Below, piece after piece: positions 1-33,963 of a stretch of DNA of 33,963 bases. The stretch's first letter is position 1, and every line of letters starts with the position of its first letter. Source of the stretch: Gammaproteobacteria bacterium (GTDB taxonomy: Bacteria > Pseudomonadota > Gammaproteobacteria > S012-40); assembly GCA_029883265.1 (NCBI GenBank), contig JAOUJM010000023.1, positions 1 through 33,963 on the forward strand. The letters run 5' to 3'. A program made the position numbers and the translations under genes. The notes under the pieces were generated by a model, which worked only from the letters and a program-made list of their open reading frames with translations, did no database searches and had not been told where the DNA came from.

Positions 1-1
1 C

Positions 2-1189
2 ACGGTTGGATTCGATATTAAAGCGCACCGCGTAGAAGAATTACGCCAAGGTCGCGACTCGACTCTAGAAACGACGGATAAAGAACTGACTGATGCGAAA
101 CACCTCAGTTATACCGATAACATTAGCGAGCTGAGAGATTGCAATGTTTTTATCGTCACCGTGCCAACACCAATTGATAAGTACAAGCGACCCGACCTAA
201 CCCCAATCTACAAAGCAACCGAAGCGGTCGCAGGCATAATCAAACCAGGCGATGTGATTATTTATGAATCCACCGTCTATCCTGGTGTTACCGATGATGA
301 ATGTGTACCTATTTTGGAAAAGCATTCCGGACTCAAATTCAATCAGGACTTTTTTCTTGGTTATAGTCCAGAACGAATCAACCCTGGTGATAAAGAACAT
401 CGCTTAACTACAATTGTCAAAGTCACCGCGGGGTCGACCGATGAAGCTGCTGAGTTTGTTGATCAGCTATATCGGAAAATAATCACTGCAGGTACACATA
501 AAGCCAGCAGTATAAAAGTAGCAGAAGCAGCCAAAGTCATTGAGAACACACAGCGCGATATTAACATTGCATTAATAAATGAGCTTTCGCTGATTTTTAA
601 CCGCATAGGCATTGATACTTTGGAAGTATTGGAAGCCGCCGGAACCAAATGGAACTTTCTGCCCTTTCGACCCGGACTCGTCGGAGGCCATTGTATTGGT
701 GTTGATCCCTATTATCTTACCCATAAAGCACAATCGCTCGGTTATCACCCTGAAGTGATTCTTGCAGGTCGACGTATTAATGATGGCATGGGTCAATTTG
801 TTGCCGATAATACAATTAAACTCTTAGCACAAAATAACAAACCAGTAGCAGGTGCAAACGTATTGATTCTGGGTTTAACATTTAAAGAAAATTGTCCAGA
901 TATTCGTAATACTCGCGTAATTGATATTATTCAGGCTTTAGAACTTTATAACATAAATATCTCAATACATGACCCCATGGCTTCAAATGAAGAGGTTAAA
1001 GCAGAGTATGGTGTTGATTTAGTCAATGACCTTAAGCCAAATTATTTTGATGCCATTATTATTGCCGTAAACCACCAGCAATATGTTGACATGGGGATCG
1101 ATAAAATAAAGGCTTTGGGCTCAAAAGACTGTGTTATTTATGATATCAAATCCGTTTTCCCCAGCCATACAACATCGGGCCGTTTATAG
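2..1189 (+). CDS. tviB: Nucleotide-sugar 6-dehydrogenase, TviB/WbpO type (5' partial)
   Basis: The enzyme oxidises a UDP-N-acetylhexosamine (GlcNAc or GalNAc) at C6 to the uronic acid with NAD, in the cytoplasm, feeding O-antigen or capsule synthesis. The frame is open from base 2, so the N-terminal Rossmann start lies outside the window; an internal GTG at 161 falls inside VPTPID and is not the true start. Visible family motifs are [27 protein letters not shown], the [15 protein letters not shown] helix and [13 protein letters not shown], whose Cys is the catalytic thiol. The C-terminal UDP-binding domain ([16 protein letters not shown]) is complete. The match is to the TviB/WbpO branch rather than to UDP-glucose dehydrogenase. 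It lies 8 bp before an epimerase gene, so the two are probably one operon. Which N-acetylhexosamine is used cannot be told from sequence. Confidence 0.93.
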
Positions 1190-1197
1190 GAGCAATC

Positions 1198-2205
1198 ATG
1201 AGCATTTTAATTACCGGCACAGCAGGATTTATTGGTAGCGAGCTAGCCAGACGTTTATTAGAGGCAGGTGAAACAGTCATAGGGATAGATAATCTCAATG
1301 ACTATTATGACCCTACGCTTAAAGAAGCTCGACTGGCCCGAATCAAACAACATGAAAATTTTACTGAAGTGCGTGCCAGCTTGGAAGATACGGACACAAT
1401 ACTAAAAACATTTGAAACTCATCGTCCAAAATATGTTGTCAATCTTGCAGCACAAGCAGGTGTGCGTTATTCATTGGAAAATCCCCGTGCTTATGTTGAT
1501 GCTAATATTGTCGGTTTCCTGAATATTCTCGAAGGTTGTCGCAATAATCAAGTACAACACTTGGTCTATGCATCCAGTAGCTCGGTCTATGGCAGCAATA
1601 CCAACATGCCATTTTCCGTCCACCATAATGTTGATCACCCATTGAGCTTATACGCCGCAAGCAAGAAAAGTAATGAGTTAATGGCACATACCTATAGCCA
1701 CTTATATAATATCCCGACAACCGGCCTACGCTTCTTCACGGTGTATGGCCCCTGGGGTCGTCCTGATATGTCACTTTTCCTGTTTACTAAAAAAATACTT
1801 TCTGGCGAACCCATTGATATTTTTAATCATGGCAAACACCAACGCGACTTTACTTATATTGACGACATCGTCGAAGGCGTGATTCGCACCATGAATAACG
1901 TGGCCAAACCAAATCCCACATGGAGTAGCGACAATCCTGACCCAGCCACCGCTGCTGCACCCTATCGGGTTTACAATATTGGCAATAATCAGCCTGTCGA
2001 ACTCATGTATTTTATTGAATGCTTAGAAAAAGAATTAGGCATGGAAGCGAAAAAGAATTTCCTGCCGCTACAGCCTGGCGATGTTCCGGCCACGTACGCG
2101 AATGTTGACGATTTGATAAATGATGTTGGGTTTAAGCCCGCAATGCCAATTGAACAAGGCATTGCTAATTTTGTTGCTTGGTATCGCGAGTATTATAAAA
2201 TCTAG
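1198..2205 (+). CDS. NAD-dependent sugar epimerase, UDP-glucuronate 4-epimerase-like
   Basis: This is an extended short-chain dehydrogenase/reductase of 335 residues. The dinucleotide loop GTAGFIG is at residues 7-13 and the catalytic YxxxK is Y152/K156, preceded by the ASSSSVYG strand. The family signatures YGPWGRPDM and [12 protein letters not shown] match the CapI/LspL group that interconverts UDP-glucuronate and UDP-galacturonate. Because the preceding gene makes UDP-N-acetylhexosaminuronate, the real substrate may be N-acetylated; that is inference from context. A GGAG-like ribosome site (taggagcaatc) overlaps the end of the upstream gene. It ends facing the prepilin-like gene. An imperfect hairpin (arms at 2226-2235 and 2252-2261) separates the two, without a clear T-run. 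Confidence 0.92.
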
Positions 2206-2240
2206 GTCAACGATGTAGCAACGATAACTCAACCGAATAT

Positions 2241-2921
2241 CTAGTTTAGTGCGGTTGAGTTTATCGCATCATCAGAGTCAAAAAAGTAAACCATGGAAAC
2301 CATTTCATGGTTTGTTGCTAAAGGCCAATTCGAACCAGCGGCATTTTCATCCCAACGACGTACCCGCCCTTGTTTACCGTCCAATTTTCCATCGATTACA
2401 ACGTCTATCCATTGCGCCATTTTTGCTGGCACTGTGTATACCACAATTACATTTTGCATTTGCTGATTGAATTCGACAGCTCCGACAATAAAATAATTAC
2501 CTGCGCCGTGTTTAGCCACCGTTTGGTTGGAATCACTTTTTGGCATATAGCCGTCAATACGCAAATCTGAGAAAACACTGTTTTCTGATTCGATTGTTGT
2601 TTGCATCAAGCGATTGGAGCAGGCATCTACGAATTTATCTTTTTCTTTATTTAATTTTTCTTCATTGGCGCGAGAAAGCTGAATTCCAGCTTGAGGTTGA
2701 ATTTCGATTATCCCATTTGCATTACAATCACCGGGCCAACGACCATGATCGAGCTTATAAGACCATACCTTGTTTTCAAGCTCAACAATTTCATTCTTAA
2801 AATTAGTATACTGCAGACGATCCACTAAATCTTTTCCCTGTACAACAAAGCCTAAAACGATTCCAGAACTAACTACTGCCAAAGCAAAAGTAATTAAGGT
2901 AAAACCTGTTTGATTTTTCAT
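2241..2921 (-). CDS. Orphan prepilin-like protein with type IV leader
   Basis: I place the start at the ATG ending at 2921, giving a short leader MKNQTG before the processing motif FTLIT. An upstream ATG at 2969 would give a 22-residue leader rich in Met. The roughly 19-residue hydrophobic stretch after the cleavage site (FALAVVSSGIVLGFVVQG) is the usual pilin stalk. The following YKLDHGRWPGDCNANG segment, with its PGD-type acidic loop, is seen in many prepilin-like proteins of unknown role. The conserved Glu at mature position 5 is replaced by Thr. That is typical of tip-type minor pilins such as GspK, although this protein is not otherwise GspK-like. No assembly genes are nearby, so it must borrow a pilus or type II secretion machine encoded elsewhere. 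No good Shine-Dalgarno sequence precedes any candidate start. Confidence 0.7.
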   Translation of the reverse strand: MKNQTGFTLITFALAVVSSGIVLGFVVQGKDLVDRLQYTNFKNEIVELENKVWSYKLDHGRWPGDCNANGIIEIQPQAGIQLSRANEEKLNKEKDKFVDACSNRLMQTTIESENSVFSDLRIDGYMPKSDSNQTVAKHGAGNYFIVGAVEFNQQMQNVIVVYTVPAKMAQWIDVVIDGKLDGKQGRVRRWDENAAGSNWPLATNHEMVSMVYFFDSDDAINSTALN

Positions 2922-2969
2922 TACTAATTTCATTATCCAACTCATGATGCTGCTCATTGTGTTCAACAT

Positions 2970-3534
2970 CGTCTAAGACTTGGGTGTGACAAGCTTTCAC
3001 AAACTATAATGTGAAATACATCACAAACAAATTTACTGTATTGTGAATAATGGTCTTTCAATGTATTAGCGTTAGAATAAGCGTCACTCTAAATTTCAAT
3101 TGATTGCACCAACCAAAACGTACCACATTCTGTCGCATTACTACGACAGCCAACTGATTTATAGATGCTTGATTTGCTTTACACCCTAGTCTAGAATCCC
3201 AGCACGAACTCAGCCTGAATTGGACTACATGCACGAGTTATCCAAACCACCTACTACTATTTCTTACAGAATAACTATACTCAATTGATTACAGATGAAT
3301 TTTTGTTTTAATCGGCTTACTCTGAGGCAAAAACTAAACTATAGAGGATGAAAAAACCTCAAGCAAAATTAAGCAACTACCGATCTCAAGAGATAATTTT
3401 TCAGATGGTCAGTAAATTGCCTTAGCGAAATGAATACTTTGTCCGCGCTGTCAGCTCAGGGATGCAATCGAGGACAATGTTTTTGATAGCATAGAATTTA
3501 TTAGTTATCCGCTCTATTCAAAAGGGAGAGAAGT
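2970..3534. other. 565-bp intergenic region
   Basis: No open frame with coding character was found on either strand. It holds the CRP-type palindrome near its left end and a small hairpin, CTGTCG-N8-CGACAG (3130-3149). A ribosome site (AAGGGAGAG, about 3523-3531) precedes the gene that starts at 3535. The rest is A+T-rich and unremarkable. Its length suggests a long 5' leader or a promoter near the right end. Confidence 0.5.
3010..3025. promoter_or_regulatory. CRP/Vfr-type palindrome
   Basis: TGTGAAATACATCACA matches the CRP half-sites TGTGA-N6-TCACA exactly. It lies about 90 bp upstream of the preferred prepilin-like start. A TATAGT hexamer on the minus strand (3003-3008) and a TATAAT on the plus strand (3005-3010) abut it, so either direction could be controlled. 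A second inverted repeat, TTTCAC-N10-GTGAAA (2995-3016), overlaps it. The match is seen in the sequence; regulation is inferred. Confidence 0.5.
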
Positions 3535-5025
3535 ATGTCTTCATCGAATCTATGGCTACTCTGGTCCAACAATGCCGGCGTATCAACTGGCATTTGGTTC
3601 ATCATCATTGTTACGCTCATGTATTTTGGACGCACACCCGCACACGAAATCTTACGTGGTTTAGCGCGCTTATTGCGCAATGGCTTTCGGTACACCTCAA
3701 GATCGATTAATTCATTATCAAAGCGTTTGCAGCAACGTAATAAAGAAGTCATTTTAACCGCAGGAAAAGAATCCACTGAGCGCTTAATTGAACGTGAATT
3801 CCATCGCGTCAATGCAGTGGTTGAACGTGACTTGAGCAGCTACCCAGCTTTACATCGACAAATTAGTGACTCAATCAATAGAATCGAAGAAGATTATCGT
3901 GGCTCCACCGAGACACCACCTTCACCACCCGCATGGTTAGATGCGGTGGAAACCATTGCCAAAATTCCACGCACTGGCGACCCCACCATTGGCCGCATTC
4001 TTGATGATATACACGATACAATTGAGCGTGCGCACAAAGACACTTTAAAGGAATATCGTAAAAGCAGTTTAGGACGTCACGATTTACTGAAAAAAATGTT
4101 GCCCGCGTGGCGCCGCTTAAGCCAAGATTTAAATGATGTTAAAAGCACAATAGAAGGTATTCAAGAACGTTCAAAAATTATTGATCATCAAATGGAAACC
4201 TACGAAGAAATTCGACAAGGCAACGATCGTGCTGCGCGCATGTTAACGTCATCTTCATTAACTCAATTCTTTATTTCTGGTTTGGTTTTGTTTATCGCCA
4301 TCATGGGCGGTATTATCAATTTTCAACTAATCGCGCTTCCCATGTCAGAAATGGTGGGCGGAACTGCCCAACTCGGCCCCCTAAGTACGGCTGATGTTGC
4401 TGCGCTGGTTATTATAATGGTCGAAGTCGCTATGGGTTTATTCCTCATGGAATCACTGCGTATCACCCGGCTTTTTCCCATTATTGGCACTATGGAAGAT
4501 CAAATGCGTCGTCGCATGATTCTTATCACATTTACCATTCTCGCAATTCTCGCATCGGTGGAAGCATCGCTTGCATACATGCGAGATTTGCTTGCAGCGG
4601 ATCGGGAAGCCTTAACGCAATCATTGGCAGGAATGGAAATTGTTCAAGCACAATTTCGTTGGATCCCATCGATTGGACAAATGGTTATGGGTTTTATTCT
4701 ACCGTTTGCGTTGGCTTTCGTTGCTATTCCGCTTGAGTCTTTTATTCATTCCTCGCGTACAGTGCTTGGTTTGACGGGAATTGCCGTGTTACGCCTACTT
4801 TCCTTCTTGGCACGCTTATGCGGCCACATTGCTTTCCAAGGTGGTAACTTACTCGTCAATTTTTATGACTTAGTCATATTTTTACCGTTGAAAATTGAAC
4901 ATCATTTACACCAACGACAACAATTGAATTTAATTAAAGCTGAAAAACCAGACATGAAAAAATTAGCTACTGATAAGAAAAAAACTGAGTCAGTCAAATC
5001 ATCTGATGGAGTACACACGCTATGA
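3535..5025 (+). CDS. Polytopic membrane protein with long cytosolic coiled coil
   Basis: I do not recognise a named family. The 496 residues comprise one N-terminal membrane helix (about 17-31), a long charged helical region (about 55-240) with heptad-like stretches, and four further membrane helices (about 241-263, 286-305, 328-347, 378-400). An amphipathic segment (410-453) and a Lys-rich soluble tail follow. The region between the first and second membrane helices is rich in Arg/Glu and probably cytosolic, inferred from positive-inside bias. The start has a good ribosome site, AAGGGAGAG. The stop overlaps the next start as ATGA, so the two products are almost certainly made together. The partner is a von Willebrand A lipoprotein, which suggests an envelope complex spanning inner membrane and periplasm. 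The function is unknown. Confidence 0.85.
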   Translation: MSSSNLWLLWSNNAGVSTGIWFIIIVTLMYFGRTPAHEILRGLARLLRNGFRYTSRSINSLSKRLQQRNKEVILTAGKESTERLIEREFHRVNAVVERDLSSYPALHRQISDSINRIEEDYRGSTETPPSPPAWLDAVETIAKIPRTGDPTIGRILDDIHDTIERAHKDTLKEYRKSSLGRHDLLKKMLPAWRRLSQDLNDVKSTIEGIQERSKIIDHQMETYEEIRQGNDRAARMLTSSSLTQFFISGLVLFIAIMGGIINFQLIALPMSEMVGGTAQLGPLSTADVAALVIIMVEVAMGLFLMESLRITRLFPIIGTMEDQMRRRMILITFTILAILASVEASLAYMRDLLAADREALTQSLAGMEIVQAQFRWIPSIGQMVMGFILPFALAFVAIPLESFIHSSRTVLGLTGIAVLRLLSFLARLCGHIAFQGGNLLVNFYDLVIFLPLKIEHHLHQRQQLNLIKAEKPDMKKLATDKKKTESVKSSDGVHTL

Positions 5026-5672
5026 AGAAATTGATTTTATTATTCATATTGATAACGATTTTCGGACTCAGTGCTTGTACTGAAACAGCGCCTAAAACAA
5101 GAGCGGTCTATATGCTGCTCGACACCTCCGGCACTTACACCGAAGAATTAAAAAAGGCGCAAACCATTATTAATTACCTCTTGGGTAATCTAGCCAATGG
5201 TGATTCACTGGCGGTGGCAAGAATTGATAGTGGCAGTTTTAGTGAGAAAGATATTCTCCACAAAGTGACCTTCGATAGTCGTCCAAGTCGTGCAAACGAA
5301 CAAAAACGTGCATTTAAACGAAAAGTCGATGAATTTGTCGCAAGTGTAAAAAGCGCCTCCCATACCGATATTTCCGGTGGCTTGTTACAAGCAACCGAAT
5401 TTCTGAATGAGACAGGTGCCAGCGAGAAATTTGTCTTAATATTTTCAGATATGGAAGAAGACTTAAAAAAAGGTCATGTACGTGATTTTTCAATACCACT
5501 GGTGGGCATCAAAGTCGTTGCGCTTAATGTTACTAAATTACGCATGGACATCGTCGATCCGCGCGAATATCTCAATCGCCTTGATATGTGGGAGAAAAAA
5601 GTTTTAGACGGTGGTGGTAAATGGACAGTGTTAAATGATCTTGAGCGTTTAGAAAACTTACTAAAAGTCTAA
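5022..5672 (+). CDS. von Willebrand factor A-domain lipoprotein
   Basis: The 216-residue protein begins with a lipoprotein signal ending in the lipobox LSAC, with Cys19 as the predicted lipidated residue. The mature protein is essentially a single VWA domain. A MIDAS metal site is readable: D34-T-S36-G-T38 on the first strand, T115 in SHTD, and D143 in FSDMEED. The DxSxT form of the first motif is acceptable for metal binding. VWA domains mostly mediate metal-dependent protein contacts, so its partner is probably the membrane protein with which it overlaps by 4 bp. Residue 20 after the Cys is Thr, not Asp, so outer-membrane retention is likely by the usual +2 rule. A long hairpin follows the stop codon. 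Biological role unknown. Confidence 0.87.
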   Translation: MKKLILLFILITIFGLSACTETAPKTRAVYMLLDTSGTYTEELKKAQTIINYLLGNLANGDSLAVARIDSGSFSEKDILHKVTFDSRPSRANEQKRAFKRKVDEFVASVKSASHTDISGGLLQATEFLNETGASEKFVLIFSDMEEDLKKGHVRDFSIPLVGIKVVALNVTKLRMDIVDPREYLNRLDMWEKKVLDGGGKWTVLNDLERLENLLKV

Positions 5673-5682
5673 AGCATTTTAA

Positions 5683-5719
5683 CGCTAGCGACAGTGATGG
5701 TCATCATTTGTCGCTAGCG
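5683..5719. repeat. Long near-perfect inverted repeat after the VWA operon
   Basis: An 11-bp perfect stem, CGCTAGCGACA (5683-5693) with TGTCGCTAGCG (5709-5719), encloses a second stem, TGATG (5695-5699) with CATCA (5702-5706). It starts 10 bp after the stop codon. It lacks a T-run on either side, so it is not a textbook intrinsic terminator. It may act as a Rho-dependent 3' end stabiliser or a protein site. Confidence 0.6.
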
Positions 5720-5835
5720 AAAGCTCTCCAGTTTGTAAAATCGTTCCCAAATCTGCAAAATTCGCTAAAAACGCCTAGACAAACTGTCAACGAATTGGCC
5801 ACAATACGGTTTAAAAATACACCAATAAATAGTGG

Positions 5836-6201
5836 ATGACCGACATACACATGGATAGCCAACCTTTTAATCAACTCGATCAATTTGAATTTCATCACAC
5901 CTTGGCAGAAACCAAGGGTATTGCTTTGGTTTTATTTACCAGTGAGGGCTGTGCATCATGCCGAGCCTGGCAACAATTACTGGACAATTATCAGCAACAC
6001 CACCCTGCGATTAACTTATACTGCGTAGACGCCCAACGCGAATCGGCGCTGATCCACGAACTTGAAATTTTTCACCTTCCAGCAATCTATCTATATGCGA
6101 ATGGTGTATTTCATGCCGAAATCCAAAGTGAGGCGCGGTTGTCACGCTTCGAACATGCGATACAGACCGCACTTGCACAGCCCGCGCAAGAACAGCCTTG
6201 A
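5836..6201 (+). CDS. Thioredoxin-like protein with CASC active site
   Basis: A small single-domain protein of 121 residues with a thioredoxin fold pattern. A strand and the redox motif GCASCRAW (CxxC) are followed by NLYCVDAQRES and the cis-proline segment HLPAIYLYANG. The dipeptide between the cysteines is Ala-Ser instead of Gly-Pro, so the redox potential probably differs from that of classical TrxA. There is no signal peptide, so it is cytoplasmic. The start could be the ATG at 5836 or the one at 5851; neither has a strong ribosome site. It stands alone between two unrelated genes, so its client is unknown. Confidence 0.82.
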   Translation: MTDIHMDSQPFNQLDQFEFHHTLAETKGIALVLFTSEGCASCRAWQQLLDNYQQHHPAINLYCVDAQRESALIHELEIFHLPAIYLYANGVFHAEIQSEARLSRFEHAIQTALAQPAQEQP

Positions 6202-6259
6202 TTAATCACCTGAACAACTAATATTTTGAAAAATGCTTATGTTGGTGTTGAATCAGCGA

Positions 6260-6664
6260 CTATTTTGCTTCAATCACCACGGATGAGGCAAAAATAATGC
6301 TGTCAAAGGTGCGATTTAGGGTTTTGCTGGTAAAATTTTGCATAGTGACATTTTCCACAAATCGAGCGGTGTCACCTTTTTTGGCTTGGGTTTGAGTCCC
6401 AGCAATCCAAAAATCTTTTCCTTGATTATGCAATCGCAGGTAAGTAAAACCGGATACTTGAATCACCTCCATCACTTCGCCCTGAGCTTCACTCTGAGGG
6501 GCCATTTGTGGAGCATTCATAGGATGAGGATTAGCCACCGCAGGTGCTTTAGGCTTGCTGCTGCTGCCTATGCTCGAACCGCCAAGACCATCATTAATCT
6601 CAGCCGCACATGTGCCGGCAAAAATAACCCCACAAAACATAAAAATTTGAGCCCGATGTTTCAT
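6260..6664 (-). CDS. NrfJ-like small periplasmic protein
   Basis: A signal peptide (MKHRAQIFMFCGVIFAGTCAA) is followed by a low-complexity Gly/Ser/Pro/Met linker. The C-terminal domain reads GEVMEVIQVSGFTYLRLHNQGKD, then a WIAG turn and MQNFTSKTLNRTFDSIIFASS. The pattern GEV-x-EV, a Tyr-rich strand, W-A and F-x-S-K-T-L-N-R-T-F-D is that of NrfJ-related small beta-barrel proteins found near cytochrome nitrite reductases and as orphans. Here there is no cytochrome gene nearby. It is read towards the thioredoxin-like gene. The role is unknown; metal or haem chaperoning has been proposed for relatives, but nothing in this sequence proves it. Confidence 0.7.
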   Translation of the reverse strand: MKHRAQIFMFCGVIFAGTCAAEINDGLGGSSIGSSSKPKAPAVANPHPMNAPQMAPQSEAQGEVMEVIQVSGFTYLRLHNQGKDFWIAGTQTQAKKGDTARFVENVTMQNFTSKTLNRTFDSIIFASSVVIEAK

Positions 6665-6714
6665 TTGATTGACCTTATATTCGATTATCGCTGAGAAATC
6701 ATTCTAAACCATAT

Positions 6715-6730
6715 TTACCTAATAAGGTAA
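6715..6730. promoter_or_regulatory. Short perfect inverted repeat upstream of yajQ
   Basis: TTACCT-AATA-AGGTAA is a perfect palindrome with 6-bp arms in the divergent region between the NrfJ-like gene and yajQ. It could be an operator or a small hairpin; no regulator is identified. Confidence 0.3.
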
Positions 6731-6823
6731 TAGTTTAAGCCCGTAAAGCCACGCCTTAGCGGCTTGCAGACAAGGAACAAATTGGTTAAGGTTTATTGGA
6801 TTTTTCTCTGATTGGAGTGAACT

Positions 6824-7306
6824 ATGCCCAGTTTTGATGTTGTCTCTGAAGTGGATTTACACGAGCTTCGCAATGCCGTGGATCAAGCCAGTCGGGAAAT
6901 AAACACCCGCTATGACTTCAAGGGCAGCAACGCCAGAATTGAGCAAACCGATACTAGCTTAAATCTTTTGGCCGAAAGTGAATTTCAAATCCAACAGATT
7001 CAAGACATCCTTTATAAAAAAATGGCAAAACGAAATATTGACATTCTTGCTTTAGACGAAGGAAAAATTGACGCCGCGCCAAAAAAAGCACAACAGACCA
7101 TTAGTGTTAAACAAGGCATAGACAAAGAAATAGGACGGAAAATTGTCAAACTCGTGAAAGACCGCAAACTTAAGGTACAAGCGGCTATTCAAGGCGAGCA
7201 AGTGCGTATAACAGGTAAAAATCGTGATGACTTACAGCAAATCATGAGCGACATCAAACAGGCCAATCTTGGTATCGCTATGCAATTCGTTAATTTTCGT
7301 GACTAA
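6824..7306 (+). CDS. yajQ: YajQ family nucleotide-binding protein
   Basis: The 160 residues are full length for YajQ. Recognisable motifs are the N-terminal MPSFDVVSEVDLHELRNAVD, NTRYDFKGS, and the second ferredoxin-like half with GIDKEIGRKIVKLVKDRKLKVQ, ending in QFVNFRD. The fold is two ferredoxin-like domains. Xanthomonas and Pseudomonas relatives bind cyclic di-GMP and act as cytosolic effectors, although nucleotide preference varies across the family. The start follows a GGAGTG ribosome site at a good distance. A gene for a GGDEF-EAL enzyme lies downstream, which makes a c-di-GMP link attractive, but the 365-bp gap argues against a single operon. Confidence 0.95.
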   Translation: MPSFDVVSEVDLHELRNAVDQASREINTRYDFKGSNARIEQTDTSLNLLAESEFQIQQIQDILYKKMAKRNIDILALDEGKIDAAPKKAQQTISVKQGIDKEIGRKIVKLVKDRKLKVQAAIQGEQVRITGKNRDDLQQIMSDIKQANLGIAMQFVNFRD

Positions 7307-7671
7307 TCTATTTATTTTCTAAAACACAACCTGAGAACATTTCGCTAGCTCACTGAGCTTAAACATAAAAATAATTTAGTTAAAATTATTTTGATTTCGA
7401 GCTTGATTCGAACACAAGACTTTACTAAAAATATGTTACTCTGCTGCAACGAAATTAGATCCGGGTAGCAGCTGATCTGGGGAAATTCATCGCAACCCTA
7501 TTAACGGCATAAAGCTTGCGATTAGCAGTTGAGGAGACGGTTCCAAATGAAAAGCACAAACATTTCCAATAAGCCCACCTCCAGACAACAACTCATAACG
7601 ACTATAACGCAGTAACTCATTACGATTAACTTCTACTAATGCGATTTGCTTCGCAGGAGAATTGTTTGCCC
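7307..7671 (+). other. Structured intergenic leader before the GGDEF-EAL gene
   Basis: The region holds two visible stems: AGATC (7457-7461) with GATCT (7474-7478), and ATCGCAA (7489-7495) with TTGCGAT (7516-7522). A strong ribosome site, GAGGAG, at 7531-7536 precedes a 22-codon frame. It does not contain the GEMM-I cyclic di-GMP riboswitch signature. The left 130 bp are A+T-rich with nothing recognisable. Confidence 0.4.
7547..7615 (+). CDS. Possible 22-residue leader ORF
   Basis: ATG at 7547 follows GAGGAG with a 10-nt spacing and opens a frame MKSTNISNKPTSRQQLITTI-TQ ending at TAA 7613-7615. It lies 56 bp before the preferred start of the GGDEF-EAL gene. It has no hydrophobic stretch and resembles no known leader peptide. 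It is listed because its ribosome site is better than that of the large downstream gene. It could equally be a chance frame. Confidence 0.3.
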   Translation: MKSTNISNKPTSRQQLITTITQ

Positions 7672-9801
7672 ATGACGATTGATAGTATTACTGACCAAAG
7701 TCCACAAGCACCAGCTAAACATTCGTCTATCATGGAAAACTGGTCACAATATATTAAAGATATTCCGTTTCATTGTTTTGTGATTAATGAAGACGGCATC
7801 GTGTTTCAAAGTGAAGGCAATACACAAGGCGTATTCAAACGAGCGGAACAATATGTTGGATTATCCATTTTTGAGTTAAACGATGCCTTTGCGGCGATTA
7901 CTCATGAAATCAAAGAAACTTTAAATGGCGAAACCCATAATCTTAGTTTAGTGATTAATGGCGAACGTTTTAATGTTTGGATGGCGCCACAACAAACCAG
8001 TAATCAGGACATTTCCAGTGCCGTGGTATTTTGTTTGGCGATTAGCCAACCGGATCATTATCAATCATCACTGCAAGAAATTCAAAAACACTATTTTTTA
8101 TTCGCCGAATATACCAAGGACATTGTGACCAAATATACCCCCGAGGGTATCTGCACTTACGTTTCCCCAACTGTCGAAAAAGTACTTGGTTATGAGACAG
8201 ATGAATTACTGAATAAACCTTTGTTCGAGTTTTTTCATCCTGATGACTTAAAATCCAAACGTCGCTTGTTTAAAAACTTACTTGAAGACCCGAGTGATCA
8301 AACCATTTGTTATCGTGTGCGCCGCAAAGATGGTGAACATATTTGGCTGGAAACGAATATCACATTAATCGACTCCAGTCATCATCATTCCAGCCATGAA
8401 GTGATTGCCGTATCTCGCGATATCACTGAACGCAAAGAAACAGAAGAACGTCTGCTTTATCTCGCAAACTATGACTCACTCACCGGTTTACCGAATCGTG
8501 CACTTTTCCGCGACCGTTTGCGTCGCGCAATTGCCCGTGCGCAACGTAACGATAGTCATGTTGCATTAATGTTTCTGGATTTGGATCGTTTTAAAAACAT
8601 TAATGACTCCCTTGGTCATCACGCCGGTGATCAACTATTGCGAGGCGTGGCGCGTCGACTTAAACAATACGCGCGCAAAGGTGACACCATTGCAAGACTT
8701 GGCGGCGATGAATTCACAGTAATTCTTGAAGGCATTAATAACGCCGACGATGCAGCGGTTGTTGCGAAAAAAATTCTCGAACTCATGGAGCCACCCTTTA
8801 AAGTTGATGGCCATGAAGTCGCCGCCTCCACCAGCATTGGTATCACTTTATATCCCGATGATGCAGCCGATATGCGTACCTTATTAAAAAATGCGGACAC
8901 CGCGATGTATCGCTCCAAAGAAAAAGGTCGCAATCATTATCAGTTTTATACCGCGGACATGAACGCTAAAGCCTATGAATACTTATTGTTAGAAAATAAC
9001 TTACGTCACGCCCTGGATCGTGAAGAATTTCGACTTTATTTTCAACCGCAAATCGATTTGCACACACAAGGCATCATTGGAATCGAAGCATTGTTACGCT
9101 GGGAACATCCGGAGCAAGGTTTATTGCAACCGGAGAATTTTATCCCCTTTGCCGAAGAGACTGGACTAATCATTCCTATCGGGGAATGGGTTTTACGTTC
9201 AGCCTGTCGTCACGCCGTGTCCTGGCAAAAAGCCGGCTTGCCGCCCGTTCGTGTCGCTGTCAATTTATCCATGCGTCAATTTCGACAAAAAGATTTTGTG
9301 CAATTAATTGCGGATGCGCTTCAGGAAACCGGATTAGCGCCTCAGTATTTGGAACTAGAAATTACCGAAAGTTTTCTTGCCCATAATGTAGAGCAAGCCA
9401 CGGAAATTTTACGAGATTTGCACAAACTCGGCGTACATCTATCCATCGATGATTTCGGCACTGGTTATTCGTCATTGAGTTATTTAAAGCGCTTTCCATT
9501 GAATACATTGAAAATCGATCAAAGTTTCGTACGGGATATTACCACCGACCCCGATGGAGCCACTATCGCTGAGGCGATTATTGCCTTGGGTCAAAGTCTG
9601 AACTTAAGTGTTATTGCCGAAGGTGTGGAAGATCATGAACAAGTGTTTTTTCTCAAAGGTCGGGGCTGTGATCTCGCTCAGGGATTTTTCTTCAGTCATC
9701 CAATCGCCAGTGAAAAAGTCATTCCGTGGATCAAACGCAATCTCAATAACCAACTCCTGTTTGAACAACGCGTGCTATGGCCCGAGGCTTTTCGCCAGTA
9801 G
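7672..9801 (+). CDS. PAS-PAS-GGDEF-EAL cyclic di-GMP enzyme
   Basis: I choose the ATG at 7672 because AGGAGA lies upstream, with slightly long spacing; an ATG at 7639 would add 11 residues and has no ribosome site. In the 709-residue form, a divergent PAS-like domain (about 25-130) is followed by a canonical PAS plus PAC domain (about 140-255). Then comes GGDEF (344-348, in ARLGGDEF) and EAL (472-474, in GIEALLRW). An RxxD inhibitory site (RKGD) lies five residues before GGDEF, so diguanylate cyclase activity with product inhibition is plausible. The EAL domain keeps the metal ligands in DDFGTGYSSL and the IAEGVED motif, so phosphodiesterase activity is also plausible. There are no membrane helices or signal peptide, so it is a cytosolic sensor. 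The net direction of activity cannot be read from sequence. Confidence 0.95.
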   Translation: MTIDSITDQSPQAPAKHSSIMENWSQYIKDIPFHCFVINEDGIVFQSEGNTQGVFKRAEQYVGLSIFELNDAFAAITHEIKETLNGETHNLSLVINGERFNVWMAPQQTSNQDISSAVVFCLAISQPDHYQSSLQEIQKHYFLFAEYTKDIVTKYTPEGICTYVSPTVEKVLGYETDELLNKPLFEFFHPDDLKSKRRLFKNLLEDPSDQTICYRVRRKDGEHIWLETNITLIDSSHHHSSHEVIAVSRDITERKETEERLLYLANYDSLTGLPNRALFRDRLRRAIARAQRNDSHVALMFLDLDRFKNINDSLGHHAGDQLLRGVARRLKQYARKGDTIARLGGDEFTVILEGINNADDAAVVAKKILELMEPPFKVDGHEVAASTSIGITLYPDDAADMRTLLKNADTAMYRSKEKGRNHYQFYTADMNAKAYEYLLLENNLRHALDREEFRLYFQPQIDLHTQGIIGIEALLRWEHPEQGLLQPENFIPFAEETGLIIPIGEWVLRSACRHAVSWQKAGLPPVRVAVNLSMRQFRQKDFVQLIADALQETGLAPQYLELEITESFLAHNVEQATEILRDLHKLGVHLSIDDFGTGYSSLSYLKRFPLNTLKIDQSFVRDITTDPDGATIAEAIIALGQSLNLSVIAEGVEDHEQVFFLKGRGCDLAQGFFFSHPIASEKVIPWIKRNLNNQLLFEQRVLWPEAFRQ

Positions 9802-9861
9802 ACCACAAACCCTGTCAATTGTGTCGGCATAAGGCTACGCGCCAAGTCAGCGATAATCCGT

Positions 9862-9867
9862 TATAAT
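9862..9867 (+). promoter_or_regulatory. Candidate -10 box
   Basis: A perfect TATAAT lies 30 bp before the ATG at 9898, in the short gap after the GGDEF-EAL gene. No convincing -35 hexamer is found at 16-18 bp, so the promoter would need an activator or be weak. Confidence 0.35.
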
Positions 9868-9897
9868 GCTCGTTTTGCATTGACTAGCGAGGCGATT

Positions 9898-10758
9898 ATG
9901 GATTTTGAAATACTCCGCGACATGGAGCAATTCACCCAGGAAATGTTTAATAACATTATTGATTTTCAAGAAAAAAAACATCCTGCTTGGAATGTGGAGT
10001 TAAATTTTGCCGAGCGTATTGCGCGTTTACCCCTACACTATTTGGTATTTAGTAATGCCGATCGTGACCCTGAAAAATTTGGTCCGACGGTGGCGCATTT
10101 TTATCCCTTACGCCAGGAAATGCGTACAATTGCCGCCTATGCCAAACAAGTACAAGCACAAGCAAAAGTTATCGATGCACATGCGCGCAATGGTTTTATT
10201 GGCAGCCTCTTAGCAAATGAAGGTTTGAGGATCACAGGCATTCGTGCCCCCGAAGAAAAACCTAATCAAATTTCTTCTTTTTATGATTCCAGTGTTTATG
10301 AATTTACCGACACTCCCTTGGAACAACAGCAAGACATCGATTTGTTATTAGCCACATGGACACCTGAAGGTATGGACTTAAGTGATAGCATTTTAAACGT
10401 CCAACCAAAATTGGTGGTGTTCATTTTTACGCACCATCGTAGCGAAGACACTCAACTACGCCAGACGGGAATTGATGATGGTTTTGGTGAGAAACTCAGT
10501 TCAGCATATCACTTAGTTGATGAATGGGAAGTTACGCGCTATGCGGATTTATTTCACGGTGTTTGGCCTGACTTAACACCGAATATTGAAGAAACCCGAA
10601 CCGTGCGGATTTTTGCACGCGATGATGTGAAAAACTTGGTTCAACCCAGCATCGATAATAATGACAAGTATTTTTGGGAACACGAGTTGTTAATGGCAGA
10701 AACCGCGCATGAAGCCAAGAAACAAGTCATGGCGCGCGGTATGCCTTTAAACGCATAG
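9898..10758 (+). CDS. Methyltransferase-like protein with degenerate SAM loop
   Basis: The start is the ATG at 9898, after an AGCGAGG ribosome site; a TTG six codons earlier is less likely. The 286 residues look like a class I SAM methyltransferase fold. VIDAHARNGFIGSLLANEG sits where such enzymes read VLDxGxGxGxxG, followed by an acidic strand end and DLLLATWTPEGMDLSD at the motif IV position. The first glycine loop is altered to HARNGF, so SAM binding may be lost or changed. A long helical N-terminus precedes the fold and an aromatic-rich region (EWEVTRYADLFHGVWPDL) follows it. I know of no assigned function. It ends 7 bp from the stop of the convergent beta-helix gene. Confidence 0.78.
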   Translation: MDFEILRDMEQFTQEMFNNIIDFQEKKHPAWNVELNFAERIARLPLHYLVFSNADRDPEKFGPTVAHFYPLRQEMRTIAAYAKQVQAQAKVIDAHARNGFIGSLLANEGLRITGIRAPEEKPNQISSFYDSSVYEFTDTPLEQQQDIDLLLATWTPEGMDLSDSILNVQPKLVVFIFTHHRSEDTQLRQTGIDDGFGEKLSSAYHLVDEWEVTRYADLFHGVWPDLTPNIEETRTVRIFARDDVKNLVQPSIDNNDKYFWEHELLMAETAHEAKKQVMARGMPLNA

Positions 10759-10765
10759 ATTCAAA

Positions 10766-12145
10766 CTATTGGGCAAATTCAACTGCACCAATGTCACAAA
10801 CTGCAGCGCCGTCTAGATTGCCATCAAGGATACGGGCGGCGCCTAGTTGATCCCGTTTTAAAATTTCACCTGAATGCGATAAACAACCTGCGCGATCACC
10901 CGCATCAATCACTTGACTTTGGCCACTTGGCTTATAAGCGAGTAATTGCCCCTCAGCATCTAATTGGGCGACTAAACCTGCTTGCACAGGCTGTGCTTCC
11001 GAGCCAATAATATCGCCATACTGTTGCTGAAAATCGCATAGTTTTACTTGATTAATCATATTAAAGCCGTATGACGATAACGGTCCACGGCAATCAGCGA
11101 GTCGTGATTTGCTATCATGATTATCCGCGACTATAGAATGACCAATATGAAAAGCAGACGATTGCTTTAATACAAACAAACCAGCACCGTAACCATTTTC
11201 ATCGACACTATTATCTACCACGGTGACGTTTTGTAAAAAAGCTTCGTTAATGCCGTAATAACGAATTCCACCGCCGTAAGCATTTGCATGGTTTTGTGCA
11301 ATAGTGGAATTAATCACATCTAATGCGGCACTATGATGCGCGAATATTCCGCCACCCGCAGAACGCGCTTGTTGTGCCGCACGATTTTGCACAATTCGAC
11401 TATCCGTAATTTCGATGCCACCATGGGTATTAATACCGCCACCGTAATCCGCTTCATTTTGACGAATAATGACACGCTTAAGGGTTACCTGGGATTGTTT
11501 GTCAAGCAAACGGGTATTAGTAAATAAACCGCCACCATTTTCAAACGCACGGTTACCCTGTATCAAGCTATCTTCAATCCGCAGTTGTGCACTATTATAA
11601 ATTCCACCGCCACCATAACGAATATTAAAACCGTCATCGCCGAGGGAAACATTATTTTCGATACGACTATGCTGAATTTGCAAATTAACCTGCCCATGGC
11701 CACCATTATAAATTCCGCCACCACGATGATTCGCTGTATTATCGCGCACCACCACTTGTTGCAAGTTCAATTGACCATGATTAAATATTCCCGCACCGAC
11801 ATTCGCCACCCCATTGATAATCGATAAATGGCTTAATGATACCTTGGCACTTTTTGCCACTCTAAGCACTGGGCCGAAGCCCTGTCCGTCGATAATGGTG
11901 TGCTCTGCCGATTCAGCATGAATCTGCAAATCATGATTCAACTCCAACACACCAGCATAAACCCCAGGGCTTAAATGAATGTCGTCGCCAGGGTTTGACG
12001 CATCAATAGCCGCACTCAGACTGCAATAAATCGGACCTTGGCGGTCATCACATTGTAATTCAGATTGATTCACTTGAAGGCTAGTGGCGGTTGCCAGTGT
12101 TGGCAATAATAAAAATACCCATCCCAGGGTGCTCAGCTTGTCCAT
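10766..12145 (-). CDS. Secreted right-handed beta-helix protein (CSLREA-like)
   Basis: I start at the ATG ending at 12145, which has AAGGAGA upstream and yields a clean signal peptide (MDKLSTLGWVFLLLPTLATA). The mature N-terminus has a CSLREA-like entry motif, YCSLSAAIDASNPGDDI, then HLSPGVYAG. Repeating coils rich in GGGIYN/GGGIFAH and Asn ladders follow, as in polymorphic outer-membrane-protein and pectate-lyase-like solenoids. The C-terminus carries the frequent closing segment CDIGAVEFA. No catalytic site or transmembrane anchor is visible, so it may be an adhesin or a surface/periplasmic structural protein of 459 residues. It lies 147 bp downstream of a Sel1-repeat gene on the same strand, with a terminator between them. 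Confidence 0.82.
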   Translation of the reverse strand: MDKLSTLGWVFLLLPTLATATSLQVNQSELQCDDRQGPIYCSLSAAIDASNPGDDIHLSPGVYAGVLELNHDLQIHAESAEHTIIDGQGFGPVLRVAKSAKVSLSHLSIINGVANVGAGIFNHGQLNLQQVVVRDNTANHRGGGIYNGGHGQVNLQIQHSRIENNVSLGDDGFNIRYGGGGIYNSAQLRIEDSLIQGNRAFENGGGLFTNTRLLDKQSQVTLKRVIIRQNEADYGGGINTHGGIEITDSRIVQNRAAQQARSAGGGIFAHHSAALDVINSTIAQNHANAYGGGIRYYGINEAFLQNVTVVDNSVDENGYGAGLFVLKQSSAFHIGHSIVADNHDSKSRLADCRGPLSSYGFNMINQVKLCDFQQQYGDIIGSEAQPVQAGLVAQLDAEGQLLAYKPSGQSQVIDAGDRAGCLSHSGEILKRDQLGAARILDGNLDGAAVCDIGAVEFAQ

Positions 12146-12210
12146 CGTGTTCTCCTTGGCTTTGCAGAATAATCTGCATGCCCCGTTGTCCATGGATGGT
12201 TTTTGTTAGC

Positions 12211-12249
12211 AAAACAAAAACGCCCATGCCCTTAGCGGGTATGAGCGTT
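12211..12249 (-). terminator. Intrinsic terminator of the Sel1-repeat gene
   Basis: The arms are 12219-12231 and 12237-12249, with one mismatch and one G-T position and a 5-nt loop. Read on the minus strand, the hairpin is followed by TTTTTGTTTT. It ends transcription of the Sel1-repeat gene before the beta-helix gene. Confidence 0.8.
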
Positions 12250-12291
12250 AGTTTCTTTATTATTATTTCTTTATCGTTTTTATAGGGAACG

Positions 12292-13110
12292 TTATTGACT
12301 GACTAAACCGTTATCATGACTGATTTGGTTTTCAGCAGTTTTTATTTCATCTTGTGACATTTGCGTACGTAATAACACCAAATTATTATAGGCATCGGCG
12401 TCACCATTTTTTGAAGCCTTTTCATACCAGCGATAAGCCGCGACTAAATCTTTTTTCACGCCACGACCTTCTTCGTAAGCCGAAGCTAAAAAGAATTGTG
12501 CACGGGCCAAACCTAAATTAGCAGCTTGTTGGTACCAATAGATTTCTTTTTCTAGACTTTTTTCTACGCCCATACCATAGTGATACATTAATGCAAGATT
12601 GTATTGGGCATTCACAAAACCGTCTTGTGCCGCAAGCTCATACCATTTCGCTGCTTGTTTATCATCTTTTTTCACGCCTTGGCCACCACGATACATATTG
12701 CCCAAGTTGAATTGTGCGGTAGCAAAACCTTGGTCTGCCGCTTTTTGAAACCAATACGCCGCAAGTTCATAATCCACTTCCACGCCTTGGCCGTTGGCAT
12801 ATAAATAACCTAAATCGATTTGTGCAGGTCCAAATTCTTGCTGCGCTGATTTTTCATACCAAGTAATTGCACGATTATAATTACGAATCACACCCTCACC
12901 GTCGCGGTATTTTCGTGCTAACAAATATTGTGCACGAGCATCACCTGATTGCGCCCCAGTCGTAGTTTCATCTACTAATTGAGGTAAACTTTCTTTTTGG
13001 CTCGACATGGCTGCATGTGATTGCCCAGTGAAAACAATAAATAGAAACATTAAAGCAAAAAGCAAAATTGTCGTTCGTAAATCAGAATTAGTTAGACGGC
13101 TAGTTCGCAT
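12292..13110 (-). CDS. Exported Sel1-repeat (TPR-like) protein
   Basis: The N-terminus has a hydrophobic export signal (TILLFALMFLFIVFTG then QSHA). After a short linker, about five Sel1 repeats of 36 residues run from about residue 58 to 237. Each contains an A-x-x-x-L-G/A-x-x-Y-x-x-G-x-G-V core followed by an A-x-x-W-Y/F-x-x-A-A helix. Such arrays form curved solenoids that bind proteins, here probably in the periplasm or at the surface. The start is supported by TGGAG seven bases upstream. It is transcribed divergently from the UMF1-type transporter across a region with a large inverted repeat. The binding partner is unknown. Confidence 0.9.
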   Translation of the reverse strand: MRTSRLTNSDLRTTILLFALMFLFIVFTGQSHAAMSSQKESLPQLVDETTTGAQSGDARAQYLLARKYRDGEGVIRNYNRAITWYEKSAQQEFGPAQIDLGYLYANGQGVEVDYELAAYWFQKAADQGFATAQFNLGNMYRGGQGVKKDDKQAAKWYELAAQDGFVNAQYNLALMYHYGMGVEKSLEKEIYWYQQAANLGLARAQFFLASAYEEGRGVKKDLVAAYRWYEKASKNGDADAYNNLVLLRTQMSQDEIKTAENQISHDNGLVSQ

Positions 13111-13130
13111 AGTTAAACTCCAATACCTAG

Positions 13131-13192
13131 AATCTTATGGTCAGGAATTGTAAAGGCGATGGATTTACCCTTGCTTAAGAGACCATAAGATT
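13131..13192. repeat. 12-bp perfect inverted repeat between divergent genes
   Basis: AATCTTATGGTC (13131-13142) and GACCATAAGATT (13181-13192) are exact reverse complements 38 bp apart. An inner pair, GTAAA (13150-13154) with TTTAC (13164-13168), lies between them. It sits between the start codons of the Sel1-repeat gene and the transporter. It may be a pair of operators, an RNA stem, or both. Confidence 0.7.
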
Positions 13193-13253
13193 TTTAGGGC
13201 TTTTTCAGAATTAGATTTAGAATAATGCCAATGATTAAAGTAAACTCTGATTT

Positions 13254-14555
13254 ATGAAATCACAAGTCATAACAACAAGCGCGAGTAAAAAAGAATTATT
13301 TTCTTGGGCCATGTATGACTTTGCTAATTCCGGCTACACCACAGTGGTCCTCACGGCTATTTTTAATGCCTATTTTGTTGGCGTGATCGCCAATGGAAGT
13401 GGTGATAATGGGCAGGCTACCTTATTGTGGACACTCGCCATTGCCATCGCTAACGGCATTGTTTTTCTAAGTGCCCCCGTCATTGGTGCAATCGCCGATC
13501 ACAGCGCCTTAAAAAAACGTTTCTTATTGATTAGTACCTTGGGCTGTGTAGTGTTTACCGCTTTACTCGCCTTATGTGGCCCCGGCGAAATTGTCCTCGC
13601 CATGATATTAATTATTTTATCCAGTCTCATGTTTTTCACTAGTGAAAATTTGATTTCAGCGTTTTTACCAGAAATATGTCCACCGGAAAAAATGGGGCGG
13701 ATTTCCGCCTATGGTTGGACTCTGGGTTACCTTGGTGGCATGTTGACACTTGGTGTATGTCTCTACATAGTTACCTCGGCCAAAGCCGCTGGCCTAAGCG
13801 CTGAGGTCTATGTGCCCCAAACCATGTTAGTTGTGGCTGCCATTTTTTTTCTAGCCAGCCTGCCCACATTTTTATGGTTAAAAGAACGTGCTCATGCCCA
13901 ACATAAAGGTGAATTGAATTATCTGCAAATTGGTTATCAACGATTACGCCTGACACTCACGCATCTACCGCTGTATCGCGACATGTTTACTTTTTTAATC
14001 ACCTTAACTGTTTACCAATGCGGGGTTTATACTGTGATTGTCCTGGCCAGTGTATACGCCCAGGAAGTCATGGGCTTCACCACCGAGGATTCGATAAAAT
14101 TAATTTTAGTGGTAAACATCACGGCGGCGGCAGGCGCGTTTTGTTTCGGATGGTTACAGGACCGCTGGGGATCAAAACCAACCTTGATGTTTACGTTGTT
14201 CATTTGGTTGTGTGCGGCTGTTTTAGCGCATTATACTGAACAACGGTTTTGGTTTTGGGTGGTGGCTAATCTTGTGGGCGTTGCTATGGGCGCAAGTCAA
14301 AGTGCAGGACGTGCCTTGGTCGGACAATTCTCCCCGCCCGAGCGTAGTGGTGAATTTTTCGGTTTATGGGGACTCGCCACTAAACTATCTGCGATTATTG
14401 GCCCCATGGTTTACGGCTTAACCACCTATTTAACTCAAGGCGATCACCGTAGTGCAATTTTGTCGACGGCCGTATTTTTTCTACTGGGAATTATTTTACT
14501 CATGTTTGTGAATGTGGAACGTGGACGCCGTGCCGCGCATGTAGACTTAAACTAA
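13254..14555 (+). CDS. UMF1/Atg22-type major facilitator transporter
   Basis: The 433 residues contain about twelve hydrophobic helices and belong to the MFS. The N-terminal signature ELFSWAMYDFANSGYTT is diagnostic of the UMF1 (Atg22-like vacuole effluxer-like) branch. The internal loop between helices 2 and 3 has the MFS-A-type sequence GAIADHSALKKR, repeated in the second half as GWLQDRWGSKP. Substrates of bacterial members are not firmly known; the eukaryotic relative exports amino acids from vacuoles. It sits in the inner membrane. Its stop codon overlaps by 4 bp with the stop of the convergent ATPase gene, leaving no room for a terminator between them. No strong ribosome site precedes the ATG. 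Confidence 0.88.
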   Translation: MKSQVITTSASKKELFSWAMYDFANSGYTTVVLTAIFNAYFVGVIANGSGDNGQATLLWTLAIAIANGIVFLSAPVIGAIADHSALKKRFLLISTLGCVVFTALLALCGPGEIVLAMILIILSSLMFFTSENLISAFLPEICPPEKMGRISAYGWTLGYLGGMLTLGVCLYIVTSAKAAGLSAEVYVPQTMLVVAAIFFLASLPTFLWLKERAHAQHKGELNYLQIGYQRLRLTLTHLPLYRDMFTFLITLTVYQCGVYTVIVLASVYAQEVMGFTTEDSIKLILVVNITAAAGAFCFGWLQDRWGSKPTLMFTLFIWLCAAVLAHYTEQRFWFWVVANLVGVAMGASQSAGRALVGQFSPPERSGEFFGLWGLATKLSAIIGPMVYGLTTYLTQGDHRSAILSTAVFFLLGIILLMFVNVERGRRAAHVDLN

Positions 14556-16240
14556 AGTTGCCGCCACTGGCCCTCACGAATACGATTAATTGTCGCGCAA
14601 ATGTCGAATGCACGCACCTCGGCCAGACTCCCCAGCGTATAATCAGGCAAACAATCAAATCCCTCGGTTTGCATTCTGTCTAAAATGATTTGCACATTCG
14701 TCAACAAATCTGCCGAATTATTCATGAATGACTTTTCATAGTGACGCATAACCCAGGCAATTGTCTCCACCTGAGCACGATCCACTAGTTGCTGCAAACC
14801 GCTTAAATCTATTGTTGAATCACCATAAATCAACTCATGCACACCATAGATATCAAATTTAAACTCGCGTGTTCCTCGACGCCCCTGCAAAACATCACTT
14901 TGTGGTTGGCGAGCTGATAAATTCAATGCGGCTTGGTTATTTTGTATGGTTAATTCACTCGCCAGTGATTTAGCACGCTCGCTAACGTCAATGACTCGGT
15001 AATTATCCAACATAATGACGGTATCGCTCACAGAAAAATAATCACCGCTGCCTCCCATGACCAAAATACTGGAAATGCCTTGTTTATCAAAACAATCTCG
15101 CACACTGGCCAGAAACGGTGTAATTGGTTCTTTATCCGCAGCAACGAGAGCCTGCATACGGGCATCACGAATCATAAAATTGGTCGCCGAGGTATCTTCA
15201 TCCATTAACAACAAACGACTACCACAGGCAAGTGCTTCGAGAATAGATGCTGCTTGTGAGGTGCTGCCACTAGCATTCGCCGTGGAAAATTTTCGAGTAT
15301 CGCGTTGCATTGGCAGATTATTGATAAAATAACTTATATCCAAGGCATTCACGGCACGTCCATCTTCAGCACGAACTTTTACTGCATCGGTGCGGGTTAC
15401 CACGAGTTCCCGGCCATCACCGGGAATATGATTGTAAATGCCACGCTCGATTGCATGTAACAAGGTACTTTTACCATGAAAGCCGCCACCGACAATTAAG
15501 TTAACCCCTTCGGCTAATCCCATGCCGCTCACTTTACCTCGATTCGGCAAGTCAAACTCGCAGCGCAAAGATTCAGGACTGATAAATTTCACTGCACCTG
15601 GTAACGGTTGATCATTCACCCCAGTCAATCGGGCTAAAGAACTGCCATCAGCAATAAAAGAAAGCAGTTTTTGACTCGCCAATTGATTGCGCAAAACATC
15701 CTGATCCTCAACACTTTTCACTTGTTGAAGTAGGCTTGAAATATCCAAGGATGACGCAAACAAACTCTGTTGCACGATTCGCGGCAAAATTTCACATAAG
15801 AGTTTTTGGGCTGGCTGTGCCAGGATTCGTCGACCATTAGCGGGTAAACCAACCAAACAACGCAATTCCAGAGTCTCTGAATTCAAGATCACCGCATTAC
15901 GTTGGAGTATTTGTTGGCCCACGGCAGCCGCCGTTAATAAGCCGCTTTTTCCACTGCCACAACTACCCGCCCGCTGGGTGCCACAATGGCGTAGAAACAC
16001 GCGCAAGAGAAAATCTTCAAGTGCAATGCGTCGACTCGGATTTGCATACCAGGCTGGCTCAAAACCGCTCTCATCGGTCTTAATAATGACTGCAATTCGG
16101 CTAGGTGCGGCAAAAGGATCACCCTGAACGTGATCAACGCGCAATTTAAATCCATCAAAAGTATAAATTCCCTGGATATCTTTATACGCCTTATATCCCT
16201 TGCCATCGATGCGTTTTAAAACTGAAATCAATTGCTGCAT
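14552..16240 (-). CDS. Predicted ATPase of the ABC class (PF09818-like)
   Basis: I start at the ATG ending at 16240, giving 562 residues that begin MQQLISVLKRIDGKGYKAYK, as is usual for this family; a frame start at 16336 would add 32 atypical residues. The Walker A is GGGFHGKSTLL, and Walker B is LLLMDEDTSATNFMIRDARM with the ABC-like Glu/Asp pair. The N-terminal region (YKAYKDIQGIYTFDGFKLRVDHVQGDPFA, then PSR) is typical. There are no membrane helices, so this is a soluble ABC-type ATPase, not a transporter subunit. Its biological role is not established. It overlaps tail to tail with the UMF1 gene and is read away from the deaminase operon, with its start region only about 125 bp from the deaminase start. 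Confidence 0.88.
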   Translation of the reverse strand: MQQLISVLKRIDGKGYKAYKDIQGIYTFDGFKLRVDHVQGDPFAAPSRIAVIIKTDESGFEPAWYANPSRRIALEDFLLRVFLRHCGTQRAGSCGSGKSGLLTAAAVGQQILQRNAVILNSETLELRCLVGLPANGRRILAQPAQKLLCEILPRIVQQSLFASSLDISSLLQQVKSVEDQDVLRNQLASQKLLSFIADGSSLARLTGVNDQPLPGAVKFISPESLRCEFDLPNRGKVSGMGLAEGVNLIVGGGFHGKSTLLHAIERGIYNHIPGDGRELVVTRTDAVKVRAEDGRAVNALDISYFINNLPMQRDTRKFSTANASGSTSQAASILEALACGSRLLLMDEDTSATNFMIRDARMQALVAADKEPITPFLASVRDCFDKQGISSILVMGGSGDYFSVSDTVIMLDNYRVIDVSERAKSLASELTIQNNQAALNLSARQPQSDVLQGRRGTREFKFDIYGVHELIYGDSTIDLSGLQQLVDRAQVETIAWVMRHYEKSFMNNSADLLTNVQIILDRMQTEGFDCLPDYTLGSLAEVRAFDICATINRIREGQWRQL

Positions 16241-16364
16241 GGTTCGATCTTGCCATATTATGAATATTGAGTTTTTAAAATCATAGCATGAAGGGTTTTG
16301 TTCCTGGGCTAAACATTGCTTGACCAGCCTAAGCATGATAAAAATATGACAAATTCAAAAGGCC

Positions 16365-16856
16365 ATGAACCTAATGACTTCATCCAAACAACAGCAACAC
16401 ATGCAAGCAGCAATAGACCACGTTAAATCCCGCCTCACATTAGAACATGGTGGGCCTTTTGGCGCGTGTATTGTCAAAGATGATCAAATCATCGCAATGG
16501 GTCATAACACCGTATTAGAAAACAATGACCCCACATGCCACGCCGAGGTCAATGCAATTCGTGAAGCCTGTGTTAAATTAGGCACCCACGAGCTAGATGG
16601 CTGTGAAATATATTCTACAACTGAACCTTGTCCCATGTGTTTTAGTGCAATTCATTGGGCCGGCATTAACCGAATTATTTTTGGTACCCGCATAGCTGAC
16701 GTCAAGGCGTTGGGGTTTAAAGAACTTGAAATATCCAATGAAACCATGCGCTCGGAAGGCAAGAGCAATGTGAAAATTAACACTGATTTTATGCGCGATG
16801 AATGTTTAGACCTACTCCAGGCCTGGAAAAACAACACCTCTGGCACCACATATTAA
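16365..16856 (+). CDS. Guanine deaminase-like CDA-fold enzyme
   Basis: The 163-residue protein has the zinc site of cytidine-deaminase-fold enzymes. H59 and E61 in CHAEVNAI provide a ligand and the proton shuttle, and C89/C92 in EPCPMC complete the site. GGPFGACIVKDDQII and the C-terminal LQAWKN-(5)-TY resemble Bacillus-type GuaD, whose C-terminus lids a neighbouring active site. Guanine to xanthine is therefore the likeliest reaction, with adenosine- or cytosine-type substrates less likely. It lies 7 bp upstream of mobA and is probably the first gene of the molybdenum cofactor operon. Two starts (16365, 16374) are possible. Confidence 0.85.
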   Translation: MNLMTSSKQQQHMQAAIDHVKSRLTLEHGGPFGACIVKDDQIIAMGHNTVLENNDPTCHAEVNAIREACVKLGTHELDGCEIYSTTEPCPMCFSAIHWAGINRIIFGTRIADVKALGFKELEISNETMRSEGKSNVKINTDFMRDECLDLLQAWKNNTSGTTY

Positions 16857-16863
16857 TTTGCCA

Positions 16864-17472
16864 ATGCATCAGAACACAGTGACAGCTATAATTCTTGCCG
16901 GTGGTCGTTCCCGCCGCATGGGTGGAGTAAATAAAAGTTTTGTACAGCTTGACGGTCACCCCCTGATTCAACATGTAATTGACCGCATCACAGCCCAATG
17001 TGGGCAAATTGTTATTAGTGCCAACCATGATTTGCAGCAATATGCGCAATTTGGACTACCGGTGATTAGCGATCTTGATCAACAAATGAATGGCCCACTC
17101 GCGGGTCTCTTAAGCTGTGCAAGCGAAATCCAAAGCGAAGAAATTATTTGTGTAACTTGCGATAGCCCCAACATTCCCATCGATTTGTATAGTCGATTGC
17201 ATCAAGCGCTTGAGCAATCAGACAAACACTGGGCTTGTGTGCATGATGGTCAACGCATTCAACCACTGTTTAGCTTGTTCCATCGCGCTTGTGTTCCAGA
17301 ATTAAAAGCGTATTTAGCCAGTGGTCAACGCCGAGCAATTGAATGGGTGCTGTCGCAAGCCGCTATTCAAGTCGATTTCAGTGACCAGGCAGAAGCATTC
17401 TATAATATCAATACCCCCGAACAACTGGATAAAGCTCAAAACAACACTATAAACAAACATGCATCTTCATAA
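16864..17472 (+). CDS. mobA: Molybdenum cofactor guanylyltransferase MobA
   Basis: MobA attaches GMP to molybdopterin to make the bis-MGD cofactor of DMSO-reductase-type enzymes. I use the ATG at 16864; a TTG two codons earlier is possible. The nucleotide-binding N-terminus reads AIILAGGRSRRMGG, with Lys24 in VNKSF. VISDLDQQMNGPLAGLLS and VTCDSPNIP provide the metal-binding and substrate region, and the C-terminal FYNINTPEQL is typical. The 202-residue length is normal. The ribosome site is poor, consistent with coupling to the preceding deaminase. Its end overlaps mobB by 14 bp. Confidence 0.94.
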   Translation: MHQNTVTAIILAGGRSRRMGGVNKSFVQLDGHPLIQHVIDRITAQCGQIVISANHDLQQYAQFGLPVISDLDQQMNGPLAGLLSCASEIQSEEIICVTCDSPNIPIDLYSRLHQALEQSDKHWACVHDGQRIQPLFSLFHRACVPELKAYLASGQRRAIEWVLSQAAIQVDFSDQAEAFYNINTPEQLDKAQNNTINKHASS

Positions 17473-17989
17473 ATACCCTTTACTCGGTTTTGTTGGCCGC
17501 AGCGGTTCCGGTAAAACCACTCTGATTGAAAAACTTATACCTGGTTTGCAACGATATGGTTTGCGCCTAGCTGTCATCAAACACACCCATCACACGGTGG
17601 ACTTGGATCAACCGGGAAAAGACAGCTTTCGTTTTAGACAGGCAGGGGTTGCACAGGTGATGTTAGCCTCACATTCACGTTCGGTTTTATTACATGAACA
17701 CGAAAAGAATACAGAGGAACCCGATCTATCAGAATTATTACAGCACTTCAAACGAAACTCATTCGATTTATTATTGGTTGAGGGCTTTAAACATGAACCT
17801 ATAGATAAGATTGTGGTGCATCGCCAAGCGAACAACAAACCTATTTTAACTGACCTAGAACAACAAATTGCGCTGATTAGTGATGAAACCGTGGCAAACA
17901 TAACTATTCCCAGGTTTGATATAAATGACGTGACATCTATTCTTCAATTTATTATCCAGTGGTACGAGCAACAAACGAGGACACCATGA
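17459..17989 (+). CDS. mobB: Molybdopterin-guanine dinucleotide biosynthesis adaptor MobB
   Basis: A P-loop GTPase-like protein of 176 residues that assists MobA. The Walker A is GRSGSGKTTL near the N-terminus. The conserved AVIKHTHHTVDLDQPGKDSFRFRQAG follows, containing the KHTHH segment typical of MobB, and then LLLVEGFKHEPI. It starts inside the last codons of mobA and ends in an ATGA overlap with moeA. All three proteins therefore belong to one translationally coupled unit. Confidence 0.94.
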   Translation: MHLHKYPLLGFVGRSGSGKTTLIEKLIPGLQRYGLRLAVIKHTHHTVDLDQPGKDSFRFRQAGVAQVMLASHSRSVLLHEHEKNTEEPDLSELLQHFKRNSFDLLLVEGFKHEPIDKIVVHRQANNKPILTDLEQQIALISDETVANITIPRFDINDVTSILQFIIQWYEQQTRTP

Positions 17990-19242
17990 ATCAACAAGCC
18001 AATTGCCATAGTGAATTTGATCCGAATTCACTCTCCGTTGACGCAGCCTTAGAATCAATTCAAAGTCGCATTACTGCAATTCAAGGCAGCGAGTCTATCA
18101 GCATTAGTGAGGCCGTAGGCCGAGTACTGGCAGAACCCATTTTGTCACCGATGCAAATCCCTGCATTCACCAACTCCGCTATGGACGGTTATGCATTTCG
18201 TGGCAGCGACCTGCGCAAAAACAGTCCCACTCAACTACAAATCGTAGGCAAAGTATTTGCTGGGCATGTTTTTGAAGGTGAAGTACAAGCGGGTGAGTGT
18301 GTTCGTATTATGACAGGCGCTAAACTACCTGATCATTGTGATAGTGTTGTCATGCAGGAGCACGTAACACTTGAAAATAATCAGATCAAAATTGATGACT
18401 CACACCAAAGTGGGCAAAACGTTCGATACGCTGGTGAAGAAATTGAGATCAATAGTCCGGTTTTAAACAGTGGACATTGTCTTACCGCTGCTGATGTCGG
18501 TTTGTGCGCCTCTTTAGGTATCGCGAGTGTTGATGTCAAACCTAAAGTACGAGTCGCTTTTTTCTCCACCGGTGATGAACTCAAGTCCTTGGGCGAACCC
18601 CTAAGCACAGGTGAAATCTATGATAGCAACCGTTACACACTGAGTGCATTACTGCTTTCACCCGCTATATCGGCGATTAACCTTGGCATCATCCCAGATG
18701 ATAAACAAGCTATCGAAACGGCATTTGAAAATGCCATTAATCAAGCAGACCTAATCATTACCAGTGGTGGTGTGTCTGTTGGAGAAGCGGATTTTGTTAA
18801 ACAAACCTTGGATAAACTAGGCGAGGTTGGTTTTTGGAAGATTTCAATGAAACCTGGTCGACCACTGGCTTTTGGGCAACTTAAAAACAGTTTCTTTTTT
18901 GGTTTACCCGGTAATCCAGTGTCCGCCATGGTTACGTTTCTGCATTTTGTAAAACCGGCAATCGCAAAATTGACTGGTCGCACACAAACAGAATCACAAT
19001 TTCTACAGGTGACGACTGTCAGCACACTGAAAAAACGACCGGGTCGGGTAGATTATCAGCGCGGAATTTTATTTGTAAATGAAACCGGAGAAACCGTGGT
19101 TAAAACAACTGGGCAACAGGGTTCCCACATGCTCACGTCGATGAGTCTGGCGAATTGTTTTATTGTACTACCGTTAGAATCAGGGAATATTGAAGTCGGT
19201 GAACGTGTCAAAGTCGAGCCATTTTGTCATTTATTTAGTTGA
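17986..19242 (+). CDS. moeA: Molybdopterin molybdotransferase MoeA
   Basis: MoeA inserts molybdate into adenylylated molybdopterin. The ATG at 17986 is preferred because it forms ATGA with the mobB stop and follows GAGGACA; 418 residues result. Domain markers are SVDAALESIQSRI at the N-terminus, the LSPMQIPAFTNSAMDGYAF hinge, GECVRIMTGAKLPDHCDSVVMQE, and FFSTGDELKSLGEPLSTGEIYDSNRY. GGVSVGEADFVKQTL and MKPGRPLAFGQL, then GLPGNPVS, complete the central domain. The beta-barrel domain IV ends the protein. A strong terminator follows. No moaA-E or modABC genes are in view, so the rest of the pathway lies elsewhere. Confidence 0.95.
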   Translation: MNQQANCHSEFDPNSLSVDAALESIQSRITAIQGSESISISEAVGRVLAEPILSPMQIPAFTNSAMDGYAFRGSDLRKNSPTQLQIVGKVFAGHVFEGEVQAGECVRIMTGAKLPDHCDSVVMQEHVTLENNQIKIDDSHQSGQNVRYAGEEIEINSPVLNSGHCLTAADVGLCASLGIASVDVKPKVRVAFFSTGDELKSLGEPLSTGEIYDSNRYTLSALLLSPAISAINLGIIPDDKQAIETAFENAINQADLIITSGGVSVGEADFVKQTLDKLGEVGFWKISMKPGRPLAFGQLKNSFFFGLPGNPVSAMVTFLHFVKPAIAKLTGRTQTESQFLQVTTVSTLKKRPGRVDYQRGILFVNETGETVVKTTGQQGSHMLTSMSLANCFIVLPLESGNIEVGERVKVEPFCHLFS

Positions 19243-19283
19243 ATAAGACATTCATTTTATTTTTTTTCAGCTTACTCAATTAA

Positions 19284-19314
19284 AAAGGCCGCAGTTTTAA
19301 CAACTGCGGCCTTT
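19284..19314. terminator. Bidirectional intrinsic terminator
   Basis: A perfect 13-bp stem, AAAGGCCGCAGTT (19284-19296) with AACTGCGGCCTTT (19302-19314), has a 5-nt loop. It is followed by T-rich sequence on the plus strand (TTTCTT) and by TTTTTA on the minus strand. It serves moeA from the left and the histone-like gene from the right. Confidence 0.9.
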
Positions 19315-19356
19315 CTTAGCCGATTTTTATCGGCTACCCGTCCAAGCAAATCAATT

Positions 19357-19950
19357 CTAGCGAGAAAACCCGCCGAAAATTGATGGGGTACTACTACTTG
19401 GTGTACTTTCAGAAGGGGTACTCGATTCAACTGGTGCACTAGGTACACTTGGTTTAGCCGGTGCCGACTCCTTCTTTACACGAGTAGCCGTTTTAGGCTT
19501 TTTTTTAGCACTTTTGCGTTTAGCAGAAGCTTTTTTCTTCTTAGGCTTAGTTTTCTTAGCCCAATCACGTTCAAACTTCGCTTCAGCAGCTGCTAAGGCT
19601 TTTTTCTTAGCGGCTGTTTTCTTTTTCGCAAGTGCTTTTACTGCTGCTGCTTCTTTACGCTTAGCAGCGGCTTCCTTCTTCTTAGCTGCTGCGGCGCGTT
19701 TCTTCGCTGCGGCGGCTTTCTTCTTGGCCATCATGGCCTTTTTCTTAGCGGCTGCAGCTTTTTTCTTCGCTGCGGCTGCTGCCTTCTTCTTAGTAGCGGC
19801 GGCCTTTTTCTTGGTCGTCGCTGCTTTTTTGGTAGCTACCTTCTTAGTTGCTACCTTCTTAGTTGCTACCTTTTTCTTAGTAGCCACTTTTTTGGTAGCT
19901 GCCTTTTTCTTGGTAGCTGCCTTCTTCTTGGTTGCCTTCTTCTTTGCCAT
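19357..19950 (-). CDS. AlgP/histone H1-like Lys-Ala-rich protein
   Basis: The 197 residues are dominated by repeats of KKAA, ATKK and AAAKKK type (about 1-120). A short non-repetitive segment, AEAKFERDWAKKTKPKKKK, follows, then a second basic patch and a Ser/Pro/Thr-rich tail ending GGFSR. This composition is that of bacterial histone-H1-like proteins such as AlgP and chlamydial Hc2, which bind DNA nonspecifically and compact it. The start has a perfect AAGGAG ten bases upstream. The DNA contains short tandem units, for example TTCTTAGTTGCTACC-like repeats near 19840-19870, so length polymorphism by slippage is likely. Whether it regulates any gene, as AlgP was proposed to do for alginate, cannot be told. 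Confidence 0.85.
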   Translation of the reverse strand: MAKKKATKKKAATKKKAATKKVATKKKVATKKVATKKVATKKAATTKKKAAATKKKAAAAAKKKAAAAKKKAMMAKKKAAAAKKRAAAAKKKEAAAKRKEAAAVKALAKKKTAAKKKALAAAEAKFERDWAKKTKPKKKKASAKRKSAKKKPKTATRVKKESAPAKPSVPSAPVESSTPSESTPSSSTPSIFGGFSR

Positions 19951-21022
19951 ATTTAATTACTCCTTGCTAGGGTCCCCAAACGATAGTTCGTATGATCACA
20001 AAAAAATACTTACTATGCAAACTTCTTCGGTAAAAATTTTCATTACTTTAAAGTATTTTAGACTTTTTTTGCAAATTTTCTTCCGAATTCAAAAAAAAAT
20101 GTATTTTTTTCTCTTTTGAGGCAAAAAAAATTCAAAATTTATGAAAATTGAACATGCACTTTCGAATTTTTCATTCGTTTTTTGAAAATCACACCCTAAA
20201 TTTTTTCAATTACGAGGTAAAATACATTCGACTACCAAAAAAAGTTACCCAATAACATGCTCAGTTTGTTCTTTCGAGGTCAGTTCCTCCGAATTTTTTT
20301 CGCCAAACTCATTCAAAGCGTCTTTTTTGACGAAAACAAATCTCAATCGCCCCTTCTCAACAGAAAATTCTTGCTTAAAACGTAAAATCCAAGTTACAAA
20401 ATCCCAAAAATTATCTGCGCATTTGTTAAAACGAAGGAAAAGACATCATATAGAGGTCCCTCAACATCAAATCCTACTCTTAATGACAAAAAATATGACG
20501 AGTTAACACAGTTTCGATCCCGCTCAACTGCCAATATTGGAATCTCGATGCTCATTAAGAGGATAAAGAGAAAATAAGACACATGTTTGTCATTTGTAAG
20601 GCCTTGCATTAGCCGTACTTATTTAACATGCTTAAAATAATCCTATCGCTTCTCTCCATGCGCTTACACTGGCAATTATTTTCTTCTCAAACGTGAATAA
20701 GACCGACATTGTTTATCAACATCAGAATAAAAGCGTTGTTTGGTGCGCTAGCATCGAACTCAAAATCGTCAGTACTAAATCAGAACGAGGTTTTCACAAA
20801 TACATCTGAATGCTCGAACCAAAGGCTCATTGGGTGATAACAATTGGTTTGTTGACCCAAATGTCATTAATTTCTTTACGCGCTCAAGCGATAAGTCAAA
20901 AATGTTAATGGTGCTCATTTATAATAGGGTATTAATCAAATCATGAGCGATCAGGGAAGAAAGCTGTGCTTTTTCATGTGGCAAACGCATGTAGTGGGAA
21001 GAAATGACTTGCTAAGGACGAA
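19951..21022. other. A+T-rich region without intact genes
   Basis: From about 19990 to 20250 the sequence is strikingly A+T-rich, with runs such as A9, T7 and A8, and I find no gene there. From 20245 to about 20610 the minus strand carries a broken coding frame (listed separately). From about 20610 to 21022 there are several short open frames on both strands but none with a ribosome site or family motif. No terminal inverted repeats or target duplications were found. Confidence 0.5.
20245..20609 (-). pseudogene. Frameshifted remnant of an unrecognised gene
   Basis: Reading leftwards, a 71-codon frame starts at the ATG ending at 20609 and includes SLRVGFDVEGPLYDVFSFVLT. It stops at 20394. Another frame is open from 20445 down to the TAA at 20245-20247. 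It has no start codon but very protein-like content, for example FNKCADNFWDFVTWILRFKQ, then FSVEKGRLRFVFVKKDALNE and EELTSKEQTEH. One frame change between about 20394 and 20445 would join the two into a single polypeptide of roughly 120 residues. That implies a disrupted gene or a sequencing error; programmed frameshifting is less likely because no slippery heptamer was seen. Family unknown. Confidence 0.45.
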
Positions 21023-23164
21023 TTACGATGCTGAGGATTGTCTACGGCTATACAGACCAGCGAGAGCAATTACGATAAGTATATATAACATTGGATCTGT
21101 AGTACTGCCATTGCCAAGTGCACAGCCTCCAGTGAATGTGCGTTGTAATTTAGGGCGTGTCACGAGTAACTCAAAATCATGATTGGTTTGACCACTGCCA
21201 TGAGGCGCTACAACCGCAATATAATAAGTGCCCTTCGTTGCACCCGGAATACGGATCGTTTCAGTTAGCCCTAATCCAGCACTGACATAGGTATCACGCC
21301 CAATACCTAAGTTAAGCTTGGCATCGGGTTCTGCATAATATTCAAAATTAAATTCTGGGTATCCGCCGTGCCTGACTAATAAGTCCAAATGCTGCCCCCC
21401 AATATTTGCATCAGGTGTATATAACTCAAATACTAGTGTGCCTGGTGATGCTACATCAATGTGGTAATATTGGATTTGATTGTGATCCAGTCCCTGGTTT
21501 TGAATGCTATCAAAAACGCTTTGATCGAGTTCAAGCGAACCTGTCTCTAATTCAAAAAAGCGTGTTTGGCTTTGGCCTGCAATACTCATATCGAGCTGAA
21601 ATAAATGCCGTTGGTAAATCGACTCCAATTGCGCATCCAACCAAAAAGACACCACCTGCTCACCTGCACGACCGGGAAAAATACTAATGGATTTACGTTC
21701 CCCTGTGACTTGTATGTAGTCTGATAGGGATTTCAATTCAAACAATACTGAACTAGCATCGGCCCAGAGGTTTTGCATGAGTAAATTCAGTCGAACTTTC
21801 TCGCCATGATCCAATATTTGATTGCGATTACCAGAAGCGCCCGTGTCATCGATTTGAATGTCTTTAATCACGATCAAGGGTTCAGGATTTCTTATTTTCT
21901 GTAAAGCCGCTCTTGGATTAATGAAGCCGTCACTCACCAAACGTGCTTGAATATCCATATACGGTGGACCGATCATTTGTTTAATTGGGTCCACACTTGC
22001 CATCATAGCCGCCTTTAGGTCGTAAAAACTCGCATTCGGCTGATAACTTTTCAGAAGTGCAGCGACACCTGAAACAAAAGGCGCTGAAAACGAGGTGCCT
22101 GAAAGTGACTCGACTAGGCTCGATACTTGTGTATATTTGCCATTGATTAAAGTGGTGGCAATAAATTCCCCAGGCGCAGCGATGTCAACACTGGTTTGTC
22201 CATATTGACTCCAACTAAGTAATTGTCCGTTCCAATTCGCTGCTGCGACTGAAATTATATTCGGCAAATCGATGCTAGATGGATAGTCTGGTAAGCGATC
22301 ATTATTAACAGCAAAATTTCCAGCAGCAGCCACTAATAAGATATTTTGTTGCTGTAAACGGAAAATCGCTTGGCGCTCTGCTTCTGAATAGTAAGGACCA
22401 CCATAGCTGGTATTAATGATATGGACTTGCTGTTCCACTGCGTATTCAAATGCTGCCAACTCTGCCGCAACACTATAGGCGCAACCAATTCGAATCGGCA
22501 CAATATCAACTTCCCAGGCAACACCAGTTAAGCCAATTCCGTTATTGCCTTGCGCACCCAAGACACCCGCAACCGCAGTTCCGTGTTCTTCAGGGTAGTT
22601 CCTATCCACCTGCCCTGTGATTGGATCAAAACAAATCCCTGGACGTGGATTATTCTGAGCTTGATCATCCTTAACAAAATTTTTCGCCAAATTAGCATTG
22701 ATATTATTTTTTAAGTCGGGATGATCAATATCTATAGCATCATCAATGATCGCAACACGTACATTTCGCGAACCCGTACTTAATTCCCAAGCTTGGTCTA
22801 ACTGCAGTCGGACAAAGTCTTCTTGTTGTTGCACAATAAATTCTGGATCGATGGGTAAACGATAGGGGTAACGACGATAATTAGGCTCGGCAAGTGCGAT
22901 GGCTGGATTGTTTTTCAGTTCATTTAATACGGCGGCCACCGATTGATTTGGCTTCAACTGCCATAATTCCAAATCAAATTGTTTAAATCGTGCTTTAACT
23001 TGTGCTTGTTTAATTTTTTGTAATGAGGATTTTTGCTTGGCGTTATAACCTGGCTTGTATTTGACAATGATTTGTCCAGGCACACCAAGCATCGTCGATG
23101 CCGATGCAATGAAACTGCAGGACATAAGCAGCAAGAATATTGGAAGCAATAAATTGAACATCAC
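21023..23164 (-). CDS. Secreted subtilisin-like (S8) protease with C-terminal sorting tail
   Basis: The 713-residue preproprotein has a signal peptide (about 1-22) and an inhibitor-like propeptide (about 27-100, GQIIVKYKPGYNAKQ to ALAEPNYRRY). The catalytic domain runs from about 120 to 415. Its triad is D141 in VAIIDDAIDIDHPD, H194 in EEHGTAVAG and S358 in SLSGTSFSAP; the oxyanion Asn is N283 in AAAGNF. The usual DTG after the Asp is changed to DDA. Beta-rich C-terminal domains resemble pre-peptidase C-terminal modules. The extreme C-terminus reads GGCALGNGSTTDP, a hydrophobic helix, then YSRRQ: a Cys-containing tripartite tail resembling the JDVT/GlyGly-CTERM class of surface-sorting signals. 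It is probably exported and processed at the envelope. No operon partner is apparent. Confidence 0.93.
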   Translation of the reverse strand: MMFNLLLPIFLLLMSCSFIASASTMLGVPGQIIVKYKPGYNAKQKSSLQKIKQAQVKARFKQFDLELWQLKPNQSVAAVLNELKNNPAIALAEPNYRRYPYRLPIDPEFIVQQQEDFVRLQLDQAWELSTGSRNVRVAIIDDAIDIDHPDLKNNINANLAKNFVKDDQAQNNPRPGICFDPITGQVDRNYPEEHGTAVAGVLGAQGNNGIGLTGVAWEVDIVPIRIGCAYSVAAELAAFEYAVEQQVHIINTSYGGPYYSEAERQAIFRLQQQNILLVAAAGNFAVNNDRLPDYPSSIDLPNIISVAAANWNGQLLSWSQYGQTSVDIAAPGEFIATTLINGKYTQVSSLVESLSGTSFSAPFVSGVAALLKSYQPNASFYDLKAAMMASVDPIKQMIGPPYMDIQARLVSDGFINPRAALQKIRNPEPLIVIKDIQIDDTGASGNRNQILDHGEKVRLNLLMQNLWADASSVLFELKSLSDYIQVTGERKSISIFPGRAGEQVVSFWLDAQLESIYQRHLFQLDMSIAGQSQTRFFELETGSLELDQSVFDSIQNQGLDHNQIQYYHIDVASPGTLVFELYTPDANIGGQHLDLLVRHGGYPEFNFEYYAEPDAKLNLGIGRDTYVSAGLGLTETIRIPGATKGTYYIAVVAPHGSGQTNHDFELLVTRPKLQRTFTGGCALGNGSTTDPMLYILIVIALAGLYSRRQSSAS

Positions 23165-23280
23165 CTGAAAAATGGGTCTTTTTTTTAGGAATCCGGTGTA
23201 TCATAGTCGAGTTTGTTTATTCTTTCCTTAAAAAATGCTGGTCTCAAGCTTAAATCAACCTATATTTAGCTTGATTGCAC

Positions 23281-23308
23281 AAAAAAGCCCCACTATTTTA
23301 GTGGGGCT
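23281..23308 (-). terminator. Intrinsic terminator of the outer-membrane protein gene
   Basis: The stem AGCCCCACTA (23286-23295) pairs with TAGTGGGGCT (23299-23308) around a 3-nt loop. On the minus strand it is followed by six T residues. It lies 24 bp after the stop codon of the outer-membrane protein gene. Confidence 0.9.
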
Positions 23309-23331
23309 GTTAACAATACTTGGATAATAAA

Positions 23332-24075
23332 TTAGAAACGGAAACCAAGCTTCGCGCTGTAATTCCGATATTCACCTGTTTGGTCCATTTCGCCAGCGAA
23401 ATTCAATAAACCCATATTGAAATTAAAACCAACAAACCATTTTGTAACGGTTTCACTATAGTCTTTGAATGCTGTATTCAATACAGGAATTTTCGCTGTG
23501 GTACTTGCATTGGATTTAACCATACCAGCGCCAGCATAAGGTGTTAACATCAAGAAGCCTTTTGAGACAGTCAACTCAAGCCCCATGGTTGATAAATCCG
23601 CCGCATCAAATCCCATGATAGTTGAATAGGTACCGCGCACGGCAACTGCTGGAATAGCTAGGTTGCCACTGATAAAACTATAACGAATTTCTCCACCCCA
23701 ATAGCCAAAATCCACTTTGGGAATTTTCATATACATGGCACCCACATCCAAACCAAAAGGCAAACCTTTGTGAACATGCAAACGAGGGATCAACGTGAAT
23801 TTCAATTTATCGGTTACGCCACCGACAACAGCAGCATAGTCAGCTACGTTTAATACTTGTGCGACCGTCACTTCTGCACCAATATCGATGCCTAATAAAC
23901 CTAAAGGTTCAGCAGGTGCGACAGCCCGATATTGCAATGCATTTGCGAAATCCGCAGCGAAACCATCAAAGCCTTTTTGCGCTTCAGCTTGCGCTAAATC
24001 ACCAAAGCCTAGCGCCCAGGTGGGGCCGGTTGTTAATGCTAATAAAAAACCACATACCAATTTCAATCGTTTCAT
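23332..24075 (-). CDS. Outer-membrane beta-barrel protein
   Basis: A signal peptide (MKRLKLVCGFLLALTTGPTWA) is followed by 225 residues of alternating amphipathic strands. Examples are KLKFTLIPRLHVHKG, GLDVGAMYMKIPK and WFVGFNFNMGLLNFAGEM. The last residues, AKLGFRF, end in Phe as expected for BAM-dependent barrels. I see 8-10 possible strands, so a small closed barrel is likely. An AGGAGA ribosome site lies eight bases upstream. No ligand can be inferred. It is read divergently from the DAHP synthase gene. Confidence 0.82.
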   Translation of the reverse strand: MKRLKLVCGFLLALTTGPTWALGFGDLAQAEAQKGFDGFAADFANALQYRAVAPAEPLGLLGIDIGAEVTVAQVLNVADYAAVVGGVTDKLKFTLIPRLHVHKGLPFGLDVGAMYMKIPKVDFGYWGGEIRYSFISGNLAIPAVAVRGTYSTIMGFDAADLSTMGLELTVSKGFLMLTPYAGAGMVKSNASTTAKIPVLNTAFKDYSETVTKWFVGFNFNMGLLNFAGEMDQTGEYRNYSAKLGFRF

Positions 24076-24450
24076 AAGGCTAGTCTCCTGTTTACCGCCA
24101 ATATCGTCTGTCTGATGTTCAGACCTTTCCCTGTTCGCCGCTTGTAACCTGCGTTTCCTATACTATATATAGCGGGTTCGGCATTACTGTGTTCAAGTCG
24201 GCTTTAATGCCTAAAACCTTAGACCGTTTTTACATGGTTTTCCAGTAGCTTAGATGCGGTCTTAAACATTTAAACGCCATCATACGCAGTTTCTGTTACT
24301 TTTTAAGGAAATTCCCAGCTAAACCGCTAGTGCCAGGGCAAGAATCACGCCTGACAGGCTTTTTAAGCCCTATTTTCACTCGCGCTCTCAGTTTAAAAAC
24401 ACTATAATTCACAGCCCTGTGCAATCCTGGAAACTACAGGCAATCTTAGC
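24076..24450. other. Divergent intergenic region, outer-membrane protein / DAHP synthase
   Basis: It contains a small perfect hairpin, GTCTGA-TGT-TCAGAC (24110-24124). A TATATA/TATAGT cluster near 24162-24171 could be the minus-strand -10. On the plus strand TATAAT (24403-24408) lies 43 bp before the DAHP synthase ATG, without a clear -35. A small palindrome, CACAG-CC-CTGTG, follows that box. No TyrR or TrpR consensus was recognised. Confidence 0.4.
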
Positions 24451-25518
24451 ATGACTGAAGAACAAGTAAGTAACATCAATGTGTTATCACAAACTTTACT
24501 GCCCACACCCGAGGCCGTAAAGAGTGCTTATCCGCGTAGTGATAAAGCTGAACAGACGGTTTTAAAAGGTCGTCAGGTGTTACAGAATATTCTTGATCGT
24601 AATGATCATCGTCTATTCATGGTCATTGGGCCGTGCTCAATCCACGACACTGATGCCGCTCTAGATTATGCACAACGCTTAAAAAAACTCGCGAATGAAG
24701 TACAAGACACCTTGTATCTAGTAATGCGTGTTTATTTTGAAAAGCCACGCACTACCGTTGGCTGGAAGGGTTTGATCAACGACCCCTACATGGATGATTC
24801 TTTTCACATTGAAAAGGGTTTGAACATTGCTCGCAAACTTTTATTGCAGCTGAATGAGATGGATTTACCCTGTGCTACCGAAGCGCTCGATCCTATTTCG
24901 CCGCAATACATTCAAGACCTGATTACCTGGACCGCCATAGGCGCACGCACTACTGAATCACAAACCCATCGTGAAATGGCCAGTGGCTTATCAACACCTG
25001 TCGGATTTAAGAATGGCACCGATGGCAGTTTGAGTGTGGCGATTAATGCGCTTCATTCAGCCGCACGCAGTCACCATTTCTTAGGTATTAATCAAAACGG
25101 CCAATGTGCTGTTTTTCATACGGCAGGCAATCGTTACGGACATGTAGTTTTGCGTGGCGGTGGCGGTCAACCCAATTATGATGCAGAAAACATTGCTCGA
25201 TGCGAACAGGAACTCATTAAATCCGATTCCCCAGTGAATTTAACCGTGGATTGTAGTCATGGAAATTCACACAAAGACCCGGCCCGTCAGGAAGAAGTGG
25301 TCAATAATTGCATTGAACAAATCAAAAATGGAAATAAATCCATTATTGCCATGATGCTGGAAAGCAATCTGCACTGGGGCAACCAAAACATTCCGGCTGA
25401 TTTATCACAACTGAAATACGGTGTTTCGGTTACTGACGCTTGTATTGATTGGGAAACCACGGAACGCGTGGTGCGGTACGCACACCAACAATTAAAAGCA
25501 ATTTTACCCACTCGCTAA
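24451..25518 (+). CDS. 3-deoxy-7-phosphoheptulonate synthase (class I, AroF/G/H type)
   Basis: This enzyme condenses phosphoenolpyruvate with erythrose 4-phosphate as the first step of the shikimate pathway. At 355 residues it matches the AroF/AroG/AroH length. Conserved segments are FMVIGPCSIHD, MRVYFEKPRTTVGWKGLINDP, ATEALDPISPQYIQDLITWTAIGARTTESQTHRE and GFKNGTDGS. HVVLRGGGGQPNYD, VDCSHGNSHKDP and the C-terminal YGVSVTDACIDWE complete the set; the Cys, His, Glu and Asp metal ligands are within these. Which allosteric isoform (Tyr, Phe or Trp) it is cannot be decided by eye, so no symbol is given. Confidence 0.95.
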   Translation: MTEEQVSNINVLSQTLLPTPEAVKSAYPRSDKAEQTVLKGRQVLQNILDRNDHRLFMVIGPCSIHDTDAALDYAQRLKKLANEVQDTLYLVMRVYFEKPRTTVGWKGLINDPYMDDSFHIEKGLNIARKLLLQLNEMDLPCATEALDPISPQYIQDLITWTAIGARTTESQTHREMASGLSTPVGFKNGTDGSLSVAINALHSAARSHHFLGINQNGQCAVFHTAGNRYGHVVLRGGGGQPNYDAENIARCEQELIKSDSPVNLTVDCSHGNSHKDPARQEEVVNNCIEQIKNGNKSIIAMMLESNLHWGNQNIPADLSQLKYGVSVTDACIDWETTERVVRYAHQQLKAILPTR

Positions 25519-25547
25519 CAACATCCTCATTCAGCAATTAAAAATCG

Positions 25548-25582
25548 ACGCCGAATTTCTGCCACCGTGCTCAATTCGGCGT
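25548..25582. repeat. Hairpin after the DAHP synthase gene
   Basis: ACGCCGAATT (25548-25557) and AATTCGGCGT (25573-25582) form a perfect 10-bp stem with a 15-nt loop, 30 bp after the stop codon. There is no T-run on the plus strand. It may mark an RNA 3' end without being a classical intrinsic terminator. Confidence 0.5.
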
Positions 25583-25680
25583 TAACAGTAATTGCAAAAC
25601 AATAGCTTCCGCAACTTAAAACCACTGGCATAAGCATTGCTCCTAGCCTTATATATATAAGATAAGTGCGAGGTTGAACT

Positions 25681-25920
25681 ATGGAACGCTTACGACATCT
25701 TGCAGTAGGTCCTTTAGAACGGGCCTCACGTCCCGTGTTAGCTAGTTTTTTATTATTTATTGCTTACACTCATTTGCTTGGCACCATCTGGTTTGTTGGT
25801 TTTAACGGTGTGGCGTTTTACCTATATATAACGGCATTAATTGCCTGGGACCCATTTTACGCCCTCATTGATTTTTTCATTACACGATTATCTGATTATC
25901 TGATTTTGCATCAGAAATAG
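25681..25920 (+). CDS. Small two-helix membrane protein
   Basis: The 79 residues comprise a basic N-terminus (MERLRHLAVGPLERASRP) and two hydrophobic segments. The first runs about 19-46 (VLASFLLFIAYTHLLGTIWFV) and the second about 47-70. A polar C-terminus ends HQK. A GCGAGG ribosome site lies at a good distance. No family is recognised. It is isolated between the DAHP synthase gene and the minus-strand peptidase gene, so context gives no role. Confidence 0.65.
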   Translation: MERLRHLAVGPLERASRPVLASFLLFIAYTHLLGTIWFVGFNGVAFYLYITALIAWDPFYALIDFFITRLSDYLILHQK

Positions 25921-26076
25921 GATTCGTGCAAAAACAATATAGGCTAAAAGGTAGTCATTGCTTTTACTGTTTTTCACGAATCAAAATATGTTTAATCCAA
26001 TGTTTGAGCAAACAGGAGATTGCATAGCGTAATCAGATCTTAGATGGAAGTGAAACCATGTTGACAACGAAGCAGA

Positions 26077-29000
26077 CTAACGTGCTTCAACTTTCAATTT
26101 GACTTGATGTTGTTTGCCTTTACGTAAATAAACCAGTGTAATCGTTTCACCCGGCTGTAGCTGACGTAAGGCTTGGGCATAATCGCGCAGATTTTTAATT
26201 ACATTCTGATTAAGTTTGACTAAAACATCAGCCTCAGCTAAACCCACCTTCTCTGCTGGTGATCCGGCAATAATGTCCTGAATTCGCACGCCTTCACCCA
26301 CAAAACTAAAATCCGGGATAGTACCTACACTGACTTTCCGTCCTGAGCTGGATTTGGACGCACTTGATGGTTGTTGCCCCGGCAAGGTCATTAGTGTTTC
26401 GCGTGAAGCCAGATAATCCACCGCTTGAAGTAACACTTCTGCAACTTTCACCAAACCTTCTGCATCGATTTTTTCAATCGTGTCACTCGGACGATGAAAA
26501 TCTTCATGAGCACCGGAAAATAATTGCACTGCGGCAATTCCACGATTAATAAACGAGGTTTGATCGCTACTACCAATATCTTCACGTATAGGGTTTATTT
26601 TTATGCCGGTGACAAAACCAATGCCACGAAAAATATGCACCCACTCACTGGCCGAATCAATACCAAACACTTGCAATGGCTTAGCACCCAGACGTCCTAC
26701 CGTATCCAGGTTCACCACCCCTATAATTTGCTCCGGTTGATATCCTGCATGTTGCACAAAATATTCAGAACCCAAACGATTCGCTTCTTCAGCGCTAAAT
26801 GCTACAAACAAAATACTTCGTTCAGGTTTCCAGGTATCCTTAACATAACGTGCAAACTCCAGCATGACCGCAACGCCGCTAGCATTATCATCTGCGCCAT
26901 AGTGAATTTTACCTTCGTCCCCTTTATGCACATCCGGCCAACCTAAACCTAAATGATCATAGTGCGCACTAACAATAACCACTTGGTCTTTATATTTAGG
27001 ATTAGTACCCGGCACCATTGCCAGCACATTGCTCAAGTTCGTTTTGCCCTTGTCTGCGCCCAAATCGGCAGTCCACGTTTGGCGATACTGATTATTCCAA
27101 GCGGGCCGTAAGCCACTTAATTTGAATTGTTCTACGATATAATTCGCAGCGCGATCCAGCGCCTTTGTACCAATGCCACGGCCTTTTAGTTGTTCACTCG
27201 CAAGAAAACGAATATCACCCATCATGCGTTTTTTGGAAAAATGTTCTGCGGCTTGAATTAAAGGTTCACGTTTTTGCATTTGTGCCGGTATTGCCTGAGT
27301 TGCATCAAAAACCTGCGACATAGGCGATAACAACACTTGCCACTGACCTTTTAACACATTATCGGGTGCATCACCGGTAAATGCCAGATAACTGTATTTA
27401 CGATAATGAGGTAACTTGCGTGCTAGACCTGCTATCGCATTAATATCATGACTGCCTAGCCATAATAATGTTTGTGCCGGATTGTTTTTATGGCGAGCGG
27501 TTAAAACAATGGCGTGCTGATTCGCATTCCAGTTTTTTCCCGCAATAGTAACCGACTGTTTTTGCCAACTGACATCCGTATCGGCAAAACGCTGTTGAAA
27601 TGCTGGGAGAAATTGATTGCGCCAACCGATTAACCACACGGCACGATCATCGGGCAATTGTTTGATTTGATTATCCCAAACAATCTCCCAAGCACCCGCT
27701 TGGGACTGTTGCCATTGCTGTGCTAATGATTCATATGCGCGTTTAAAACCACGGTCACCCCTGCTGGGCAATACAATTAATACTTTTGCTGAACCAAAAC
27801 CTTGGGATAAGGCCGGTGGAATTTCTTGTGGTGCCAAGCGACGAAAAACATCGAATTCGGGATCTAAATCAATGCGGTTTGCTTGCCCTTCAATGAGCAC
27901 ATCAAAGGATTGGGATTTTTGCTGCATATGTAAAACGACTTGCTCGGCTGTTTTTTGCCCCGACAAACTAATCGCCAATGGAATATCCAATTCGTACGCC
28001 GGTTCATTTTGGGTTTGCTGCAATTGAATATGTAATTGATTATTTTTTTGTTGAGCACGAACAATTTTTAACTGCGGTGCGCCTATGCGGGTTTGCCATT
28101 GTTGGAAGAAATGACTTAAACCTTGAGAGGATACCTCGCTGAACACTGCCTGAAGATCGGCGTAACCCGCTTGCTTGAACCGATAATCCCGATAAAGCTG
28201 TCGCAGTCCTTGTCTAAAATGTTCATCACCAATTTTTAGACGTAACATATGAAATAGCATCAGGGTTTTACCATAACCCACGGCTTCTGATGCAGAACTA
28301 TGACGACTTTGAAAATCCGTGAGTGCAAAATCTTTCCCATCATTCACATAATCACTGTATTTTTGCAATACACCGCGGCGATACATCATGCCTTGGCCTT
28401 TCTGCGCTTGAATTAAATGATCAGCCAAATAGGCTGTTAAACCTTCCGCCCAATTGCCTCGCTCATAATCCACAAACACACTATTGCCCCACCAGTTATG
28501 CAAAATCTCATGAGGATAGGACGAATGCAAAATAAAAGGAAAACGAATAACTTGAGAACCCAGTAAAGTGAACGACGGCATGCCATAGCCGGTTTCCCAG
28601 AAGTTTTCCACCATGGCAAATTTTTCATAAGGATATTCACCGATAAGACGTTCATATAATTCAACGTAAGTTTCGGTCGTATCCAAATATTTTTGTGCTA
28701 AAGCGGGATCAGCTTGGCGCAAAAATACCATGGCTTTTACCGCTTCCCCGACTTGTTCGTATTGTTTGAAACGGCCCGCAATTAAATAAATATCATCTTG
28801 TGCTTTTGGCATGGACCACATGTCTATGCGTTGAGATTTCACAATCTGGCTTTGTTTGCGTTCACCTTGGCTAATACTGAGCCAATCCTTTGGCAACTTA
28901 ACTTCAAGTTCAAATGACAGCATTTGCTCGTCAAACAATGGAAACCACAAACTCTGCGTCGCGAGAAAAACACCCTCCTCGCTAATGATGCCAGCGGTTT

Positions 29001-29376
29001 CATCAAAGTTTCTTGCATAGTTTTCATTGGCTGCGCTCAATTGATTTTGAATCCGGCCGTGATAGCTAATTTCTAGTTCGGATTGACCTTTTGCCTCCAA
29101 GCGATATTGACTGGCGACGGCGCCTAAGGTCGATGTAATTATTTTGTTTTGCGTTTTTTTGAGTTTGAGTGAGCTATGAGTAATTTCCAGGTTTTGGTTT
29201 AATAAAAATTGTATATCAGCAGCGTCAATTTGGGTGGGTAAGGTAATGAAATCTGTAACATGAATGTCGCCTGTCTCAGGATTGAGTTCGACTTTCAATT
29301 GGTGATGTAAAATACTTTGTGCATTAAGCGTTGTGCTAAGTAGTATGAGTAATCCAGCCGCCAATAAGCGCAACAT
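26077..29376 (-). CDS. Exported M1-M28-PDZ metallopeptidase fusion
   Basis: The 1099-residue protein has a signal peptide (about 1-19). An M1 gluzincin module follows, with H289-E290-x-x-H293 in HEILHNWWGNSV and the third ligand E311 in NWAEGLTAYL. The GAMEN exopeptidase loop is replaced by VENFWETGYGMPSF. A middle segment (about 480-690) has no recognised motif. An M28 co-catalytic zinc aminopeptidase module (about 720-985) shows SAHYDHLG, GADDNASGVAVM, FSAEEANRLGSEYF and VNLDTVGRLG. The last 75 residues are a PDZ domain (AGSPAEKVGL). Two unrelated peptidases in one chain suggest stepwise peptide degradation in the periplasm. The ribosome site GGAAGGA is good. It follows a TetR-family gene by 21 bp on the same strand. 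Confidence 0.93.
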   Translation of the reverse strand: MLRLLAAGLLILLSTTLNAQSILHHQLKVELNPETGDIHVTDFITLPTQIDAADIQFLLNQNLEITHSSLKLKKTQNKIITSTLGAVASQYRLEAKGQSELEISYHGRIQNQLSAANENYARNFDETAGIISEEGVFLATQSLWFPLFDEQMLSFELEVKLPKDWLSISQGERKQSQIVKSQRIDMWSMPKAQDDIYLIAGRFKQYEQVGEAVKAMVFLRQADPALAQKYLDTTETYVELYERLIGEYPYEKFAMVENFWETGYGMPSFTLLGSQVIRFPFILHSSYPHEILHNWWGNSVFVDYERGNWAEGLTAYLADHLIQAQKGQGMMYRRGVLQKYSDYVNDGKDFALTDFQSRHSSASEAVGYGKTLMLFHMLRLKIGDEHFRQGLRQLYRDYRFKQAGYADLQAVFSEVSSQGLSHFFQQWQTRIGAPQLKIVRAQQKNNQLHIQLQQTQNEPAYELDIPLAISLSGQKTAEQVVLHMQQKSQSFDVLIEGQANRIDLDPEFDVFRRLAPQEIPPALSQGFGSAKVLIVLPSRGDRGFKRAYESLAQQWQQSQAGAWEIVWDNQIKQLPDDRAVWLIGWRNQFLPAFQQRFADTDVSWQKQSVTIAGKNWNANQHAIVLTARHKNNPAQTLLWLGSHDINAIAGLARKLPHYRKYSYLAFTGDAPDNVLKGQWQVLLSPMSQVFDATQAIPAQMQKREPLIQAAEHFSKKRMMGDIRFLASEQLKGRGIGTKALDRAANYIVEQFKLSGLRPAWNNQYRQTWTADLGADKGKTNLSNVLAMVPGTNPKYKDQVVIVSAHYDHLGLGWPDVHKGDEGKIHYGADDNASGVAVMLEFARYVKDTWKPERSILFVAFSAEEANRLGSEYFVQHAGYQPEQIIGVVNLDTVGRLGAKPLQVFGIDSASEWVHIFRGIGFVTGIKINPIREDIGSSDQTSFINRGIAAVQLFSGAHEDFHRPSDTIEKIDAEGLVKVAEVLLQAVDYLASRETLMTLPGQQPSSASKSSSGRKVSVGTIPDFSFVGEGVRIQDIIAGSPAEKVGLAEADVLVKLNQNVIKNLRDYAQALRQLQPGETITLVYLRKGKQHQVKLKVEAR

Positions 29377-29397
29377 ATAGTATCCTTCCCAGGAGAA

Positions 29398-30036
29398 TTA
29401 TTCAGGCGCGCCTAGCTTATCACTTTTTATTCCTGAGAGTAAAAATCGAGTGACTAATTCCGCCATGCAATCGACATCGTCTTGGTTTTTGACATGGTCT
29501 TGTAGTTTTCCGGCGCTAATTAACATGGATAACCCATGCACCGATGACCACACCACTAAAGCCAGGCTCATTGTATCTTCGTCTTGGTATAAACCCGCTT
29601 GTTTACCATTATCAATTATCTGCAATAATCCGCCAAAAGCTGCATCGGAAACCTCGATTAAGTCTGCGGGTAAATTTTCATAACCCAGGGCTCCACCGAA
29701 CATTAAATGAGTGATATCTGGATATTGCACCGCCAAACGTACATAAGCCAGACCACTCGCTTGAAGTTGTTTTAATGGATTTTGCGGATCTTGCGCGATG
29801 CATTGCTGCATCGCATCAGCCAAACGTTTAAAACCAACTGCAGCGATTGCGCACAACAACGCATGTTTATCATTGAAATGGCGATAGGGTGCGGTATGAC
29901 TCACACCCGCACGTTTAGCCACTTCGCGCAAACTCAGGTCATTGATGCCTCGTTCACGCAATAAAACGATAGCAGCATCAATCAGAGCCTGGCGCAAATC
30001 CCCGTGATGGTAAGAATCTTTTGATTTTTTAGGCAC
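29398..30036 (-). CDS. TetR-family regulator with WHG-type C-terminal domain
   Basis: The 212-residue protein starts at a GTG supported by a perfect AGGAGG nine bases upstream. The N-terminal helix-turn-helix (about residues 30-52) contains SLREVAKRAGVSHTAPYRHFNDKHALL. The C-terminal half resembles the WHG subgroup (about 80-205), with VWSSVHGLSMLI giving the name-giving W-x-x-x-H-G pattern. The inducer is unknown. It is read leftwards into the large metallopeptidase and is divergent from the DUF2306 operon. The shared 138-bp region holds repeated and palindromic sequences, so autoregulation and control of both sides is likely. Confidence 0.92.
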   Translation of the reverse strand: MPKKSKDSYHHGDLRQALIDAAIVLLRERGINDLSLREVAKRAGVSHTAPYRHFNDKHALLCAIAAVGFKRLADAMQQCIAQDPQNPLKQLQASGLAYVRLAVQYPDITHLMFGGALGYENLPADLIEVSDAAFGGLLQIIDNGKQAGLYQDEDTMSLALVVWSSVHGLSMLISAGKLQDHVKNQDDVDCMAELVTRFLLSGIKSDKLGAPE

Positions 30037-30068
30037 TTATATACACCTCCTGGCTAAATAATAGCAGT

Positions 30069-30124
30069 CAATGTAAACAATGACAACATTTATGTTGACA
30101 GTGCTCACATTTATGTTTACATTG
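30069..30124. promoter_or_regulatory. Candidate TetR operator array with embedded promoter
   Basis: An 11-bp inverted repeat, CAATGTAAACA (30069-30079) with TGTTTACATTG (30114-30124), flanks a central near-palindrome, TGACAACAT-TT-ATGTTGACA (30081-30100). ACATTTATGTT occurs twice, at 30086 and 30107, exactly 21 bp apart. A sigma-70 promoter for the plus strand, TTGACA (30095-30100), 17 bp, TACATT (30118-30123), lies inside these repeats, so bound repressor would block it. Confidence 0.7.
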
Positions 30125-30174
30125 CCAACATAGCGGCCGATAACGATACTGACTCAAGCAAAGGAGAGACACTG

Positions 30175-30876
30175 ATGTTTAAACTCAATTTAAAAAAAAT
30201 TGCCTACTCGGCTTTTGTATTTCTGATTATTCTAGGCGCGATTTCCGCTGCTTCACATTACTTGCCGCAGCCATCAACAGAAGTGGTTATGGAATTTAAT
30301 CCACCGCCAGGCAAAGAATGGTTTTTAGAGCAACGTCCACAATATGATGCGCACCCGATGAGCGAGTTTTTGCATATCATTCCAGCAGTATTGTTCTTAT
30401 TAATTATACCGTTCCAATTATCCAAGCGTTTACGCCAATCCAAACCACGTCTGCATCGTTATTTAGGCCGTAGTTTTGTACTGCTTGGACTCGTTATGGG
30501 GCTTGCTGGTTTATATATAGGATTGGTTTATCCTTTTGCGGGCATTAAAGAAAGTATTTTTGTTGTGCCTTTTAGCGTCCTATTTCTTTTTTCATTATAT
30601 AAAGGGTTTGTTTATGCCCGACAAAAACGCTTTGACTTACACAAAAAATGGATGTTTGTCAGTGTCGCCGTAGGTTTCACACCCGTGACCATGCGCTTCA
30701 TTTTCAGCCCTTATATATTTTTCACCGGAATATCAGGACGTGAGGTCTTTGTCGAAACCATGGTTATCGGCTTGCTTGTTAATTTAGTTGTGCTTCGACT
30801 CTATTGGAGTAAACAACAAAATCGAAGCCGTTTGGGCAAGCTCTCTTCAAATATTCTCTCGGACAAACAAGCTTAA
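30175..30876 (+). CDS. DUF2306-type membrane protein
   Basis: The 233 residues contain six to seven hydrophobic segments. DUF2306 hallmarks are visible: HPMSEFLHIIPAVLFLLIIPFQL, the basic loop RLRQSKPRLHRYLGRSFV, the KRFDLHKKWMFVSV segment with its conserved His, and TPVTMRF. Members are inner-membrane proteins without assigned function; the conserved histidines hint at metal or haem binding, which is inference. It is the first gene of a three-gene run with short spacers. The start has AAGGAGAG eight bases upstream and lies 51 bp after the embedded -10 box. Control by the divergent TetR gene is likely. Confidence 0.85.
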   Translation: MFKLNLKKIAYSAFVFLIILGAISAASHYLPQPSTEVVMEFNPPPGKEWFLEQRPQYDAHPMSEFLHIIPAVLFLLIIPFQLSKRLRQSKPRLHRYLGRSFVLLGLVMGLAGLYIGLVYPFAGIKESIFVVPFSVLFLFSLYKGFVYARQKRFDLHKKWMFVSVAVGFTPVTMRFIFSPYIFFTGISGREVFVETMVIGLLVNLVVLRLYWSKQQNRSRLGKLSSNILSDKQA

Positions 30877-30896
30877 TAACAAGGAAAGGAACACTC

Positions 30897-31337
30897 ATGA
30901 TTAGTGCAGATAGTTTATTTCAATTGTTTAACACCTTGGTTTTACCTGCATGGTTATTACTACTGTTAGCGCCAAAATGGTTTATTACCCAGCGATTGAT
31001 CATCCCGGGCTATGTCAGTTTGATCATTGCATTGGCTTATACGTTATTAGTCATAGTTTATCTGCCCGATGCACAGGGCGATTTTCAAAGCTTAAGCAAT
31101 GTGGCCAGTCTGTTTCAACATCCATACGCATTGCTCGCCGGTTGGTTGCATTATTTGGCCTTTGATTTGTTTATTGGTGCCTGGATGGTGCAAGATGCGC
31201 AAAAACAAAACATATCCCACGGATGGATGTGGCTGTGTTTGCCATTTTGTTTTATGCTAGGTCCTATTGGCTTATTACTATATTTTGTCATTCGCTCGAG
31301 TTATAACAAACAATTCTCACTCGCAGGCAATAACTAA
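30897..31337 (+). CDS. ABA4-like (DUF4281) membrane protein
   Basis: The 146 residues have four hydrophobic helices. Family motifs are LFQLFNTLVLPAWLLLLLAP, the SLFQHPYALLAGWLHYLAFDLFIGAW region, and a C-terminal MLGPIGLLLYFVIR. Plant ABA4 is needed for neoxanthin synthesis in carotenoid metabolism; the role of bacterial members is not settled. No carotenoid genes are nearby. It lies 20 bp after the DUF2306 gene, with AAGGAAAGGA as ribosome site, so both are co-transcribed. Confidence 0.85.
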   Translation: MISADSLFQLFNTLVLPAWLLLLLAPKWFITQRLIIPGYVSLIIALAYTLLVIVYLPDAQGDFQSLSNVASLFQHPYALLAGWLHYLAFDLFIGAWMVQDAQKQNISHGWMWLCLPFCFMLGPIGLLLYFVIRSSYNKQFSLAGNN

Positions 31338-31354
31338 TTTTTTGAGGGACAATT

Positions 31355-31732
31355 ATGCATCAGGATCTGCAAGAACAAATTAATCACAAAGAAAATCAAT
31401 TAAAGCAGGCCATGTTGGATTCCAACGTGGCTTTGCTTGATGAATTATTATCACCCGATCTCATATTTACTAATCACTTAGGGCATATCATGCACAAGCA
31501 AGATGATCTTGGTGCTCACCAATCGGGTCTATTAAAAATTGAGCGCATTGAGACTTCGGAACAACAATTTCAAGTAGCGGGCGATGTCATTATCGTCACA
31601 GTTAAAGCGCGCATTCTGGGAAGCTTTGCTGGTGAAAGCAATGAAAGCGATTTTCGTTTCACACGGATTTGGCAGCAATCGGCAGCGAATCAATGGCAAA
31701 TTATTTGCGCACATTCCTGCCTGTGTCAGTGA
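31355..31732 (+). CDS. NTF2-like (SnoaL/DUF4440) domain protein
   Basis: The 125-residue soluble protein has the cone-shaped NTF2-like pattern. A long helix (LQEQINHKENQLKQAMLDSN) is followed by LDELLSPDLIFTNHLGHIMHKQDDL and antiparallel strands ending in FTRIWQQSAANQWQIICAHSC. The DUF4440 subgroup includes small isomerase- or ligand-binding-like proteins of unknown substrate. It is the third gene of the TetR-linked operon, 17 bp after the ABA4-like gene, with GAGGG as ribosome site. The C-terminus ends in two nearby cysteines (CLCQ). Confidence 0.82.
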   Translation: MHQDLQEQINHKENQLKQAMLDSNVALLDELLSPDLIFTNHLGHIMHKQDDLGAHQSGLLKIERIETSEQQFQVAGDVIIVTVKARILGSFAGESNESDFRFTRIWQQSAANQWQIICAHSCLCQ

Positions 31733-31965
31733 AGCATGTTAACAATCCACAAAAAAGAATCCATTTTTTTCTAAAGCACTGACTTTATGGCCCACTGTTG
31801 GAAACCATGCTTAGCGAGGAAGTAACTGGCCTTGGTGTCGCCGTCAAGGCGGGGATTATATTCATGAAGCAAACGCTTGCTATCTAGCAAAAAGAGTTCA
31901 ACAAAATAATCGTCATTTTACGGGTAATTTACCTTGACGATCCCCCCAATCAAAGGAGGCAGCAT

Positions 31966-32220
31966 TTGAGCGAAATCAAATTCAATAAAAACGAAAAAGA
32001 AATTATTGTTAAAAAAATCCAAATGTATTTCCAGGAAGAACTGGATCAGAAAATTGGTCAATTTGATGCTGAGTTTTTTTTAGATTTTATTGGTGAAGAA
32101 ATAGGTGCCTATTTTTATAATCGAGGCCTATTCGATGCCCAAGCGGTTCTTGAAAAACGCATGGAAAGTTTAACAGAAGCCATTTACGAATTAGAAAAGC
32201 CGACTGAATTTAGCCGTTAG
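31966..32220 (+). CDS. DUF2164 family protein
   Basis: The 84-residue acidic protein starts at a TTG that follows a near-ideal AAAGGAGG with 6-nt spacing. The family pattern runs from an N-terminal KNEKEIIVKKIQMYFQEELDQ helix through IGQFDAEFFLDFIGEEIGAYFYNRGLFDAQ to a final helix. It is predicted all-helical and cytoplasmic. No biochemical function is known. A GNAT gene follows by 20 bp and is likely co-transcribed. Confidence 0.85.
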   Translation: MSEIKFNKNEKEIIVKKIQMYFQEELDQKIGQFDAEFFLDFIGEEIGAYFYNRGLFDAQAVLEKRMESLTEAIYELEKPTEFSR

Positions 32221-32240
32221 TTAATCATCAAAGAGGATTT

Positions 32241-32669
32241 ATGAATTTACACTGGCAATATTCACTAGACAATATTGACTGGCAGGAATTGTCCGAACTC
32301 TATCGTCAAGCGCCACTAGGTGAAAAAAAACCCAATGCTTTGCAACAAGCGTTCAACAATAGCCTTTTCAAATGCTTTGTATTTGACAACAATAAATTAG
32401 TTGCTGTCGGCCGCGCTCTTGCCGACGGTGTAGACTGTTCCTATATTTGTGATATCGCTGTTTTGCCGAATTATCAAGGTGCCGGCTTGGGTAAAAAGAT
32501 TGTACAGCACTTAGTAGAAAGCTCCCGCGGCCATAAAAAAATCATTCTTTACGCCTACCCAGGCAAACAAACATTTTATGAAAAACTAGGCTTCAAACCC
32601 ATGACCACTGCCATGGCAATTTTTGAGAATCAGACACAAGCCATGGAGTGGGGATTGATTCGTGAATGA
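32241..32669 (+). CDS. GNAT-family N-acetyltransferase
   Basis: The 142 residues fit the single-domain GNAT fold. A beta-strand, CSYICDIAVLPNYQGAGLGKKIV, contains the acetyl-CoA pyrophosphate-binding Q-x-x-G-x-G/A loop (QGAGLG). The C-terminal YAYPGKQTFYEKLGF carries the conserved FYEKLGF segment. Substrate unknown; small YncA-like or protein-directed acetylation are equally possible. It lies 20 bp after the DUF2164 gene and has an AGAGGA ribosome site. Confidence 0.9.
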   Translation: MNLHWQYSLDNIDWQELSELYRQAPLGEKKPNALQQAFNNSLFKCFVFDNNKLVAVGRALADGVDCSYICDIAVLPNYQGAGLGKKIVQHLVESSRGHKKIILYAYPGKQTFYEKLGFKPMTTAMAIFENQTQAMEWGLIRE

Positions 32670-32893
32670 ATAGTTTATATTGTGCAATCAAACCTTACCA
32701 CCACGACTAACGATCACGCTTGATTAAAAATCCTTGCAAAATCGAGGATTATCTGACTTCACCTATTACATCGCACCACCAATGCTTTTAATTTTTTTGC
32801 CAAACAAATATGACAGGTCTTGGGTTTATTAGTCTTCTTATTTCCTTACAGTATTTCTGGGTCTTTAATTCTTATTTTTTAATTGAGCTTTTG

Positions 32894-32923
32894 TTTACAT
32901 ATGTATACATATGTTGTTATACT
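32894..32923 (+). promoter_or_regulatory. Promoter with an 18-bp palindrome in the spacer
   Basis: TTTACA (32894-32899), 18 bp, then TATACT (32918-32923) each match 5 of 6 positions of the sigma-70 boxes. ACATATGTATACATATGT (32897-32914) is a perfect palindrome overlapping the -35 and most of the spacer. It lies about 40 bp before the ATG of the RHH-like gene. An autoregulatory operator is likely. Confidence 0.65.
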
Positions 32924-32962
32924 GAAATCACCATTAAAACTAAAACAGGATGAAATGAAATA

Positions 32963-33496
32963 ATGTCCAAACGCATGGTACCGATTAGTACCCGAATTTC
33001 CCAAGAGGACATTGAATTTATTAGCCAACTCAATATCCCTGGCGCACATACACCCAGTGATAAACTGCGGCATATTATTAATGATGCAAAAAAACAAAAT
33101 GAAGGTTTAGGTGACTACCGTGCCGCTTTGGAAATGCTTAACGAATGGCTATTGCCCGTTATCAACACCTTACGCCAGGCCGAACTCGAACAAAATCAAC
33201 ATTCAGAATTATTGTTCAGATTAAGCACCTGGTTACCGGATGTCATGGCGTTTCTTTTAGCCTCAACTCATTCCCAAGACAAACTTACTTTGCATGATAT
33301 GCAAGTCATTGAAAGCGGTTTGATTGAGCGAATTTTCCGTCTGTTTGAATCGATCATGCAGCTAGGCACCACAGAACCTGCGGCTTGTTATAACAAAAAC
33401 ATTATGCAACAGCGGATAAAACCAATTTTAGAATTAGCTGAATTGATAAAACAAAAACAACTGAAGGAGTTGAACTATGAGCGAGAAACTAACTAG
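32963..33496 (+). CDS. RHH-like protein encoded with PspA
   Basis: The 177-residue protein is not assigned to a named family. Its N-terminus (about 1-45) fits a ribbon-helix-helix arrangement: a strand VPISTRIS, a helix QEDIEFISQLN, a GAHTPS turn and a helix DKLRHIINDAKKQ. The rest is helical, with a leucine-rich middle (LFRLSTWLPDVMAFLLA) and a basic C-terminal helix (LAELIKQKQLKELNYERE). The palindrome in its promoter could be its own target. The end overlaps the PspA-family start by 20 bp, so the two are translationally linked. A role as a regulator or partner of the PspA protein is inference. Confidence 0.75.
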   Translation: MSKRMVPISTRISQEDIEFISQLNIPGAHTPSDKLRHIINDAKKQNEGLGDYRAALEMLNEWLLPVINTLRQAELEQNQHSELLFRLSTWLPDVMAFLLASTHSQDKLTLHDMQVIESGLIERIFRLFESIMQLGTTEPAACYNKNIMQQRIKPILELAELIKQKQLKELNYERETN

Positions 33497-33963
33497 CCGT
33501 GTCGGTCGTATTATTGCGGGCAGTATCAATGCACTGGTTGATGCAGTTGAAAACGCAACACCAGAGATTGTTATGCAGCAAGCAATTCGTGAAGTCGACG
33601 AGGCGATTAATGATGTCAAAGCCGAGTTAGGTAAAGTCATCGCAAATAAGCACCTCGCGAATCAACGTTTGCTTGAAGAAAACAGCAAACATCAAGACCT
33701 TTCGCAGAAAATAGAATTATCTATAAATGAAAAACGAGATGATCTAGCTGAAGCAGCGATTGCCCAGCAGCTAGATATTGAAGCTCAAATTCCTATTTTG
33801 GAAACACGAATTGGCAATTTTGCAGCCGAGGAAAAAGAGCTCGAAAGCTATGTTCAGGCATTGCAGGCCAAAAAGCGTGAAATGAATAATGAACTAGGTG
33901 CAATCAAAGCCATGCTAAAAGAGTCTGCGGGAATCGGCGCAAAAGAGTCGACTAATCCATTTG
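33477..33963 (+). CDS. PspA/IM30 family protein (3' partial)
   Basis: The ATG at 33477, after AGGAG at 33465-33469, opens a frame that runs to the edge of the window (162 residues visible). It begins MSEKLTSRVGRIIAGSINAL and continues VDAVENATPEIVMQQAIREVDEAI, the amphipathic helix and first coiled-coil helix typical of PspA/IM30 (ESCRT-III-like) proteins. A long coiled coil with heptads follows. The family binds stressed inner membrane and polymerises on it. The N-terminal helix is more polar than in E. coli PspA, resembling the YjfJ-like branch. Downstream genes of the cluster lie outside the window. Confidence 0.88.
   Translation, partial: MSEKLTSRVGRIIAGSINALVDAVENATPEIVMQQAIREVDEAINDVKAELGKVIANKHLANQRLLEENSKHQDLSQKIELSINEKRDDLAEAAIAQQLDIEAQIPILETRIGNFAAEEKELESYVQALQAKKREMNNELGAIKAMLKESAGIGAKESTNPF

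Follow-up and report, generated by a model that had tools for sequence, protein, structure and literature searches.

A conserved five-helix membrane protein and VWA lipoprotein pair as a candidate MIDAS-dependent transducer of the bacterial envelope

The BatA/BatB VWA proteins of Bacteroides are anchored by a TM segment and tied to a MoxR AAA+ ATPase, and together with other MoxR-associated VWA proteins they are among the known systems closest to the locus described here. In eukaryotes, the CaV alpha2-delta and CLCA systems place an extracytoplasmic MIDAS VWA domain beside a membrane protein. The dedicated sortase system (TIGR03785/03787/03788) gathers a histidine kinase, a response regulator and a VWA target protein in one locus. 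Conserved envelope-linked operons around a VWA protein are also represented by the VWA/FtsZl1 operons (PMC2875224).

The present locus lies in a window of 33,963 nucleotides, the whole stretch of DNA that was analyzed, from a gammaproteobacterial assembly (GCA_029883265.1, contig JAOUJM010000023.1). It joins gene A, encoding a membrane protein with a long cytoplasmic arm, to gene B, encoding a VWA lipoprotein, through the ATGA overlap that an earlier note on this DNA had pointed out (Table 1). The 565 bp in front of A, taken in that note for an untranslated region, are instead the intergenic space between divergent genes at 2969 and 3535. A sigma-70 promoter scan before A did no better than on shuffled sequence, and a matrix scan placed no tandem TCAC box, of the kind described below, in this region. 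The divergent neighbor (2241-2969, minus strand) has a prepilin-type look (KNQTGFTLITFAL...) with no Pfam match, and it is not kept beside A in other loci. The long hairpin reported behind B is real, with a dG z-score of -4.45, and a search of the genome found a single copy, so it is not a genome repeat. Lacking a T-run, it does not qualify as a canonical intrinsic terminator; it is possibly an attenuator, an mRNA-stabilizing element or a protein-binding element. An Rfam search gave no match.

Table 1. Coordinates of features at the A-B locus (window positions, or residues where stated)
Feature	Position	Strand	Description
Intergenic region, 565 bp	2970..3534		Between divergent gene 2241-2969 (-) and gene A
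Gene A	3535..5025	+	496-aa inner-membrane protein, predicted from ORF call, hydropathy, charge and AF2
TM spans of A	TM1 ~15-31, TM2 ~245-268, TM3 ~287-308, TM4 ~328-350, TM5 ~380-398 (residues)		Predicted; TM3 bears invariant E297, TM4 bears invariant E343
E297 codon of A	4423..4425	+	Intramembrane Glu lost along with B or the B MIDAS
ATGA overlap	5022..5025	+	Stop codon of A and start codon of B; the -4 overlap recurs in many relatives
Gene B	5022..5672	+	216-aa lipoprotein, lipid Cys C19, VWA domain with MIDAS
Hairpin 3' of B	5683..5719	+	Perfect 11-bp arms and inner stem; no T-run

Family-averaged hydropathy places five strong TM segments in A, centered on residues 23, 254, 296, 337 and 389, with an extra weaker segment near 419. 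The charge asymmetry of the flanks predicts an N-terminus outside, an arm of ~200 residues (33-235) inside and a cytoplasmic tail, and this topology puts E297 in mid-membrane. In the AF2 model (81 sequences, pLDDT 85, pTM 0.64) shorter helices separate the two long helices of the arm (33-100 and 150-227), which probably pair as an antiparallel helical hairpin. The five-helix protein with a helical region of ~190 residues that had been read from the letters alone is thereby borne out. No Pfam, NCBIfam, PADLOC, PHROGs or PDB family matched A above threshold, a profile search of the PDB returned no credible relative, the PADLOC anti-phage defense models gave no match at E <= 1, and a profile comparison with the linked kinase described below indicated no relation. 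A below-cut-off match to DUF7341 was set aside as a chance match of the coiled-coil composition type, as were matches to NUDE_C and a transposase and, in the PDB profile search, to an angiotensin receptor. The top Foldseek matches were to Tweety/TTYH (E 0.016, TM-score 0.15, rmsd 41 A), and VIA matches stayed at Z <10 and were confined to common coiled coils.

The N-out orientation, the cytoplasmic domain between TM1 and TM2 and the acidic residue in TM3 recall ExbB/TolQ and MotA, and one could picture A as a divergent member of the MotA/TolQ/ExbB type, a proton motor or channel partnered in the periplasm by B. We regard this as very improbable: the 28 members scanned gave no match to Pfam MotA_ExbB, and hhalign assigned a probability of 0.2% against six MotA/TolQ/ExbB proteins of the same genome, which amounts to no sequence relation. 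A moreover has five TM segments rather than three or four, and the protein with which it is paired is a VWA lipoprotein instead of one of the TolR/ExbD/MotB type.

B carries the lipobox LSAC, with C19 invariant in the family, and a complete MIDAS composed of D34-T-S36-G-T38, T115-D116 and D143, in which the third position is Thr where the canonical residue is Ser. The AF2 model (pLDDT 85) has the VWA fold and superposes on inter-alpha-inhibitor HC1 and others with VIA Z of 16.2-16.3 and an rmsd of 2.4 A over 162-163 residues; the VWA domains of alpha2-delta and CLCA1 are among the structural matches. The VWA lipoprotein with an intact MIDAS that had been proposed for this position is what the lipobox and the fold show. 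Pfam VWA_2 matches 18 of 27 B members; the window copy lies under the cut-off and matched nothing above the Pfam, NCBIfam, PADLOC or PHROGs thresholds. Residues D34, S36, T115, D116 and D143 are present in nearly all B proteins, and the third position is usually Thr and in a few cases Asp or Glu. The DxSxD/E form occurs in B of L104, L115, L020, L221 and L217, and the A proteins of these loci are ordinary. At the +2 position of the lipobox, B mostly has Gly, Ser, Pro, Ala or Thr and has Asp in only 4 of 77 members; because Asp is so rare there, B is probably on the outer membrane according to the E. coli sorting rule, and an outer-membrane B would make A-B a trans-envelope device. It is from the predicted topology that we call the pair an envelope system.

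Of 144 relative genomes searched at the protein level, 27 have A, at 30-67% identity, and in every one of the 27 but one the next gene downstream on that strand is B. In a species-level genome collection, a profile scan limited by the pattern used found at least 446 relatives, and the best 80 of the 446 were kept and read locus by locus. The record titles of these 80 name Gammaproteobacteria, Deltaproteobacteria/Desulfobacterota, Nitrospirota, Myxococcales and others. In 79 of them B is the gene after A, the contig of the 80th stopping after A, and this adjacency is far above chance. Culturable carriers of the pair include Hahella ganghwensis, Saccharospirillum impatiens and Simiduia aestuariiviva. 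The distance matrices of A and B correlate with r = 0.887 over 140 pairs (mirror-tree), against a maximum of 0.19 in 500 permutations, part of that correlation being due to the phylogeny shared by A and B. From such comparisons A and B almost certainly constitute one functional unit. The earlier note had expected a pair conserved and adjacent across genomes, and had named beforehand the two outcomes that would speak against it, a pair not conserved together and an A belonging to a characterized family with a known VWA partner; both were looked for, the pair is conserved, and the searches placed A in no such family.

The pair was also found in family f164, small-genome relatives within the phylum of the window that are probably, at a guess, Zetaproteobacteria. 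Plasmid, phage and viral contig collections contained no homolog of A, and nothing accordingly points to a mobile or phage origin. In G147 both A and B are frameshifted (L197, 4473-6607), and in G155 A is split (L196); either the pair is decaying jointly, or these lesions are errors of assembly. There are divergent A-B subfamilies with 23-31% identity to the window and an intact MIDAS (L036, L202, L203 and L190-L195), which some genomes (G112, G692) have as an additional copy. Six loci of the Desulfobacterota type (L074, L081, L084, L088, L091 and L094) have a small DUF3568-type lipoprotein gene after B, followed by a divergent SH3-domain lipoprotein.

The neighborhood of the pair bears on a further possibility. 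Many bacterial VWA proteins act in maturation or chaperone roles (PMC9976466), and the VWA domain of B could place A-B in a maturation or chaperone module akin to MoxR/VWA pairs that acts on an envelope complex. Against this, neighbor clusters and selected Pfam scans of 81 loci revealed no MoxR or other AAA+ gene among the recurrent neighbors, in keeping with the missing MoxR partner remarked on earlier, and no common client gene lies beside the pair. We give this reading very little credence.

A more specific connection between the two proteins appears at the level of single residues. The set compared, to which divergent A loci were added, comprises 139 A proteins with a recognizable B and MIDAS and eight A proteins without a normal B. 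E297, halfway along TM3, is kept in 139 of the 139, including ten at 23-31% identity to the window, and N262 (TM2) and E343 (TM4) are kept in all 16 of the most divergent paired A proteins, down to 23% identity. Among the A proteins without a normal B, six come from genomes in which no B was detected anywhere (G083, G259, G598, G657, G603 and G713); the second A copy of G680 has at the B position a degenerate lipoprotein without MIDAS; and B of G100 has a MIDAS broken by S36E, T38V, T115V and D116E. E297 is lost in seven of these eight, the residue at its position being Q in G083, G259 and the second copy of G680, T in G598, P in G657, V in G713 and A in G100, with E kept in G603. The one exception, where E297 is kept though B is absent, is locus L207. 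In the same eight proteins, E343 is kept in two (L189 and L204, the latter with a degenerate B remnant) and N262 in three, while R33 and P104 are kept in all eight and P399, E401, D445 and G301 in seven. By eye, a stretch at the G598 locus (L205) reads as a decayed B, and HMMER gives no confirmation.

TM3 aligns without internal gaps, so the loss of E297 is not an alignment slip. The association of E297 loss with loss of B or its MIDAS has a Fisher's exact P of 3e-11, uncorrected for phylogeny, and in the tree six of the eight proteins group together on long branches with a support of 0.98, so that they represent about two independent losses of E297 and varied substitutions within one relaxed clade. 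The pattern makes it quite probable that the MIDAS of B and E297 of A are functionally coupled.

It is at this point that a passive role has to be weighed. A-B might be a trans-envelope tether or scaffold, in which B, placed on the outer membrane or the wall, holds on to A, and the coiled-coil arm organizes cytoplasmic partners, the buried Glu/Asn cluster merely packing the helices or the B interface and no ion or signal passing. The long helical arm and the lipoprotein partner are what such a device would have, and the window pair is present constitutively without a regulator. Yet a mid-membrane Glu that never varies in 139 pairs, and whose loss goes selectively with that of the MIDAS, exceeds what packing is expected to need, and the dedicated inducible regulator described next suits a device that responds. 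We think a passive tether rather unlikely.

In 40 of the 81 loci, a response regulator and/or a histidine kinase is found among the neighbors of A-B, usually divergent from A and in other cases co-directional, upstream or downstream; examples of the family are L076 (3338-4129, minus strand) and L061 (960-2597, minus strand), with 38 other loci. The regulator carries the motif FWVEDQSHW, with an invariant WVEDQxHW at the start of the receiver, and has the domains Response_reg (above the Pfam cut-off) and Trans_reg_C (slightly below it); these domains and the 11-bp tandem direct repeat before A predict a regulator of the OmpR/PhoB type. The kinase carries the motif EVRHNGVISYDK and two TM segments separated by a loop of ~15-20 residues, predicted to be periplasmic. 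Pfam recognizes only HATPase_c in the kinase, which has an AgrC/CitA-like H-box, EVRHNGVI, and belongs to an unusual family. The regulator family occurs in 9 of the 144 genomes, all nine of which are within the 27 that have A; the probability of this by chance, C(27,9)/C(144,9), is ~8e-8 with kinship ignored, and five of the nine belong to the family of the window. Neither the kinase nor the regulator was found in the genome of the window, and the A-B module must therefore work without them. The two-gene envelope system originally proposed stands insofar as the pair is conserved, co-evolving and absent from the libraries searched; in about half of the loci it is rather a four-gene system with kinase, regulator and cis site.

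That cis site was recognized from k-mer counts upstream of A in the loci with a divergent regulator, where TTTTTCAC-type words are strongly enriched. They form a tandem direct repeat, TCAC-N7-TCAC, with an 11-bp period and one constant orientation, about 60-210 nt upstream of A. A matrix was trained on 17 sites, whose own scores are in-sample, and on the plus strand it scores >= 9 in 36 of the 40 regulator loci; three further regulator loci have a degenerate box in a corresponding position, and L098 lacks a box within 300 bp. Where no regulator is visible the scores are low, with five exceptions: the genomes of L065, L089 and L072 (G007, G009 and G057) carry the regulator elsewhere, L070 has a kinase fragment at the contig edge, and the contig of L104 is cut just upstream. 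A -10-like hexamer lies exactly 10 nt past the second TCAC half-site in 16 of the 21 cases with a recognizable hexamer, an offset that is the geometry of pho boxes. Genome-wide in G031 and G104, the best match lies before A, and the remaining matches come to about the level of a reversed-pattern control. The linked regulator would be an activator of A-B, and these scans gave no indication of a large regulon.

The linkage also suggests that A-B could be an accessory sensor that monitors the envelope and passes its signal to the linked kinase, with feedback on A-B expression. A kinase consisting of two TM segments and so short a loop would fit such a partner, the kinase is adjacent in about half of the loci, every regulator-bearing genome sampled also has A, and the strongest box matches in the two cleanest genomes sit before A. 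The other half of the pairs, the window included, have no such kinase, and sensing on its behalf cannot therefore be the core function. As an account of A-B as a whole we judge this unlikely.

Our favored explanation, to which we assign a probability of roughly 0.45 and which is accordingly tentative, is that A-B acts as an inner-membrane transducer dependent on the MIDAS of B, running from the periplasm to the cytoplasmic arm by way of a polar intramembrane site. B, facing the periplasm and probably on the outer membrane, would dock through its MIDAS metal onto the conserved periplasmic side of A. A VWA MIDAS usually binds an acidic residue of its ligand through the metal. Going by conservation, a guess at the docking site on A would be the PMSEMVGG loop (269-276) or R350-D356. 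Docking would control a buried polar site formed by N262 of TM2, E297 of TM3 and E343 of TM4, all predicted to lie at mid-depth or in the periplasmic half of the membrane. This site may be an ion- or proton-responsive switch that moves the long cytoplasmic helical hairpin, which would be the input or output arm; ion-coupled or gated action of A-B is a doubtful part of the model. The start of the arm and its interhelix Pro are kept even in A proteins that lack B, which makes a separate partner on the cytoplasmic side probable. In many lineages, a kinase with almost no periplasmic domain and a PhoB/OmpR-type regulator would turn the A-B operon on through the tandem TCAC repeat, 10 nt upstream of the -10.

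If this model is right, a widespread envelope machine, with at least 446 relatives in one species-level collection, has gone unnamed in the tested libraries, and bacteria put extracytoplasmic VWA domains to a second use besides that with MoxR ATPases. The single-residue handle of A E297 and B D34, together with a TCAC box reporter, would then offer a means of finding the signal or ion that is handled. We found no description of the A-B pair in the open-access literature. Among the known families and systems tested, none takes in A and none corresponds to A-B; the VWA fold and the parts of the two-component system are familiar.

The closest systems share parts of this arrangement. The MoxR-associated and BatA/BatB VWA proteins are represented among the structural matches of B (4jdu and 3ibs), from which B differs in being a lipoprotein with no recurrent AAA+ gene. 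The VWA/FtsZl1 operons (PMC2875224) contain genes of kinds that do not recur here, namely FtsZ-like, kinase or GTPase genes, and the architecture of A is unrelated. The dedicated sortase system came to attention through TIGR03787, the best NCBIfam match of the linked response regulator of one member, and was rejected: the scores are far below the cut-offs (52 versus 335.7 bits for the regulator, 33 versus 612 for the kinase and 12.9 versus 551.7 for B), the kinase architecture differs, no sortase was noted, and the VWA protein is no sortase target but a lipoprotein. The CaV alpha2-delta and CLCA systems are eukaryotic and far larger, and A is not a voltage-gated channel and has no homology to them, so the likeness is one of arrangement only. 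Within that limit, it is conceivable, and in our estimation rather doubtful, that a metal-dependent VWA lipoprotein gates the buried carboxylate site of A from the periplasmic side, so that A passes ions or a conformational signal on to its cytoplasmic arm of ~100 A; A-B would then be a bacterial counterpart, in arrangement, of the VWA-regulated ion channels, equipped with its own inducible two-component switch.
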